Part shown: piece by piece, positions 1-64,000 of the stretch | How positions within the stretch are numbered: position 1 is the stretch's first letter | Layout: the number at the start of each line of letters is the position of its first letter | Source of the DNA: Bordetella parapertussis | GTDB lineage: Bacteria > Pseudomonadota > Gammaproteobacteria > Burkholderiales > JACQAP01 | Assembly (NCBI GenBank): GCA_945900965.1 | Contig: CAMDKM010000001.1 | Coordinates: 62,001-126,000 of the forward strand | Direction of reading: 5' to 3' | DNA length: 64,000 nucleotides | The notes under the pieces: model-generated | Databases searched by the model: none | What the model was told of the DNA's origin: nothing | What the model saw: only the letters and a program-made list of their open reading frames with translations | Program-made: the position numbers and the translations under genes

Positions 1-1
1 C

Positions 2-223
2 GAAGCCGTGCTGAGGATGCTGACAGACGCGCGTGGTAGCCCCGTTGCCGACGCTGGTTTGGCGCGGGTGCTGGACTCCGACTTACAACGCCGCAACACC
101 GGCCTGTACTTCGATTACGCCAGCGTGAGAGTGCCGGTGGGCAGAATTCGCTCGGAGGAAGTCGCCCAGAAATTCGGCTTCGATCCCGCGCCCAGGCAGA
201 AGGAAGGCGAGCCGGAATGCTGA
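2..223 (+). CDS. 3' end of an unidentified gene (partial, runs off the left edge)
   Basis: The frame is open to the first base of the window, so the true start lies upstream. The visible 73 residues end in a polar tail rich in Lys, Glu and Pro. I see no recognisable motif. It converges on the KTSC gene 48 bases further on. Function unknown. Confidence 0.5.
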   Translation, partial: EAVLRMLTDARGSPVADAGLARVLDSDLQRRNTGLYFDYASVRVPVGRIRSEEVAQKFGFDPAPRQKEGEPEC

Positions 224-271
224 AGGCGCAAGCTATGGTCGATCCGCTGGATCACAGTTTACGGGGCGGGC

Positions 272-487
272 CTAGCCTTTGATCCGCTTCGCGGTAAAGG
301 ACTCTTCCACGTTGTCGCGGAAATAGCTGACGATCGAGGGCGCACTGACCAGGCGGCGATGGATTTCCGCCGAAACACCGGTGTACTGAACGACCCGCTC
401 ATCGCTGAACTCGACTTCCAGAGTTCGATTTCGCTCATCAAAGCCGACCGAGCGGATAGAGCCTGAATTTAGTGTTTTGCGATCCAT
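272..487 (-). CDS. KTSC domain-containing protein
   Basis: A 71-residue protein matching the small KTSC family: an early Asn-Ser-Gly-Ser-Ile segment, a strand rich in Glu, Val and Phe (LEVEFSDERVVQYTGV), and a late Ala-x-Ser-x-x-x-Tyr-Phe pattern before a basic C-terminus. I chose the internal ATG giving Met-Asp-Arg-Lys because the longer frame adds 14 residues that do not resemble the family. KTSC domains occur alone or fused to RNA-associated proteins such as lysyl-tRNA synthetase-like enzymes; the role of stand-alone forms is unknown. The family call is fairly secure, the function is not. Confidence 0.75.
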   Translation of the reverse strand: MDRKTLNSGSIRSVGFDERNRTLEVEFSDERVVQYTGVSAEIHRRLVSAPSIVSYFRDNVEESFTAKRIKG

Positions 488-707
488 GACGGACTCATAT
501 TCTGTGCCGTGACAGGGACGGATTGGCATTGCGCGCGTGTCTCAAGGCTGAGACGGAAGCCAGGGTAGAACGATTCGCGCCACATGACGGAGTGGGCTTT
601 GGTCATGCGGATTCGAGACTTGCCGGGCCCGATAAGCCAGCCAAAGCTCGCGGCACAGTGTCTGGTATCCGTCACGGAGGCAGACTGCCCGCGAGCATAT
701 GGGAAGC

Positions 708-1034
708 TTAGTTGGGCCTGTTACCAGCTACCGGAAACGGCCATGCGGCCGGCTCGGTCATCGGTTTCGGCGCCGCTGGGGCCGCCATTGCTGGCTTTGC
801 CGCTGGCTTCGCTTTCACTTTCTTCTTGGCCTTGGCCTTTTTTGCCTTTTTCTTGGCAGGCTTTTTGGCCTTTTTCTTGGCGGCCTTTTTCTTGGCCGCG
901 CGTTTAGCAGGCCGCTTGGCCGCTTTTTTCGCGAGCTTTTTCGCAGCCTTCTTTTTCGCAGGCTTTTTAGCGGCCTTTTTCTTGCCGGTGGACTTCTTGG
1001 TGGTCTTCTTTGCAGCTTTCTTCTTTGCAGCCAT
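708..1034 (-). CDS. Histone H1-like Lys/Ala/Pro-rich DNA-binding protein
   Basis: 108 residues built from repeats of Lys-Lys-Ala-Ala-Lys and Pro-Ala-Lys-Lys over roughly residues 2-75, followed by an Ala/Pro linker and a short non-basic tail. This is the composition of bacterial H1-like proteins (AlgP/Hc-type tails) that bind DNA nonspecifically and compact the nucleoid. There is no globular domain. A good ribosome site (AGGAG, about 6 bases from ATG) supports the start. It lies downstream of nrdB on the same strand across a 430-base gap. Internal repetitiveness makes length variation between strains likely. Confidence 0.85.
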   Translation of the reverse strand: MAAKKKAAKKTTKKSTGKKKAAKKPAKKKAAKKLAKKAAKRPAKRAAKKKAAKKKAKKPAKKKAKKAKAKKKVKAKPAAKPAMAAPAAPKPMTEPAAWPFPVAGNRPN

Positions 1035-1463
1035 TTCTATTCTCCTAATGAGAGTTGAACAAAGGTACTACCGGCCCTTCCGGGGGAATCCCGTCCGGTG
1101 CCGACTGCGGGCAGCCGCTCGCGCGCCATACAGGCCGACGATCGGACACCATCAGTGCGTTGCCGCGGGGCGCCAAAACCTGGCGCACCGACGGCGAAAA
1201 TTCGTAGAGGGAAGGAGGCATCGGCTGGATACGGGACATTCCCCATATCGGCCAAGGATCAGAAACGAAGAGAGACGGAAACCTGGGACCGGGCGTCATT
1301 GCTCCCAGCCTGACGCCGCATTGGACTGCCATGCGGCGCGAGTTTCGACGTCAAGTTTGTACCGCTTGTCCGGTTTACCCATTCAATCCTATCAAGTGTG
1401 CCGCCGGCAATTGCACGAAACCCGGCAGCACTCGTAATGCAAAAATCGTTCTCGGGGTCATGC
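1035..1463 (-). other. Gap between nrdB and the H1-like gene with no convincing gene
   Basis: About 430 bases separate the two minus-strand genes. Several open frames cross it on both strands, but none has both a ribosome site and a recognisable protein. The stretch next to the H1-like start carries that gene's ribosome site and presumably its promoter, which I could not place with confidence. Confidence 0.4.
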
Positions 1464-2594
1464 TCAATCCCAGTTGAGCGCGCCACCCGTCTGATATTCC
1501 GTCACACGGGTTTCGAAGAAATTCTTTTCCTTCTTCAGGTCTATCATTTCCGACATCCACGGAAACGGATTATTCGCTCCTGCGAACAAAGGATCAAGAC
1601 CAATTTGCTGTGCACGCCGATTTGCGACGAACCGCAGATACTCTTTGAACATCGGCGCATTCAATCCAAGCACACCACGCGGCATTGTATCCTCCGCGTA
1701 GCGATATTCAAGCTCCACGCCTTTCTGAATCAGTGACCGAATCTCGTCGCGAAACGCCGGAGTCCACAAATGCGGATTCTCCATCTTGATCTGGTTGATC
1801 AGATCGATCCCGAAATTGCAATGCATCGACTCGTCGCGCAGGATGTACTGGTACTGTTCGGCGGCGCCAGTCATCTTGTTCTGGCGTCCAAGAGCCAGAA
1901 TCTGGGCAAACCCCACGTAGAAGAACAGGCCTTCCATGATGCAGGCGAAGACGATCAGGCCCTTGAGCAGCTTTTGATCGTCTTCCGGGGTTCCGGTCTT
2001 GAAATGCGGATCGGTCAGCGTCTGGATAAAGGGAATCAGGAATTCGTCCTTGTCCCGAATGCTGGAAACTTCGTGATAGGCATTAAAAATTTCGCCCTCG
2101 TTCAAGCCCAGGCTTTCCACGATGTACTGATAGGCGTGGGTATGAATGGCTTCTTCAAACGCCTGCCTGAGCAGATACTGCCGGCATTCCGGTGCCGTAA
2201 TGTGTCGATAAGTGCCCAGAACAATGTTATTGGCCGCCAGCGAGTCGGCAGTGACAAAAAAGCCCAGATTGCGTTTGACGATCAGACGTTCGTCATCGGT
2301 CAGCCCGTTGGGATCCTTCCAGGTGGCGATGTCCCGGCTCATGTTGATTTCCTGGGGCATCCAGTGATTGGCGCAGCCAGACAGGTATTTGTCCCATGCC
2401 CATTTGTATTTGAACGGGACGAGCTGGTTGACGTCGGCCTGACCGTTGATGACACGCTTGTCCTCGACCCGGACACGGCGCGTGGTGCTCGCCGCGGGCG
2501 CAACCTCTACCAGCCGCGGCACCACGATGCCGCCCATGCCGGGCCGGAAACCGCTGCCACCACCTTCCGCGATGTGATCTTCAAATTGCAACAT
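1464..2594 (-). CDS. nrdB: Ribonucleoside-diphosphate reductase class Ia, beta subunit (NrdB)
   Basis: The diiron-tyrosyl radical subunit that supplies the radical to NrdA for making dNDPs from NDPs in the cytosol under aerobic conditions. The 376 residues keep the full ligand set: Asp117, Glu148 and His151 (EEAIHTHAY) with radical Tyr155 seven residues after Glu148, then Glu221, Glu255 and His258 (RDESMH). These align with E. coli Asp84, Glu115, His118, Tyr122, Glu204, Glu238 and His241. It follows nrdA on the same strand after about 245 bases, so the two are probably cotranscribed from the NrdR-controlled promoter. Confidence 0.97.
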
Positions 2595-2659
2595 GAACTG
2601 TGTCCTTTATAGGTGTTATCGGTGGAGTGTCGAGCGCCGGACGTGCCCGGCGCAGGAAG

Positions 2660-2677
2660 GCCGGGCTCAAGCCCGGC
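2660..2677. repeat. Hairpin between nrdA and nrdB
   Basis: An 8-bp perfect stem (GCCGGGCT / AGCCCGGC) with a 2-base loop in the nrdA-nrdB gap. There is no T-run on the minus strand side, so it is more likely an mRNA stability or attenuation structure, or a short dispersed repeat, than a terminator. Confidence 0.5.
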
Positions 2678-2839
2678 AAACAGGACAACCGCCTGACGCG
2701 GCCGTTTTTTCCGGACGATTGCCTCAATGCCGTTGCAAAGTCCGTAATCTGAGAAGTTGTTGCACAATATTTTCGCGCCCGCGCAGAAGCTGGAACACCA
2801 GCCGGCGCCTGGCCGCTACCCTGACAAATCGACCTGCCC

Positions 2840-5710
2840 TCATTGGCAAGCCTCGCAGTCCGGATCTTCGATGCGGCAGAACTTGGAGTCTTCGGGCTGG
2901 ACCGCGGCCGAATTCAGTCCGCCGACGACTCCGCCATCCGTCGGCACCGCATTTAACTGCCCACCGCGCACCGTGGACTTCTCTGCCGAGGTGGCACCCA
3001 GGGTGCGCAGATAATAGGTCGTCTTGAGGCCGCGCACCCAGGCCAGTTTGTAGGTGTCGTCCAGCTTCTTCCCGGAAGCCCCCGGCATATATATGTTGAG
3101 CGACTGGGCCTGATCGATCCATTTCTGGCGCCGGGCGCCGGCCTCCACTATCCAATGCGGCTCGATCTCGAAGGCGGTGGCGTAAAGACTGCGAACTTCC
3201 GCCGGCACGCGGTCCACCTTGGCCAGACTGCCATCGAAGTACTTCAAATCCGCGATCATCACCTCGTCCCACATGTTGAGCTTCTTCAGGTCGTGGACAA
3301 GATAGTCGTTGGTCACCGTGAATTCGCCCGACAAGTTCGATTTCACATACAGATTTTGATAGGTCGGCTCGATGGATGCCGACACGCCGACAATATTGGC
3401 GATGGTGGCGGTGGGCGCAATGGCCAGGCAGTTGGAATTGCGCATTCCATACTTTCGGATGCGCGCCCGCAGCGGCTCCCAATCCAAGGCGGAGGAATGG
3501 TCCACTTCCAGATATCCGCCCCGCTCCTCCGCCAGCATCTTGAGGGAATCCTGCGGCAGGATGCCGCGCGACCATAAAGAGCCTTCGTAGGTGGAATAAC
3601 GGCCACGCTCTTCGGCTAACTCGGTCGATGCCCAGTAGGCGTAATACGCCACCGTCTCCATCGATCGATCGGCAAATTGGATCGCCTCCTGCGAGGCATA
3701 AGGCACCCGCATTTGCAGCAGGCAATCCTGGAATCCCATGATGCCCAGCCCGACCGGACGGTGCTTGAAATTGGCATTGCGCGCCTTGTTCACTGCGTAA
3801 TAATTGATGTCGATCACGTTGTCGAGCATGCGCATCGCAGTCGATACGGTGCGGCGCAGCTTTTCGTCGTCGAGTTTGCCGTCTTTCATGTGTGCCGGCA
3901 GGTTGACCGACCCCAGGTTGCAAACCGCAATCTCGCTATCCGAGGTGTTCAGGGTAATTTCGGTGCAGAGGTTGGAGCTATGCACCACCCCGACATGTTG
4001 CTGCGGGCTGCGGATATTGCAGGGATCCTTGAAGGTGATCCACGGGTGGCCGGTTTCGAACAACATGGTCAGAATTTTTCGCCACAGCGTCAGGGCCGGC
4101 ACCCGTTTGAACAGTTTGAGCTCGCCGGTCTGGGTTTCCTGTTCGTAAACGGTATAGGCCTTTTCGAAAGCCGCGCCATATTTTTCGTGAAGATCCGGTA
4201 CGTCGGCCGGCGAAAACAGTGTCCATTCCCCGGCTTCCATGACGCGCTTCATGAAAAGATCCGGGATCCAGTTAGCCGTGTTCATGTCGTGGGTGCGACG
4301 GCGGTCGTCCCCGGTGTTCTTGCGCAACTCGAGGAATTCCTCGATATCCAGATGCCAGGTTTCCAGATAAGAACAAACGGCGCCCTTGCGCTTGCCGCCC
4401 TGATTGACCGCCACCGCAGTATCGTTGACGACTTTCAGGAAAGGCACAACTCCCTGGGACTTTCCGTTGGTCCCCTTGATATGGGAGCCCAGCGCCCGCA
4501 CCGGCGTCCAGTCATTGCCCAGCCCTCCGGCAAATTTCGACAACAGCGCATTTTCCTTGATCGCTTCGTATATGCCCTCCAGATCGTCCGACACTGTCGT
4601 CAAATAGCAACTGGACAATTGCGATCGCTGCGTCCCGGCGTTAAACAACGTCGGAGTCGAAGACATGAAATCGAAACTCGACAGCACGTTGTAGAACTCG
4701 ATGGCCCGGGCCTCGCGATCGATCTCGTTGAGCGAAAGTCCCATTGCCACTCGCATAAAAAAGGCCTGGGGGAGTTCGATCCGCTGACCGCGTACGTGGA
4801 GAAAGTAGCGGTCATAGAGCGTTTGCAGGCCTAAATAACCAAACTTGAAGTCTCGATCGGCGTCCAGCGCAGCACCCAAGGCCCGCAGATCAAATCGCGC
4901 CATCCGCTCGTCCAGCAAGCCGGCGTCGATGCCTTTTTTTATAAACCCCGGAAAATATTCGGCATACCGGGTCGACATGGAAGCATGTGTCACTTCTTCG
5001 CCCAGCACCTCAAGGCGCACGCTGTTCAACAACAGCCTTGCCGTGACATAGCCATACGCCGGGTCTTTTTCAATCAGGGAACGCGCCGCCAGAATCGCGC
5101 ATTTGCGCACCTCATCGATCGGCACTCCGTCATATAAATCCTTGAGCGTCATATCCAGAATCAATTCCGGATCCACCGCGTTGCCCAGGCCTGCGCAGGA
5201 ATCGGTCACCAGACCGGCAAGCCGGGCCATGTCCAACGGGATGCTCCGGCCGGCATCGGTCACACTCAAACCTCGCGGCTGGGAGGCCGCTTCGGCGGCG
5301 CGATTCTTGGCGCGCGCCTTGGCGCGCGCCTCGCGATACAACACATAGGCGCGCGCCACCTCGTGCTCTCCGGAACGCATCAACGAGAGCTCGACCTGGT
5401 CCTGAATGTCTTCGATATGAAACGTGCCACCATTGGGCTGGCGACGAACCAGGGAATTCACCACCAAGTCAGTGAGGCTCTCGACCAGTTCGCGCACGCG
5501 TGCCGACGCCGCGCCCTGGCCACCGTTGATGGCAAGAAACGCCTTGGTCATCGCTACCGAAATTTTTCCCGGTTCGAAGCCCACCACAGACCCATTGCGC
5601 CGGATGACATGGAATTGCGCAACGCCTTGCGCATCGCGGCTTGCTTCGACGGACTCTCTCGCAAATTCGCCGACAGTCGACGGAACAATTGGTCTGGAAA
5701 TTAGTTGCAT
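2840..5710 (-). CDS. nrdA: Ribonucleoside-diphosphate reductase class Ia, alpha subunit (NrdA)
   Basis: The catalytic subunit that reduces NDPs to dNDPs. The 956 residues are longer than E. coli NrdA (761), typical of the long betaproteobacterial form with an N-terminal ATP-cone (roughly residues 30-130, starting at the FHVIRRNGS segment). Catalytic cysteines appear in SQLSSCYLTT, SSNLCTEI and IAVCNLGSVNLP, and the C-terminal redox pair in CRIEDPDCEACQ. The start is the ATG giving Met-Gln-Leu-Ile-Ser because AAGGAG sits just upstream; a longer frame to 5764 has no such site and would run through the NrdR box. Confidence 0.97.
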   Translation of the reverse strand: MQLISRPIVPSTVGEFARESVEASRDAQGVAQFHVIRRNGSVVGFEPGKISVAMTKAFLAINGGQGAASARVRELVESLTDLVVNSLVRRQPNGGTFHIEDIQDQVELSLMRSGEHEVARAYVLYREARAKARAKNRAAEAASQPRGLSVTDAGRSIPLDMARLAGLVTDSCAGLGNAVDPELILDMTLKDLYDGVPIDEVRKCAILAARSLIEKDPAYGYVTARLLLNSVRLEVLGEEVTHASMSTRYAEYFPGFIKKGIDAGLLDERMARFDLRALGAALDADRDFKFGYLGLQTLYDRYFLHVRGQRIELPQAFFMRVAMGLSLNEIDREARAIEFYNVLSSFDFMSSTPTLFNAGTQRSQLSSCYLTTVSDDLEGIYEAIKENALLSKFAGGLGNDWTPVRALGSHIKGTNGKSQGVVPFLKVVNDTAVAVNQGGKRKGAVCSYLETWHLDIEEFLELRKNTGDDRRRTHDMNTANWIPDLFMKRVMEAGEWTLFSPADVPDLHEKYGAAFEKAYTVYEQETQTGELKLFKRVPALTLWRKILTMLFETGHPWITFKDPCNIRSPQQHVGVVHSSNLCTEITLNTSDSEIAVCNLGSVNLPAHMKDGKLDDEKLRRTVSTAMRMLDNVIDINYYAVNKARNANFKHRPVGLGIMGFQDCLLQMRVPYASQEAIQFADRSMETVAYYAYWASTELAEERGRYSTYEGSLWSRGILPQDSLKMLAEERGGYLEVDHSSALDWEPLRARIRKYGMRNSNCLAIAPTATIANIVGVSASIEPTYQNLYVKSNLSGEFTVTNDYLVHDLKKLNMWDEVMIADLKYFDGSLAKVDRVPAEVRSLYATAFEIEPHWIVEAGARRQKWIDQAQSLNIYMPGASGKKLDDTYKLAWVRGLKTTYYLRTLGATSAEKSTVRGGQLNAVPTDGGVVGGLNSAAVQPEDSKFCRIEDPDCEACQ

Positions 5711-5765
5711 GCCCACTCCTTGATATTTTTGTCGCCTGTAGACAACAGGCGTTCGGAAATTCAAA

Positions 5766-5781
5766 CCACAATATATAGTGC
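5766..5781. promoter_or_regulatory. NrdR box 1 upstream of nrdA
   Basis: Matches the NrdR consensus ACACWATATATWGTGT at 14 of 16 positions; only the two outermost bases differ. NrdR is the dNTP/ATP-sensing repressor of ribonucleotide reductase genes. The box ends 56 bases before the nrdA ATG, where a promoter would be. Confidence 0.85.
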
Positions 5782-5797
5782 TTGGACCCTCATTGCG

Positions 5798-5813
5798 GCG
5801 CTAATTCTAGTGA
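5798..5813. promoter_or_regulatory. Degenerate NrdR box 2
   Basis: About 10 of 16 positions match the NrdR consensus, including CTA on the left and TAGTG on the right. It lies 32 bp upstream of box 1, three helical turns, the usual spacing for paired NrdR boxes. The remaining bases to 6071 are AT-rich and show no gene. Confidence 0.6.
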
Positions 5814-6071
5814 CACCAGTACCTCTGTCAAGATTTTTTTCGATTACGAAACGAATCATGCATCTGCAAAAATATTTTGGCTTTTTTCGATGCGATAGCG
5901 AAAACATTTCGCGTTGGCTGGATTTTTCGATGCAGCCTCCGGCCAATATTTGAACGTCGTAATGCGTATCGGAAATTTTGTCGGGCAGAGACGACGGCAC
6001 CGAAATATTTCGCTGCGAGTGCAAATTGCGCCGTCATACGAACGGCAAAGGCGTCACGCCTTGGCGCAACT

Positions 6072-6626
6072 TCACTCGTCAGCGATCAATTGCCGAAATC
6101 GTTGCCAGTTAAAATAGGGGCCCGGATCCGTCTTGCGTCCGGCTGGCGTGGCAATGTCGGAGTGACCGACGTACTCGTGGATGGGATATTGACGGCGAAC
6201 CGTTCGAGCAAGGTCGGCTAGAGCGGTATATTGGGCATCAGCGAATGGAATATCGTCGCCTCCTTCGACTTCGATGCCAATCGAAAAATCGTTGCAGCGA
6301 CTGCGGCCCCGCCATTCGGATTGCCCGGCATGCCAGGCACGCCGGGCACAACTGACAAATTGGATCAGCGCACCGTCGCGGCGGACAAGGAAATGACTGG
6401 AAACCCTGGCATCGGCGATCTGCCGATAATAAGGATGGGCATTGGGATCGAGGCAATTGGTAAACAGCTCGATAATTCCCGGGCCACCGAACTGGCCAGG
6501 CGGAAGACTGATGTTGTGGACCACCAGCAGTTCGATGACCGAACCGGGCGGCCGCTCATCGAAGTTCGGGGATGCAATATGGGTAACGCTGTCCAACCAT
6601 CCGTCGGTGTCGAAAATCCCGGTCAT
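6072..6626 (-). CDS. ampD: 1,6-anhydro-N-acetylmuramyl-L-alanine amidase (AmpD)
   Basis: A cytoplasmic zinc amidase that removes the stem peptide from anhydro-muropeptides during peptidoglycan recycling and so limits AmpR-type beta-lactamase induction. 184 residues, the usual AmpD length, with no signal peptide. Zinc ligands are His37 (VVHN), His155 (VGHSD) and Asp167 (KTDPGP); Glu119 (IGIEVEG) and Lys165 are the catalytic pair. The motif order is that of AmpD, not of periplasmic AmiD. It lies downstream of pilR on the same strand, a common chance neighbourhood. Confidence 0.95.
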   Translation of the reverse strand: MTGIFDTDGWLDSVTHIASPNFDERPPGSVIELLVVHNISLPPGQFGGPGIIELFTNCLDPNAHPYYRQIADARVSSHFLVRRDGALIQFVSCARRAWHAGQSEWRGRSRCNDFSIGIEVEGGDDIPFADAQYTALADLARTVRRQYPIHEYVGHSDIATPAGRKTDPGPYFNWQRFRQLIADE

Positions 6627-6723
6627 CGCATCTTTACATCCGGAAGACGTGGCGCCCGGACGGGGCCGGAGAGTAAACGTTCACCACGAGCTTCAATCCC
6701 CGTGCACCGAACCCGGAGCGCTT

Positions 6724-8076
6724 TCAATTTAACCCCAGGCGCTCCATTCTGTAGCGCATCGAGCGGAAAGTAATGCCGAGAAGTTTGGCTGCCGAGGTCC
6801 GGTTATAACGAGTCTTTTCAAGCGCTTCAACGATAGCGTCTTTTTCGATGCGGTCCAGGTAATCCTGCAGGGGTGCCTTGCTATCGTTTCCGGGAGCGCT
6901 GACCGGTCCCGACATTTCCTGCGGGGTCAATTGCAGGTCGGAGGTAGTGACCCGCCCCCCGCCGCAAAGCGCCATTGCCCGTTCCAGAATGTTTTCCAGC
7001 TCGCGGACGTTGCCCGGAAAATCATAGCGCCTGAGTTCTTCGACGGCAGCCGGATCGATTTCGGTCTTTTTCCCGGCCAGCAATCCGAGCTTTTCCAGCA
7101 GCACCGCGACAAACTGTGGCACGTCTTCGCGCAATTCCCGCAGAGCGGGCATGCGAAGCTCGATAACGTTCAGACGATAGTAGAGGTCGTGTCTGAACTT
7201 GCCCGATTCGACGCATTCGCTCAATTTTTGATGGGTGGCGCTGATCAGCCGCACGTCAACCGGGTCTTCCTGGGTTGCGCCAACCTTGCGGATCTTTTTT
7301 TCCTGAATGGCGCGCAACAGTTTGACCTGCATTGCCAGAGGCAGGTCGGCGACTTCGTCCAAAAACAAGGTTCCCCCACTGGCGGCCTGGAAAAATCCGT
7401 CACGCTCCGTATCTGCGCCGGTAAACGCACCCTTTCTATAGCCGAAGAATTCCGACTCCATCAAATTTTCTGGAATAGCTCCGCAATTCACAGGCACAAA
7501 CGGCTGACTGCGACGCGCGCTTTTCTGGTGAATCAGGCGGGCTGCCAATTCTTTGCCGCTGCCTGATTCGCCTGTAATATGGACCGGAGCTTCGCTGCGG
7601 GATAGTTTTTCGATCAACTCCCGCACCAGCTGAATGGCCGGTGCGCTGCCCAAAAGGGCCTGCTCGCCGCTCGCTTTGGCTGCGGGCGACTGCGGCAGCG
7701 ACAGGGCGGATTTGACCAGTGTGCGCAATTGGTCCAGCGACACCGGTTTGGCCAGATAGTCGAAGGCGCCTGCCTTAAGCGCCGCCACCGCGTTTTCGGT
7801 ATTCCCATGGGCGGTGATCACGGCAACCGGCAGGTCGGCAACATGATCGGAAATGAACTGCAGCAGCGCCAGTCCGTCGCCATCCGGCAGGCGCATATCG
7901 GTCAGGCACAGGTCGTATTTTCCCGTCTTGGCCTTCTCGATCGCCTCCGTCACAGTGGTGGCTCGATCGACATCGAGACCCATGCGAATCAAGGTCAATT
8001 CGATCAGTTCAAGAATGTCTTCTTCGTCGTCTACGACCAGCACCCTGGCACTGGCCGACTGTTCTTTGCGCTTCAA
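6724..8076 (-). CDS. pilR: Sigma-54-dependent response regulator PilR
   Basis: Activates type IV pilin transcription with RNA polymerase sigma-54 when phosphorylated by PilS. Domains: receiver (about residues 10-125, phospho-acceptor Asp in LCLTDMRLPDG), AAA+ domain with Walker A GESGSGKE and the sigma-54-contact loop GAFTGA, and a C-terminal Fis-type helix-turn-helix (SAAKLLGITFRSMRYRMER). I place the start at a TTG whose AAGGAG ribosome site lies in the last codons of pilS with 7-base spacing; the longer frame to 8094 starts upstream of that site. The two genes are coupled, with 2 bases between the pilS stop and this TTG. Confidence 0.93.
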   Translation of the reverse strand: MKRKEQSASARVLVVDDEEDILELIELTLIRMGLDVDRATTVTEAIEKAKTGKYDLCLTDMRLPDGDGLALLQFISDHVADLPVAVITAHGNTENAVAALKAGAFDYLAKPVSLDQLRTLVKSALSLPQSPAAKASGEQALLGSAPAIQLVRELIEKLSRSEAPVHITGESGSGKELAARLIHQKSARRSQPFVPVNCGAIPENLMESEFFGYRKGAFTGADTERDGFFQAASGGTLFLDEVADLPLAMQVKLLRAIQEKKIRKVGATQEDPVDVRLISATHQKLSECVESGKFRHDLYYRLNVIELRMPALRELREDVPQFVAVLLEKLGLLAGKKTEIDPAAVEELRRYDFPGNVRELENILERAMALCGGGRVTTSDLQLTPQEMSGPVSAPGNDSKAPLQDYLDRIEKDAIVEALEKTRYNRTSAAKLLGITFRSMRYRMERLGLN

Positions 8077-8078
8077 AA

Positions 8079-9695
8079 TCACGCTCCTTTGCAAGTCAGG
8101 CGAAAAACCGCCCCGTTATCGGCGACAATGTATTCGAGAGTCGCGCCATTTGCCTCGCAGATTTCCCTCGCGATGTACAACCCCAATCCAGTACCGCTGG
8201 CCGCGGTGGTGAAAAACGGCTCGAAAAGATTTTCGCGCAGGGATTCGGCCACCCCGGGACCGTCGTCCTGAACATTCAATTCTAACGTACCCTGTCGTCG
8301 ATTCTCGCCTACCCGCAAAATGATGCTGCCGCTCGCCTTGCGGCAGTAGCGCAAGGCATTGCGGCAGAGATTCCAGATAACCTGGTTGAGGTGACTGCGG
8401 TCGAACGTCACCTTCTGGCGACCCGGCGATTCGAGCTGAAAAATTGTCGCATCGATCTTCTCGATTTCGCTGAATTCCCGCACAAAATTTCGAAGATAGT
8501 CTGACAGCACAAAATTTTCGCGCAAGGCGTGGTCGCGGCGATTGAGTTTCAATACATCCTGGACCATGCGGTCCAGCCGCCCGCTGTTGTCGTGAATAAT
8601 CTGAAGCATCCGGACGTTGGTCGGCAGCCCGGTGGCCGATTCTTCCATCAGCAATTCGGTGGCATGATTGATGGCCGACAGCGGATTGCGAATCTCGTGA
8701 GCGATATTGGCGGTCAGCCGCCCCAGGGAAGCCAGTTTCAATTGCTGCGCCTGTTGTTGCACCCGCGTGAGGTCTTCCAAAAATAGCACCAGGCCGACGT
8801 TGCGCGTCCTGCCCACCGGCACAAAGCGCGCCGACATCGGAGCATTCGAGGATACGGTGCGCAGGGGCTCGAAGACCGCGGTCGGATTGCTGCGCCAGTT
8901 TTCCACTCGCGCCCAGAGCGCCGGAGCATAGTCGCGCAGATGCGTTTCACGCTGCCCAAGCGCCAGCGGGCCGAGTAGCACCTCTGCCTGCGTGTTTATC
9001 TGCCGAATCTTGCCGTATTCGTCGACCACCAGTACGCCGTCCTGCATCTCCTGAATGACCAGCTTGTTGACCTGCGCCATATTGGCCAGATCGACTTCGC
9101 GTTGTGCAACAATGGCTTCGATTGCCACCGCGCGTTTGGCCAGCGAGTGGGCCAGCCAACCGGTGGCGAAATACCCGATGCAAAGCAGGCCGGATTGGGC
9201 GAATTGCGCGCTCGATCCGTAAAGAAAAATGACCTCATAGGCTTGTTCGCCAAGTATGGCGATCGTGGCAATCGCCGCAAAAAACAGGGTTCGCCGCCCC
9301 CGGCTCACCAGACCTACCGCCGCCAGGGAAACCAGCAGAAGCAGCCCCAGTCCACTGCCCACGCCTCGACTCGCGTGCATCATGATCACCACGAACACCA
9401 TGTCCGCACAGACTTGGACACTGAGTTGCAGAGTGAAATGGGGCTTGCGGGGAAAAATGCCGGCAAAGGCCAGAATCCCGAAAATCAGATAACCGATACT
9501 GGCGTACAGGAACTCCGTGCGGCTATAGGAACCAAAGGGCAGATTTGGGCCAAAGGTGAGCACCGCGCCCGTCAAGATCAGCGCCGCCGCAACTCGATAA
9601 ATATTGAAAAATAACAGTGATCGCCAGTACGTGTCCCCGTACTGGCGGCGATCGATGACAAATTGGCGCTTGTGGTTGCCCAGGAGGCTGATCAT
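8079..9695 (-). CDS. pilS: Sensor histidine kinase PilS
   Basis: Membrane sensor kinase partner of PilR controlling type IV pili. The 538 residues start with about six hydrophobic helices between residues 25 and 190, then a PAS-like region (about 210-310), a dimerisation/phosphoacceptor segment with His in IAHEIRNPLSAI, and an ATPase domain with N-box NLCRNALRY, G1 DDGPGV and G2 GTGLGLYIAREI. It precedes pilR on the same strand. The many-helix N-terminus matches PilS and distinguishes it from NtrB. Confidence 0.92.
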   Translation of the reverse strand: MISLLGNHKRQFVIDRRQYGDTYWRSLLFFNIYRVAAALILTGAVLTFGPNLPFGSYSRTEFLYASIGYLIFGILAFAGIFPRKPHFTLQLSVQVCADMVFVVIMMHASRGVGSGLGLLLLVSLAAVGLVSRGRRTLFFAAIATIAILGEQAYEVIFLYGSSAQFAQSGLLCIGYFATGWLAHSLAKRAVAIEAIVAQREVDLANMAQVNKLVIQEMQDGVLVVDEYGKIRQINTQAEVLLGPLALGQRETHLRDYAPALWARVENWRSNPTAVFEPLRTVSSNAPMSARFVPVGRTRNVGLVLFLEDLTRVQQQAQQLKLASLGRLTANIAHEIRNPLSAINHATELLMEESATGLPTNVRMLQIIHDNSGRLDRMVQDVLKLNRRDHALRENFVLSDYLRNFVREFSEIEKIDATIFQLESPGRQKVTFDRSHLNQVIWNLCRNALRYCRKASGSIILRVGENRRQGTLELNVQDDGPGVAESLRENLFEPFFTTAASGTGLGLYIAREICEANGATLEYIVADNGAVFRLTCKGA

Positions 9696-9752
9696 TGCCT
9701 GCGATCGGACAATTTCAGGACCGTCGCGCGCCCAAGTCGGCCTGGCTGGCCG

Positions 9753-9983
9753 TCAACGACCACCGCGATTGGAAAGCTGCATGTGCTCTTTGCCACAAAA
9801 GTACTCCCCGCGCGATGTGACCGCCTCGCTGGTGGGGAGATGCACTCCGCACACCCGGCAGCGCACCATATCTTCGCTATTGCGCGAGGTCGGCGGCGGT
9901 GCAACCTCGCCTCGTCTGCGATGGTTGCGCATCAACAGATATACAACCAGGATCACCGCGATGAATAGTAGAAGTTTGGCCAC
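9753..9983 (-). CDS. PP0621-family membrane-anchored zinc-ribbon protein
   Basis: 76 residues: an N-terminal membrane helix (LLLFIAVILVVYLL), a basic linker, then a CRVCGVHLP... YFCGKEH cysteine pair pattern typical of a small zinc ribbon. This PP0621-type protein is repeatedly found just upstream of pilSR. The start codon is GTG. Function unknown; the location suggests a membrane role linked to pilus regulation, but that is inference. Confidence 0.8.
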   Translation of the reverse strand: MAKLLLFIAVILVVYLLMRNHRRRGEVAPPPTSRNSEDMVRCRVCGVHLPTSEAVTSRGEYFCGKEHMQLSNRGGR

Positions 9984-10014
9984 ACGCGGTCCGATAGGGA
10001 ATCAGAAATTTGGA

Positions 10015-10092
<78 letters not shown>

Positions 10093-10100
10093 ACGGTGCA

Positions 10101-11078
10101 CTAATAATTGCGGGTCACCGCAAAGGTCGCCAATTCTAGCAAACAATCCTTGTACTTTGAATTTTGTACGATGCGAATCGCCTCCCGGGCTTGTTCCGCG
10201 GCCTCCGCGGCCTTGGCGCGGACGTGCTCGATCGCGTCGGTATCGCGCATGGCCTTCATGACCGATTCGAAGTCGCCGACCCCTCCTTCGCGAATGGCAT
10301 TGCGTATCAGTTCCGACTGCGCCGGGGCGCCATGTTTCATCGCGTGAATCAGTGGCAGGGTGGTTTTGCCTTCGGCCAGATCGTCGCCAATGTTCTTGCC
10401 GGTATTCGCGGCCTCGCCGGTGTAATCAAGCACATCATCAATCAGTTGAAAGGCCGTACCCAGGTGCATGCCGTAGCGTCCAAGGGCGTCCTCCTGCTCC
10501 CTGGGTATGCCCGCCAGTATGCCGCCCAGCCTGCCAGCCGCCTCGAACAACTTGGCGGTTTTGGAGCGGATGACTCGCAAATATTCGTCCTCACTAATAT
10601 CCGGATCATGGACATGGAGCAATTGCAGGACTTCGCCTTCGGCGATGATATTGGTCGCATCGGCGAGCACCTCCATGACCCGCATGATCTTGACCTCAAC
10701 CATCATCTGAAACGCTCTCGAATAGAGAAAATCCCCCACCAATACCGCCGCCGGGTTGCCAAAGGCCGAGTTGGCGGTGACACGACCGCGCCGCATTTTC
10801 GAATCGTCCACCACGTCGTCGTGTAACAGCGTTGCCGTGTGGATAAACTCGACAACCGCCGCCAACAAATGATGGTGCGGCCCACCATAAGCACAGGCTC
10901 CGGCGGACAGAATGACCAGAGCCGGCCGCAATCGCTTGCCACCACCCCCGATAATATAGTCGGCCACCTGGCGAACCAGAATCACCTCGGAATTCAGCCG
11001 GCTCCGAATAATCGCGTCCACGGCTTTCAGGTCTTCGGAAAGCAGGTTTGCGATCACTTCAGGGGTGGCGGTATACAT
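10101..11078 (-). CDS. ispB: Octaprenyl (polyprenyl) diphosphate synthase
   Basis: A trans-prenyltransferase that elongates FPP with IPP to the C40-type chain used for the ubiquinone tail. 325 residues from the internal ATG; the longer frame adds 20 residues that do not resemble the family. The first aspartate-rich motif is LLHDDVVDD, the second LIDDVLDY, and GGGGKRLRP is the usual IPP-binding segment. It is divergent from rplU, the standard betaproteobacterial arrangement. Confidence 0.95.
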   Translation of the reverse strand: MYTATPEVIANLLSEDLKAVDAIIRSRLNSEVILVRQVADYIIGGGGKRLRPALVILSAGACAYGGPHHHLLAAVVEFIHTATLLHDDVVDDSKMRRGRVTANSAFGNPAAVLVGDFLYSRAFQMMVEVKIMRVMEVLADATNIIAEGEVLQLLHVHDPDISEDEYLRVIRSKTAKLFEAAGRLGGILAGIPREQEDALGRYGMHLGTAFQLIDDVLDYTGEAANTGKNIGDDLAEGKTTLPLIHAMKHGAPAQSELIRNAIREGGVGDFESVMKAMRDTDAIEHVRAKAAEAAEQAREAIRIVQNSKYKDCLLELATFAVTRNY

Positions 11079-11273
11079 CACGAGTCGGGTAAATACAAAA
11101 AGTGCGCGATGGTAGAAAGCCGCACTGCCCGGTGTCAAGGAGGAATCCGTCCTGGCAAGGTTCGCTGGCGAGATCCGGCCGCCAATTCGAGTGATGCGGG
11201 TCTTCCTTTACTGGACCGGCTTTTTTAGGTAGCATGCGCGGCTTTCCTTAAAGGCAAAGCCAAGGGGCATGTG

Positions 11274-11585
11274 ATGTATGCGGTCGTGAAAACCGGTGGC
11301 AAACAGTACCGGGTCGCCTCAGGCGAAAAAATCAAGGTAGAACAACTACCTGGGCTTGTGGGCAGTCAGCTTGTCCTGGACCAGGTGCTGATGGTGGCGG
11401 ACGGCGAAAAAGTCGCCATTGGGGCCCCATTGGTGGCCGGGGCCAAGGTGGAGGCCACCGTGATTTCTCATGGTCGCCACGACAAGGTGACCATATTCAA
11501 GATGCGCCGCAGAAAGCACTACCAGCGTCATGGCGGCCATCGTCAGAATTACACCGAAATCCAAATCGACAAGATTTCGACCTGA
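11274..11585 (+). CDS. rplU: 50S ribosomal protein L21
   Basis: 103 residues beginning [14 protein letters not shown], the L21 signature, and ending with the basic [20 protein letters not shown] block. An AAGGGG ribosome site precedes adjacent GTG and ATG codons; I use the ATG, which gives the standard N-terminus. First gene of the rplU-rpmA(-obg) unit. Confidence 0.97.
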
Positions 11586-11597
11586 GGAGCGGAAAAA

Positions 11598-11855
11598 ATG
11601 GCACACAAAAAAGCGGGCGGCAGTTCCCGCAACGGTCGAGATTCCCAATCCAAGCGACTTGGGGTCAAACGTTATGGCGGTCAGGAGATCGTTGCAGGCA
11701 GTATCATCATTCGCCAGCGCGGTACGCAAGTGCATCCTGGCGAAAACGTCGGCATCGGCAAGGATCACACGCTGTTTGCAAAAATCAACGGCAAGGTCGC
11801 GTTTGGCATGAAGGGGCCGGACCGGAAAAAAATCGTTAGCGTACTGCCCGCCTAG
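11598..11855 (+). CDS. rpmA: 50S ribosomal protein L27
   Basis: 85 residues with the canonical N-terminus [16 protein letters not shown], which reaches the peptidyl-transferase centre, and the [17 protein letters not shown] core. It lies 12 bases after rplU with its own GAGCGGA site. There is no N-terminal extension of the type cleaved by Prp in Firmicutes. Confidence 0.98.
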
Positions 11856-11877
11856 ATTTCGCCGCTTTTCCCCACGA

Positions 11878-11906
11878 AGCCCTATCGGTCCGGTAGGGCT
11901 TTTTTG
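11878..11906 (+). terminator. Rho-independent terminator after rpmA
   Basis: Stem AGCCCTA / TAGGGCT around a 9-base loop, followed at once by a run of six T. It lies 23 bases past the rpmA stop, so most transcription should end before obg, which is 220 bases further on. Confidence 0.9.
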
Positions 11907-11946
11907 TTTCCTTCCTGTCCGTCGTATTAACCCAAAAAAGCGTTTC

Positions 11947-12079
11947 GCCACAGAGGACACAGAGTACACAGAGGAAAACCAGGAAAATATGTTGGTTTAA
12001 ATGCACGCCAATTTGGTTAATGACTGTGGCATGCTGACCCAATCCTTTGAATCTCTGTGTTCTCTGTGACCTCTGTGGC
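11947..12079. repeat. Intergenic inverted repeat, CACAGAG type
   Basis: The left arm (11947-11974) is a run of CACAGAG-like words and the right arm (12052-12079) is its complement built from CTCTGTG words; about 77 bases of AT-rich spacer lie between. It sits between the rpmA terminator and obg. It belongs to the same architectural class as the GCAAAG elements further along, with a different unit. Confidence 0.8.
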
Positions 12080-12100
12080 TAAATTGCAGTTTGAGGATAA

Positions 12101-13183
<1,083 letters not shown>

Positions 13184-13208
13184 TTCATTTTTGCCTAACC
13201 TGTAGATC

Positions 13209-14327
13209 GTGAAATCCGCCGCCGCCCTAGCCCGACGTTTGGTGGTCAAGATTGGCAGCAGCCTGGTAACCAACTCCGGCCAGGGCCTGGACCATGACGC
13301 GTTGGCAACCTGGGCCGAGCAGATCGCGACATTGACGGCGTCCAGGAAACAAGTGGTGCTGGTGTCCAGTGGGGCCGTCGCCGAGGGTATGCAAAGATTG
13401 GGTTGGGCCCGGCGCCCGCATGCGTTGCATGAATTGCAGGCCGCCGCGGCGGTAGGCCAAATGGGACTGGTCGAGGCCTATGAGACCTGTTTCCGCCGAC
13501 ATGGCCTGCGCACGGCGCAGATCCTTCTCACCCAAGACGATTTGGCCGATCGCAAACGATATTTGAATGCACGCTCGACCCTGCGTACCTTGCTGGAGTT
13601 GGGCGTCATTCCCGTCATCAACGAAAACGACACCGTCGCCACCGAAGAAATTCGCTTCGGCGACAACGACACACTGGGCGCGCTGGTCACCAATCTCATT
13701 GAGGCCGAGGTTTTGGTGATCCTGACCGACCAGAGTGGACTCTACACCAGCGACCCTCGTCATGATGCCGGCGCAACATTGATTGCTGAAGCCAAAGCCG
13801 GGGACCCGAGTCTCGAACAGATGGCGGGGGGCGTGGGTTCGCAATTCGCAAGAGGCGGAATGTTGACCAAAGTGCTGGCCGCACAGCGTGCGGCGCGCAG
13901 CGGCGCCACCACCATTATTGCTTCTGGGCGCGAGCCGAATGTCCTTGTCCGGTTGGCGGCGGGCGAAGCGATCGGCACCCAGTTATTCGCGGAATCTGTC
14001 ACGATGGCGGCGCGCAAGCAGTGGCTGGCCGACCACCTGCAGGTAAAAGGTACGCTGCGTCTCGATCAGGGCGCGGCACGCGCGCTCAAGACCGAGGGCA
14101 AAAGCCTTTTGCCGATTGGAGTCTACGAACTGTCCGGCGAGTTCGAGCGCGGCGAAGTGGTCAGTTGCATTGACCCGGACGGCAGGGAAATCGCGCGAGG
14201 ATTGGTCAATTACAGCGCGCCGGAAACGCGCAAGATCCTAAGACTTCCCAGCCGCGAAATCGAGGCGCGCCTCGGCTACGTGGACGAACCCGAACTTATC
14301 CATCGGGACAATTTGGTTCTGCTCTGA
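13209..14327 (+). CDS. proB: Glutamate 5-kinase
   Basis: First step of proline biosynthesis: phosphorylates glutamate to gamma-glutamyl phosphate in the cytosol. 372 residues: an amino-acid kinase domain ([10 protein letters not shown] at the N-terminus, VINENDTV and [11 protein letters not shown] in the middle, [10 protein letters not shown] near residue 220) and a C-terminal PUA domain from about 280. The start is GTG 26 bases after the obg stop. rpmA-obg-proB order is widely conserved in Betaproteobacteria. Confidence 0.97.
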
Positions 14328-14434
14328 AATACTCGGATCAAGACCGGATGGCGTGCAGCGTATTCCGGGAGTATTGGGTGGTCGCAACCTATCCTTGCGC
14401 CCGGCGACCTGGCTCCTGAAATAAGGCCCGAGAC

Positions 14435-15037
14435 TCACCGCATCTTCTTCTGCCAGTTTTCTCCGAAACCGGTTTTTGGAACATCCTGCAAATTGCGCAA
14501 CAGGTCTTTCTCGGTTCTGCCCGCTAGACGTTTTCCGTCGCAGAAATACTCGTCAAATAACCGAAAGCGCACGCCCCCCTTGGTGGTGTCAATCTCGCGC
14601 CAGATAGGATTGGCAAGAATCGACCAGGTTCCGTCCCTTGTCCCGAGAGAAAAAACCTTGTATTCGGCGGTCTCGCAGCGCATGGCCTCGAAACTGGTAT
14701 TGGCCACACCCGAGGGGGATTTGACCACAACGGTATACCGCACGGCCCGATCCGATCCAATGGACACCGATGCCGGGTCGACGAAGAACCTGTTTTTCGA
14801 AATTCCGTGCGGCCGGAATTCCATAAGCGCCGACTCCTGGGGATAGGCGGGAATTTCCGTCGCGGCTTCGGTGAATTTTTTCTCTTCGCTTTTATCTTGA
14901 CTGCCTTCGAAGCCACGTTGCTTCGGGGCGGCCGAGTCCGCGCGCTCCGGGACCGTCATCGCGGCGACGAAAAAAACAAACGCGGTCGCTGGCAGGAGAT
15001 CCCAATGAGCACACGCGCGCCGGAAAGAAGAATTCAT
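14435..15037 (-). CDS. CNP1-like family protein, exported
   Basis: 200 residues with an N-terminal signal peptide (basic start, hydrophobic ATAFVFFVAAM, cleavage probably after ADSA). The mature part has FFVDPASVSIG, the cysteine in AMRCETAEYKVF and another in FDEYFCDGKR, matching the CNP1-like (cryptic neisserial protein 1) family of unknown function. The start ATG overlaps the cfa stop by 4 bases, so translation is probably coupled; a longer frame exists but would lie inside cfa. Confidence 0.8.
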   Translation of the reverse strand: MNSSFRRACAHWDLLPATAFVFFVAAMTVPERADSAAPKQRGFEGSQDKSEEKKFTEAATEIPAYPQESALMEFRPHGISKNRFFVDPASVSIGSDRAVRYTVVVKSPSGVANTSFEAMRCETAEYKVFSLGTRDGTWSILANPIWREIDTTKGGVRFRLFDEYFCDGKRLAGRTEKDLLRNLQDVPKTGFGENWQKKMR

Positions 15038-16242
15038 CGATAAAGATGCTGGCGCGTCAGGGGATAGGGAATCACGCCATCGGCCGGCGGCCTGGCGGCG
15101 AGAATTTGAAAGATCGAAATCCAGCCACGCTCGAATGCGTGCGCCGAGCCAGCCATGTAAATTCGCCATGTCCGATACAGTTTCTCGCCCACGATGCGGC
15201 GGGCATCTTCCTGGCGCTCTTCCAGTCTGCGCACCCACTCCCAAAGCGTTCTTGCGTAATGCGGCCGCAGGCACTCGGCATCCCAAGTCTCCAGGCCCTG
15301 ATCGGACATATCTGACAAAATCCGGGCCACATGCACCAGCTCCCCTCCCGGAAAGACATATTCTTCGACAAAGTCGCCGATTCCATTGCCTAAATCGGCA
15401 TCCTCGATCGAATTCGTAGTGATGCCGTGGTTCATCACCAGGCCACCCGGTTTAAGCAAGCCATAAATTTTCCGGAAATATTCGGGAAGATTCCTGCGGC
15501 CGACGTGTTCGAACATGCCGACGCTGGCAATTTTGTCGAACGGCCGGTCTTCTGCCACATCCCGATAGTCCATCAGCCTCACCTGGCAACGTCCTTCCAG
15601 ACCTTTGGACTTTATGAGAGCACTAACGTAGTCGAACTGTTCGTTCGAAAGAGTGACTCCCAAACCGGTGACATCGTAGTGGCTGACAGCCCAGAGCAGC
15701 AATCCTCCCCATCCACAGCCGATATCGAGAAATTTCTCCCCCGGCTGCAACATAAGCTTTCGGCAGATGTGGTCCAGTTTCTGCGCCTGCGCCTGGTCAA
15801 GCGAATCGTCGGGCGACTTGTAATAGGCGCAGGAATATACTCTCTGGGCGTCGAGCCAGAGGCCATAGAACTCGTTGCCCACGTCGTAATGATGCTGAAT
15901 TGCCTTGCGATCGGCGGGGCGAGTATGCCTCCACCATTTCCAGGCATCGGAGCGCTTTTGATACTTGGTCGTATCCCCAGCCGTCAGCCCTTCGCCAAGG
16001 CGCAACCACTCCCGAATGTCGGCGCCCTCGAAGTCCAGGCCGCCTTCGACGTAGGCGCGGGCAATTTTCCCGAGATTGGGATTGGCCAGGGAAACCAGCG
16101 CATCGTGCGAGTTGACCGTCAGCCGCAGCTTCTCTTGGCCGCCCGGAGAAACCGACTGCCCATTCCAGAGCTTGACCGACACCGGCAAAGCCAGGCGCAT
16201 CAGTCGCTCTTCTATCAGGCCAACCAACCTGGATTCCAGCAT
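15034..16242 (-). CDS. cfa: Cyclopropane-fatty-acyl-phospholipid synthase
   Basis: Uses S-adenosylmethionine to cyclopropanate cis-unsaturated acyl chains of membrane phospholipids. 402 residues: an N-terminal lipid-binding domain (about 1-110), HHYDVGNEFYGLWLD, a Rossmann methyltransferase core with SAM motif LDIGCGWGG, and the acidic FVEEYVFPGGEL segment near the active site. GAGGA lies upstream of the ATG. It sits 26 bases after the DUF3501 gene on the same strand. Confidence 0.95.
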   Translation of the reverse strand: MLESRLVGLIEERLMRLALPVSVKLWNGQSVSPGGQEKLRLTVNSHDALVSLANPNLGKIARAYVEGGLDFEGADIREWLRLGEGLTAGDTTKYQKRSDAWKWWRHTRPADRKAIQHHYDVGNEFYGLWLDAQRVYSCAYYKSPDDSLDQAQAQKLDHICRKLMLQPGEKFLDIGCGWGGLLLWAVSHYDVTGLGVTLSNEQFDYVSALIKSKGLEGRCQVRLMDYRDVAEDRPFDKIASVGMFEHVGRRNLPEYFRKIYGLLKPGGLVMNHGITTNSIEDADLGNGIGDFVEEYVFPGGELVHVARILSDMSDQGLETWDAECLRPHYARTLWEWVRRLEERQEDARRIVGEKLYRTWRIYMAGSAHAFERGWISIFQILAARPPADGVIPYPLTRQHLYR

Positions 16243-16268
16243 CCGAGTCCTCTACGCGGGACAGACCT

Positions 16269-16856
16269 CTAGTCCGACAAATCCCCGGTCAAAGAAGCGC
16301 GCGTTCTTTCCGGCACGGGCGACATATTTTCCTTGCAATTCGGATGATCCACCCCTGCCGATAGCGCGGCTCCCGACTTCAGCGCCCGCTTCATCTCGTC
16401 AGTCAAATCAAAACGCAGGAAATGAACCGCCGACGTCTTGGTGTCGTTTTCCCGCTCTAAATCCTCGTCCGCCACCGCATACACCCGCGCTTGCCCTTCG
16501 ACCCTTACCCAGACGCGATCCTCGACCCCGATCAGCCGCTGCAAGGCCTGCCTGCGTTCCTCGATATCCGGATATTCGATCAGCATGGTCGCTTTCCAAT
16601 TGCTGCCGTCTGGCACCATCGGGTTGTACGCTTCCAGCTCCCCAATGATTCCTTCCTGTTCGAAAATGCGCTCGACACGCAGCATCTCCTGAATCTGGTA
16701 GCGCATCGTCAGCTCGTCCTCGAACACCAGGCTGATGTGATCGCCCAGCCCGAGCATGCGATCCTTCTTGTGCGCGAGCACTTTCGCGCGAAACTCATTG
16801 CGCGATTTCGCATATTGTTTCAGCGACATCAGGCTCTCGACCGTGATGGCTTTCAT
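16269..16856 (-). CDS. DUF3501 family protein
   Basis: 195 residues starting MKAITVESLMSLKQYAKSR and containing LGDHISLVFEDELTMRYQIQEMLR, the DUF3501 signature. No cofactor motif or signal peptide. The start at the internal ATG has GAGGG upstream. DUF3501 genes repeatedly occur with a rubrerythrin and a two-cluster CCG-domain Fe-S protein, as here, which suggests a shared role in peroxide or redox stress; that role is inference. Confidence 0.88.
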   Translation of the reverse strand: MKAITVESLMSLKQYAKSRNEFRAKVLAHKKDRMLGLGDHISLVFEDELTMRYQIQEMLRVERIFEQEGIIGELEAYNPMVPDGSNWKATMLIEYPDIEERRQALQRLIGVEDRVWVRVEGQARVYAVADEDLERENDTKTSAVHFLRFDLTDEMKRALKSGAALSAGVDHPNCKENMSPVPERTRASLTGDLSD

Positions 16857-16896
16857 TTTCGACCCTCGATCATTGAGTGCGGGCAACATGTCCGCC

Positions 16897-18240
16897 CTAC
16901 AGACCGTAAGCCATGCGCAGCAAGGTCAAAGGGTGGGTTTTGGCTGCCCTTCCCTCTTCCAGACCACCGTCGCGCATGCCTTGTTGAATATGGCGCCCGG
17001 CAATGGCGCAATCCGAACTGATGTGATCCGGCGCAGTGGACGCCATCTGCCTGAATACCGGGCGGCCGATTTTCATGGATTCGGCGAAAAATTCCTTCTT
17101 GACGCCCCAAGTGCCGTCATGGCCGGCGCAGCGCTCCACCGTATTTACCTCCGTGCCTGGAATTGCTTCCAGCATTTCTCGAGTTTTCTGTCCCATGTTC
17201 TGCACCCGAAGATGGCAAGGGATGTGATAGGAAACCTTGCCCAAGGCTTGTTTGAAATCGGTCTTCAGCAGGCCTTCCTTGTTTCGCCGCACCAGGTACT
17301 CGAAAGGGTCGAACATGGCGGCTTTGACCAATTGCACGTCCGCGTCTTCGGGGTACATCAGGGGCAATTCCTGTTTGAACATCAGCGTGCAGGAAGGAAC
17401 CGCTGCGAGAATCGCATATCCCTGCTTGGCCAATGCCGCCAACACCGGCACATTTGCTTCTTTCAGCCGGTTAACCGAATCCAGATCGCCTAGCTCCAGC
17501 TTTGGCATGCCGCAGCAGCTTTCTTTTTCGACAATGATGGAAGGAATCTCGTTATGCGCAAGAACAGCCAGCAGATCGTGGCCAATTCCCGGTTCGTTGT
17601 AATTGATGTAACAAGTGGAGAAAACCGCCACCTTCCCCGGCGTATTTTTCCCATCCTTGACCGGAAACGAGTTATCCGGCCGCGCTGTACCACGAAATTT
17701 CGCACTGGAATATTCCGGTAACACGCGGTCCTTGTGCACCCCGAGAATCGATTCCATGATTTTGCGGGTACTCGGGGCCTTGTTTACCGCATTGACCATT
17801 TTTACCACGACCGGAATCGATGCCAGCTTGCCAACGGCATCCGTGCTGGTGAGCAGCTTGTCGCGGAACCGCGTTTCGCCCTTGCGGAACTTCACGGCCT
17901 TGGCGCGTAACATCAAATGCGGAAAATCGACCTTCCATGGGTGCGGAGGCACATACGGACATTTGGTCATGTAACACATGTCGCACAGGTAACACTTGTC
18001 CGCCACCTTCCAGAAATCCGGCTTTGCCACCCCGTCGACTTCGCCGGTTTTTCCCTCGTCCACTAGATCGAACAGGGTTGGAAAAGTGGTGCAAAGATTT
18101 ACGCAGCGGCGGCAACCATGGCATATATCGAAGACGCGATGCATCTCCGAAAACAACTTGTCTTCATCGTAAAAATCCGCCGACTTCCATTCGATCGGAT
18201 GCCGGGTGGGCGCTTCGAGGGAACCTTCGCGAACAGTCAT
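16897..18240 (-). CDS. Heterodisulfide reductase-related iron-sulfur protein
   Basis: 447 residues with two [4Fe-4S] motifs near the N-terminus (CHGCRRCVNLC and CYLCDMCYMTKCP) and two cysteine-rich CCG-type regions (ESCCGMP and later CHLRVQNMG with CAGHDG). This is the GlpC/HdrB-like layout of soluble Fe-S electron carriers. There is no signal peptide or transmembrane helix. It sits between rubrerythrin and DUF3501 and is likely the electron donor in that cluster (inference). I used the ATG giving MTVREGS; the longer frame runs into the intergenic repeat. Confidence 0.88.
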   Translation of the reverse strand: MTVREGSLEAPTRHPIEWKSADFYDEDKLFSEMHRVFDICHGCRRCVNLCTTFPTLFDLVDEGKTGEVDGVAKPDFWKVADKCYLCDMCYMTKCPYVPPHPWKVDFPHLMLRAKAVKFRKGETRFRDKLLTSTDAVGKLASIPVVVKMVNAVNKAPSTRKIMESILGVHKDRVLPEYSSAKFRGTARPDNSFPVKDGKNTPGKVAVFSTCYINYNEPGIGHDLLAVLAHNEIPSIIVEKESCCGMPKLELGDLDSVNRLKEANVPVLAALAKQGYAILAAVPSCTLMFKQELPLMYPEDADVQLVKAAMFDPFEYLVRRNKEGLLKTDFKQALGKVSYHIPCHLRVQNMGQKTREMLEAIPGTEVNTVERCAGHDGTWGVKKEFFAESMKIGRPVFRQMASTAPDHISSDCAIAGRHIQQGMRDGGLEEGRAAKTHPLTLLRMAYGL

Positions 18241-18377
18241 GGGGAGGTGACTAGTGACAGGTGACGAGTTACAGGAAGGATAAAGGCCCAACAAAAAAAA
18301 CCGCAGAGCGCTGACGGGTAACGAGAGTCCAAGTCACCTGGGTTCTACTCGTTACTCGTCACCGGTCACACGTTACA
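18241..18377. repeat. Intergenic inverted repeat, GTGACGAGT type
   Basis: The left arm (18241-18274) holds GGTGACTAGTGACAGGTGAC-like words and the right arm (18345-18377) their complement (GTTACTCGTCACCGGTCAC). It fills the gap between rubrerythrin and the Fe-S gene, so it would be transcribed within their operon and form a large hairpin. Confidence 0.8.
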
Positions 18378-18382
18378 GATCT

Positions 18383-18805
18383 TTAGTCAGCCAGTACGTC
18401 CAGCGCCTTCTGAAAACGATTGGCATGGGAACGCTCGGCCTTCGCCAGGGTTTCGAACCAATCGGCAATTTCTTCGAAGCCTTCGTCGCGGGCACTTTTT
18501 GCCATCCCGGGATACATGTCCGTGTACTCGTGAGTCTCGCCCGCAATGGCGGCCTTAAGATTCTGGCGCGACTTCCCGATCGGCAGTCCGGTTGCCGGAT
18601 CGCCCACCGTTTCCAGATATTCCAGATGTCCGTGTGCATGCCCGGTTTCGCCTTCGGCGGTTGAGCGAAAAACTGCGGCCACGTCGTTCTGACCTTCGAC
18701 ATCGGCCTTGGCAGCGAAATACAAATAACGGCGATTCGCCTGGGATTCGCCGGCGAATGCATCTTTCAGATTTTTTTCGGTTTTCGAACCTTTTAAGGCC
18801 TTCAT
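18383..18805 (-). CDS. Rubrerythrin (diiron domain only)
   Basis: A diiron peroxidase that reduces hydrogen peroxide in the cytosol. 140 residues; four iron-ligand helices are visible ([47 protein letters not shown]). The C-terminal rubredoxin domain of classical rubrerythrin is absent, so an external electron donor is needed, plausibly the adjacent Fe-S protein. GAGGAG lies upstream of the ATG, and a strong sigma-70 promoter lies about 90 bases before it. Confidence 0.93.
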
Positions 18806-18900
18806 TTCGATCTCCTCGGTTGATATGCAAAAGCGGTTGGACCCACTTCCGACACGCCATGCAATGGACTGAAGCTGGACAAATTCTAAGCTGGCTTTTG

Positions 18901-18929
18901 AATATAGAGAACACAGCGCGCCAAGTCAA
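18901..18929 (-). promoter_or_regulatory. Sigma-70 promoter for the rubrerythrin cluster
   Basis: On the minus strand, -35 TTGACT and -10 TATATT with exactly 17 bp between. Transcription should start near 18894, giving a leader of about 90 bases. It would drive rubrerythrin and perhaps the Fe-S, DUF3501, cfa and CNP1-like genes behind it. Confidence 0.8.
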
Positions 18930-19518
18930 TCAATCCAGGGGCGCTTTCCATTGTTTCCTGTCCGCCGGCACCGCTGTTATCAGAATGGATTTGTCCCATA
19001 GACTTCCCTTCCGCTCGCTGGTTCGGTTAAGCAGCCTGTGCCAGGTAATTTTGCGGTTGCGCCGCGATTCGAAACCCCCGTCACCGATTGTCTCGGTCAG
19101 CGGCGGGTGTAGATCGGGAATCTTCCCCTCATCGTGCGCCAGCCCTGCCAGCGTGGACAGATAACTCTTGGCAAGACTGAAGCTCATATCCACCCGGTCG
19201 ATGTCACCCCATTGGGCGATCAAATAAGCGTCTTTCACGATCATGCCGGCCGGCCCTCCCCGCTCTTTGGTTTGTCCCAGAATTTCCGGATGGGGCTCAG
19301 TCGCCGTCCTTGCGAATTTGCGCCAAAACATCGCGCGCCCGAGGTATTTCGTTGTCCCGGGCCGGGCGCACGGCAGCGCGGAAATCGGCCGAATCGACAC
19401 CGACCGCCTCAGGCACTCGTATTTCCCGGTGGGGGTCTCGCGGCGGAAAATAGCCCGACTTGGCAGCAACGGGAAAAGTCAGCGCTGCCCACACGAGCAA
19501 TATCCCTATTTTGTTCAC
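18930..19518 (-). pseudogene. Broken serine hydrolase (beta-lactamase/class C-like) remnant
   Basis: One frame from 19518 encodes a signal peptide (MNKIGILLVWAALTFPVAA) and about 50 further residues, ending at a TGA at 19297. The next frame, entered about one base later, carries GMIVKDAYLIAQWGDIDRVD and then SLAK, the SxxK nucleophile motif, followed by KSYLSTLAGLAHDEGKIPDL and ITWHRLLNRTSE, typical of the family. The sequence loses similarity after SLWDK near 19000, so the C-terminal half with the YxN and KTG motifs is missing. One frameshift plus a C-terminal truncation indicate a dead gene. Confidence 0.8.
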
Positions 19519-19694
19519 AACCTGCGCCCCCAGGTTCGCCCAGTGCCCGGCATCTGTCGCCGGATCTGGTTCTAATAGATGAATCCCGCCAAATCTACGG
19601 GAGTATCCGAATTAATGGAACTCTGCGCAAAAACCGTTTAGTCTTCGCTCAATTTTGCTTCGTCCGGGACAGATTCCGGCGCACATCTCCCGTT

Positions 19695-20762
19695 ATGTTG
19701 AACCGCAACAACATCGTTCTGGCCATCCAGCAGGACGAGTACAAGGGGTTTTCCAGAACCATTGCCGAAGTGGAGTGGCTGTTGCTGGCGCTGGTGCTGG
19801 TATATCTGGTGGCCAGCGAACCCCCGCATGATGCCAAGCTGGCGATTCACGTCGCTCTGTTTTTCTTCGCCGCTTTTACGCTTGGCCTGCACTACGTGCA
19901 CTTTTTCCGCCAGGAAACCCGGCTCAAGATGGTATTCGAGACTTGGGTCATGCTCGTATTTATTACCTGGGTGGTTTGGTATACGGGCGAGATCCAGAGT
20001 CCGCTGCTGCACTTGTACCTGATTCCGATAATCACCAGCTCCCTGGTCTTCGGAAAAGTACTGACCGCCATCGAGATGGCCGCCATTGTCGGCTGTTTCA
20101 TGTTTCTGGCCCACGAGCCCGATCATTCAGGGCTGTTGCACCTGGAATATTGGGGCAAGGTGTTGGTCATCTCCGGCCCGGTGATTCTGGTCGCCTATAT
20201 CACTACCATGCTGGCTGCGGATATCCGCTACGCAGTCGACAAAATCAAGCAGGTATCCGATACCGACGAAATGACCGGTTTGTACAACATGCGGGCGTTT
20301 TCGTCGATCTTGCAACGGGCATTTCGTCAGGCGGTACGTTATGGTCATTCGATGTCGGTGGTGATGATCGATTCCGACAACCTGAAACAGATTAACGACA
20401 CTTACGGCCATGAATCGGGCAACCGGATGTTGCTGCTGCTCGTGCGTTGCATTCGCGAACAATTGCGTGGGTCGGATGTCGTGGCGCGCTTCGGCGGCGA
20501 CGAATTTATCCTCCTGTTGCAGGAAACCAACGGCAAGGGCGCGGCCGAAATGGCCGAGCGCATACGTCGAGCGGTGGAAGGCTCGCACCTGAGTGTGCGC
20601 GGCGGCGATGCCAACCTGACAGTCAGCCTCGGTGTGGCCAGTTATCCCGAAGATGGCGGAAATCTCGAAGTCATTCTCGAAAAAGCCGACAAGGCAATGT
20701 ATCGCGCCAAACATAGTGGCCGCAACAAGGTGGTGATCTACCTGGACAGTCAGGACGCCTGA
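19695..20762 (+). CDS. Membrane-bound diguanylate cyclase (GGDEF)
   Basis: Synthesises cyclic di-GMP from GTP. 355 residues: about six hydrophobic helices in residues 30-185 form an uncharacterised membrane sensor, then a GGDEF domain with DTDEMTGLYNMRAF, the active-site RFGGDEF and KADKAMYRAKHSGRNKV. An inhibitory-site RxxD (RGSD) lies exactly five residues before GGDEF, so product feedback inhibition is expected. There is no EAL domain. I use the ATG at 19695; the much longer upstream open frame crosses the dead hydrolase. Confidence 0.93.
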   Translation: MLNRNNIVLAIQQDEYKGFSRTIAEVEWLLLALVLVYLVASEPPHDAKLAIHVALFFFAAFTLGLHYVHFFRQETRLKMVFETWVMLVFITWVVWYTGEIQSPLLHLYLIPIITSSLVFGKVLTAIEMAAIVGCFMFLAHEPDHSGLLHLEYWGKVLVISGPVILVAYITTMLAADIRYAVDKIKQVSDTDEMTGLYNMRAFSSILQRAFRQAVRYGHSMSVVMIDSDNLKQINDTYGHESGNRMLLLLVRCIREQLRGSDVVARFGGDEFILLLQETNGKGAAEMAERIRRAVEGSHLSVRGGDANLTVSLGVASYPEDGGNLEVILEKADKAMYRAKHSGRNKVVIYLDSQDA

Positions 20763-21595
20763 TCGCGCCTCTCCCGCCGGCCGGGCCGGAAATAGTTTGC
20801 GTCGTCGTAGAACGTTTTTTCGGTATTGGCCGGCCACCAACCCGGCACACCCAACACCGGCAGGGGCGCCAGATCCCGGCCGCGGTTGAGCGTGGTGCGA
20901 TTCCCCAGGTGTGCCGCCAGGAGCCGGTCGGTTTCCCGAATCTGCTCGGCGGCCCGCAGACTCATAAAGGCAGCAGGCACCTTCAGAAAGATTGCCTTCC
21001 CGGTCATGCCGACAAAGGGCCGCAGTGCCTTGTGATACAAGGCATGTCCAACGACCAGAAAACGCATGCTGGAGACTACCCGTTCGCGCGCCTCCCAGAA
21101 TAATTCCTGCCAGCGGAATTCGCGCACCAGCCGCAGCAATTCCTCGTCGCTCGATACAATCGACACGCCGTCCTCGTCGAACATCGTCAGCGCATCGCGT
21201 TCCGGGGAACGACTCCCGCGGGTTTCCGTTTCCATGGCCTGCATGTGACGGGCATTGAGTGTGGCCTTCGTCAGCGGAAATGTCGTCCATGCCAACGCAT
21301 TGAACAGGTCGTGCCAATCGAGCGGGCGCACCTGGACCTCGCCCTTGAGGTAACAGCGGGGTTCGAAGCCTTCTTCGAAATTGCTCGATCCGTTTGTCTG
21401 CGGCACAAATCGCACATGCTTGCCTTGCGCATTCACCACGCGCCCCGCTTCCTTGGCAAGGGCGCTGAGAAGTTCAGGGCCGGGCCATTCTATTGCAGGC
21501 AGACGTGAAGCGACTGGCCGCAGTGGCCAGAAAATCGCACTATGCGTCAGCCAATCCGTGTTCCAGAAATCCGCCATCGGAGCGAGCCCGGCCAT
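20750..21595 (-). CDS. DUF3025 domain-containing protein
   Basis: 281 residues with the DUF3025 core [21 protein letters not shown] and LNARH, then a [19 protein letters not shown] segment. No signal peptide or membrane helix; function unknown. The 3' end overlaps the convergent diguanylate cyclase by 13 bases. The start could also be the second Met six codons in. Confidence 0.88.
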
Positions 21596-21639
21596 CGGTT
21601 AATATTGCGCGGCATCCGTATCCGCACCTGACATTACAC

Positions 21640-22755
21640 ATGATCGACCGTCTGGATTGCGCCGTCATTGGCGCCGGCATCGTGGGACTGGCCATTGCCC
21701 GCGAGTTGGCGCTGGCTGGCCGCGAAGTCATCATTCTCGAAGCCGAGGATGCCATCGGCACGCACACCAGTTCGCGCAATTCCGAAGTCATTCACGCCGG
21801 ACTCTATTATCCCAAAGGATCGCTCAAGGCAACCCTTTGCGTGGCGGGCAAACATCTGCTTTACGCCTATTGCGCCGATCGTGGCGTGCCGCACGCACAT
21901 ATCGGCAAAATCGTCGTCGCGGCTGTTTCCGACGAAATAGAGCCACTGCGCGGCTACGTCGCCAAGGCGCAGGCCAACGGTGTCAGCGACCTGCGCTGGC
22001 TGTCTCGTGAGGAGTTGCGCGAAATGGAACCGGAAGTGGAGTGTGTCGCGGGCTTTCATTCGCCCTCTACTGGCATCATCGACAGTCACGCGCTCATGCT
22101 CGCCTATCAGGGCGACGCGGAAAATCGCGGCGCCAGCCTGGTGCTCAAAAGCCCGCTGCTTTCCGGCAAGGTCACGGCCGATGGCATTGTGTTGAATGTG
22201 GGCGGCGCCGAGTCCATGACCGTGATCTGCAATACCGTCATCAACTCCGCCGGCCTGCGTGCGCAGGATGTGGCACGTGCCATCGCGGGAATTCCGCCCG
22301 CCAGCATTCCTCCGCAGTATTTCGCCAAGGCGCATTACTACACGCTGTCCGGCCGGCCGCCGTTTCGCAGATTGGTTTATCCGGTGGCGAGCAATGCCCA
22401 CTTGGGCGTGCATGTCACCGTGGACCTTGGCGGTCAGGTCAAATTCGGCCCCGATGTCATGTGGGTGGAAGGCGTGAACTATGAATTCGACAATACGCGC
22501 GAACAGCTCTTCTACGCGGCGATACGCAAGTATTATCCCGGCTTGAAGGATGGCCAGCTACAGCCCGGTTACACCGGCATCCGGCCAAAAATTTCCGGGC
22601 CCGCCGACCTGGCCGCCGACTTCATGATCCAGGGCCCCGCCGAGCATGGCGTGCCGGGTCTGGTCAATCTCTACGGAATCGAATCGCCCGGCCTGACCGC
22701 ATCGATGGCCATCGCGCGCCAGGTGCGCGAACTGCTCGGCATCCAAGCCGGATAA
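21640..22755 (+). CDS. FAD-dependent oxidoreductase, L-2-hydroxyglutarate oxidase/DAO type
   Basis: 371 residues: an N-terminal FAD-binding Rossmann fold ([19 protein letters not shown], then [21 protein letters not shown]) and the C-terminal GIRPKISG and [14 protein letters not shown] segments of the DAO superfamily. The [14 protein letters not shown] signature is typical of LhgO-type enzymes that oxidise 2-hydroxy acids and pass electrons to quinone. The exact substrate cannot be read from sequence. It is divergent from DUF3025. The start ATG gives [11 protein letters not shown]; the longer frame has no family match. Confidence 0.88.
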
Positions 22756-22774
22756 GTCGGAACTCACAAGAGAT

Positions 22775-22865
22775 AGTGAATGCGTGAAGGGTGAAGGGTA
22801 AATAATAAACGCGCCGCCTTGCGGCGTTCCATCCCTCGCCCCTCACCCCTCGTCCCCCGCCCCTG
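22775..22865. repeat. Intergenic inverted repeat, GAGGGG/GAAGGGTGAA type
   Basis: Left arm GTGAAGGGTGAAGGGT (22775-22800), a central GCCGC/GCGGC hairpin, and a right arm of CCTCGCCCCTCACCCCTCG words (22830-22865). It follows the FAD oxidoreductase. The rest of 22866-23064 shows no gene. Confidence 0.7.
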
Positions 22866-23064
22866 TCTTTGCATCTTCGCCAAAATCGTCAGTTTCTGAA
22901 TGATAAAAGATGAAAGATCTCGGGCCTGCAGGCCGATGATCCGGTATCATCGCGCCCGCCGTTTCGGGACTTGGGTCTTATTCAGGCCATGAACATCCGT
23001 TCAAGCTCAGCCTGCAATGACCACGGCATTGGTAAAACCTGTTCATTCAAACCGGAGAAAAAGC

Positions 23065-23190
23065 ATGACCGCAACAATCATGATCGTCGCCCCTCTTTGT
23101 GTCATTATCGGCTGCCTGTACTGGGTCATGTCGCTTGGCAAGGAACAAGCAATAGTGAATGCCAAGATCTGGAAAAAGTACGGAAAGTAA
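23065..23190 (+). CDS. 41-residue single-pass membrane peptide
   Basis: The ORF has GGAG eight bases before the ATG. The peptide has a hydrophobic segment (IMIVAPLCVIIGCLYWVM) and a charged basic C-terminus ending KIWKKYGK, so it looks like a small inner-membrane protein. An intrinsic terminator follows within about 25 bases, making a compact monocistronic unit. I do not recognise the family. Confidence 0.65.
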   Translation: MTATIMIVAPLCVIIGCLYWVMSLGKEQAIVNAKIWKKYGK

Positions 23191-23212
23191 GTCCCGCCGA
23201 AGTTCGCCCGTC

Positions 23213-23238
23213 AAAGCCCCGTCACCAACGGGGCTTTT
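23213..23238 (+). terminator. Intrinsic terminator after the small membrane peptide
   Basis: A 10-bp stem (AAAGCCCCGT / ACGGGGCTTT) with a 5-base loop and a following T. The U-tract is mostly within the stem's own T run. Confidence 0.8.
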
Positions 23239-23398
23239 GCTTTCTCGGGTCACACTACACTAGATAAGTCCCTCTATGTCGTTCCCGTGGAAACGGAAAT
23301 CCAGGCTTTTCAAAGACATTGAAGCCCGACGAATTGGTTTAACCCCGCCAGCGCCTATCCCCCGTTAAAGCCTTCGAACATTTTCCAAGGAGGCTGCC

Positions 23399-25285
23399 AT
23401 GAAATGGTTCCGTTACTATATTGCACTGTTCGTATCCGCACTTCTTTTTGGCTGCGGCGTTACTGAAAAGCAGGCTCATCAAACACCCGCCCCGGGGCAT
23501 CGCTCTGTTACGCCGGCCGAAGTGCGATCCCAAACGCACACAGTCGCAACAACAAAAGACGATGTTGAACTTCTGGAGGAGCGCAACGGCGCCCCGACAG
23601 ACCAGGCGGGGGCCGGCGCCAGTGCAGGCCGCCTACCCGCCACCGCACCAGCCAAGGAATCGCTGGCTACCTCGGAGCAGAAATCCGGCGCAAGAGGCCG
23701 GACCGAACGTCCTGACGCACAAAAGCGCAAACTCGAAACATTGGACGGGCAAGAACGCCTCGCGGCGCCCGCGCCGGCAATTAGCGTCGTGGGTCAGGTC
23801 GCTGGCGAGCCGTTCGCCCGACACGTCCCAACCCCGCAAGACACCGAGAAATATGGTCACCTCGAAGAAAACCCGATCAAGCTCGCCGCCGAGCATCCGG
23901 TTTCCACATTCAGCATCGATGTGGACACCGGCTCTTATGCCAATGTCAGACGGTTTCTGAACGAAGGCCGCCTGCCGCCACACGACGCCGTGCGGGTCGA
24001 AGAGTTGATCAATTATTTTCCCTACGCCTACGCCCGTCCGAACGACGACACCCGGGCGTTTGCCGTTCACACCGAAATGTCGCCCACGCCCTGGAACACG
24101 GGCACACGCTTGCTTCGCGTCGGCATCAAGGGCCGCGAGATCGCCCGGCAAGCGTTGCCGCCTGCCAATCTGGTATTCCTCATCGACGTGTCGGGCTCGA
24201 TGGATCAACCCAACAAACTTCCCCTGCTGAAAGATGCCTTCGCCCTGCTAACAGACGAGCTGCGCCCGCAGGACAAGGTCAGCATCGTCGTCTATGCCGG
24301 CGCTTCCGGTCTTGTACTCGCACCCACGTCCGGCGGCGCAAAGCAGAAAATTGCCAATGCCATCCAGCGACTCTCGCCCGGTGGCTCCACCCACGGCGCG
24401 GCGGGAATCGAGCTCGCCTATCGGGTGGCGCAGCAAGGCTTCGTTCCCGGCGGCATCAACCGCGTGCTACTCGCCACCGACGGGGATTTTAATGTCGGCG
24501 TCACCAATTTCGAAGCGCTCAAAAATCTGATCGAACAAAAACGCCGCAGCGGCATTTCGCTTTCCACGCTCGGCTTCGGCACCGGCAACTACAACGACCA
24601 GTTGATGGAGCAACTCGCCGATGCCGGGAATGGCAATTACACCTATGTGGACAACCTGAACGAAGCCCGCAAAGCACTGGTGGATGAATTCACCTCGACC
24701 ATGGCCATTATCGCCAAGGACGTAAAGATCCAGATCGAATTCAATCCTGATCGGGTGGCCGAATACCGTCTCATCGGCCACGAAAACCGCTTGCTCAAAC
24801 GCGAAGACTTTAACAACGACAAGATCGACGCCGGCGAAATCGGCGCTGGTCACTCGGTCACCGCGCTCTACGAAATCCGCCTTCACGGCGAGGGAAAGAG
24901 CCTGATCGATCCGCTGCGCTATCAGTCCAATGCGCCTGCCTCGGGCGATAGCGGTGAGCTGGCGCTGCTCCGCCTGCGCCACAAGGCACCGGAGAGCGAT
25001 GAGAGCGAACTCATGGAAGCGCCTATTCTCGAAAAAACCATCCGCCCCTTGAATTCGGCCTCCACCGAATTTCGCTTCGCGGTGGCGGTGGCAGCATTCG
25101 GCCAGGAGTTGAAAGGCGGCAAGTACCTAGGAAAATTTGGCTTCGGCGAAATTCAGCAGCTTGCGCGACAAGCACGCGCCGAAGACAAATTCGGGTACCG
25201 CGCGGAGTTTCTGAAATTGGTCGCCACGGCCGAGCGATTGACCGCTGGGCAGACCGGGGAAGAAATTTCCATGTCTCAACACTGA
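23399..25285 (+). CDS. VWA-domain lipoprotein (YfbK-like, DUF3520 C-terminus)
   Basis: 628 residues. The N-terminus MKWFRYYIALFVSALLFGCG is a lipoprotein signal with the lipobox cysteine at about residue 19. A low-complexity Pro/Ala/Glu linker reaches residue 150, then comes the VWA_N-like segment FSIDVDTGSYANVRRFLNEG, a von Willebrand A domain with MIDAS DVSGSMD, and a C-terminal DUF3520-type domain. Such proteins bind metal and partner proteins at the cell envelope; the role is unknown. AAGGAGG lies upstream of the ATG. A terminator follows. Confidence 0.9.
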   Translation: MKWFRYYIALFVSALLFGCGVTEKQAHQTPAPGHRSVTPAEVRSQTHTVATTKDDVELLEERNGAPTDQAGAGASAGRLPATAPAKESLATSEQKSGARGRTERPDAQKRKLETLDGQERLAAPAPAISVVGQVAGEPFARHVPTPQDTEKYGHLEENPIKLAAEHPVSTFSIDVDTGSYANVRRFLNEGRLPPHDAVRVEELINYFPYAYARPNDDTRAFAVHTEMSPTPWNTGTRLLRVGIKGREIARQALPPANLVFLIDVSGSMDQPNKLPLLKDAFALLTDELRPQDKVSIVVYAGASGLVLAPTSGGAKQKIANAIQRLSPGGSTHGAAGIELAYRVAQQGFVPGGINRVLLATDGDFNVGVTNFEALKNLIEQKRRSGISLSTLGFGTGNYNDQLMEQLADAGNGNYTYVDNLNEARKALVDEFTSTMAIIAKDVKIQIEFNPDRVAEYRLIGHENRLLKREDFNNDKIDAGEIGAGHSVTALYEIRLHGEGKSLIDPLRYQSNAPASGDSGELALLRLRHKAPESDESELMEAPILEKTIRPLNSASTEFRFAVAVAAFGQELKGGKYLGKFGFGEIQQLARQARAEDKFGYRAEFLKLVATAERLTAGQTGEEISMSQH

Positions 25286-25308
25286 GTAGGCGATTCCGAT
25301 GTTCAACA

Positions 25309-25333
25309 AAAGCCCCGGACGGCCGGGGCTTTG
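25309..25333 (+). terminator. Intrinsic terminator after the VWA lipoprotein gene
   Basis: Stem AAAGCCCCGG / CCGGGGCTTT with a 4-base loop, 23 bases past the stop codon. The U-tract is short. Confidence 0.8.
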
Positions 25334-25362
25334 TATTGCCTATTCCAAACAGCACGAAACCT

Positions 25363-25397
25363 GTAGGGCGCAATAAGCGTAGCGCATTGCGCCCTAC
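25363..25397. repeat. REP-like palindrome
   Basis: A perfect 12-bp inverted repeat GTAGGGCGCAAT / ATTGCGCCCTAC around an 11-base centre. A second, slightly diverged copy lies at 45306-45336 beside a RAYT transposase remnant, so this is probably a RAYT-associated REP element. Confidence 0.8.
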
Positions 25398-25474
25398 GAT
25401 TCCTTATCCTGTGCGCGGCAAGATTCGGGATTACACTGACGGACAGTTTTTGAGCGCGGGGTCGGGAACCATTC

Positions 25475-26779
25475 ATGGCAAATCAGGATCGTATCGAACC
25501 CATCGAGAGCGCGGGCATAGACGAATTGCGCGCGCTGCAGTCGCAGCGGCTGCGCTGGAGTCTGCAGCATGCCTATGACAATGTCGCGCATTATCGGCAA
25601 GCCTTCGATGCCGTAGGTGCTCGGCCCGAAGAATTGAAGCACCTTTCCGATCTGGCGAAATTTCCCTTCACCACCAAGGCCGATTTACGCGCCAACTATC
25701 CTTATGGAATGTTCGCGGCGCCCATGAAAGACATCGTCCGCGTGCACGCTTCCAGCGGCACCACCGGCAAACCCACCGTGGTGGGTTACACCCGGGAGGA
25801 TGTCGATATGTGGGCTTCGGTCATGGCCCGCTCGCTACGTGCGGCCGGCGTACGCGCCAGCGATATTGTGCACATCGCATATGGCTACGGCCTGTTCACC
25901 GGCGGACTGGGTGCCCACTATGGCGCGGAGGCACTGGGCGCAACCGTCATTCCTTCTGGCGGCGGGATGACCGAACGCCAGGTGAGGTTGATCTGCGACT
26001 TCAAGCCCGATGTCATCATGTGTACCCCCTCCTACCTGCTCGTCATAGCAGACGAGTTCGAGCGCCAGGGGCTCGATCCCGCGCAGTCCTCGCCGCGGGT
26101 GGGAATCTTCGGCGCGGAGCCCTGGTCGGCAAGCATGCAGGAGGAGGTGGAGCGCCGCTTCGGTATTGTGGCTCTGGATTTGTACGGCTTGTCCGAGGTC
26201 ATCGGCCCGGGAGTTGCCGCCGAAAGCGTGGAAACGCGCGACGGCCTCACCATCTGGGAAGATCATTTCTTCCCCGAAATCATCGATCCCCAAACCGGTA
26301 AGGTTTTGCCCGACGGGGAACAAGGCGAACTGGTGATAACCTCGCTTACCAAGATCGGCATGCCTGTCATTCGCTATCGCACACGCGATCTGACCCGACT
26401 GTTGCCAGGCACCGCGCGCAGCATGCGCCGCCTGGACCGGATCGCCGGACGCAGCGACGACATGCTGATCATTCGCGGTGTTAATGTTTTTCCCTCTCAA
26501 ATCGAGGAAATCGTGGTGCAACAGACCGGACTGACGCCACACTATCTGCTCGAAGTTCGCCGCGATGGACGCCTGGACGAACTTGACGTACTGGTGGAAC
26601 GCCGGCCGGAATTCCCGGCCCCGCAAGCTGACGCACGCAACAAAATGGAGCAAGACGTGGAACGACTCATCAAGGGACTGATCGGGGTGAGCACCCGGGT
26701 ACGCGTCGTCGAACCCGACAGCCTGGCTCGATCGCAGGGCAAGGCCGTGCGTGTCATCGACAAACGGCCAAAAAATTAA
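25475..26779 (+). CDS. paaK: Phenylacetate-CoA ligase-type aryl-CoA ligase
   Basis: An AMP-forming ligase that activates an arylacetate to its CoA thioester. 434 residues, the usual PaaK size, with the P-loop motif VHASSGTTGKPTVVGYT, the aromatic-pocket segment YGYGLFTGGLGAHYGAE, LYGLSEVIGPGVA, and the C-terminal GRSDDMLIIRGVNVFPSQIEE. It is followed after 14 bases by the DpgC-like gene, so the two form an operon. The family is clear, but paralogues act on phenylacetate, hydroxyphenylacetates or indoleacetate and the substrate here is not determined. Confidence 0.9.
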   Translation: MANQDRIEPIESAGIDELRALQSQRLRWSLQHAYDNVAHYRQAFDAVGARPEELKHLSDLAKFPFTTKADLRANYPYGMFAAPMKDIVRVHASSGTTGKPTVVGYTREDVDMWASVMARSLRAAGVRASDIVHIAYGYGLFTGGLGAHYGAEALGATVIPSGGGMTERQVRLICDFKPDVIMCTPSYLLVIADEFERQGLDPAQSSPRVGIFGAEPWSASMQEEVERRFGIVALDLYGLSEVIGPGVAAESVETRDGLTIWEDHFFPEIIDPQTGKVLPDGEQGELVITSLTKIGMPVIRYRTRDLTRLLPGTARSMRRLDRIAGRSDDMLIIRGVNVFPSQIEEIVVQQTGLTPHYLLEVRRDGRLDELDVLVERRPEFPAPQADARNKMEQDVERLIKGLIGVSTRVRVVEPDSLARSQGKAVRVIDKRPKN

Positions 26780-26793
26780 AAGGAGTTCTTGAC

Positions 26794-28209
26794 ATGACAG
26801 CACCGGAAAACATTCTCTTCGCCAGGGAGGCACAACACCTGCGGGAAGCCGGCATTGGCGGCGAAGCGATCGATGCCTGGCAGGCTGCGGCGCCGCACGA
26901 CACTCGCGACTTCGCCGCGGATTGCACCCGCTACTCACGTTCCTGGGAAGCAGGCGGTGCCCTGCTGGCTCGACTCCCTGCTAAACCCGCTCGCGCCGCG
27001 GAGCACGCCGTCGCGGCGGAACATATCCATCGCCTCGCGCGCGAGGCGCGGGTACGTTTTCTCGGCGCGCATGGCAGGACCATTTACGAGCGGCTGACCG
27101 CAAACCTCACCCGCTTCGTACGAGTCGAGCAGATCATTTACGACGCCGCCGTGCTGGTTCCCGGTCTGACGCCGACGCAGGCTCAGGTCGATGCCGAAAT
27201 GGCACTCATGCAGCGCGATAAGGAAGGCCATGAAATCGACCAGGGACTTTTCGTTTCCAGTATTTTGGCTGACCCGCTTGCGGGCACGCACTTGTGTCAT
27301 GCCATGCTGCTTCCCCGCCCCGAAGCGATCGCGCGACTACCGGAGTTTGCCAGGACAGGAGCTCTCGACCTGGGTGCCGCGGAAGTGGTTCGCAAGGGCG
27401 GCACAACCTATGTGATCCAGAAAAATCCGCGACACTTGAACGCCGAAGACGACACCACCATCGACGCCGCCGAAATCGCCGTCGATCTGGCCATTCTCGA
27501 TTCGCACACCCATATTGGCGTGCTTCGCGGCGATTTCGTGCAAGGCGGCAAGTACGATGGCAAACGCATGCTCGGCAGCGGCATCAATCTCACTCATCTG
27601 TATTACGGCAAAGTACCGTACATCTGGTACCTGCAACGCGATCTGGGCATCGTCAACAAATTCTTCCGTGGCGTCGCGCGCGAAGACATGACACCGGACG
27701 ACGTCACCGGCACCACCATCGAGAAACCCTGGATCGCCGCAGTCGAACAATTCGCCATCGGTGGCCACTGCCAATACTTGCTGACCATGGATTATGTACT
27801 CGCCGCGCGCGGCGCTTTCCTGAGCCTGCCCGCGCGCAAGGAAGGCATCATCCCCGGAGCGGCCAACATGCGCCTGCCGCGCTTCGTGGGCGAGCGCATC
27901 GCGCGCCAGGCCATCATGTACGAAAGGCGGCTGGATTGCGACAGCCCCGAGGGCCGGCTGATCTGCGACGAAATCGTCGAACCGGCAGACATGGATGTCG
28001 CCATCGAGCGCGTCGCCCGCAATTTCACCGGTTCCGGCGTCGTGAGCGCCGCCTCCAACCGGCGCGCCTTCCGCGTCAGCCAGGAACCGCTGGACTTATT
28101 TCGACGTTACTTTGCCGCTTACGCTCGCGAACAAGCCTACTGCCACTTCAGCCCGGCACTAATTTCCAACCTGGAGCGGCACTGGGATGCGAAGAACCGC
28201 AAGCTCTGA
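26794..28209 (+). CDS. DpgC-like crotonase-fold oxygenase / enoyl-CoA hydratase family protein
   Basis: 471 residues. The C-terminal two-thirds is a crotonase fold: DSHTHIGVLRGDF, GINLTHLYYGKVPYIWYLQR, the oxyanion region EQFAIGGHCQYLLTMDYVLA and LPARKEGIIPGAANMRL, with a tail QEPLDLFRRYFAAYAREQAY. These match DpgC, the cofactor-free dioxygenase that converts 3,5-dihydroxyphenylacetyl-CoA to the phenylglyoxylate. The N-terminal about 190 residues form the extra helical domain seen in DpgC. AAAGGAG precedes the ATG. Given the ligase upstream, an arylacetyl-CoA substrate is likely; the precise reaction is inference. Confidence 0.8.
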   Translation: MTAPENILFAREAQHLREAGIGGEAIDAWQAAAPHDTRDFAADCTRYSRSWEAGGALLARLPAKPARAAEHAVAAEHIHRLAREARVRFLGAHGRTIYERLTANLTRFVRVEQIIYDAAVLVPGLTPTQAQVDAEMALMQRDKEGHEIDQGLFVSSILADPLAGTHLCHAMLLPRPEAIARLPEFARTGALDLGAAEVVRKGGTTYVIQKNPRHLNAEDDTTIDAAEIAVDLAILDSHTHIGVLRGDFVQGGKYDGKRMLGSGINLTHLYYGKVPYIWYLQRDLGIVNKFFRGVAREDMTPDDVTGTTIEKPWIAAVEQFAIGGHCQYLLTMDYVLAARGAFLSLPARKEGIIPGAANMRLPRFVGERIARQAIMYERRLDCDSPEGRLICDEIVEPADMDVAIERVARNFTGSGVVSAASNRRAFRVSQEPLDLFRRYFAAYAREQAYCHFSPALISNLERHWDAKNRKL

Positions 28210-28219
28210 TTGAAAACCT

Positions 28220-28541
28220 GACACAGAGGCACAGAGAACATCGAGGACACCGAGAAAGAGCGAAAACGAGATCTTGAGTTTCGGTGCTGTGAAATGCGTC
28301 GCTGCATGAATCCTAAGAAAGCACTGAATAAGTCCCAAAATGTCATTCCCGTGAAAACGGGAATCCAGTATCTCCAAAGACATCTGGTTCCCCGCCTTCG
28401 CGGGGAAGACACCTATTCAGCGTTTCCCTAAAAAGCAACGAGCCAAGATTCGGAATGCGTTCCTTTCCTTTTTGGATTCATCTTCTCACTTTCCTTTGCG
28501 CCCTTCGCGTTCTTTGCGTCTTTGCGTTGAGATTCTCTTTT
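28220..28541. repeat. Composite repeat region: CACAGAG arm, dRS3-like unit, GCAAAG right arm
   Basis: Between the convergent DpgC-like and CoxL-like genes. 28220-28262 is a CACAGAG/GAGGACACCGAG arm, 28345-28364 is a dRS3-like unit, and 28493-28541 is a complete right arm of the GCAAAG family (CTTTGCG words ending TTGAGATTCTCTTTT). No gene is evident in the 336 bases. The arms do not pair with each other, so several elements have landed here or been partly deleted. Confidence 0.75.
28345..28364. repeat. dRS3-like 20-bp repeat
   Basis: Exactly fits ATTCCC-N8-GGGAAT, the pattern of the neisserial dRS3 repeat, with GTGAAAAC in the centre. A related copy with a 6-base centre lies at 50334-50351, and a degenerate one near 23284. 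Confidence 0.75.
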
Positions 28542-28545
28542 CCGA

Positions 28546-30849
28546 TCAAGCCGCCTTGGCCTGATTGATCGCCCGCCAAACCTTCCCCGGCGTGGCCGGC
28601 ATTTCGATCTGCTTGACGCCAAGCGAACGCAAGGCGTCGATCACTGCATTCATGACTGTCGGCGTGCCGCCAACCGTGCCCAGTTCTCCTACGCCCTTCG
28701 CGCCGAGCGGATTGATCTTGCATGGCGTGGTTTCGTCGGTAAACGTGTCGAGCCTGGGCAGATCGTCCGCGCGCGGCAGGCAGTAATCCAAGAGTGAGCC
28801 CGTAAGCAACTGGCCGCTGTCGGGATCGTAGTGAGTGTTTTCCAGCAAGGCCTGACCCACCGCCTGGGCGATGCCGCCGTGCACCTGGCCGGCGACGATC
28901 AGCGGGTTGATGACTCGGCCTACATCATCCATCGTGGTGTAGCGCACGATTTGGGTCACGCCGGTATCGGGATCGATCTCGACTTCGCAGACATGGCAAC
29001 TGTTCGGCCAGGACGGGCCATCGACTTTCTGCAATGTGGTGATGGCGATGCGTTTTTCCGGCTGTTTGGCGGCGAGGTCGAATAAACCAATGCCCAAATC
29101 GGTACCCGCCACTTTGAAGCGCCCATCCCGGTATTCGATATCGCCGGCGGCGGCTTCCAGTGCTTCGCTCGCGAGTTCGCGACCCTTGTCTATGGTCTGC
29201 TTCGAGGCCGTCATCATGGCCGAGCCGCCAATGTAGAGCGAGCGGCTGCCCATGCTGCCAATGCCCTGGGCGATGTCGCTGTCTCCCTGCACGATGACAA
29301 TTTTGTCTGGATCGATGTCGAGCGTCTCGGACAAAATCTGCACATAACTCGTCTCGATGCCCTGCCCCATGGCCTGCATGGCGGTGTACACCAGCACACG
29401 GCCATCGGCCTCGACATGCAGCTTGACGGTCTCTTCATGCACGACGCCAGTCCATTCGAGAAAGGTGGAAAGCGCACGGCCGCGCAACTTACCGCGTTTG
29501 CGGGATTCTTCGCGCCGCGCCGGGAAGCCCTTCCAGTCGGCCTTGTCGAGAATGCAATCGAGCATGTGCGGGAAATTGCCGCTGTCGAATTTTTCGCCCA
29601 TCGGAGTTTTGTAGGGCATTTGCAAGGGCTGGATGAAATTGCGCCGACGAAGTTCCGCCGGGTCGATTTTCATTTCCGCTGCCGCCTGGTCCATCAGGCG
29701 TTCGAGCAGGTAAATCGCTTCCGGCCGACCCGCGCCGCGATAGGCACCGACGAGGTTGGTATTGGTCATCACTGCTGTGCCCCGCAAGTGCAGTGCCGGT
29801 ATGTGATAAACGCCGGTGATCACTTTCGGGCCGACCGCGACCACGATGACCGCGCCGGGACCGCTGGCATGCGCGCCGATATTGCCGATGATTTCCACGC
29901 GCAGGCCGAGAATTTTGCCGTTAGCGTCGAAGGCCATTTCGGCCTTATTGATCTGATCCCGACCGTGATTGCCGGCCAGGAAATCCTCGCCGCGGCTGGC
30001 GCGCCAGTGCACCGGGCGCTTGAGTCTGCGCGCCGCCCAGGCGCAAACCACGTCTTCCGGATAGAGCTGGGTCTTCATGCCGAAACCACCGCCGACATCG
30101 CCCACGATGACGCGCACCTGTTCCTTAGGGATTTTAAGAACAGCATCTGCTAACGTATCCCGCAATCCGGAGGGATTCTGACAACTGGTCCGCAGCGTCA
30201 CGCGCCCCGTCTTTGCGTCGAATTCGCCAATGCTGCCCCGCGGCTCCATGCTGACGGGCACAAGGCGCTGATTGTAGAGCGACAATTGGGTCACATGCTT
30301 CGCCGTGGCAAAAGCGGCATCGCAGAGGTCTTTCTTGCCGAATTCCGTTTGCGCGGCAATGTTTCCCGGCGCATCAGGCCAAAGTTGTGGCGCCCCCTTG
30401 GCCGTTGCGGCCTCGATGGTCACCACGGCCGGCAAGTCCTGATATTCGACGGCAACGTTCTCGGCGGCGTCCATCGCCTGGAGTCGGGTCTGGGCAATGA
30501 CCGCAGCCACCGCCTCGCCCACATATCGCGCGACATCGGTCGCCAGCGCGTAATGCGGAGCCCCGCACATCGCTTTGCCATCGGCACGTTTCAAGCCCTG
30601 CCCGTCCGGGATCGGGCCGAGACCGTCGGCTATCAAATCCGCGCCAGTCAATACGGCCAGGACACCAGGCATTTTTTTGGCGGTGATCGAGTCGATCGAG
30701 ACAATCCGGGCATGGGCATGGGAGGAACGTACAAAGGCGACAAATGTCTCGCCTTCGGCCACCACATCGTCCACGTATTGCCCCGTACCAAACAGCAGGC
30801 GCTGGTCTTCCCTGCGTGTTATTGCCTGACCGATACCATACTTTGCCAT
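28546..30849 (-). CDS. Molybdenum hydroxylase large subunit, form II CoxL-like
   Basis: 767 residues binding molybdopterin cytosine dinucleotide; the xanthine dehydrogenase/CO dehydrogenase large-subunit family. The active-site loop reads AYRGAGR, the form II motif, not the AYxCSFR of true aerobic CO dehydrogenase, so CO oxidation should not be assumed. Also visible are GDVGGGFGMK, a late EVEIDPDTG segment and GAKGVGELGTVG with the catalytic Glu. It is divergent from the small and medium subunit genes at 31.0-32.5 kb. Confidence 0.9.
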   Translation of the reverse strand: MAKYGIGQAITRREDQRLLFGTGQYVDDVVAEGETFVAFVRSSHAHARIVSIDSITAKKMPGVLAVLTGADLIADGLGPIPDGQGLKRADGKAMCGAPHYALATDVARYVGEAVAAVIAQTRLQAMDAAENVAVEYQDLPAVVTIEAATAKGAPQLWPDAPGNIAAQTEFGKKDLCDAAFATAKHVTQLSLYNQRLVPVSMEPRGSIGEFDAKTGRVTLRTSCQNPSGLRDTLADAVLKIPKEQVRVIVGDVGGGFGMKTQLYPEDVVCAWAARRLKRPVHWRASRGEDFLAGNHGRDQINKAEMAFDANGKILGLRVEIIGNIGAHASGPGAVIVVAVGPKVITGVYHIPALHLRGTAVMTNTNLVGAYRGAGRPEAIYLLERLMDQAAAEMKIDPAELRRRNFIQPLQMPYKTPMGEKFDSGNFPHMLDCILDKADWKGFPARREESRKRGKLRGRALSTFLEWTGVVHEETVKLHVEADGRVLVYTAMQAMGQGIETSYVQILSETLDIDPDKIVIVQGDSDIAQGIGSMGSRSLYIGGSAMMTASKQTIDKGRELASEALEAAAGDIEYRDGRFKVAGTDLGIGLFDLAAKQPEKRIAITTLQKVDGPSWPNSCHVCEVEIDPDTGVTQIVRYTTMDDVGRVINPLIVAGQVHGGIAQAVGQALLENTHYDPDSGQLLTGSLLDYCLPRADDLPRLDTFTDETTPCKINPLGAKGVGELGTVGGTPTVMNAVIDALRSLGVKQIEMPATPGKVWRAINQAKAA

Positions 30850-31022
30850 GTTATTTTCCTTCTGAATTCAAGTTAAGCGGTGCTCACCGGCCGAATTCTA
30901 CGCCGCGCGAGGTTTCGTGGCACTTTGCCAATTCGGTTGCCCGAATCTCCGCACTTGTCTACGATGCACCATCTTGATCGGTGCCCACCGGGTGGCCGAC
31001 CCCATGCTTAAAGGAAATTTCG

Positions 31023-31490
31023 ATGCCCGCAAGACTCTCCATGACTGTAAATGGCAAGCCAGTAAATGCCGAGGTCGAACCGCGCACGCTGCTGGTGGAC
31101 TTCCTGCGCGACACCTTGCACCTGACCGGCACCCATATCGGCTGCGACACCGCTCAGTGCGGCGCCTGCACTATTCATATGAACGGTAAAGCCGTAAAGT
31201 GCTGCAACATGCTGGCGCTCCAGGCTGATGGGGCAACGGTCCTGACCATCGAAGGGTTGGCCAAACCCGACGGCAGCATGCACCCGATGCAGGCCGCCTT
31301 CCGCGACCATCATGGCCTGCAATGTGGCTACTGCACCCCCGGCATGGTGATGAGCGCCATCGACCTGCTCAAGCGCCACCCGAATCCAAGCGAAGACCAG
31401 ATCCGCGCCGAACTGGATGGCAACCTGTGCCGCTGCACCGGTTACCACAACATTGTCAAGGCCGTTCAGGCCGCCGCAGCAAAAAGCTAA
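31023..31490 (+). CDS. Molybdenum hydroxylase small subunit, [2Fe-2S] (CoxS-like)
   Basis: 155 residues with two [2Fe-2S] centres: the plant-ferredoxin type motif [16 protein letters not shown] with its fourth Cys in KCCNML, and the helical domain motif CGYCTPGM with CRCTGY. It transfers electrons from the Mo centre to the FAD subunit. AAAGGA precedes the internal ATG chosen. It is transcribed away from the large subunit, with a 205-base gap holding a GCAAAG repeat before the medium subunit. Confidence 0.93.
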
Positions 31491-31500
31491 GGAAAACAGA

Positions 31501-31647
31501 AGCTCGACGCAAAGGTGCAAAGATCGCGAAGGTCGCAAAGAAATGCAAATCAAGAGTAAAGTCCACGCATGCCTGTCTTGCCCGCTTTAGATTTTCTTTC
31601 TTGCTTTTCTTTGCGTCCTTTGCGCCTTTGCGTCGAGATTATCTTTT
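31501..31647. repeat. GCAAAG-family inverted-repeat element (MITE-like), between coxS-like and coxM-like genes
   Basis: The left arm 31501-31540 starts AGCTCGACGCAAAGG and the right arm 31607-31647 ends CCTTTGCGTCGAGATTATC; the two are near-perfect complements over about 30 bases with 66 bases between. It sits inside a presumed operon. Confidence 0.85.
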
Positions 31648-31695
31648 GAATTTTTTCAATAAGCACCTCCGACCCGATTTAGTAGAGGATCAAAA

Positions 31696-32496
31696 ATGCA
31701 CGCATTTAACTATCACAAAGCTTCCAGCGTAGCTGATGCTGCCGCGAAGTTTGCCGGGTCTAGCGACGCCCGGTTGCTCGCCGGCGGGCAGACTTTGATC
31801 GCCGCCATGAAAATGCGACTTTCCGCCCCGGCGGATGTCATCGATCTGGGCGGCATTGCGGATCTGCGTGGCATCAAGTCTGAAGGCGGCAATATCCTCA
31901 TTGGCGCCATGACCACCCACGCCTCTGTTGCCGTCTCCAAGGATATCGCCAAATCCATTCCAGCTCTGGCCTTGCTGGCAGGCAGCATCGGGGACCCCAT
32001 GGTGCGCAACATGGGCACCCTCGGCGGCTCGGTCGCCAACAACGACCCGGCGGCAGACTACCCCGCCGCACTGCTTGGCCTGGGTGCGACCGTCGTCACA
32101 GGCAAACGCAAAATTGCCGCGGAGAAATTTTTCACCGGCATGTTCGAGACTGCACTGGAGCCGGGCGAGATCATTACCGCCGTTTCCTTCCCCATCCCAA
32201 AACGCGCCGGCTATATGAAATTCAAGAACCCGGCCTCCCGCTACGCCATGGTCGGCGTATTCGTCGCGGACACCGCCGGCGGCGTTCGCGTGGCCGTCAC
32301 CGGCGCGGGGCCTTGCGTGTTTCGCATGCCTGAGATGGAAAAAGCCCTCGCCAAGTCTTTTTCGTCCGCTGCGCTCAACGGCATCAAGGTTCCGGCCGAC
32401 GATCTGAATTCCGACATCCATGCCAGCGCCGAATATCGCGCACATCTGGTTGGCGTCATGGCAAGACGCGCGGTGGAACAGGCCCTGACAGGCTGA
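31696..32496 (+). CDS. Molybdenum hydroxylase medium subunit, FAD-binding (CoxM-like)
   Basis: 266 residues. FAD-binding signatures LLAGGQTLIAAMKMR and the second RNMGTLGGSVANNDPAADYPAAL loop are present, followed by a C-terminal CO_deh_flav domain with ASRYAMVGV. It accepts electrons from CoxS and passes them to the respiratory chain or another acceptor. GAGGATC lies before the ATG. Confidence 0.93.
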   Translation: MHAFNYHKASSVADAAAKFAGSSDARLLAGGQTLIAAMKMRLSAPADVIDLGGIADLRGIKSEGGNILIGAMTTHASVAVSKDIAKSIPALALLAGSIGDPMVRNMGTLGGSVANNDPAADYPAALLGLGATVVTGKRKIAAEKFFTGMFETALEPGEIITAVSFPIPKRAGYMKFKNPASRYAMVGVFVADTAGGVRVAVTGAGPCVFRMPEMEKALAKSFSSAALNGIKVPADDLNSDIHASAEYRAHLVGVMARRAVEQALTG

Positions 32497-32583
32497 CGGC
32501 GCTGTTCCGGCGGCGCCAGAGTAGTCAATGCCACGCCCGCAACGGACGTGGATCGTCAACATGAGTCTTCGAGGAGGATTGCC

Positions 32584-33579
32584 TTGCATTACCTGAGAAT
32601 TGCTGTGACTGCGGCATGTATCGCCATTGCCAGCCCCGTGGCGGCAGACGAGGTCGTGGTCTACTCGGCGCGCATCGAACAGATGATCCGGCCCTTGTTC
32701 GACGCCTATACCCGGGAGGCCGGGGTTACGGTGAAATTCATCACCGACAAGGAAGGCCCCTTGATGGAACGCCTGAAGGCCGAGGGAGCCAATACCCACG
32801 CCGACATATTGCTGACCGTGGACGCCGGCAATCTCTGGCAAGCCTCCCAACTGGGTCTGCTGCAAGCGATCAAATCGAAAACACTGGCGGCGAATAGCCC
32901 CGCGCACTTGCGCGATCCGGAAGGGCTGTGGTTCGGCTTGTCCGTCCGCGCCCGCACCGTGTTTTACAACACCAGCAAGATCAAGCCCGCCGATCTGAGC
33001 ACCTACGAGAACCTTGCGGATGAAAAATGGAGGGGCCGTCTATGCCTGCGTTCGTCGAAAAAGGTCTACAACCAGTCTCTGGTCGCCATGATGATCGCCG
33101 AACACGGTGAAGCGAAGACCGAACAAATCGTCCGTGGCTGGGTCGCCAACCTCGCGGCACCCGTGTTTCCCGACGACACCACTCTGCTGCAAGCGGTGGC
33201 CGCCGGGCAATGCGATGTCGGCATCGCCAACACCTACTATTATGGGCGCCTGATTGAAAAGAACCCGAACCTGCCGCTCGCGCTTTTCTGGCCAAATCAA
33301 TCCGCTGACGGGGTGCATATCAACGTCTCGGGCGCCGGCGTCACGCAACATGCAAAAAATCCGCAGGGTGCGGTCAAGCTACTGGAATGGCTTTCGTCAG
33401 TCGCCGCGCAAAACCTCTACGCCGATGCCAACCTCGAGTACCCGGTTAATCCTGCGGTCAAGCCCGACCCGGTCGTCGCAGGCTGGGGAAGTTTCAAACA
33501 GAACTACATCAATGTCGCCAGGGCTGGCGAGTTGCAAACGGCCGCGGTGCGCCTGATGGACCGCGCGGGATATCGCTGA
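32584..33579 (+). CDS. fbpA: Fe(III) ABC transporter periplasmic substrate-binding protein
   Basis: 331 residues with a Sec signal peptide ending SPVAADE. The mature protein starts [19 protein letters not shown], the FbpA/FutA ferric-binding pattern, and has NTYYYGRL with the iron-ligand tyrosines near residue 220. The start is a TTG preceded by GAGGAGG at 6-base spacing; an upstream ATG at 32548 would add a polar stretch that spoils the signal peptide. First gene of an iron uptake operon with the permease and ATPase behind it. Confidence 0.9.
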
Positions 33580-33597
33580 TCGGGTGAATCGCTCCGG

Positions 33598-35208
33598 ATG
33601 GGTGTTTGCGCAATGAGGGCCGCGCGCCTGTTTCCCTTAATGGTGGCCGCGCTGGTTCTGGCCCCGATTGCGGTCATTTTTTCCTCGTTCCTGACACCGG
33701 CCGACGAAGTATGGCGGCATTTTGCTGCGACCATTCTCGGCGAACTCGTTATCAACACCCTGGTGCTCGCGTTGGCGGTTGCCGGGGGCACAGCCGTTCT
33801 CGGTGTTGGTCTGGCCTGGCTCACGGCGGTGTGCGAATTTCCCGGCCGGCGATTTTTCTCCTGGGCACTGCTGCTGCCGCTCGCCATTCCCGCCTATGTC
33901 ATTGGATTTGTCGCCATTGGTCTGCTCGATTTCACCGGCCCGCTGCAATCCGGGCTGAGAAACCTCACCGGTTCGCTTCTGCCCTGGTTTCCATCCATCC
34001 GGAGCCGCGGTGGCGTGATCCTGGTCATGACGTTGGCGCTTTATCCTTATGTCTACCTGCTCGCCCGCAACGCCTTTCGCACGCAAGGCAAGCGCATGTT
34101 GGAAGCCGGCCGCGCCCTCGGTCTAAGTTCCTGGCAGGCGTTTGGCCGCGTTGCAATTCCGATGGCGCGGCCGTGGATTGCTTCGGGCCTGATGCTCGTT
34201 GTCATGGAGACCCTGGCCGACTTCGGCACGGTTGCCGTATTCAACTATGACACCCTGACTTCCGGGGTCTACAAGGCCTGGTATGGCTTGTTTTCCATCG
34301 CCGCCGCTTCACAGGTAGCGTCGATACTCATTGTGATCGCACTCGTGGCGCTGCTCGTGGAGCAGCAGACGCGGCAGCTCATGCGTTTTTCCCCCGCGCA
34401 CGGCGGCGGCGAAGCCGCGCGCATCGTGTTGGCCGGCGCGCATAAATTTGGCGCATTTGCCGCCTGCGCGCTTGTTTTCGCGGCCGGATTTATCGTTCCG
34501 GCCGGGCAACTTGCGTTTTGGGTTTTCGGCGCGAGCGCAGGCGAATTCAACAGCCGGTACCTGGAATATCTCTGGCACTCGCTGGCGCTCGGCGGGCTGG
34601 CGGCGCTGTGCGTGACCACCACCGCCTTGCTGCTCAATTATTCGGCGCGCCATCAATCGGGTGCAATGACCCGGATCGCAATCAAACTCGCCAATATCGG
34701 CTATGCGGTGCCGGGTGCCGTGTTGGCGGTCGGAATTTTCGTGGTTGTTGCCTGGCTCGATCAGGCAATACCGGCGCCGCTGCGCGACTTCTTTGGGATC
34801 GCGCCAGGTTCCTTTCTGCAAGGTTCGATAGTAGTGATGTTGGCGGCTTACCTGATCCGCTTCATGGCGGTGGGTTTCGGTCCGCTCGAAAGCGCCCTGC
34901 ATCGTGTAACGCGCACCATCGACGAGGCGGCGATTGCGCTGGGCCAGGGCGGCGCCCGGCTGGTCTATCGGATACACCTGCCTATGCTACGCGGCGGCCT
35001 TGCGACCGCCGCCGTGCTGGTGTTCGTGGATGTGCTCAAGGAAATGCCCATCACCCTGATGACGCGACCCTTCGGCTGGGATACTCTTGCCGTGCGAATT
35101 TTTGAACTCACATCCGAGGGTCAATGGGAACGCGCCGCTTTGCCGGCTTTGGTACTGGTACTGGCCGGCTTGCTGCCGGTCATTCATCTCACCCGTGCCT
35201 CCGAGTAG
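33598..35208 (+). CDS. fbpB: Fe(III) ABC transporter permease (FbpB-type, two fused halves)
   Basis: 536 residues with about 12 membrane helices in two homologous halves, each with an EAA loop (EAGRALGLSSWQAFGRVAIP near residue 170 and DEAAIALGQGGARLVYRIHLP near 450). This duplicated form is typical of ferric permeases. The start may be this ATG or one five codons later. It lies 18 bases after the binding protein gene. Confidence 0.92.
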   Translation: MGVCAMRAARLFPLMVAALVLAPIAVIFSSFLTPADEVWRHFAATILGELVINTLVLALAVAGGTAVLGVGLAWLTAVCEFPGRRFFSWALLLPLAIPAYVIGFVAIGLLDFTGPLQSGLRNLTGSLLPWFPSIRSRGGVILVMTLALYPYVYLLARNAFRTQGKRMLEAGRALGLSSWQAFGRVAIPMARPWIASGLMLVVMETLADFGTVAVFNYDTLTSGVYKAWYGLFSIAAASQVASILIVIALVALLVEQQTRQLMRFSPAHGGGEAARIVLAGAHKFGAFAACALVFAAGFIVPAGQLAFWVFGASAGEFNSRYLEYLWHSLALGGLAALCVTTTALLLNYSARHQSGAMTRIAIKLANIGYAVPGAVLAVGIFVVVAWLDQAIPAPLRDFFGIAPGSFLQGSIVVMLAAYLIRFMAVGFGPLESALHRVTRTIDEAAIALGQGGARLVYRIHLPMLRGGLATAAVLVFVDVLKEMPITLMTRPFGWDTLAVRIFELTSEGQWERAALPALVLVLAGLLPVIHLTRASE

Positions 35209-35227
35209 AACCGATCCTCTTCACGCC

Positions 35228-36289
35228 ATGACGCCCGTCATCGAACTTCTAGCCGTCCGCCATGCCTATGGCGATCACGTGGTTGCCGACGGTATTTCGA
35301 TATCGCTGACCAAGGGCAGCATCGGCTGCCTGTTGGGGCCCAGCGGATGCGGTAAGACGACAATACTTCGCTGCATTTCCGGCTTCGAGCGCATTCAGTC
35401 CGGGGAAATCCGGATCAATAGCCTGCCGGTGAGCACGGCCAACACACACGTCTCCCCGGAGAAGCGCCGAATCGGCATCGTGTTCCAGGATTACGCGTTA
35501 TTCCCCCATCTCAGCGTTCAAGCCAACGTCGCTTTCGGCTTGCACCGCCTGCCGGCGTCGGAAAAACAGCAGCGCGTAGCGCAGATGCTCGATATCACCG
35601 GGCTTTCCAGTCTGGCCGCCCGCTATCCGCACGAACTCTCGGGTGGACAGCAACAACGCGTGGCGCTGGCGCGCGCACTCGCGCCGCAGCCGGACCTCCT
35701 GCTGCTTGACGAGCCATTCTCCAATCTGGACGTCGATCTGCGCGAACGCTTGAGCCTCGAAGTGCGCGACATAATCAAGGCCCAGGGTTCCACCGCAATC
35801 CTGGTGACCCACGACCAGCACGAGGCATTCGCCATGGCCGACGAAATCGGCGTCATGGCCGAGGGCCGCATTCAGCAGTGGGACAACGCGCACAATATTT
35901 ATCACCGGCCAAGCAACCGATATGTGGCCGATTTCATCGGTCAGGGCGTTTTTCTGCCGGCGCGCGTGAACGCCCTCGGCAACATCGAGATTGAACTGGG
36001 CGAACTGGCCGGAGAAGTCCGCGACGCCACCCTGGCCGCCGAAGAAAAAGTACCGGGGATCGCGCTGGTCGTCCTGCTGCGGCCGGACGATGTGGTTCAC
36101 GACGATTCGAGCCCGACCAAGGCACAGGTTCTGCACAAGGCCTTTCGCGGCGCCGCCATCCTCTATACGCTCAAGCTCCCCAGCGGCGCCCGCGTGTTGT
36201 CGCTGGTGCCCAGCCATCACAATCATGCACTCGGGGAATTCATCGGCATCCGCCTGGAGACCGATCACGTCGTCGCGTTCCAGATATGA
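35228..36289 (+). CDS. fbpC: Fe(III) ABC transporter ATP-binding protein
   Basis: 353 residues. Walker A GPSGCGKTT, Q-loop FQDYALFPHLS, signature LSGGQQQR, Walker B LLLLDEPFSNLD and H-loop VTHDQ are all present, then a C-terminal TOBE-like regulatory domain of about 110 residues. I start at the ATG giving MTPVIELL, 19 bases after the permease stop; a longer frame overlaps the permease without family similarity. Confidence 0.93.
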   Translation: MTPVIELLAVRHAYGDHVVADGISISLTKGSIGCLLGPSGCGKTTILRCISGFERIQSGEIRINSLPVSTANTHVSPEKRRIGIVFQDYALFPHLSVQANVAFGLHRLPASEKQQRVAQMLDITGLSSLAARYPHELSGGQQQRVALARALAPQPDLLLLDEPFSNLDVDLRERLSLEVRDIIKAQGSTAILVTHDQHEAFAMADEIGVMAEGRIQQWDNAHNIYHRPSNRYVADFIGQGVFLPARVNALGNIEIELGELAGEVRDATLAAEEKVPGIALVVLLRPDDVVHDDSSPTKAQVLHKAFRGAAILYTLKLPSGARVLSLVPSHHNHALGEFIGIRLETDHVVAFQI

Positions 36290-36392
36290 GCTTGTCCGAA
36301 GGGCCATGACGGATCTGGACAAGGAATCTGTTCGGTTTTCGTCCTCGATATGGCGAGGCGCGCGATATGGCAAGCATCCTCAATGCGAAGAG

Positions 36393-36440
36393 AAAAGCTC
36401 AACGCAAAGTCGCAAAGAGCGCGAAGGCCGCAAAGGAGAT
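36393..36440. repeat. GCAAAG-family left arm (solitary)
   Basis: Starts AAAAGCTCAACGCAAAG and continues with CGCAAAGAGCGCGAAGG words. No complementary arm follows before the next repeat; the partner has probably been lost. Confidence 0.75.
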
Positions 36441-36455
36441 CTGAACCTAGAAAAA

Positions 36456-36602
36456 GCTGTTGAATCACGGAGAACACGGAGATCGCGGGGTAGAACAATG
36501 AGACAGTGTTTTTTGTACGTTCACCATCTGGGTAAGAGGCCAGAGCAATATAAGTTGTTGGATTTTCTCCGTGTGCACCGTGCCCTCCGTGATTCAATCG
36601 CT
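36456..36602. repeat. Intergenic inverted repeat, CACGGAG type
   Basis: The left arm TTGAATCACGGAGAACACGG (36461-36488) and the right arm ending CCCTCCGTGATTCAA (36566-36597) pair over about 17-18 bases, with about 80 bases between. Same layout as the GCAAAG elements with a different word. The stretch 36290-36701 holds no gene. Confidence 0.75.
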
Positions 36603-36701
36603 GTTTCTAGGCTGAATCGGTAGCCGGATCTTGCGAGACGGGATATTTCGCGATGGAAGACTGGGTGCAACCCTGATAGTTACGTGCTGCCAAGGAAAAA
36701 T

Positions 36702-37454
36702 CTATAGGCCTGCGCTTTGCGCAAGAGAGGGCATGGCGTCCCAAGTGCGGCCACGAAAATTGTGGCCATTGGCGGTCTTTGAGCGTTTTTCGCCATCTGC
36801 ACCCCAAGTACCCCACTGCTTAAAGAAAAACGCTACATGCGCTGCAGCACATTGCCGCTTGATCGAGGCGACCCATTCCGGTCGCATCGGCCGCGCTTTG
36901 CGCCCAGATTCCCCGCCCACGATAGCCCAGTGAATTCCGCTCAAGTCGAAGCTGCCCAGGTCTTCCAGTAGTGGCTCGATAGACAAGAATCGAATCGGAG
37001 CATTAATGCCGCGAAGCACCGAGATTCTCGGCAGGCCGTATTTCCGGTTTTCCACCGAAACACCGAGCCAGACATTGGACGGCACGGCGACACCGTCACA
37101 AAACTCCGCCATTCGCTCTGCGCGCTTGGTCAGCACCTGGAATGTGTGCTGTGGCGATCGAGCCATCACATCGAATACGCGGCGGATGTAGTCGAATGGC
37201 ACTTTATCGTGGAACAGGTCCGACATGGAGTTGACAAAGTACACGGTCGGCTTGCGACGTTCCAGCGGCTCCGACAACCGCTCTGGTATCAGGGTGAGCC
37301 GGAAGACATTTTCGTAACCCCGAACACCCATCGCTTTCAGGCGTCGTGCCATAGTCTCTGCATAGCAGTTCTTGCAGCCCGGCGAGACTTTCGTACACCC
37401 GACTGTGGGATTCCAAGTCTGCTCGGTCCATTCAATTCGGCTTCGGGTACGCAT
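36702..37454 (-). CDS. DUF5131 / phage Gp37-Gp68 family protein
   Basis: 250 residues with the family signature near the N-terminus, IEWTEQTWNPTVGCTKVSPG followed by CKNCYAE (a three-cysteine pattern resembling a radical-SAM cluster loop), then FVNSMSDLFH, VLTKRAERM, WLGVSVEN and the late FFFKQWG. Members occur on phages and in defence-like islands, often near three-Cys-motif partner genes, but none is visible here. Biochemical function unknown. Two start codons are possible 21 bases apart. Confidence 0.85.
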   Translation of the reverse strand: MRTRSRIEWTEQTWNPTVGCTKVSPGCKNCYAETMARRLKAMGVRGYENVFRLTLIPERLSEPLERRKPTVYFVNSMSDLFHDKVPFDYIRRVFDVMARSPQHTFQVLTKRAERMAEFCDGVAVPSNVWLGVSVENRKYGLPRISVLRGINAPIRFLSIEPLLEDLGSFDLSGIHWAIVGGESGRKARPMRPEWVASIKRQCAAAHVAFFFKQWGTWGADGEKRSKTANGHNFRGRTWDAMPSLAQSAGL

Positions 37455-37533
37455 TCGGCAAACCGTTCGAGTCAAGACGCAGCTATGACACCAGCGTTCG
37501 CGTCTTCACCAAGAGCCCGTCGGTGCCACTCGG

Positions 37534-38382
37534 TCAGTTCCGCAGGTGCGATGCAACCTCATCTGCAATACGAGCCGCCAAAGCTGGCGCGTCCTGTTCA
37601 AGGACGACCTCCTTCTCTCCTGGAATCTTACGCAGAATACCCATCGCGTTGACGAATGCCGGCCGCAACTGCTCCTGTTGCGGCGCCCCAACCAGCAGGT
37701 ACACCTTGAAGGGATCGGCAGCACCCTGCAGGCTCGCAATCTGCCCGAGCCAACGGTGCGCCTTGTCGCGGATGGTATCGGCTGCCGCAAGATCGAACGA
37801 CAACGGTTCGAAGCAGTGCCAGACACCGTTCTTCCAGGCATGTTCAAATTCGAATTCGTCGTCCTGTACAGTGATTTTCCTTGATTGAAAATGCTCCAGC
37901 AGCCGTCGCTCCTCCAAGTTGCGCTTGAAGTTCCGCCAAACATCCTCGTCGGATCGTACAGCCGCCGTCTGCCGCTCCTCATAGCGCAACACCATCCGGT
38001 CGAATAGCCGTTCCAACGTCTGGGACGGATCGTCGGTTCGGCCACTCCCGGCCGGCGACCACTGAAGCGAGCTATCGTCGCGCGGTAGGATCGCGTGTGC
38101 GAACTCCAGGACGTTCGAAGGATCGGTCAACGGAAGCTCGCCCGCCACTCGCTCGCCCTGTTCCTCCAGTCGCGCTTGAATGTAACGCATCAGCGACTTA
38201 AAGTGCTCGGCGTTCACCCCCGGGAACACTTTGTTCAGCCGGCCATAGGTGTTGCGGCAAAGCGCGCTGAGATAGCGCGCCCCCGGGGCGTAAAGGACAA
38301 TGCCGACGTTCACGAATTCACCGCTGGTGGCGTCGTGAACGTACCGCAGCACGCAATACGTGTAACTGTAGAGACTTTTCAT
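37534..38382 (-). CDS. DUF3037 domain-containing protein
   Basis: 282 residues starting YSYTYCVLRYVHDATSGEFVNVGIVLYAP, the DUF3037 signature, with a variable helical C-terminal half. No catalytic motif is visible. The ATG overlaps the stop of the HipA-like gene by 4 bases (ATGA), so the two are translationally coupled. HipA-like kinase plus DUF3037 is a recurrent pair in bacterial genomes; its function has not been established to my knowledge. Confidence 0.85.
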   Translation of the reverse strand: MKSLYSYTYCVLRYVHDATSGEFVNVGIVLYAPGARYLSALCRNTYGRLNKVFPGVNAEHFKSLMRYIQARLEEQGERVAGELPLTDPSNVLEFAHAILPRDDSSLQWSPAGSGRTDDPSQTLERLFDRMVLRYEERQTAAVRSDEDVWRNFKRNLEERRLLEHFQSRKITVQDDEFEFEHAWKNGVWHCFEPLSFDLAAADTIRDKAHRWLGQIASLQGAADPFKVYLLVGAPQQEQLRPAFVNAMGILRKIPGEKEVVLEQDAPALAARIADEVASHLRN

Positions 38383-39170
38383 TGGAGTACCCTCGCGATT
38401 TCCTGCAACGCAGCTGCCAGATTATCCCTGACCGCGGCGACATGCTTCAAGGTCTTATCGGCAATCTCCCCTGCATCGTTCCACTCGCCCGGCAGTGCGC
38501 CGCGATAAGCTACGAGTCTCGCGTCCGTGATTGCCGCCCAAGCACCCGCCAATCGATCGAAATTGAACGTTTTTCCCCGAAGCTGCTCGGAGAACAGGTG
38601 AATTGGGGAATGGCGCAGGGCTTCGAGTGCGCCGATCTCCCAAGGCGGCCGCCAACCGATCACGCCTTCAATAACAAATGCCAGCTCGTGGTCGAGGATG
38701 GCGAGATTCGTCCCGCTGAAGAGGCAGTTCGGATTTTCCCGACGACGGTCCGCGTTGGCAATGAGCGCATCGAACGCAAACACTTCGGCAGCGATATTGA
38801 GGGCGTCTTTCGGGACCGGCTTGCCCACCGGCCAGCTTGTGAATCCAGGCGGCAGACTTTTCGAACCGAAAGCGACCGGATTGCTGCGGCGCGCGATCCC
38901 CGCCACCGTCTGATCTGGAATCGTCGCGACAAATTCCGGATCAAGCCTGACCAGAAATGGTTCCGGTACCGGAAGATCGAGATCCGCAGCAAGTATCGCG
39001 GCGATTGCTTCCTACGCCAGTGCGGCGATCCCGCGGTCGCAGCCCGCGGAAAGTTTCGCCACCACTTCAACCTCATCACCAGCGACAGTTTCACACGAGA
39101 GCCGGCACGGCATGGTCCGCCCGGTTTGGACACGCCCGTCAAAGCGGATCGCGGTGACCCGATCCAGCAC
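38379..39170 (-). pseudogene. HipA-like kinase gene with an in-frame amber codon
   Basis: From a GTG at 39170 the frame encodes VLDRVTAIRFDGRVQTGRTM and continues through VVAKLSAGCDRGIAALA, meets TAG at 39012-39014, then resumes in the same frame with EAIAAILAADLDLPVPEPF through to the stop. Downstream motifs IANADRRRENPNCLF and ILDHELAF are those of HipA-like kinases (catalytic and metal-binding Asp). The rest is intact, about 263 codons in all, so the break is a single point change, either a recent nonsense mutation, readthrough, or a sequencing error. An internal restart would lack the nucleotide-binding N-terminus. Confidence 0.8.
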
Positions 39171-39195
39171 TACGATACCTTACGGATTCTCATAA

Positions 39196-39224
39196 TTGAC
39201 CTCCGAACGATCGTTCGGTATGTT
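39196..39224 (+). promoter_or_regulatory. Promoter of the LexA-like gene
   Basis: -35 TTGACC (39196-39201), 17-bp spacer, -10 TATGTT (39219-39224). The expected start point, six or seven bases on, is the A of the ATG at 39231, so the mRNA should be leaderless. No Shine-Dalgarno sequence is present. Confidence 0.7.
39203..39218. promoter_or_regulatory. Perfect 16-bp palindrome, probable LexA-like operator
   Basis: CCGAACGATCGTTCGG, a perfect palindrome that fills the promoter spacer. It fits CGAAC-N4-GTTCG, the Gram-positive-type SOS box, not the CTGT-N8-ACAG box of Gammaproteobacteria and many Betaproteobacteria. It also lies 33 bases upstream of the divergent HipA-like gene, so one bound repressor could control both directions. 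Confidence 0.8.
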
Positions 39225-39230
39225 AGTCGG

Positions 39231-39806
39231 ATGGCGAATGATGGTCAATACCTTGAGAGGCTGCAAGACTACTATTCTCGGCATCGGGTGCTACCGTCCT
39301 TTTCTGCAATCGGCACCCTTGTCGGGCTGAGTTCGAAGGCTTCGGTAGCGGGGATGGTCTTGCGGCTCAAGGCCGAGGGATTTCTGGAGAGCTCACCGGA
39401 CCGGAGGCTGAAACCGGGAAAGCGCTTTTTTGAGCGCCCGTTGGCCGAAAGCGTACGCGCCGGGCTGCCCAGCCCCGCTACAGATTCAGGTTCCGAAAGA
39501 CTTTCCATCGACGAGTACCTCGTCGCCCATCCCTCGAAGACCGTGTTGATCACGGTTAAAGGCGATTCCATGATCGATGCGGGTATACATCCCGGCGATG
39601 TGGTGGTCGTGGAAAAGCGCAATATCGCGACAGTCGGCGACATCGTCGTCGCGATTCTGGACAACGAATTCACATTGAAGCGATTTGGCCGGGAAAAAGG
39701 TCGTGTCGTTCTGCTGCCGGAGAACAAAGCCTATCCCGTTATCCGGCCCAAGGGCGAGTTGGAGATTTTCGGGGTGGTTGTTGGATTGTTCAGAACGTAC
39801 CGATAG
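39231..39806 (+). CDS. LexA-like S24 autoproteolytic repressor
   Basis: 191 residues, shorter and more divergent than housekeeping LexA. N-terminal winged helix (about 1-65, with FSAIGTLVGLSSKASVAGMV as the recognition region), an Ala77-Gly78 cleavage site (VRAGLP), and an S24 peptidase domain with nucleophile Ser113 (KGDSMIDAGIHPGD) and general base Lys150 (NEFTLKRF). It should repress itself and perhaps the divergent HipA-like/DUF3037 pair, and self-cleave upon DNA damage. Probably a second LexA; the main copy would be elsewhere. Confidence 0.88.
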   Translation: MANDGQYLERLQDYYSRHRVLPSFSAIGTLVGLSSKASVAGMVLRLKAEGFLESSPDRRLKPGKRFFERPLAESVRAGLPSPATDSGSERLSIDEYLVAHPSKTVLITVKGDSMIDAGIHPGDVVVVEKRNIATVGDIVVAILDNEFTLKRFGREKGRVVLLPENKAYPVIRPKGELEIFGVVVGLFRTYR

Positions 39807-39942
39807 CTGGAGAACGTCATCGCACATAAAGAGCGTTATGGCGACGCGTCGTCACCAAGCCATTAAAAGTCGTCCCAAGGTTGAAGTCCGGGGGCCTTAT
39901 GAACGATAATTTGCATATTCAGGCATGAGCGGAGGAAATCGC

Positions 39943-40206
39943 ATGCTCGTTTCTCGCACCCGCGAAAAGCTCATCAACGCCATTCTGTTTTTCGCCGAGC
40001 GCACGCGCGGTCTCGGCAAGATCAAACTTTTTAAGCTGCTCTACCTGCTCGATTTCGAGCACTTCCACCAGACTGGCCGCCCGGTCACCGGCATGGAGTA
40101 TCGCGCGTGGAAGATAGGCCCCGTTCCCGCCGAACTGATACAGGTGTGGGACGACTTTGATCCCGACCTCGCCGAAGCCATCGAAATCCGGCCGGAGAGG
40201 GTGTAA
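39943..40206 (+). pseudogene. Truncated Panacea/SocA-type antitoxin-like gene
   Basis: GGAGG lies 7 bases before the ATG. About 87 residues match the N-terminal half of Panacea (DUF4065, SocA-like) proteins: KLINAILFFAERTRGLGKIK, LFKLLYLLDFEHF, TGMEYRAWKIGPVP. Such proteins are usually 150-200 residues; this one stops at IEIRPERV where foreign sequence begins. The 3' half has been lost at a junction near 40205. It could still be expressed as a stub. Confidence 0.75.
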
Positions 40207-40562
40207 GAAAAACGCAGCAGGTCGAATTTGTCGCGCACCTTGCGCACGTCGTGCAACCAGATCACGGTTTCCACGGCCTCGCGTTGCGCAAAGTAGTAGC
40301 GGAAAGGCGACAACGACCCGTCCGCCTGCTCGTTGAGATGCTCCGTCTCGAACCACCAGTTCAGCAACGCCCGAGAAGTCTCCGATGCGCCCGGATAATC
40401 GGCGTCTCGCCATGCCGCAACCTCGACTCGGATTTTGGCTACCAGCGGGGGCAGCAGTTTCTCGTAGGCCGTGCTCCGCAATTCCTCTGCGGCAGGAAAC
40501 CAGCGCTGGTCCGGCGGGAGAATCGCATACGGTGACTCGGGAAAGTTTGGATGGATTGCCAT
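40207..40562 (-). pseudogene. N-terminal remnant of a type III/BPTD_3080-like restriction endonuclease gene
   Basis: From the ATG at 40562 about 118 residues match the N-terminus of large DEAD-helicase restriction proteins: LPPDQRWFPA, YPGASETSRALLNWWFETEH, LSPFRYYFAQREAVETVIW and VRKVRDKFDLLRF. Full-length members have roughly 900 residues or more. Similarity ends at the junction with the Panacea remnant; the frame then runs on for about 55 codons antisense to that gene. The helicase and nuclease domains are absent. Confidence 0.75.
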
Positions 40563-40656
40563 GTAGTTTTTGAGATTGTTTCCCTGGCAAGGCTCGCGGC
40601 CTTTCATCAAAGGCCATGTTAACATCGGACACGAATTTTCAAGCCTTTTTAAGGTC

Positions 40657-41559
40657 ATGCCCATCAAACTTCCCGCCTCCATCGACGAGACTTTAACGCT
40701 GCTTGCACAAGGCGATTACGTCGCCGAACGTTCGCTTGCCACCGCGGTTTTTCTTTCGCTGCGCATGGGCAGGCCGCTGTTTCTGGAAGGCGAGGCCGGG
40801 GTCGGCAAGACCGAGATCGCCAAGGTCTTGGCGAAAGTGCTGGGACGCGAGTTGATCCGGCTGCAATGCTACGAAGGTCTGGACATCGCCTCGGCGGTAT
40901 ACGAATGGAATTACCAGCGCCAGATGATCGAAATCCGGCTGGCGGAAGCCGAAGGTTCGGGCTCGCGGGAAAAGCTGGAAAAGGACATTTTCAGCGAACG
41001 CTTTCTCATCCGCCGGCCGATCCTGCAAGCACTGGACGCCAAGACCGGCGAAGCGCCGGTGCTACTGATCGATGAACTGGACCGCACTGACGAACCCTTT
41101 GAAGCGTATCTGCTGGAAGTGCTGGCGGACTTCCAGGTCACCATACCCGAGATCGGCACCATCAAGGCAACCAAGCTGCCCATTGTCATCATCACCTCGA
41201 ATCGCACCCGCGAAATCCACGACGCGGTCAAGCGCCGTTGCCTGTATCACTGGGTGGACTACCCAAATGCCGAACGCGAACTCGAAATCGTCCGACGCAA
41301 GGTTCCGGAAGCCGCGCAGCAACTTTCGTGCGAAGTGGTGGCTTTCGTCCAACGCCTGCGCGAACTCGATCTGTTTAAGCAACCCGGTGTCGCAGAATCC
41401 ATCGACTGGTCGAAAGCGCTCGCGCTGCTCGACCGCGTGTCACTTGATTCGAGCACCATAGATGACACACTCGGCGTGTTGCTCAAGTACCAGGACGACA
41501 TTGCTCGCGTGCGCGGGGTGGAGGCGAGTCGCATCCTGGCCGCCGTGAAAACAGCCTGA
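40657..41559 (+). CDS. MoxR-family AAA+ ATPase (CoxD-like)
   Basis: 300 residues: Walker A GEAGVGKTE, Walker B VLLIDELDR and sensor TSNRTREIHDAVKRR, then a lid domain. MoxR ATPases pair with VWA proteins as metal-insertion chaperones; CoxD acts on the Mo/Cu site of CO dehydrogenase. The VWA partner (42079) and CoxG (43281) follow, interrupted by a nuclease-bearing repeat element. Start at the ATG giving MPIKLPASIDE. Confidence 0.9.
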   Translation: MPIKLPASIDETLTLLAQGDYVAERSLATAVFLSLRMGRPLFLEGEAGVGKTEIAKVLAKVLGRELIRLQCYEGLDIASAVYEWNYQRQMIEIRLAEAEGSGSREKLEKDIFSERFLIRRPILQALDAKTGEAPVLLIDELDRTDEPFEAYLLEVLADFQVTIPEIGTIKATKLPIVIITSNRTREIHDAVKRRCLYHWVDYPNAERELEIVRRKVPEAAQQLSCEVVAFVQRLRELDLFKQPGVAESIDWSKALALLDRVSLDSSTIDDTLGVLLKYQDDIARVRGVEASRILAAVKTA

Positions 41560-41568
41560 CCAGCCAAA

Positions 41569-42078
41569 GATAAGCTCAACACAAATACCCAACGTGCGCA
41601 GCACGTCGGAGTACCCTTTTAGACGCGAAGGACGCCAAGGCCGCAAAGTGGACGAGAATGTGCTTTCCAGTGAAATTATAGGTGCCGCGATAGAGGTTCA
41701 CAAAATTCTCGGCCCTGGCTTACTCGAATCTATATACGAAGATGCGCTTGAAATCGAATTGGGCAAGTGTGGTCTGACCGTGGCGCGCCAAGTCGGAGTA
41801 CTGGCGAATTACAAGGGGCACACGCTTCCAACGGTTTTGCGCCTGGATCTTTGTGTAAACGATCTGGTCATCGTTGAAATCAAGTCAGTCGACAGGTTGC
41901 TACCTATACACCAGGCTCAACTGCTGAGTTACTTGCGGCTGGCGAACAAGAAACTTGGATTGCTGATCAATTTCAATTCTGCGCTTCTCAAGAACTCGAT
42001 CCGCCGCATAGTCAACAATCTTTGATTTTCTTTGCGTTCTTAGCGCCCTTTGCGCCTTTGCGTTGAGATTCCCCTTTT
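41569..42078. mobile_element. GCAAAG-family element carrying a GxxExxY nuclease gene
   Basis: Left end 41569-41647 starts GATAAGCTCAACACAAAT, includes a perfect ACGTGC-GCA-GCACGT hairpin (41592-41606), then GACGCGAAGGACGCC words. Right end 42027-42078 has CTTTGCG words ending TTGAGATTCCCCTTTT. The arms are imperfect complements and the ORF fills the space between them. It sits between the MoxR and VWA genes, which normally abut, so it looks like an insertion of about 0.5 kb. No transposase is present. Confidence 0.7.
41648..42025 (+). CDS. GxxExxY protein, PD-(D/E)xK nuclease superfamily
   Basis: 125 residues from a GTG; a longer frame begins in the left arm at 41594. The signature GLLESIY (G-x-x-E-x-x-Y) follows GAAIEVHKILGP; the likely nuclease core is Asp in LRLDLCV and EIK in VIVEIKSVDRL, with a C-terminal QLLSYLRLANKKLGLLINFN. 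The family is widespread, small and functionally uncharacterised; the fold implies DNA cleavage. It is the only gene inside the repeat element. Confidence 0.88.
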   Translation: MDENVLSSEIIGAAIEVHKILGPGLLESIYEDALEIELGKCGLTVARQVGVLANYKGHTLPTVLRLDLCVNDLVIVEIKSVDRLLPIHQAQLLSYLRLANKKLGLLINFNSALLKNSIRRIVNNL

Positions 42079-43290
42079 ATGATTCTTGCGGAAAACATCG
42101 TCCATTTCGCCCGCGCGCTACGTGAAGCGGGTATTCCGGTCGGGCCGGACCGGGTGCTTGATGGGTTGCGGGCGTTGGCGATTATCGGTGTCGAGCGGCG
42201 CGAGGATTTTTACTGGACGCTCGCTTCGGTGTTTCTGAGCCGCCGTGAACAATTCGAACTGTTCGACAAGGCATTCTCTCTATTCTGGCGCGAGCGCAGT
42301 CTGCTTGAGCGCGCGCCACAGGGCTTGCCGGCCGCCGCGCCTGCCAATGCCGCCGGCAAAACGCCGAACCGGATTGCCGAGGCGTTCGGCCTGACGAAGA
42401 AAGTCCCGGTACGTGCCGAGCGGCAGGAAGACGAGCCCGATGCCATGTTCAGCGCCTCTAATCTGGAGCGCATGCGGCGCCGCGACTTCGAATCGATGAC
42501 AACGGAAGAACTGGAGCAGGCCAAGCGATTGATCGCAGGATTGCAACTGCCGATTCCGGCGATTCGCACCCGACGCCTGTATCCGGATGCACACGGATCA
42601 AGGGCAGACTTGCGGGCGACGCTGCGCGCCAGCCTGCGCGGCAATGCCGATATCATTGCCCTGCGCCGGCGCTCGTTTCGTCTTCGCCATCCGCCGCTGG
42701 TCGTGCTGTGCGACATATCCGGCTCGATGAGTCGTTACTCGCGCATGTTCCTGCATTTTCTGCATGCCATCACCAATGACCGCGACCGGGTCCACAGCTT
42801 CGTGTTTGGCACCCGGCTGACAAATATCACCCGGCAATTGCTCCACCGGGATGTCGATCTCGCGCTGGATGCCATTTCCTCCACTGTAAACGACTGGTCG
42901 GGCGGCACACGCATTGGCGCTACCCTGAAGGAATTCAATCAACGCTGGTCACGGCGCGTGCTGGGCCAGAATGCGGTGGTCTTGCTGATTAGCGATGGCC
43001 TCGACCGCGATGCAGGAGAGGATCTCGGGATACAGATAGAACGCTTGCACAAGTCATGTCACCAATTGATCTGGCTAAACCCGTTGTTGCGGTTCCAGCA
43101 CTTCGAACCCAAGGCAGCCGGCGTGCGTTTGATGCTGCCGCATGTGGATGCCTTCCTGCCCGCGCACAATATCGACAGCTTGACGGACCTGGCCCGCTCA
43201 CTGCGAACGTCCCGAGAACGGGCACGGCAACCTGGCTTGGCGCATACTGCCGGCCTGAAAACATCGAGAGCATTTACATCATGGAAATAA
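42079..43290 (+). CDS. VWA-domain protein CoxE-like
   Basis: 403 residues. An N-terminal helical segment (VHFARALREAGIPVGPDRVLDG) typical of CoxE, a variable Ala/Glu-rich middle, then a VWA domain with MIDAS CDISGSMSRYS and SGGTRIG. Partner of the MoxR ATPase in maturation of molybdenum hydroxylases. The ATG directly abuts the right end of the GCAAAG element, whose AT-poor sequence offers only a weak ribosome site. It overlaps coxG-like by 10 bases. Confidence 0.9.
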   Translation: MILAENIVHFARALREAGIPVGPDRVLDGLRALAIIGVERREDFYWTLASVFLSRREQFELFDKAFSLFWRERSLLERAPQGLPAAAPANAAGKTPNRIAEAFGLTKKVPVRAERQEDEPDAMFSASNLERMRRRDFESMTTEELEQAKRLIAGLQLPIPAIRTRRLYPDAHGSRADLRATLRASLRGNADIIALRRRSFRLRHPPLVVLCDISGSMSRYSRMFLHFLHAITNDRDRVHSFVFGTRLTNITRQLLHRDVDLALDAISSTVNDWSGGTRIGATLKEFNQRWSRRVLGQNAVVLLISDGLDRDAGEDLGIQIERLHKSCHQLIWLNPLLRFQHFEPKAAGVRLMLPHVDAFLPAHNIDSLTDLARSLRTSRERARQPGLAHTAGLKTSRAFTSWK

Positions 43291-43844
43291 GCGGAGAGCA
43301 GCGCATCGCGCTCAGTCAGCAGCGCGTATGGGAAGCGCTCAACGATCCGGAGATTCTCAAGGTATGTATTGCGGGCTGCGAGAGCATCGAGCGAGTCTCA
43401 GACAATGAATACAAAGTGGCGATGACGGCGGCCATCGGCCCGGTCAAGGCGAAATTTTCCGGCAAGCTCCTGTTGTCGGACCTCAATCCGCCCAATTCCT
43501 ACTCGCTTGCATTTGAAGGTTCCGGCGGCGCAGCAGGTTTCGGCAAGGGCAGCGCCCGCGTAACTCTGGCGACGAACGGCGAAGTCACGCTGCTCACCTA
43601 TAAGGCCACAGCCTCCGTGGGCGGCAAACTTGCGCAAATCGGTTCACGCCTGATCGATGGCGTGGCCAAGAAAATGTCGGATGATTTCTTTGCGAAGTTC
43701 AATGCAACGGTCGCCACAGCAGAGCAACCCGTTGCTGAGGCAGTTACGGCCCATCCCCCAGCTACGAAATTCACACTGCCAGTATGGGCCTGGGTGGGAG
43801 GCGCAATCGCGCTACTGCTGATGTTGCTGTACTTGACAAGGTGA
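43281..43844 (+). CDS. CoxG-like SRPBCC protein with C-terminal membrane anchor
   Basis: 187 residues: an SRPBCC/CoxG domain (MEISGEQRIALSQQRVWEAL, IPG-like IAGCESIERV, GPVKAKFSGK, GKLAQIGSRLIDGVAKKM) and a C-terminal helix (VWAWVGGAIALLLMLLYL). CoxG recruits CO dehydrogenase-type enzymes to the membrane and has been linked to quinone delivery. It overlaps the VWA gene and the following flavoprotein gene, so coxE-coxG-baiN are coupled. Confidence 0.92.
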   Translation: MEISGEQRIALSQQRVWEALNDPEILKVCIAGCESIERVSDNEYKVAMTAAIGPVKAKFSGKLLLSDLNPPNSYSLAFEGSGGAAGFGKGSARVTLATNGEVTLLTYKATASVGGKLAQIGSRLIDGVAKKMSDDFFAKFNATVATAEQPVAEAVTAHPPATKFTLPVWAWVGGAIALLLMLLYLTR

Positions 43845-45028
43845 GTCCGCGCCCGGCGCCAACCGACGCCGATGTCGTGATCATCGGCGCCGGCGCGGCG
43901 GGCATGTTGTGCGCAATTGAAGCGGGCAAGCGCGGGCGCCGGGTGCTGCTCATCGATCACGCGCAAAAGCTGGGTGAGAAAATCCGCATCTCCGGTGGCG
44001 GACGCTGCAACTTCACCAACCTAGACGTGCGTGCGGAGCATTTTCTGTCCGCGAATCCGAATTTTTGCCGCTCGGCACTGGCGCGCTATACGCCACGTGA
44101 TTTCATTGCTTTGATCGAACAACACGGCATCGCCTGGGAGGAGAGGAAGCACGGTCAGTTGTTCTGCGTTGATTCCGCGCAGCAGATCATCGATATGCTG
44201 AAAACCGAATGCGACGCGGCCCATGTGGTCCGGTACATGGGCGCGGAAATCAGTTCGGTTGAAAAACACGAGAGTTTCGAGATCGCCACCAGCCGCGGCA
44301 ATTTTGAATGTGAATCCCTGGTCATCGCCAGCGGCGGATTGTCCATTCCGCAGATCGGCGCCACTGCTTTTGGCTATCGCATCGCAGAGCAATTCGGCCT
44401 CACGGTCATGCCACTACGCGCCGGGCTGGTCGGACTGACTTTCGCACCGGAAACGCTGGCCCAGTTTGCCGAACTGTCGGGTATTTCCATTGAGGCAGAG
44501 GTCAGTTGCAATGGCGCACGCTTTCGCGAGCAGATGCTCATCACCCATCGCGGCCTGTCCGGTCCCGCGATTCTGCAAATCTCCTCATACTGGAAGCCAG
44601 GCGAGGATATATCGGTGAACTTGCTGCCGGATCGCGACGGCCACGCCATTCTTGATCAGGCGCAGACTTCGGACAAATTACTCGCCAATGTGCTCGGCGA
44701 ATTCCTGCCGCAGCGTCTTGCCGAGCGTTGGGTCTCGGTCAACTTCGAGAATCAGCCGATGAAGCGCCTTGGCGCGGTCCGCCGACGCGAAATTGCGCAT
44801 CGCCTGCACGACTGGCGCATTCGTCCCAGCGGCACGGTGGGTTACAAGAAAGCCGAAGTCACGCTCGGTGGCGTGGACACGCGAGAGCTGTCCTCGAAGA
44901 CACTTGGGACGCGCAAGGTGCCAGGGCTGTATTTCATTGGCGAAGTCGTGGACGTGACCGGGCATCTGGGCGGCTACAATTTTCAATGGGCCTGGGCTTC
45001 GGGATACGCGGCGGGACAGGCTGTGTGA
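43841..45028 (+). CDS. BaiN/HI0933-type NAD(P)/FAD-dependent oxidoreductase
   Basis: 395 residues: the FAD-binding VVIIGAGAAGMLCAIEAGKRG, the family signature KIRISGGGRCNFTN, and the C-terminal PGLYFIGEVVDVTGHLGGYN. This family (YhiN/HI0933) is widespread; one member, BaiN, is a bile-acid reductase, but the general substrate is unknown. The GTG start overlaps the coxG stop (GTGA). It ends the operon; a long repeat-rich gap follows. Confidence 0.9.
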   Translation: MSPRPAPTDADVVIIGAGAAGMLCAIEAGKRGRRVLLIDHAQKLGEKIRISGGGRCNFTNLDVRAEHFLSANPNFCRSALARYTPRDFIALIEQHGIAWEERKHGQLFCVDSAQQIIDMLKTECDAAHVVRYMGAEISSVEKHESFEIATSRGNFECESLVIASGGLSIPQIGATAFGYRIAEQFGLTVMPLRAGLVGLTFAPETLAQFAELSGISIEAEVSCNGARFREQMLITHRGLSGPAILQISSYWKPGEDISVNLLPDRDGHAILDQAQTSDKLLANVLGEFLPQRLAERWVSVNFENQPMKRLGAVRRREIAHRLHDWRIRPSGTVGYKKAEVTLGGVDTRELSSKTLGTRKVPGLYFIGEVVDVTGHLGGYNFQWAWASGYAAGQAV

Positions 45029-45096
45029 ACTGAGCCTGAGTTTGGTGACGTCCCGGTAATTTGTGAAATTACGCCCCCCCCTCTCCCCTGCCCTAT

Positions 45097-45285
45097 CCAT
45101 GAACCGTCCTGGTCCAGGGAGAAAATCAATGGCGAGCGGGCCAGTCGCATGCGCCCTCAAGACTACTTGCCCCCTCTCCCCGCTGGCGGGGAGAGGGCGG
45201 GGGTGAGGGGAGCACAAGTGCCGCAGTATTTCTTCCAGCACCGACTTTCCACGAACCATCCTGTTCCAGGGCGCAAGTCGGTGGC
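45097..45285. repeat. Diverged direct repeat flanking a hairpin
   Basis: CCATGAACCGTCCTGGTCCA (from 45097) recurs as CCACGAACCATCCTGTTCCA (from 45249), followed in both by a related AAAATCAATGGCG / AAGTCGGTGGC tail. The unit is about 37 bases with period 152. Between them lies the CCCTCTCCCC hairpin. No gene is present. Confidence 0.65.
45172..45197. repeat. Perfect 12-bp hairpin of the CCCTCTCCCC type
   Basis: CCCTCTCCCCGC / GCGGGGAGAGGG with a 2-base loop, followed by GGGGGTGAGGGG. This is a common intergenic repeat motif in high-GC proteobacteria. It would form a very stable RNA hairpin downstream of the BaiN-type gene on either strand. Confidence 0.75.
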
Positions 45286-45305
45286 AAAAAATCAAATCAG
45301 TCCGC

Positions 45306-45336
45306 GTAGGGCGCGATAACCGAAGGGCATTGCGCC
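45306..45336. repeat. REP-like element, second copy
   Basis: GTAGGGCGCGATAACCGAAG... ATTGCGCC, a slightly degenerate version of the palindrome at 25363-25397. It lies 28 bases before the RAYT remnant, the expected position for a REP recognised by that enzyme. Confidence 0.75.
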
Positions 45337-45363
45337 GAATGTCCGCAGCCGCAATACTGGTGC

Positions 45364-45549
45364 ATGCCCGATTATCGACGCGCATGGAATCTTGGCGGCA
45401 CGTACTTCTTCACCGTCAATCTGCTCCAACGCCATAAAAATGGCCGTACCCGCACATCCTCAATACTATTTCATTGGGTGCAGGCGAACGCTGGAGGAAA
45501 TAAGACTGACGACAGAATATCGAAGAGAGCCGTCGTCGAAGACGTGTAG
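45364..45549 (+). pseudogene. RAYT (REP-associated tyrosine transposase) N-terminal remnant
   Basis: The first about 23 residues, MPDYRRAWNLGGTYFFTVNL plus LQR, are the hallmark N-terminus of Y1/IS200-like RAYT proteins. After that the 61-residue frame bears no resemblance; the HUH motif and catalytic tyrosine are missing. The body has been deleted, leaving a REP and the start of the gene. Confidence 0.75.
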
Positions 45550-45567
45550 TGTTTCTCTACCTTGAAT

Positions 45568-45617
45568 TTCTTCGCGTACTTTGCGCCCTTTGCGTCTTTG
45601 CGTTTAGCTTCCCTTTT
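45568..45617. repeat. GCAAAG-family right-type arm (solitary)
   Basis: CTTTGCGCCCTTTGCGTCTTTGCG words ending TTTAGCTTCCCTTTT, equivalent to the right ends of the elements at 42027 and 47968. No facing left arm is found before it. Confidence 0.75.
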
Positions 45618-45720
45618 GAAATTCTAAACAGGACAAGGATATGCTCATCTTGTCATTTTCCCTTCGTTCCCGGTAGCCGGCTCCGAAACGGATTAATTTT
45701 CACAGTAAGTTATTTGAACT

Positions 45721-45779
45721 TGCTTTTCTTTGCGTCTTTGCGCCTAAAAGGGTACTCCGACGTGCTATGCACGTAGGGT
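45721..45779 (-). repeat. Second copy of the GxxExxY element's left end, inverted
   Basis: On the minus strand this reads AAATACCCTACGTGC, a perfect hairpin (45760-45774), GTCGGAGTACCCTTTTAG, then GGCGCAAAGACGCAAAG. That is the same leader as 41583-41640 apart from a few bases, but no GxxExxY gene follows. It is a deleted or empty copy of the nuclease-bearing element. Confidence 0.8.
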
Positions 45780-45902
45780 ATTTGCGTCGGGCAATTCTTT
45801 AAGTTTGGCCGTAGTTGGCCGGCTGCTCTAAAATGGCGAACTTTCGAGTCCGGCAATTGTGTCCGTCCGGCCCATCCATGATAGGTACTTAGGGAGAGTG
45901 TC

Positions 45903-46652
45903 ATGAATCAATTCGATATGAAAGGCCGCAGTGCCATTGTCACGGGGGGCGCTTCCGGCATCGGGCTTGCCATCGCACAGCGGCTGGCCAAATCCGGCGC
46001 CAACGTGGCGATATGGGATATGAACGAAAAATCCATGACGGAGGCGGCCAAGTCGCTGGGTGCGGCCAAGACTCATAGCGTCAAGGTGGATGTCACCAAA
46101 CTCGGTCAGATTGAAGCCGCATTCAAATCCACCGTGGCCGCCTTCGGAAAAATCGATGCGCTGGTGTGTTCCGCCGGTATCGCCGGCGTGAACGCGCCGA
46201 GCTGGGAAATACCGGCCGATGACTGGCTGCGCGTGCACGACATCAACCTTAACGGCGTGTTCTACTGCTGCCGCACGGTTATTCCGCACATGATCAAGAA
46301 CAACTACGGTCGCATCGTCAACATTGCCTCGGTCGCCGGCAAGGAAGGCAATCCCAACGCAGCCGCCTACAGTTCATCGAAGGCGGCGGTGATTGGCCTC
46401 ACCAAGTCGCTGGGCAAGGAAACCGCCAAGAACGGCATCACGGTCAATTGCGTGACCCCGGCAGCAGTCAGGACGCCGATTTTCGAACAGGTTCCGCAGA
46501 GCCATATCGATTACATGCTCTCCAAGATTCCGATGGGCCGCTTTGGCTTGGTCGAGGAAATCGCCGCCACGGTGGTGTGGGCCTGCACGGAAGATTGCTC
46601 CTTCACCACTGCCGCGACGTTCGATTTGTCGGGGGGAAGAGCAACGTACTAA
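45903..46652 (+). CDS. SDR-family oxidoreductase (FabG-like)
   Basis: 249 residues, NAD(P)-dependent. TGGASGIG cofactor motif, CSAGIAG, the catalytic Ser in NIASVAG and YSSSK (Tyr-x-x-x-Lys), with a typical C-terminal substrate loop. Start ATG with GGGAGAG upstream. It is followed at 43 bases by a zinc alcohol dehydrogenase, likely in one catabolic operon. The substrate cannot be told from sequence; FabG-like members often act on 3-hydroxyacyl-CoA or sugar acids. Confidence 0.92.
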   Translation: MNQFDMKGRSAIVTGGASGIGLAIAQRLAKSGANVAIWDMNEKSMTEAAKSLGAAKTHSVKVDVTKLGQIEAAFKSTVAAFGKIDALVCSAGIAGVNAPSWEIPADDWLRVHDINLNGVFYCCRTVIPHMIKNNYGRIVNIASVAGKEGNPNAAAYSSSKAAVIGLTKSLGKETAKNGITVNCVTPAAVRTPIFEQVPQSHIDYMLSKIPMGRFGLVEEIAATVVWACTEDCSFTTAATFDLSGGRATY

Positions 46653-46654
46653 GC

Positions 46655-46690
46655 GTGAGGGGCGAGGGACTCGGGTCGAGGAACGAGGGG
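46655..46690 (+). repeat. GAGGGGCGAGG-type repeat arm, also supplying a ribosome site
   Basis: GTGAGGGGCGAGGGACTCGG plus GTCGAGGAACGAGGGG: one arm of the repeat type seen at 22.8 kb, here without a facing arm. Its last GAGGGG lies 5 bases before the alcohol dehydrogenase ATG and is its only plausible Shine-Dalgarno sequence. Confidence 0.65.
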
Positions 46691-46695
46691 AAAAC

Positions 46696-47820
46696 ATGAA
46701 GATCAGGGCGGCAGTGATTCGGCAGATGGGATTGCCGCAACCGTATGCGGACAGCAAACCGATGCAGATCGAGGAAGTTGATCTCGACAAGCCCGGTGAG
46801 CGGGAGGTGCTGGTCCAGATAAAAGCCGCGAGCCTGTGCCATTCGGATCTATCGACGGTAAACGCCGACCGGCCGCGACCGATGCCGATGGTGCTAGGCC
46901 ATGAGGCCTCGGGTATCGTGCAGGAAATCGGTCACGGGGTGAACGATCTGCAAGTCGGCGATCACGTCGCTCTGGTGTTTGCGCCCAGTTGCGGCCAGTG
47001 CATGTCATGCATCGAAGGCCATCCCGGACGCTGCGAGCCAGGACAGCAAGCCAATGGCGCGGGGAAACTGCTCAATGCGGGTATGCGCCTGCATCAGCAC
47101 GGCAAGGATGTCTATCATCACGTCGGCGTTTCCGCTTTCGCTGAATACTGCGTGGTCAATCGCGGCTCGCTGGTAAAAATCGACAAGGAACTTCCCTTCG
47201 ACGAAGCGGCATTGTTCGGATGCGCGGTGCTGACCGGTGTAGGCGCGGTATTTAATACCGCTCAGGTATTCCCGGGCGCGAAGGTCGCGGTGCTGGGACT
47301 GGGCGGCGTGGGACTTAACTCCCTGCTCGGATCCATCGTGGCTGGCGCCCAGCAAATTGTTGCCATCGACTTGCATGACGACAAACTCGTCCTGGCCAAA
47401 CAACTGGGCGCCACCCACACGGTCAATGCGCGAGCACCGGACGCCATCCAGCAGGTCAAGGATATGACCGGCGGCGGGGTGCATTTCGCTTTCGAAATGG
47501 CCGGCTCGGTTCAAGCAATGGAATTGGCCTATCGCATCACCCGCCGCGGCGGCACCACTGTCTCCGCAGGCTTACCACACCCCGATCACCGCTGGCCGCT
47601 GCAGCACGTCAACATGGTTGCCGAAGAGCGCACCATCAAAGGCAGCTACATGGGTTCCTGCGTGCCGACGCGCGACGTGCCTCGCTATATCGACCTGTAT
47701 CGACGGGGCATGTTGCCGGTGAACAAGCTGATGAGCGACCACATCAAACTCGAAGAAATCAACGTCGGTTTCGATCGCCTGGCCTCCGGCCACACCGTGC
47801 GCCAGATCATCATGATGTAA
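46696..47820 (+). CDS. Zinc-dependent alcohol dehydrogenase family protein
   Basis: 374 residues, medium-chain dehydrogenase. Catalytic zinc Cys in SLCHSD and His in GHEASG, structural-zinc cysteines CGQCMSCIEGHPGRC, Rossmann motif GLGGVGLNSLLG. Class III/NAD-dependent type. Likely substrate an alcohol or aldehyde in the same pathway as the SDR. The longer frame to 46543 overlaps the SDR gene and is rejected. Confidence 0.92.
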   Translation: MKIRAAVIRQMGLPQPYADSKPMQIEEVDLDKPGEREVLVQIKAASLCHSDLSTVNADRPRPMPMVLGHEASGIVQEIGHGVNDLQVGDHVALVFAPSCGQCMSCIEGHPGRCEPGQQANGAGKLLNAGMRLHQHGKDVYHHVGVSAFAEYCVVNRGSLVKIDKELPFDEAALFGCAVLTGVGAVFNTAQVFPGAKVAVLGLGGVGLNSLLGSIVAGAQQIVAIDLHDDKLVLAKQLGATHTVNARAPDAIQQVKDMTGGGVHFAFEMAGSVQAMELAYRITRRGGTTVSAGLPHPDHRWPLQHVNMVAEERTIKGSYMGSCVPTRDVPRYIDLYRRGMLPVNKLMSDHIKLEEINVGFDRLASGHTVRQIIMM

Positions 47821-47828
47821 AGGCTTAA

Positions 47829-48026
47829 GGATAAGCTCAACGCAAAGGAGGCGGAGGTCGCAAAGAAATGCAATGCGAAAGGAGCATTTTGTTTCGACTT
47901 CTCGATCTGGAAACTGGGTAATTGCAATGTATTGACTGGAATTATGCTTTCTTGTTCTGTCTTCGGTTTTCTTTGCGTACTTTGCGATCTTTGCGTCTTT
48001 GCGTCTTTGCGTTGAGATTCTCTTTT
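47829..48026. repeat. GCAAAG-family inverted-repeat element, about 198 bp
   Basis: Left arm 47829-47865 starts GGATAAGCTCAACGCAAAGG, the right arm 47968-48026 ends CTTTGCGTTGAGATTCTC. The ends pair as AAGCTCAACGCAAAG with its complement CTTTGCGTTGAG. A 102-base interior separates them. It is the best-preserved small copy. Confidence 0.88.
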
Positions 48027-48036
48027 GACATACTCA

Positions 48037-49101
48037 ATGAACAATACAAACCGTTACCGCGCCGAAGATCTCGTGCGCTTCGCCGCCGCCCTGCTTGAAA
48101 AAGCCGGGTTGCAAGCCGACAAATGCAAAGTCGTCGCCAAAATTCTGGTGGAAGGAGATTTGCTCGGCCATAACACCCATGGTTTGCATTTGCTGGCTCC
48201 TTACTTGAATGACCTGGAAAAAGGTGGCATGACCAAGTCCGGTCAGCCGCGTGTGATTGCGGATTTTCCCGCGGCGGTCACCTGGGATGGCATGCGCCTG
48301 CCCGGAACCTGGCTCACCGCGCGCGCCATCGACCTGGCGCTGGAACGGGCGAAAAAACTCGGCACCTGCACGGTGGCCATTCGTCGCAGCCATCACATCG
48401 CCTGTCTGGCCGCATATCTGAAACGCGTCACCGATCAGGGCATGATGGTCATGCTGATTTCCTCCGGTCCCGAAACCGGGGGTGTGGTTCCGCACGGTGG
48501 ACGCGGGAGCGGCGTGTACACCCCCAATCCTATCGCAGCAGCATGGCCGACCGAGAGCGATCCGGTGATGATCGACGTATCGATGTCCATTACCACCCAT
48601 GGGCTCACGGGGCGCATGAACAAGGAAGGTCGCAAGTTGCCCGGCAAGTGGGTGGTCGACGCGGACGGCAATGCCACGGACGACCCATCTGTCATGTTCC
48701 GCGAACCCAAAGGCGCGCTACTGCCGCTGGGCGGCATCGATCACGGACACAAGGGTTATGCGCTCGGATTGATGGTAGAAGCATTGACCGGCGGACTGGC
48801 CGGCCACGGCCGGGCCGACCCCAACGAAGGCTGGTCGGCGAATGTCTTCGTGCAAGTGTTCGATCCGGCCCTGTTTGGCGGCAAGGAAGACTTCGTGCGG
48901 CAGACCGAGTGGCTGTCCAATGCCTGCCGCGCCACACCGCCGCGCGCCGGATTCGACCGGGTGCGCCTGCCCGGTGAAGCGGGCCTGCGCCGCCGAGAGA
49001 AACAACTCAAGGAAGGCATCGACCTTTATCCGAGCATTCTGCCGACGCTGACATTCTGGAGCGAGAAACTGGGCGTTGCCGTGCCTTCTTCTGTCGCATG
49101 A
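48037..49101 (+). CDS. Malate/L-lactate/ureidoglycolate dehydrogenase family (LDH2) protein
   Basis: 354 residues. LDH2/MDG fold: LVEGDLLGHNTHGLHLLAPYLND, the RRSHHIACLAAYL catalytic-His segment, GVYTPNPIAAAWPT and GHKGYALGLMVEALTGGLAG. NAD(P)-dependent oxidation of a 2-hydroxy acid. No strong ribosome site precedes the chosen ATG, which lies 10 bases after the GCAAAG element. Its 3' end overlaps a 43-bp tandem repeat that includes the stop codon. Confidence 0.88.
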   Translation: MNNTNRYRAEDLVRFAAALLEKAGLQADKCKVVAKILVEGDLLGHNTHGLHLLAPYLNDLEKGGMTKSGQPRVIADFPAAVTWDGMRLPGTWLTARAIDLALERAKKLGTCTVAIRRSHHIACLAAYLKRVTDQGMMVMLISSGPETGGVVPHGGRGSGVYTPNPIAAAWPTESDPVMIDVSMSITTHGLTGRMNKEGRKLPGKWVVDADGNATDDPSVMFREPKGALLPLGGIDHGHKGYALGLMVEALTGGLAGHGRADPNEGWSANVFVQVFDPALFGGKEDFVRQTEWLSNACRATPPRAGFDRVRLPGEAGLRRREKQLKEGIDLYPSILPTLTFWSEKLGVAVPSSVA

Positions 49102-49174
49102 CACAACAACAATACAAGCTCTCACCGCGGATTCTGTCGCATGACGCAACAACAATACAAGCTCTCACCGCAGA
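49089..49174. repeat. 43-bp tandem direct duplication at the LDH2 stop codon
   Basis: TTCTGTCGCATGACACAACA begins at 49089 and recurs at 49132 with about two differences over 43 bases. The first copy contains the LDH2 stop codon and the second lies entirely downstream, running into the GCGGAGGAC repeat. It looks like a recent slippage duplication. Confidence 0.85.
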
Positions 49175-49321
49175 GGACGCGGAGGAAAAACGAGTCGATG
49201 AACGAAGCGATGGAAAAGGTTTCATACTTCAAATGCATTTGGTCATTTGAACATTCTTACCTGAGCGTTGAAACTTGAATTCTTGCGCTTCCTCCGCGTC
49301 CTCCGCGTCCTCTGCGGTGAG
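49164..49321. repeat. Intergenic inverted repeat, GCGGAGGAC type
   Basis: Left arm CTCACCGCAGAGGACGCGGA (49164-49186), right arm TCCTCCGCGTCCTCTGCGGT (49291-49321); ends pair over about 19 bases. Spacer about 105 bases. Same architecture as the GCAAAG elements. Confidence 0.82.
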
Positions 49322-49346
49322 CGTGGTTCTTTATTCCCACATCTAA

Positions 49347-50228
49347 ATGCGAACACCCGCCCAACATCGCAAGGGCATCGCGTTCATGCTGGGCGCGACG
49401 CTATGCTGGGCCACCGCCGGTGTCCTGGTGCGCAATATGGAAGTCACCGACGGCTGGACAATCACCTTCTGGCGTTCGTTTTTCATGAGCGTCTTTCTCA
49501 TCGTCGTCTTGTCGATCCAGCATGGCACCCGTCTGCCGCGGCGCATTCTTGCCATGGGTTGGCCAGGGGTCATCTCGGGTTTTCTGTTCGCCGGGATGAT
49601 GATCTGCTTCATTCTCGCCCTGTCGTTGACCACGGTTGCCAACACCCTGGTGGTAGGCAGCATCTCGCCTTTTGTAGCGGCTTTGTGTGGCTGGATTTTC
49701 CTCGGCGAAAAGGTCGCGACGCGCACCTGGCTCACGATGTTGGCGGCCATTGCCGGCATCACCGTGATGTTCTTTGATTCCCTGAGCGCGGGTGGTTGGG
49801 CAGGCAATCTAATTGCCTTGTGTATACCCCTGGGTTTCGGCATCAATGTCGTGCTCTTGCGAAAGCATCGCACCGCGATCGACATGGCGCCATCCATTCT
49901 GCTCGCCGGGGTTTTTTCCGCGCTGATTGCGCTGCCCTTTGCGCTGCCTCTTGCCGTAAGCACCGGCGACCTGCTCCTGCTGTCCGTCATGGGCACGATC
50001 CAGCTCGGCATCGGGCTATTGCTGATGATGGTGGCCGTGCGCCATCTTTCCTCGGCCGAGATCGGCCTGCTCTCGCTGCTTGAAATCGTGTTCGGCACGC
50101 TGTCGGTCTGGGTTCTGATCGGCGAACGTCCGAGCCAGGCCGCATTGATTGGCGGCGCCGCGGTATTGGCGGCACTACTGGTCAATCACCTCGCAGGCAT
50201 CCGTCGGTCTTCGGCAGAATCAAATTGA
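49347..50228 (+). CDS. DMT-superfamily (EamA) transporter
   Basis: 293 residues with ten predicted membrane helices and two EamA repeats (first from GIAFMLGATLCWATAGVLV, second from GGWAGNLIALCIPLGFGINVV; the second ends SLLEIVFGTLSVWVLIGE). A drug/metabolite exporter of unknown substrate. Cotranscribed position before RraA suggests export or import of a catabolic intermediate, which is inference. Confidence 0.92.
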   Translation: MRTPAQHRKGIAFMLGATLCWATAGVLVRNMEVTDGWTITFWRSFFMSVFLIVVLSIQHGTRLPRRILAMGWPGVISGFLFAGMMICFILALSLTTVANTLVVGSISPFVAALCGWIFLGEKVATRTWLTMLAAIAGITVMFFDSLSAGGWAGNLIALCIPLGFGINVVLLRKHRTAIDMAPSILLAGVFSALIALPFALPLAVSTGDLLLLSVMGTIQLGIGLLLMMVAVRHLSSAEIGLLSLLEIVFGTLSVWVLIGERPSQAALIGGAAVLAALLVNHLAGIRRSSAESN

Positions 50229-50235
50229 AACCAAG

Positions 50236-50283
50236 AGCGTTGACGCAAAGGCCGCAGAGGACGAGCAAGAAAGGTCGCAAAGT
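50236..50283. repeat. GCAAAG-family left arm (solitary, degenerate)
   Basis: GAGCGTTGACGCAAAGGCCG followed by AGGTCGCAAAG. No complementary arm in the short gap before rraA-like. Confidence 0.65.
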
Positions 50284-50333
50284 AAATCGCGGAATTGAGC
50301 ATTGGGGAAATACTGGGTAAGGTCCCAAATGTC

Positions 50334-50351
50334 ATTCCCTGCGTCGGGAAT
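50334..50351. repeat. dRS3-like repeat, short-centre copy
   Basis: ATTCCC-TGCGTC-GGGAAT: the same ends as the 28345 copy, with 6 instead of 8 central bases and the same TGTC prefix. Confidence 0.65.
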
Positions 50352-50366
50352 TTTCGGGAGATTAAG

Positions 50367-51011
50367 ATGGACCTTCAGAAGCGTCTGGAAAAATGTTACG
50401 CCGCAGCGGTACACGACGTGTTGCGTGCCATGGGCCACGGAAACTGCGTCTTACCCCCGTCGATCAAGCCGCTCGATCCCGCCAAAAAGCTCGCCGGGGA
50501 GGTCTACACGGTAAGCGGTCACTTCGACGCCAGTCTTGACGCTCACAAGACCCTTCTGGAATGGACGGGCCTGCTATCGAAGGCGCCACCGGGTAAAGTA
50601 CTAGTCTGCCAGCCCAATACCCATACGGTCGCGCTGATGGGTGAACTGTCCGCCGAAACCCTCAAGAACAAAGGCGTGCTGGGCTACGTGGTGGATGGCG
50701 GCTGCCGGGATACCGATTTCATTCTCAACCTGGGTTTTCCGGTGTTTCGCAGCTTCAACACCCCCGCAGACATCGTCGGCCGCTGGATTCCCGATGGCTT
50801 CGGCCAGCCGATCGTGATCGGAGAAGTCACGATTCACAGCGGCGACTGGTTGCTCGCCGACCGCGACGGGGTGGTGGTCATCCCAGGCCGCATCGCCGCC
50901 GATGTCGTCACACGCACCGAAGAAGTACTCGGTACCGAAAACAAGATACGCCACGCCATCCTGAGCGGCATGGACCCCCAGCAGGCCTACCTTAAGTTCG
51001 GCAAGTTCTGA
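50367..51011 (+). CDS. RraA-family protein
   Basis: 214 residues. The fold of RraA and of 4-hydroxy-4-methyl-2-oxoglutarate/4-carboxy-4-hydroxy-2-oxoadipate aldolase, with VVDGGCRDTDFILNLGFPVF as the phosphate/oxalate-binding Arg-Asp motif. In catabolic neighbourhoods, as here, such proteins are usually pyruvate aldolases or related lyases, not RNase E inhibitors. GGGAG precedes the ATG. Confidence 0.88.
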   Translation: MDLQKRLEKCYAAAVHDVLRAMGHGNCVLPPSIKPLDPAKKLAGEVYTVSGHFDASLDAHKTLLEWTGLLSKAPPGKVLVCQPNTHTVALMGELSAETLKNKGVLGYVVDGGCRDTDFILNLGFPVFRSFNTPADIVGRWIPDGFGQPIVIGEVTIHSGDWLLADRDGVVVIPGRIAADVVTRTEEVLGTENKIRHAILSGMDPQQAYLKFGKF

Positions 51012-51060
51012 CAGGACGAACGGACCCGCCGGACCATTTCTGCTCTCCGCCCCAAGGCTG

Positions 51061-51089
51061 TTGACCGATTAGACTGGAACGTCTAGTCT
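51061..51089 (+). promoter_or_regulatory. Promoter with overlapping palindromic operator before tetR-RND operon
   Basis: -35 TTGACC (51061-51066), 17-bp spacer, -10 TAGTCT (51084-51089). The spacer and -10 hold TAGAC-N6-GTCTA (51070-51085), the sort of inverted repeat bound by TetR-family dimers. The gene behind it is a TetR repressor, so autorepression is likely. Confidence 0.65.
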
Positions 51090-51166
51090 TGCCGCCTTTC
51101 GGAAACTCGGTACGGCCTGCCAGCCGCGCCGCGCCCCAACCCTTCACGGACAAAACTGCGGTCATC

Positions 51167-51784
51167 ATGGCTCAACCCTCCGGACGCGTCGATTCTCTTC
51201 CGGACAAACGGGCGCACATGCTCGCCGTGGCCGAAAAGGTTTTTCTTTCCGAAGGTTATCACGCGAGCATGGATACGATCGCGGCGCGCGCGAAGGTTGC
51301 CAAACAGACGGTTTATAACCATTTTGGCAGCAAGGAAGGCTTGTTCGAGGCGGTCATCCGGCAGATGGCCGGTAGCGTTGTCGTGTCGCTGGGCGAGCCG
51401 CAAGCCTCGATGCGAGCGGCGTTGCTGGGTTTTGCCAAGGCCATTCGGGCCCGCACGCTTTCTCCCGAAGGCATTGGCGTGTACCGGGCCCTGGTTGCGG
51501 AAGCGCCTCGCTTCCCTTCGCTGGCCCGGCTGATTTACAAGACGGGACAGCAGGCCGCGCAAGAGGCGCTTGCGAAATTCTTGGATCGGCGCATGGCGAG
51601 CAAGGAAATACGCAAGACCGACTCGCAGTTCGCCGCGCAGATGTTGATGAGCATGCTGACGGGTTATGAAAGAGCGCGTTTGCTTTACGGCATCAAGGAC
51701 AATGGGGGCCGGGCAGACGAGCAGCAGCAATGCGAACGGATAGTGGATTGTTTTTTGCGCACTCTCGATACGGTAAGCAGTTAA
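51167..51784 (+). CDS. TetR/AcrR-family transcriptional regulator
   Basis: 205 residues: N-terminal helix-turn-helix (AEKVFLSEGYHASMDTIAARAKVAKQTVYNHFGSKEGLF) and a C-terminal ligand domain of the TetR_C AefR-like type. It is followed 27 bases later by the RND fusion gene, whose expression it should control. An alternative upstream start at 51089 would put the promoter -10 inside the gene, so I prefer this one. Confidence 0.92.
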   Translation: MAQPSGRVDSLPDKRAHMLAVAEKVFLSEGYHASMDTIAARAKVAKQTVYNHFGSKEGLFEAVIRQMAGSVVVSLGEPQASMRAALLGFAKAIRARTLSPEGIGVYRALVAEAPRFPSLARLIYKTGQQAAQEALAKFLDRRMASKEIRKTDSQFAAQMLMSMLTGYERARLLYGIKDNGGRADEQQQCERIVDCFLRTLDTVSS

Positions 51785-51811
51785 GAATAGCCATAACACT
51801 GGAGGACGGAA

Positions 51812-54800
51812 ATGCTACGCAGTTATGTTGATTTCATCGTTAAGTTCCGCTGGATCGTAATCATCGTCGTGCTGGGTCTGACCGCGTTCTTGAGTTCAAA
51901 AGGCGGCAACCTCACCGTTATTATCGATCCGAACAACATCGTGCCGCGTTCGCATCCGTTCATCGCCACCACCCTGAAAGTGGAAGAGGTGTTCGGTTCG
52001 CGTTACGTCGCGGTGATCGGCATCACGCCGAAACAGGGCGATGTGTTCCAGCCCTTTGTGCTGGAGAAGGTGCAGCGCATCACCAACAAACTGCGCGAAA
52101 CCCCGCGTATCGTCAAGACCAACATCCTTTCCCTTTCCGCGCGCCGCGCCAAGGATATCCGCGGCACCAAGGACGGCATGGAGGTCAAGCAGATGATGGC
52201 CGACGTGCCCGTCACGCCGGAGCAGATGGCGGCCTTGAAGGACGCCCTGCAACGCAACACCGCGTATATGAATTCCGTTGTCTCCAACGACTGGAAGACC
52301 ACGGTCATCCTGGCTGAAGTGCGCGACAGAAAGCCCACCGACAGCGCCGAGGTCAAGGGCGGCTTCTCGTTCGTGGCAAACAAGATCAACGCCATTGTTG
52401 ATGCCGAGCGCGATGACACGGTTGACGTCATGGTCAGCGGTTATCCGCCCTTCCTGTCCATGTTCGAGAAATTCGCCGGCCGCACGCCCATATTGCTGCT
52501 GGCCGCGCTGGTGATCATCGGCCTCATCCATTACGAAGCCTTCCGCACCTGGCAAGGCCTGATTCTGCCACTGGTGACCCCGCTGGTGGCGGTGGAGTGG
52601 AGCAAGGGCTTCATGGGACTTGCCGGTGTGCCGCTGGATATTTTCAATATGTCCACGCCGATTCTGATTCTTGCGGTGGGCGCGGGTCATGCGGTGCAGC
52701 TATTGAAACGTTATTACGAAGAGTACCTGCGCATCAATCCCAAGCCTGACGTCGATATCGACGGCTTATGGAGCAAGACGGGCAAGACTGAAAAAATCGC
52801 GCTGTGGGCCGGTTTTGCCACCTTGTATTGCGCGCTGTTTTTCTTCAGATGGCAGGCTGGAATCGCCGGCACGCTTACTTCGCTGTTAGGGCTCAAGGGT
52901 GGCGCCGTCACAGCGGGCCTCGTCGTGGCGTTCTTCGTGTTCGGCTATGCCTCTTACTTCGTCTTTGGCGGCGCCTGGCGACTGATCCGCTTCTGGCTGA
53001 AGCCCCGCGCCTATGCCAGCGATCGCGATATCCGCACCAACCGCGAGGCCGTGGTCGAATCCATCACCAAAATCGGCCCGGTCATGATGACCGCCGGTAT
53101 CGTGGCGGCCTGCGGATTCTTCTCGCTGGCCATCTTCGACATTATTTCCATCCAGGTCTTCGGTATCTTTTCCGGCATGGGCATTCTGAGCGTGCTGATT
53201 GTGGAAATGACCTTCATTCCGGCGCTACGGGCCATTCTGCCGCCGCCCGGCAAGAAGGAGGCGCGCATGGAAAGCGAAGAACGCATCTGGGACCGGCTCA
53301 CCGGTTTCTACGCTCGCACCATTACCGGCCCAAACCGCGGTCGCCTGTTTATCATCGCCAGCGTGGTGATCGTACTCTCGGTCATCGGCATGAGTCGCCT
53401 GGGCGTGGAAAGTTCGCTCAAGAAATATTTCGATCGCGATCTGCCCCTGCTGGTGCAGGACCGCATGCTCAACGACCGCATGGCCGGCACCAACAACGTG
53501 TATGTGATGATCGAGGGGGAAAAGCCCGACGATATCAAGGACCCGGCGGTGCTCAAGGCCATGGACAGGCTGCAGACCTTCATCAGCGAGCAGCCCCATA
53601 TCGGCAAGGTTATGTCGCTGGCGGAGTTCATCAAGCGCATGAACCAGTCCATGAACAACAACGATCCGGCCTTCTTCAAGATTCCGGACAGCCAGGCCAC
53701 CATCGCCGAATTCATGCTGCTCTACTCCATGTCCGGTGAGCCCGGCGATTTCGACACCTACGTCGATTACGAATACCGGATGGCCAATATGGTGGTGTTC
53801 TCACACAGCGACAGCACGGTGCACATGCTGGCCATGTGGGAAAAAGCCAAGGAATTCGCCAAGAAGGAATTCCCGCCGCACATCAAGGTCAATATCGGCG
53901 GCAGCGTGGCGCAGTCCGCGGCCATCACGGAAGTCATCGTGAAGGACAAGATCCTCAACGTCGTGCAGATCGCCGGTGTAGTGTTCCTGATCGCCTCGCT
54001 GGTGTTCCGCTCCTTCGTGGCGGGCGCGCTGGTGATTACGCCGCTGCTGCTCTCGGTGCTGGTGAACATGGGCCTGCTCGGCTGGATGGGCCTGCACTTG
54101 AACGTGCCCGTGGCGCTGACCTCGGCGCTGGCCATTGGCATCGGCGCGGACTACGCCATCTACATGTTGTTCCGACTGCGTGAAGAGTTAGGCAAGGGGA
54201 CGGAAGAAAACAAAGCCTTCCATACCGTGCTCACCACCGCCGGCAAGGCCTGCCTGTTTGTAGCCTCCGCGGTCGCGGGCGGTTATGCCGTACAGGCGCT
54301 CTCGCGCGGTTATTACCCGCACACCTGGAACGCCATTCTCATTGGCACCGCCATGCTGGTCAGCGTCACCGCGGCACTTACCGTCATGCCGGCGCTGGTG
54401 CATAAATTCCGTCCCAAGTTCATGTTTAATGGAGCATCCAAAGTGAAGAAATCTTCTTTTGCCCCCGTCGCCGTGGCCATTGCCGGCCTGGCCCTGCTGT
54501 TTACCGCCCTGCCCGATTCCGTTTACGCGCAGACCCCTCTGGAGATCATGGAAAAGAATTTCATGGTCAACAAGTATTCGGATTCGGTTTCGAAGACCAC
54601 CATGACGCTGACCAACAAGCAAAATAAACAGCGCGTGCGCAAGACTTTCGGCACCTCGAAGCTGCAAGGCAACGGCATCGACAACATGCGCATGACCCGT
54701 TTCCTGGAACCCACTGACGTGAAAGGCACGGTGTCGCTGCTGATCGAACACTCGGACAAGGACGACGACATCTGGATCTACCTGCCCAGCACCAAAAAAG

Positions 54801-55255
54801 TCCGCCGGCTGATTTCCAGCAACAAGAAGGACAGCTTCGTGGGCACCGACTTTTCCTACGGCGACGTGATCGGCCATAAGCCGAAGGAATGGAACCACAC
54901 GCTGGTCAAGGAAGAAGCCATCGACGGCAAGGATTGTTTCGTCATTGAGTCGGTTCCCAAGGCCCCGGAGGTCAAGGCCAACACCGGCTACTCCAAGCGC
55001 GTGGGCTGGATCCAGAAGGATACGTTCGTGACCCTCAAGTCCGTGTTTTATGACGAATCCGGCGAGTTGCTGAAAGAAGCCAAATTCTCCAATTACAAGC
55101 TCGCCGATGCCGCCAAACAGCGCTATCAGGCCTTTTTGCTGGAGACGCGCAACTTTCAGACGGAACATCACACCGAAATTCGTATTGACGAGTCCAAGGC
55201 CAATACCGGGGTGAAGGAAGACTTCTTTACCACCCGTTACATGGAACAGCAGTGA
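51812..55255 (+). CDS. MMPL/RND-family exporter fused to a LolA-like outer-membrane lipoprotein-sorting domain
   Basis: 1147 residues. Residues 1 to about 870 form an HpnN/MMPL-type RND permease with 12 membrane helices in two halves and large periplasmic loops (PVALTSALAIGIGADYAIYM in the second half). From about 905 a LolA-like fold (PF17131-type) follows: LEIMEKNFMVNKYSDSVSKT and IWIYLPSTKKVRRLI. Between them, residues 878-907 look like a complete signal peptide (VKKSSFAPVAVAIAGLALLF ending VYA-Q). In other genomes the two parts are separate neighbouring genes. GGAGGA precedes the ATG. Likely exports a lipid or hydrophobic compound with the outer-membrane barrel behind it. Confidence 0.88.
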   Translation: MLRSYVDFIVKFRWIVIIVVLGLTAFLSSKGGNLTVIIDPNNIVPRSHPFIATTLKVEEVFGSRYVAVIGITPKQGDVFQPFVLEKVQRITNKLRETPRIVKTNILSLSARRAKDIRGTKDGMEVKQMMADVPVTPEQMAALKDALQRNTAYMNSVVSNDWKTTVILAEVRDRKPTDSAEVKGGFSFVANKINAIVDAERDDTVDVMVSGYPPFLSMFEKFAGRTPILLLAALVIIGLIHYEAFRTWQGLILPLVTPLVAVEWSKGFMGLAGVPLDIFNMSTPILILAVGAGHAVQLLKRYYEEYLRINPKPDVDIDGLWSKTGKTEKIALWAGFATLYCALFFFRWQAGIAGTLTSLLGLKGGAVTAGLVVAFFVFGYASYFVFGGAWRLIRFWLKPRAYASDRDIRTNREAVVESITKIGPVMMTAGIVAACGFFSLAIFDIISIQVFGIFSGMGILSVLIVEMTFIPALRAILPPPGKKEARMESEERIWDRLTGFYARTITGPNRGRLFIIASVVIVLSVIGMSRLGVESSLKKYFDRDLPLLVQDRMLNDRMAGTNNVYVMIEGEKPDDIKDPAVLKAMDRLQTFISEQPHIGKVMSLAEFIKRMNQSMNNNDPAFFKIPDSQATIAEFMLLYSMSGEPGDFDTYVDYEYRMANMVVFSHSDSTVHMLAMWEKAKEFAKKEFPPHIKVNIGGSVAQSAAITEVIVKDKILNVVQIAGVVFLIASLVFRSFVAGALVITPLLLSVLVNMGLLGWMGLHLNVPVALTSALAIGIGADYAIYMLFRLREELGKGTEENKAFHTVLTTAGKACLFVASAVAGGYAVQALSRGYYPHTWNAILIGTAMLVSVTAALTVMPALVHKFRPKFMFNGASKVKKSSFAPVAVAIAGLALLFTALPDSVYAQTPLEIMEKNFMVNKYSDSVSKTTMTLTNKQNKQRVRKTFGTSKLQGNGIDNMRMTRFLEPTDVKGTVSLLIEHSDKDDDIWIYLPSTKKVRRLISSNKKDSFVGTDFSYGDVIGHKPKEWNHTLVKEEAIDGKDCFVIESVPKAPEVKANTGYSKRVGWIQKDTFVTLKSVFYDESGELLKEAKFSNYKLADAAKQRYQAFLLETRNFQTEHHTEIRIDESKANTGVKEDFFTTRYMEQQ
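54431..54445 (+). promoter_or_regulatory. Possible internal translation start for the LolA-like part
   Basis: GGAG at 54431-54434 lies 8 bases before an in-frame GTG (54443-54445) that begins the signal-peptide-like segment. Initiation there would yield a secreted periplasmic LolA-like protein of about 270 residues in addition to the fusion. Confidence 0.5.
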
Positions 55256-56580
55256 CAAAACGTACTGCCGCGGCCCTGCTGCGGGTTTTGTATTTGGCGG
55301 GAATGTGTGGATTATCGTCGGCGGCCTTCGCCGCCGACGAACCAGCCGAACCGTCTCTGGCGCCTCCGGAAGAGAAAGAAGCCGGCACCGAACCGGACTC
55401 AGGGTTCAGTCTCGGCCGCTTGGGCATCACCGGTTCACTGCGCGCGGCCTACTGGTCGTCGAATCGGCGGCAGGACAGCGACGAGGATATCGGCGTTGTC
55501 TCGTCTTGGTTGAAGCTCGACAAGCGACTGGAGTCGGGTATCGGCTTGTTCGCCGAAGGCTACCTCGCCAACGAAGATGCCTTTGGCAAACAGCGCGACG
55601 TAAGCTGGCTGCGCGAGGCTTATTTCGAAGGCCGCATGGGAAAGTTCGACTATCGCCTGGGCAAACAAATTATTGCCTGGGGCCGCACGGACCGGCTTAA
55701 CCCCACCGACAATCTGACGCCGCGCGATTTCAGCCTGCTGGCAGCCGACATCGACGAAGATCGTTTTGGCTCGGTGGCGGCAAAAGGTTTATGGTCTTTC
55801 GATTCCTACACCAGTTTTTCCGCGGCGTGGATCCCCGAATTCCGGCCCAATAAGATCGCCCTGCCCTCGCGGCCGGGCATTGCATTTGAAGAACGGGTTC
55901 CGGATGGTCGCAGGCAATGGGCCGTCAAACTGGATCAGTCAGGAAAAGCCATCGACTGGTCGGTGTCCTGGTTTGACGGTTTCGACCTGAGCGCCGATCT
56001 GTCGCCAGGGGTAACGCCCGGAGTAATCCTTCTCGATCATCACCGCACCAGGGTTCTCGGCGCCGATGCCGCGACCACGCGCGGATCATGGCGATTTGCC
56101 GTCGAGGGCGCTTACGTGCGTACCGAAGATCCCGATGGTATCGACCCCGGCATCAAGAACCCGTTTTTCTACGGGGTATTCGGCATAGAGCGCAGCTTCA
56201 CCGACAACCTCACCACCATTGTGCAAGTGTACGGCCGCAAGGTATCTCACTACAGCAACCCGGAAGACATAGTGGCTCCTGCCGCTCGCGCAATCGCCAT
56301 TGAGCAGGCCATTGCCAACAATCAATACGATCGGGAACAGTATGGCGCCAGCGCGCGCATCGCCAAGAAGTGGTTCAACGAAACGCTGGAAGGCGAACTC
56401 GCCGGCTCTATCCTTCTGAACCGGGATGGGTATTCGCTGCGGCCGCGGGCCACTTACATCTGGAGCGACAGCATCAAGGTGCTCGGCGGCTACGAGTGGT
56501 ACAAGGGATCGGACAAGACTTCATTCGGCCGGCTTGAAAAGAACAAGACCCTGTTCGCGGAGGTTCGGTACTTTTTCTGA
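55252..56580 (+). CDS. Outer-membrane beta-barrel protein of the RND/LolA operon
   Basis: 442 residues with a signal peptide (cleavage after SSAAFA), a short Pro/Glu-rich mature start, then alternating aromatic beta-strands ending in a terminal Phe (AEVRYFF), the outer-membrane assembly signal. It resembles DUF1302/alginate-export-type porins. The GTG overlaps the stop of the fusion gene (GTGA), so the three-part machine of inner-membrane permease, periplasmic LolA-like carrier and outer-membrane barrel is encoded as a coupled unit. Confidence 0.82.
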   Translation: MTKRTAAALLRVLYLAGMCGLSSAAFAADEPAEPSLAPPEEKEAGTEPDSGFSLGRLGITGSLRAAYWSSNRRQDSDEDIGVVSSWLKLDKRLESGIGLFAEGYLANEDAFGKQRDVSWLREAYFEGRMGKFDYRLGKQIIAWGRTDRLNPTDNLTPRDFSLLAADIDEDRFGSVAAKGLWSFDSYTSFSAAWIPEFRPNKIALPSRPGIAFEERVPDGRRQWAVKLDQSGKAIDWSVSWFDGFDLSADLSPGVTPGVILLDHHRTRVLGADAATTRGSWRFAVEGAYVRTEDPDGIDPGIKNPFFYGVFGIERSFTDNLTTIVQVYGRKVSHYSNPEDIVAPAARAIAIEQAIANNQYDREQYGASARIAKKWFNETLEGELAGSILLNRDGYSLRPRATYIWSDSIKVLGGYEWYKGSDKTSFGRLEKNKTLFAEVRYFF

Positions 56581-56960
56581 ACACAAAGCCGCTCGAAATT
56601 TTCAACCCGGCAATTGTGATGCCATTGGCCATCAACGCCACGTCCGGCGACTCTGCCGGGGTGTCGGTAATTTCGGCAAACTGCCCCTCCCCAGCCAACG
56701 CCGGTAGTGAACCGCTTTGACCGGATTTGGGGATGGTCCGGGAGAGAATTCCCGGTTCGGAAATCAAGGCACTGCGAGTTTGGACATCTTCCACGGGCGG
56801 AAGTGTTACGTGAATGCCTCGTCCGCCCGATACCCACCTCAAGTCGTCGCGGCCCGTTCGATTTTCCCGATTTCATTCCGACACTGTGCCCGGATTCAAG
56901 TCCGGTCACTGCCCGCCGATAACAGAATATCTGTGACCACCGCGGCGGCGCCTTGCCAAC
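56581..56960. other. Gap with no convincing gene
   Basis: 380 bases. A minus-strand frame (56490-57161) is open across much of it but has no ribosome site, runs into the flanking genes and resembles nothing I know. GC content stays high. The promoter for the PagP-like gene is expected at the right end but is not obvious. Confidence 0.4.
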
Positions 56961-57494
56961 ATGCTCGAATTCTTCGTGTGCGCAGGCATCGCTCGCCTGG
57001 GCCGATACCTGTTGACGTTCATATTGTTGGCACCGACGGTATTGTATTTTGCCCCCGCCGCAGCCGGAGAATGGAATCTGCTGATCAATGGCAAAACCTT
57101 CCACCTCAACGCACCAGCCGATAGTCATTACAACGAAAAGAACTGGGGCATCGGTCTGCAATACGGTGTGTCACAATCTGGGAGCCCATGGGTTCGGTTC
57201 GTCAACGCGTCACAGTTTCGCGATTCCAACGAAAATATTTCCTACTACGTGGGCGGTGGCATGGCCCACCGCTGGTTTCCTGTGACGGCATTGCCTGAAG
57301 CGCACGTCGATCTTGGCATTGTGGCCTTCCTCATGCGGCGCGAGGGATTCCATGATGGCAACTGGTTTCCGGGCATTCTGCCCGTCCTGTCGATCGGCGG
57401 GGAATCAATCGCGCTAAACGTTACGTACATCCCCAAAGTCGATCCCAAAATGGTGCCGCTGCTGTTCCTGCAGCTCAAACTCCGATTGCCCTGA
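56961..57494 (+). CDS. PagP-like outer-membrane acyltransferase barrel
   Basis: 177 residues with a signal peptide ending APAAAG. The mature part lines up with lipid A palmitoyltransferase PagP: HYNEKNWGIGLQY (PagP YNERPWGGG), SQFRDS carrying the Asp88-Ser89 pair of the PagP active site (FKDS), GGGMAHRW, and a C-terminal ILPVLSIGGESIALNVTYIP (PagP has LLPLASVGYG then TYIP). His48 could be the active-site His. PagP palmitoylates lipid A and aids resistance to antimicrobial peptides. Overall identity is low, so other small barrels remain possible. Confidence 0.65.
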   Translation: MLEFFVCAGIARLGRYLLTFILLAPTVLYFAPAAAGEWNLLINGKTFHLNAPADSHYNEKNWGIGLQYGVSQSGSPWVRFVNASQFRDSNENISYYVGGGMAHRWFPVTALPEAHVDLGIVAFLMRREGFHDGNWFPGILPVLSIGGESIALNVTYIPKVDPKMVPLLFLQLKLRLP

Positions 57495-57624
57495 CTCCAT
57501 CGCAGGACAGCCGCAGGACCGCCCGAAGGCATGGCACTTGCCAGCGGTGGGTCCCACCTCTACCCTTGTCAAATGCCGGGTCGCCTGCGGACGGCATTCT
57601 CCCCACAATCCAATGGAGAACACC

Positions 57625-58425
57625 ATGGCTGTCGATCCTTATGCAGTACCCAAGTCACGTGTTGCCGACGTGCCCTCCGGCGCGCCGGACGGGGAATTTC
57701 TCCCCGACGGCCAGGGTGTGGGCATGGGCAACGGCTGGAGCTGGATTTCCGATGCCTGGTCGCTGTTTGCGGAAAATCGCGGAACTTCGATCGGATTGTT
57801 CGTCTTATTCGCGCTCATCGCGATCCTGCCTGGCCTCATTCCTCTCATCGGTCCCCTCGTGTTGTATCTGTTGATGCCGGTCTTGTGGGGCGGAGTCATG
57901 CTAGGTTGCAATGCGCTGCGCCAAGGGGAGAACCTGCGGATCGGCCACCTTTTCGCCGGCTTCAGTCACAAAAACGCCGGCCGGCTGATCGGCGTAGGAC
58001 TATTTGTGGTGGTGACATTTATTGCCATTTTTGCGCTGATTTTCCTGATTTTCGGCGCCAGCATTCTGGCGCTCTTCACCGGCGGCATGATGGGGGAACA
58101 ACCCAATCCGGACGCCATGGCCGCGATGTTCGTCACCATCATGATCGCGGTGCTGGTGATTCTGGGCCTGAGCATCCCGATCTACATGGCCGTGTGGTTC
58201 GCGCCATCCCTGATTGTTCTGAATGACTACTCGGTGGGGGCGGCACTCAAAACCAGTTTTTTCGGCTGCCTGAAAAACGTCCTGCCGTTCCTGATTTGGG
58301 GCATCGTCATGTTCGCGCTGATGATCCTGGCCTCCCTGCCGATCTTTCTGGGTTGGCTCCTGCTGGGACCGGTTCTGCTCGGATCCATTTATACCGGTTA
58401 CCTGGACGTCTTTTTTTCTCGTTGA
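57625..58425 (+). CDS. BPSS1780-family membrane protein
   Basis: 266 residues, five or six hydrophobic helices, starting MAVDPYAVPKSRVADV, the characteristic N-terminus of BPSS1780-type proteins. Function unknown. GGAG lies 7 bases before the ATG; a second in-frame ATG four codons upstream is less well placed. First gene of a run of membrane genes. Confidence 0.85.
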   Translation: MAVDPYAVPKSRVADVPSGAPDGEFLPDGQGVGMGNGWSWISDAWSLFAENRGTSIGLFVLFALIAILPGLIPLIGPLVLYLLMPVLWGGVMLGCNALRQGENLRIGHLFAGFSHKNAGRLIGVGLFVVVTFIAIFALIFLIFGASILALFTGGMMGEQPNPDAMAAMFVTIMIAVLVILGLSIPIYMAVWFAPSLIVLNDYSVGAALKTSFFGCLKNVLPFLIWGIVMFALMILASLPIFLGWLLLGPVLLGSIYTGYLDVFFSR

Positions 58426-58428
58426 ACG

Positions 58429-59112
58429 GTGCTCGACACCACCCGCAGCATCTCCACACCGGAAGGGATTGAGCTCACGCTCAGACTGGCGGGACCGGTT
58501 CCGCGTGCGATCGCCTGGGTAATTGACCTGGCTATCCGCGCCGCAATTCTGTTCGCGGCCTCTCTGGCCTTGACGATTCTCTACAAGGCGGGATACGCGG
58601 TCTATCTGCTGGCCGCGTTTCTTCTGGAATGGTTGTACCCGGTATTTTTCGAGGTGTACTGGGGTGGCACCACACCGGGAAAACGCTGGCTCGGCATTAT
58701 GGTTCTCAACGACGATGGCACACCGGTGCGCTGGCCGGCGTCGCTGACCCGCAACCTGCTGCGCACGGTGGATTTCCTGCCGACACTTTATTTCCTGGGT
58801 TTCATTGCCATGGTGCTCAATCGCGATTTCAAGCGGCTGGGAGACGTGGCGGCCGATACGCTGGTGGTGTATCGCGATGCCAGGATAGTCGAGCCGGACA
58901 TTCCGCGCGCCATACCGATCGCCCCGCCCGTGTCATTGTCAATCGATGATCAGCGCGCGGTGCTCGACTTCGCGGAACGCGCCGGAAAGTTGACCGAAGA
59001 ACGTGCTGGGGAATTGGCCGAAATCGCCCGCTCGCTGGCCGGCAATGCCGCCGGCAAACAAGGCGTTGCCCGGCTGATCGGCATCGCCAATCACCTGCTG
59101 GGACGCACATGA
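58429..59112 (+). CDS. RDD-family membrane protein
   Basis: 227 residues. The RDD domain spans about 20-150 with the Arg in VPRAIAWVIDLAIRA, the GTTPGKRWLGIMVLNDDG loop and the Asp in VDFLPTLYFLG. A soluble C-terminal tail of about 75 residues follows. The GTG start lies 3 bases after the previous stop. RDD genes often accompany SpoIIM/MoxR/DUF4129 clusters, as here. Confidence 0.88.
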   Translation: MLDTTRSISTPEGIELTLRLAGPVPRAIAWVIDLAIRAAILFAASLALTILYKAGYAVYLLAAFLLEWLYPVFFEVYWGGTTPGKRWLGIMVLNDDGTPVRWPASLTRNLLRTVDFLPTLYFLGFIAMVLNRDFKRLGDVAADTLVVYRDARIVEPDIPRAIPIAPPVSLSIDDQRAVLDFAERAGKLTEERAGELAEIARSLAGNAAGKQGVARLIGIANHLLGRT

Positions 59113-60092
59113 AACAAGCGCTGTTCGAACAATTGCACCGTTCCGACTGGGAAGTGTTCGAGCAGTGGATCGAAGCGCACGGCAAATTGCGCAAACACAA
59201 AACTGCCGCCGCTAAAATTCTGTCCGGGGGCGAAGTCCCCCACGCCTACCGGCGCATCTGTCAGTTGCTGGCGCTGGCCCGCGACCGCCAGTACAGCCCG
59301 GTGCTGGTGGATCGGCTTAACCGCATTGCCTTGCAGGGGCATCACGTGCTCTACGGAGCGCGTGGCGGACAACGCGCCAGAGTCGGTGTATTTTTGGCGG
59401 CGGGATTTCCGCGTCTGGTTCGGGAACACTGGAAATTTGTCGCTGCCGCGGCGCTGCTTTTTTTCGGGCCATTACTCACCATGATAGCGGTGTTGCAGTG
59501 GCATCCCGATTTCGTGCATTACTTCGCAGACGCTCACGAACTGGCCGCCTATGACGAAATGTACGATCCGGCCAATTCGCGCATCGGGCAGCGCGAGTCG
59601 GACGACAACCTGATGATGTTCGCCTATTACATCTGGCATAACGTGAAGATCGGGTTCCAGACTTTCGCTACCGGCTTGTTGTTTGGTCTGGGCACAATAT
59701 TTTTTCTGTTATTTAATGGCCTGTCCATTGGCACTGTTGCCGGTTACATCACAGCCATTGGCCACGGCGTGCCTTTCTGGTCGTTTGTTTCCGGCCATGG
59801 CTCGATGGAACTCGGCGCCATCGTGATTTCCGGCGCGGCAGGTATGAAACTGGGTGCGGCACTCATCGTGCCCGGCGCCCGCTCGCGCAGCCGTGCGCTG
59901 GTGGAGGAATCAAAACCCGCCGTGCGCCTGATGTACGGCGCCGCGTTGATGTTCATCATCGCCGCCTTTATCGAAGGATTCTGGTCTCCGCTTGCTTCGA
60001 TCGAGCCGGTTGTCAAATACACGGTCGGTGCTAGCCTGTGGGTAATGCTTTTGCTCTACTTCCTGTTGGCCGGGCGATCTCATGCAGCCTGA
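59109..60092 (+). CDS. SpoIIM-family (stage II sporulation protein M-like) membrane protein
   Basis: 327 residues: a charged helical N-terminus (about 1-110), then five or six membrane helices with the family motif FVSGHGSMELGAIVISGAAGM. Not a sign of sporulation; this is the widespread bacterial relative found in MoxR clusters. It overlaps both neighbours by 4 and 11 bases. Confidence 0.9.
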   Translation: MKQALFEQLHRSDWEVFEQWIEAHGKLRKHKTAAAKILSGGEVPHAYRRICQLLALARDRQYSPVLVDRLNRIALQGHHVLYGARGGQRARVGVFLAAGFPRLVREHWKFVAAAALLFFGPLLTMIAVLQWHPDFVHYFADAHELAAYDEMYDPANSRIGQRESDDNLMMFAYYIWHNVKIGFQTFATGLLFGLGTIFFLLFNGLSIGTVAGYITAIGHGVPFWSFVSGHGSMELGAIVISGAAGMKLGAALIVPGARSRSRALVEESKPAVRLMYGAALMFIIAAFIEGFWSPLASIEPVVKYTVGASLWVMLLLYFLLAGRSHAA

Positions 60093-61653
60093 ACATCTCG
60101 CGGTCGCCCTGCGTCCGCGCGGCGGCTGGGAAGCCCTCGACCTCGGCTTTCAGATGGCACGCCAGTGGTGGCGGCCGATCTGGTTAGTATGGTTCACGGT
60201 GTATCTGCCGGTTGCCGCAATTTTGCTGCTGGTGTTCGAGAACAAGTGGAAGGCGGTGTTGATTCTTTTCTGGCTCAAGCCGCTGTTTGACCGTGCGATA
60301 TTGCATACCCTGAGCCGGGCAGTATTCGGGGAAATTCCCGGTACCTTGCAAACCTTGCGTGCCGCGCGGGACTGGCTGCGTCCAGGTTTGTTCTGGGCAC
60401 TGACGTTTTCCCGCTTCAATGTTGCAAGGTCTTTTACGCTGCCGGTCGCGCAACTGGAAAAACAAACCGGCCGGGCCGCGCGAAAGCGCCGGGCCGCGTT
60501 GGATGGCCGCATGCGGGGTCATGCAGTGTGGTTGTGGTTGTTTTGCGTACATTTCGAAGGTGTCTGCATTTTTGCCTTGGCGGCACTGGCAGGCATGCTG
60601 ATCCCGGCAGGCCAATACGTTCCGGCGGCCGAGGATGTGGCCATTGGCATTTCGTTTTGGGATGCCATCAAGACCCTCAGCCTGGCCGATGCCTTGTATT
60701 ACGTCGCCGCGGTCAGCTTGATCGAACCTTTCTATGTGGCTGCCGGATTTTCGCTCTATCTCGCCCGTCGCGCCATGCTGGAAGGCTGGGATATCGAAAT
60801 CGCATTGCGTCGCATGGAAGATCGCTTGCGCGCACGCACGCGCATCAAGGGCGCAGGTATTGCGGCAATGCTGATGCTGGCCTTTTGTCTGGGTGGATCG
60901 ATGCCGGATGAAGCCAGTGCCGCGGATAAAAATACGCCATCGGGCAAAACCTGTCCCGCGCCCGCGGGATCGGAGACCGGGGAATGGCACATCGAGGAGT
61001 ATCCGATGAGCCCGGCCAGGGAAGCGATCGCGGCCGTGTTTGAGAGCCCGGAGTTTTCGCAGTCCAAGGATGTCACGCGCTGGCATTACCTGGGAAAAAC
61101 CGAACCAAAGAAAGAGACAACAGATCTTTCGGTCTGGACGAAGTGGATGGACTGGCTGGCGAACATCAGCCTGATGTTCGGCAGCATAGGCGAGAGTCTC
61201 GCGTGGATCGCGCTTGGCGTGCTGGTAATTCTGGCGCTGGTGTATCTGAGCCGCTACGCGCCAGCACTCTTCGATCGAAACCCTGCACCTTATCGACCGC
61301 CCAATACCATGTTCGGCCTTGAAGTAGCACCCGAGTCATTGCCCGATGACCTTGCCGCCGCCGCGAAAGCTTTAGCCGCTCAAGGGCGCATCCGCGAGGC
61401 ATTGTCGCTTCTTTATCGCGGTGCGTTGTCCGCCCTGATCCATCGTCATCAAATCGCGCTCAGTGCTGCCGACACCGAAGGCGACTGCTTGCGCGCGGCG
61501 CACAAGGAATTGCCGCCTGGCGGCGCTGCATTTTTCGGCGCACTGGTACAAGCGTGGCAAGGCGTCGCCTACGCCGGGCGCGCGCCCGACACCCCGGCCG
61601 TGGACGCGCTTTGCACCCAGTGGCCCGCGCATTTTGCGCCTCCCGCGCCATGA
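60082..61653 (+). CDS. DUF4129 domain-containing membrane protein
   Basis: 523 residues: an N-terminal half with five or so helices (RDD-like and DUF975-like stretches), an exported region (about 270-370), one more helix, then a C-terminal cytosolic DUF4129 domain with LLYRGALSALIHRHQIALSAADTEGDCLRAA. A transglutaminase-linked membrane family. It overlaps SpoIIM and the DUF4350 gene (ATGA). Confidence 0.88.
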   Translation: MQPEHLAVALRPRGGWEALDLGFQMARQWWRPIWLVWFTVYLPVAAILLLVFENKWKAVLILFWLKPLFDRAILHTLSRAVFGEIPGTLQTLRAARDWLRPGLFWALTFSRFNVARSFTLPVAQLEKQTGRAARKRRAALDGRMRGHAVWLWLFCVHFEGVCIFALAALAGMLIPAGQYVPAAEDVAIGISFWDAIKTLSLADALYYVAAVSLIEPFYVAAGFSLYLARRAMLEGWDIEIALRRMEDRLRARTRIKGAGIAAMLMLAFCLGGSMPDEASAADKNTPSGKTCPAPAGSETGEWHIEEYPMSPAREAIAAVFESPEFSQSKDVTRWHYLGKTEPKKETTDLSVWTKWMDWLANISLMFGSIGESLAWIALGVLVILALVYLSRYAPALFDRNPAPYRPPNTMFGLEVAPESLPDDLAAAAKALAAQGRIREALSLLYRGALSALIHRHQIALSAADTEGDCLRAAHKELPPGGAAFFGALVQAWQGVAYAGRAPDTPAVDALCTQWPAHFAPPAP

Positions 61654-62834
61654 GCCGGCAACAGGTGCTGGTCTGGTTGCTGATACTAAGCATCGCCGCA
61701 TCGGGCGTTGCCTGGTGGTATGCCAACTGGGAACTCAGAACCAAACCCGAAGAGGTCGGCTTCCAGGGCCGCGCCCGCAGCAATCCCTGGCTCTCGGCCG
61801 AGCGCCTGCTGGAACACTCGGGGGCCAAGGTCAAGGATGTGACTGTGCCTTCGGACTTGCTGACGCTGCCCGAGAACGGAATAGTAATCTTGCCGAAAAA
61901 CCGCCATGCACTGACACCGGCAGCGCGCGAGTCGGTTCTTGCTTGGCTGAAGCTCGGCGGCTTTCTGATTGTTGAAGCCGAAGATGCACTGCAACCAGAC
62001 CCGCTGCTGGATCGTCTGGGAGTAAGCCGCACCATGCATGACAAAGAGGGCAAAAAGACTCGCGCTTCTCGCAGTTTCGATCTCGGAAAGTCGAAGTACA
62101 CGGCGCAGATTAACAACGATGCCGAGCCGCTGGCGGTCGAGCTGCAAAGCGCCCTGGCCCTCGATTCCGAAAACTTCCTGGCAAAAATAGAAGGCGAGCG
62201 CGGCGCCGCGGGAATTTTGATCGAATATGGCGCGGGCAGCGCGATGGTCCTCAACGATCTGGAATGGATGTCGCGCGACGCCATCCGCGATTACCAGCAT
62301 GCGGATTTCCTTTGGCAGCTTGCCCGGCCCGATCCACCCGCCTCGGAAGTCGTCGTTTTCAACAGTCCGCAGAGCCTGTCGCTTTTGCATTGGCTTCGCG
62401 AACACGCCTGGATGGCCGTGGCCGGCACGGCACTCGCGCTTGCATTATGGCTGTGGCGTTCATTGCCGCGTCTCGGTCCGATCGCGCCCGACCCGCCGCG
62501 CGCACGGCGCCGCCTTCTGGATCATCTGCGCGCCAGCGGACGTTTTCTCTGGGCCAATGGCGGCGCACAAACACTGCTCGATTCCGCCCGCGATGCCGCG
62601 CTCAAACGGCTTGCCCGCATACACCTCGACTTGTCCAGCGTCGACCCTGCAGAGCATGAACGGCGCGTCTCGGAGCTCCTCGGCTTGGACGCCGCGCAAG
62701 TCCGCGCCCTGCGCTCGCCGATGTCGGCGAAGAAGCCGGTGGAATTTCTGCGCCATATCGGGCTATATCAATCCGTGCACGACAAACTATCCGTCAAGAA
62801 ACCCGCATCGCGGAACCACAAGAGGACCACATGA
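61650..62834 (+). CDS. DUF4350 domain-containing protein
   Basis: 394 residues: an N-terminal membrane anchor (VLVWLLILSIAASGVAWW), a periplasmic DUF4350 domain (NPWLSAERLLEHSGAKV, LPENGIVILPKNRH, AWLKLGGFLIVE) with a Rossmann-like look, a second helix (AVAGTALALALWLW) and a cytosolic tail. It overlaps the previous and following genes by 4 bases each. Confidence 0.88.
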   Translation: MSRQQVLVWLLILSIAASGVAWWYANWELRTKPEEVGFQGRARSNPWLSAERLLEHSGAKVKDVTVPSDLLTLPENGIVILPKNRHALTPAARESVLAWLKLGGFLIVEAEDALQPDPLLDRLGVSRTMHDKEGKKTRASRSFDLGKSKYTAQINNDAEPLAVELQSALALDSENFLAKIEGERGAAGILIEYGAGSAMVLNDLEWMSRDAIRDYQHADFLWQLARPDPPASEVVVFNSPQSLSLLHWLREHAWMAVAGTALALALWLWRSLPRLGPIAPDPPRARRRLLDHLRASGRFLWANGGAQTLLDSARDAALKRLARIHLDLSSVDPAEHERRVSELLGLDAAQVRALRSPMSAKKPVEFLRHIGLYQSVHDKLSVKKPASRNHKRTT

Positions 62835-63811
62835 GCACAACCATCAGCGAAGAACAACTTCAGAAAGCGACGAACATCGCGAGCGCCATGCGTACCCAGA
62901 TCGGGCGCGCCGTGGTTGGGCAGGCCGCCGTGGTGGAACAAGTGCTGGCCGCATTGTTCGCCGGGGGCCATGTACTGATCGAAGGCGTGCCCGGCCTGGG
63001 CAAAACATTGCTGGTGCGCGCGCTGGCGCGAACCTTCGGCGGACGCTTCGCGCGCATCCAGTTCACGCCGGACTTGATGCCCTCCGATGTGACCGGACAC
63101 ACCCTCTACGACCAGCGCACCGGCGAGTTCACCACCCGGCGCGGCCCGGTATTCACCAATCTCTTGCTGGCCGACGAAATCAATCGGGCGCCCGCGAAAA
63201 CCCAGGCCGCGCTGCTGGAAGTCATGCAGGAAGGGCAAGTCACCATCGAAGGCACCTCGCACACACTCGAACCGCCCTTCATGGTGCTGGCCACCCAGAA
63301 CCCGATTGAACAGGAAGGCACCTATGCGTTGCCGGAGGCTCAGTTGGATCGTTTCCTGCTGAAAGTTCGCATCGACTATCCGCCATTAGAAGAAGAAATC
63401 GCCATGGTCAGGCAGGTGGCGGGCAGCCAGATTGGCGAGAAACTCAATATCGAAGCGGTGACCACACTGATCCAACCCGAGCATGTGCTGGGCCTGCAAC
63501 GGCTCACGACGATGGTTCGGGTGGACGATAAAGTGCTCGACTATTTGGTGCGCATTGTGCGCGCCACCCGCACCTGGAATGGAGTTTCCGCCGGCGCCGG
63601 GCCGCGTGGCGGCATTGCTTTACTGCGTGCGGCGCGAGCCAAAGCCCTGATAGGTGGCAGGGATTTTGTCAGTCCCGATGATGTGAAACAAATCGCGGTC
63701 GCAGCCTTGCGCCATCGCGTCACCCCGGCCCCCGATATGGAAATCGAAGGCCAGACCAGCGATACATTGCTCGCCGGCCTGCTGGCGAAAGTGGAAGCAC
63801 CCAGGGCGTAG
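62831..63811 (+). CDS. MoxR-family AAA+ ATPase (second copy)
   Basis: 326 residues: Walker A GVPGLGKTL, Walker B LLADEINRAPAKTQAALLEV, sensor 1 LATQNPIEQEGTYALPEAQ, and a C-terminal lid (PRGGIALLRAARAKALI). This is the standard MRP-type MoxR that usually precedes a DUF58 gene. Here a repeat follows instead before the window ends. It is not close to the CoxD-like protein at 40.7 kb. Confidence 0.95.
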   Translation: MSTTISEEQLQKATNIASAMRTQIGRAVVGQAAVVEQVLAALFAGGHVLIEGVPGLGKTLLVRALARTFGGRFARIQFTPDLMPSDVTGHTLYDQRTGEFTTRRGPVFTNLLLADEINRAPAKTQAALLEVMQEGQVTIEGTSHTLEPPFMVLATQNPIEQEGTYALPEAQLDRFLLKVRIDYPPLEEEIAMVRQVAGSQIGEKLNIEAVTTLIQPEHVLGLQRLTTMVRVDDKVLDYLVRIVRATRTWNGVSAGAGPRGGIALLRAARAKALIGGRDFVSPDDVKQIAVAALRHRVTPAPDMEIEGQTSDTLLAGLLAKVEAPRA

Positions 63812-63813
63812 GT

Positions 63814-63989
63814 GATGAACGGTGAACGGTGAACGGTGAACGGTGAACGGCAAAATGAAAATCGAAAAAACCGCAATGTGCAACTTTCTTGGTTCACGAA
63901 GGACGAATCGGGGATCACTTGTGGCCCGGTTATCCACCGTTCACCGATCGCTATTCACCGATCCCCGTTTACCGTTCACCGTTCACCGC
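63814..63989. repeat. Intergenic inverted repeat, GGTGAAC type, with four perfect tandem heptamers
   Basis: 63821-63848 is GGTGAAC repeated four times exactly, preceded by a variant. The right arm 63929-63989 holds GTTCACC and ATTCACC words (TACCGTTCACCGTTCACCG at the end). Spacer about 80 bases. It lies where the next gene of the MoxR cluster would be expected. Confidence 0.88.
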
Positions 63990-64000
63990 TTTTACCCCTC

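Follow-up and report, generated by a model that had tools for sequence, protein, structure and literature searches.

A 36-bp REP-like palindromic unit that probably inserted on its own into an arm of a gene-less inverted-array element

In the 64,000-nucleotide stretch of DNA analysed here (the window), a hairpin-bearing leader at 41583-41640 accompanies a gene for a GxxExxY (PDDEXK_3) nuclease, and an earlier note reported the same leader, without the gene, on the minus strand at 45721-45779. The question raised by this second locus is whether it is an end of a nuclease element that has lost its gene, or a repeat that reached the place independently. The GxxExxY frame runs from 41594 to 42025 on the plus strand (TIGR04256, E = 5.7e-41; PF13366), and its true start probably lies inside that frame, given that homology spans ~41663-42013. 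An ATPase gene lies on one side and a CoxE-like gene on the other. Arrays of short repeated words flank the nuclease gene, on the left at 41573-41648 (plus strand) and on the right at 42034-42067 (minus strand). We found the repeat between the two places to be real, and its common part to be a 36-bp palindromic unit. Copy 1 of this unit, at 41585-41620 on the plus strand (loop GCA), splits the left array of the GxxExxY locus. Copy 2, at 45746-45781 on the minus strand (loop ATA), likewise sits in a word array, so that the stretch 45721-45779 holds most of the unit together with part of that array.

Read along the minus strand from 45781 to 45746, copy 2 is ATACCC-TACGTGC-ATA-GCACGTCGGAGTACCCTTTT, followed by AGGCGCAAAGACGCAAAG. 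Copy 1 differs from it in having GCA for ATA and AACGTGC for TACGTGC, which gives a consensus for the two of ATACCC-(T/A)ACGTGC-loop-GCACGT-CGGAGTACCC-TTTT, starting with ATACCC and ending with GGAGTACCCTTTT. The loops had been described as GCA versus TAT; they do differ, TAT being the plus-strand reading of ATA, and the stem-side change AACGTGC/TACGTGC is one further difference. The unit is predicted to fold into an outer stem (TACCC/GGaGTA), a mismatch, a 6-bp inner stem and a 3-nt loop, at -12.1 kcal/mol. We compiled a working list of 52 copies from retrieved loci of the window's own genome (G000, 14 copies) and three sister genomes (G001, G002 and G003, with 11, 18 and 9), which retains one row of L091 with a longer loop and out of register, and L012, where the left half is missing. 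Column by column, the inner-stem pairs are standard in 44-52 of these 52 copies, and one double change preserves the pairing (AGGTGC/GCACCT, L104). The unpaired columns are mostly as conserved as the stem, variation being concentrated in loop columns 14 and 15, and for this reason the proposal that a conserved stem around a differing loop signals selection for pairing carries little weight. The structure finds better support in sequence relatives of the unit, which keep its ends (ATACCC...GGAGTACCC) around different yet paired inner stems, CGC/GCG and GGC/GCC, with loops such as GAA, GCA, GTA, GATA and GTAA. A pattern of the ends alone matched 35, 17, 54 and 13 times in G000-G003, counts that take nested copies twice, and its control matched 0 times in each.

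The own genome (3.88 Mb in 103 contigs) was examined by pattern searches and retrieved stretches. It contains 13 exact occurrences of GTCGGAGTACCC and 14 copies of GCACGTCGGAGTACCCTTTTAG at up to 3 mismatches, with 0 for the reversed pattern in both searches; the recurrence of the hairpin in this genome is not due to chance. At up to 2 mismatches, 4 of 60 relatives contained the hairpin pattern, and these belong to a single genus (G000-G003, with 13, 10, 18 and 9 places); the other 56 gave zero. An exact-pattern scan of GTDB genome contigs returned 7 stretches, from two Betaproteobacteria metagenome assemblies. Outside the genus, the ends pattern had a single match each in 9 of 142 other genomes of the class, where the reversed control matched 13 genomes, and among those nine strings a compact fold with the unit's outer stem was seen in that from G191 only. 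Searches beyond the genus gave no convincing family member, and we treat the family as restricted to the genus, as far as sampled.

REP elements, as described by Di Nocera et al. (2013; PMC3733652), are GTAG- and CGTC-tagged imperfect palindromes of 20-40 bp in many scattered copies, some families of which are inserted within other palindromic repeats; the CGTC elements have a terminal unpaired CGTC, an 8-9 bp stem and a 4-5 nt loop. The unit is likewise an imperfect palindrome of that size class (36 bp) with many dispersed copies (14 in its own genome), so it could be a REP of known type, moved by a REP-associated tyrosine transposase of the same genome. The N-terminal part of a transposase of this kind even has a weak likeness in a 61-residue frame at 45364-45549 (E = 0.00086; 19 bits, where the cut-off is 80). 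Measured against the features given in that account, however, the foot of the unit has no unpaired GTAG or CGTC tag: across the 52 copies inspected there is no unpaired terminal GTAG, GTAG occurring only within the folded part of the minus strand, and CGTC spans stem and mismatch, with an inner stem of 6 bp and a loop of 3 nt. The unit further differs in its fixed CRR^AG target and in nesting into the loops of other units. Nor is a transposase linked to it, as none of eight family matches in the own genome (five over the cut-off) has a word array or a listed unit within 1.5 kb. In a tblastn search with the proteins of these eight loci, one of which (L032) was probably read in the wrong frame, nothing was found at E <= 0.001 in 47 copy loci or in the window. 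Because the GTAG, CGTC and transposase-link tests all failed, we call the unit REP-like without filing it as a REP, and consider a known-type REP an unlikely explanation. As a separate observation, a palindrome starting with GTAG, presumably REP-like, lies at 45306-45336, just upstream of the short transposase-like frame. The small dispersed repeats of cyanobacteria and the mobile GC clusters of yeast mitochondria are likewise tiny mobile sequences that insert into other repeats; the present unit differs from them in sequence, organism and target motif.

The junction of the unit is CRR^AG at 44 of the 52 copies (CAG in 17, CGG in 11, CGA in 10 and CAA in 6), the eight others being L012, L081, L085, L087, both rows of L091, L097 and L100. 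At 37 copies the junction falls inside a complete 7-bp word, CRCVRAG (CGCAAAG, CACAGAG, CACGGAG). No copy (0/52) fits the junction motif in the opposite orientation. Another word lies near 37 of the 52 copies, compared with 116 of 592 CRRAG sites in the window, a background that is itself array-rich. Several units sit within the loop of another unit, at CGCGA^AG. For two sites in the window, versions that have the unit and versions that lack it could be set side by side. At the GxxExxY locus, G000 reads CTCAACACAA, 36 bp of unit, AGACGCGAAGG, where G002 reads CTCAACGCAAAGGCGCAAAGG and the left array of G003, also free of the hairpin, reads CCCAACACAGAGGCACGGAG. At the copy-2 locus, G000 reads CTTTGCGCCT, 36 bp of unit, TTGCGTC, and the intact array of G002 reads CTTTGCGCCTTTGCGTC. 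Excising the 36 bp gives back an uninterrupted array at both sites, and no target duplication is visible at the junctions, where one A is ambiguous. To look for insertions common to two genomes, we compared the flanks of the 52 copies by blastn, using those whose flanks exceed 50 bp; no pair of copies had both flanks in register, and the nearest pair, L077 and L100, was offset by roughly 300 bp.

At both window loci, a later and exact insertion is the simplest reading of these sequences. The converse, in which the array elements had the unit from early on and the sisters lost it by precise deletion, gains from the comparison with and without the unit covering two sites only, but deletion would need to restore the word frame exactly, and the nesting in loops of related units and the many unit-free arrays favour insertion, which makes precise deletion rather improbable in our judgement. 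At the copy-2 locus, between an HI0933-like gene and a short-chain dehydrogenase gene, copy 2 interrupts a minus-strand array at 45723-45788 (CTTTTCTTTGCGTCTTTGCGCCT^unit^TTGCGTC), whose counterpart in the sisters is the right arm of an array element that has no gene. A second array of four words at 45570-45602 has the same orientation, and the interval from 45028 to 45570 showed no plus-strand partner array of at least two words. All three sister genomes have, at this intergenic place, a gene-less, hairpin-free inverted array pair. Given that the spacer of G002 differs from those of G001 and G003, one element may have been replaced by another here. The description of this place as an empty or decayed copy was correct to the extent that a gene-less, decayed array element lies at ~45570-45788; the hairpin is not the end of a nuclease element.

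Together these data lead us to conclude that the stretch 45721-45779 is probably a 36-bp, REP-like palindromic unit, inserted separately into an arm of a gene-less inverted-array element. By the mechanism we propose, the unit would move as a folded single strand, and an enzyme recognising the hairpin would act on single strands in trans. A Y1/HUH-type transposase would fit, as it would account for oriented insertion without target duplication; none is linked. If this reading is right, the loci document a process that is otherwise hard to see, in which very small palindromes insert exactly and in one orientation, and for which no enzyme is apparent.

The hairpin might instead be a transcriptional terminator or an RNA control element under selection: a terminator-like match on the minus strand covers copy 1, and the predicted fold is -12.1 kcal/mol. 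Yet the region contains 5 terminator-like matches against 4.8 +/- 2.2 in shuffles, with none at copy 2; Rfam gave nothing at E <= 1 for the stretch 41000-46800; and the unit is missing at the orthologous places of the sister genomes, all of which make this explanation very doubtful. The reading in the earlier note takes the leader for the left end of a GxxExxY nuclease element, and 45721-45779 for a second such end that has lost its gene. It draws on the unit and CGCAAAG words occurring together at both window copies and on word arrays bounding GxxExxY genes, but is scarcely credible given that, by coordinates compared in the four genomes, 1 of the 52 copies and 1 of the 12 GxxExxY genes lie within 2 kb of each other, that the orthologous loci of G002 and G003 have the gene and the arrays without the hairpin, and that the unit also occurs in gene-free CACAGAG, CACGGAG and CGCAGAG arrays.

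The earlier note had suggested a genome-wide count of leader copies that carry GxxExxY, and in the own genome this is 1 of 14. By these comparisons of sequence, the unit is a separate passenger and does not form an end of the element that holds the nuclease gene. TIGR04256 matches number 4 in the own genome, where one of them contains an in-frame stop, 5 in G002 and 2 in G003; in G001 there is a single gene, split into two parts. The proteins at the CoxE locus of G000, G002 and G003 are 62-64% identical pairwise, and none of the three is more than 53% identical to the nine others. At the CoxE locus of G001, no GxxExxY was seen in the part read, and a different gene fills the gap. The nuclease gene may still belong to a mobile element, a view that draws on a different feature than the hairpin, namely the inverted word arrays that often enclose GxxExxY genes.

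These arrays are inverted pairs that flank either ~70-150 bp or GxxExxY genes. Runs of three consecutive words (CRCVRAG, spacing 1-4) number 314, 345, 282 and 267 in G000-G003, overlapping matches included, against 7, 0, 1 and 18 for the reversed pattern, and among the matches listed many form plus/minus pairs ~110-190 bp apart. The array subfamilies differ in letters and in word spacing (8,8,11; 8,9,9; 9,9; 8,8). Gene-less pairs in the window lie at 11949-12077 (CACAGAG words in both arms), 31525-31632 (CGCAAAG) and 49169-49316 (CGCAGAG/CGCGGAG), and an array element with CGCAAAG words and a partly degenerate left arm, found at the same place in G001 and G002, lies at 47839-48011. Between dehydrogenase genes, the window has no array element at 46652-46696, where the counterparts in G001-G003 (L134, L135 and L137) have a CACGGAG element. 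At the one locus compared with and without a host element, the edges gave no clear alignment from which to read a target duplication. Miniature inverted-repeat transposable elements (MITEs) are a general notion that suits these gene-less elements, which have terminal inverted repeats, are repeated and contain no gene, and which share their array ends with gene-carrying relatives, the GxxExxY loci. They differ from MITEs in that their ends are arrays of interchangeable words, with no transposase known. Among the papers listed by our search of a collection of open-access literature, none described the word arrays or the 36-bp unit.

Within one element, the words at the two ends tend to have the same letters, whereas other elements, and at some loci the orthologous element, have different ones. 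We evaluated this in 45 plus/minus pairs, drawn from the window, from 20 regions in which both arrays of a pair were among the matches listed, and from 12 other loci; a few are probably mispaired, for example 28222-28526. The mean arm score was 0.61 with the own partner and 0.35 with other partners, the observed value being reached in 0 of 10000 permutations. Because letters are common within subfamilies, the own partner ranked first among the 45 for 8 elements and in the top four for 29. When orthologous loci were compared, an element's two arms were closer to each other than the same arm across genomes in 10 of 13 comparisons at five loci; these comparisons are not independent, two of the 10 are by only 0.01, and the other three are near ties in the opposite direction. 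The CoxE-locus GxxExxY element shows most clearly that letters have switched at both ends, with CGCAAAG in G000 and G002 and CACAGAG/CACGGAG in G003. A second GxxExxY locus, which we presume to be at ileS, is common to G002 and G003 (proteins 73% identical) and shows such a switch too, with CGCAAAG in one and CGCAGAG in the other. The G001 gene at this locus, 51% identical to those of G002 and G003, may be another insertion.

Units inserted in both arms bear on how the arms come to agree. Seven close inverted unit pairs were retrieved, five of them in word arrays. In L164, L165 and L166, the same hairpin variant lies at the same word of both arms, and the L164 variant (loop AGA) has no other occurrence among the ends-pattern matches listed. 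The arms of L170 and L171 hold different units, so copying from arm to arm is not universal. L167 and L168 belong to a different repeat, with the same GGC-GAA-GCC unit at both ends. We infer that in L164-L166 the unit in one arm is a copy of that in the other, and the simplest route would be template switching in replication, which is known to make two hairpin arms alike (Monttinen and Loytynoja 2022; PMC8794818). The likeness to that account lies in a known process equalising two hairpin arms; the difference is that the copied tag here would be a 36-bp insertion, in bacterial intergenic elements. In our model, a unit placed in one arm could reach the other when the replication machinery switches template, and the same process would keep the two arms alike. 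A possible alternative for L164-L166 is that whole elements moved with both arms already filled. If template switching is right, these loci record copying between the arms of inverted repeats, revealed by an inserted 36-bp tag. Other short repeats keep company with the units and arrays: another small palindrome-like insert, CAGCAGCTTCGGCCGTAAGTGCTGCGCCTTAAG, occurs with variants inside array words at L012, L015, L169, L171 and L177, and at L074, L086, L091, L172 and L173 units lie next to further short repeats (TTATGGTCG...ACCGG and similar).

More broadly, we advance as a tentative idea, one that may well prove wrong, that the inverted arrays of interchangeable 7-8 bp words around GxxExxY genes, together with their gene-less miniatures, could be an undescribed kind of mobile element, whose ends would be rewritten in concert, with small palindromic insertions copied between the arms, and whose arms would serve as landing pads for nested, tiny folded units. 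GxxExxY occurs in 19 of 143 genomes of the class, the own genome included. Among 27 loci (L184-L210), five fragments or low-scoring matches were left out (L200, L201, L207, L208 and L210), and at 15 of the remaining 22 the inverted repeat between the flanks scored above all 100 shuffles, a level that 0 of 50 control places from these loci reached. The misses at L188, L192 and L196 are explained by shortened loci near contig ends, where the flanks were taken at the wrong places; of the other four, inspection by eye finds words on either side of the gene in L190, L198 and L206 but not in L199. The words vary among loci, even to CGCAGATT, ACAGGATT and CCACGGAA, and agree within a locus. If this reading is right, the arrays would offer a lead for the little-studied GxxExxY family, whose genes, in many genera of the class, are enclosed by inverted arrays that match each other. 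Of 200 genomes of the phylum, 78 gave matches to three-word arrays of the first kind, many of them only a few and some lineages tens to hundreds, and several of the matches displayed look like chance occurrences in coding sequence. Distant lineages rich in arrays include G315, with 244 three-word matches, G346, with 140, and also G232.
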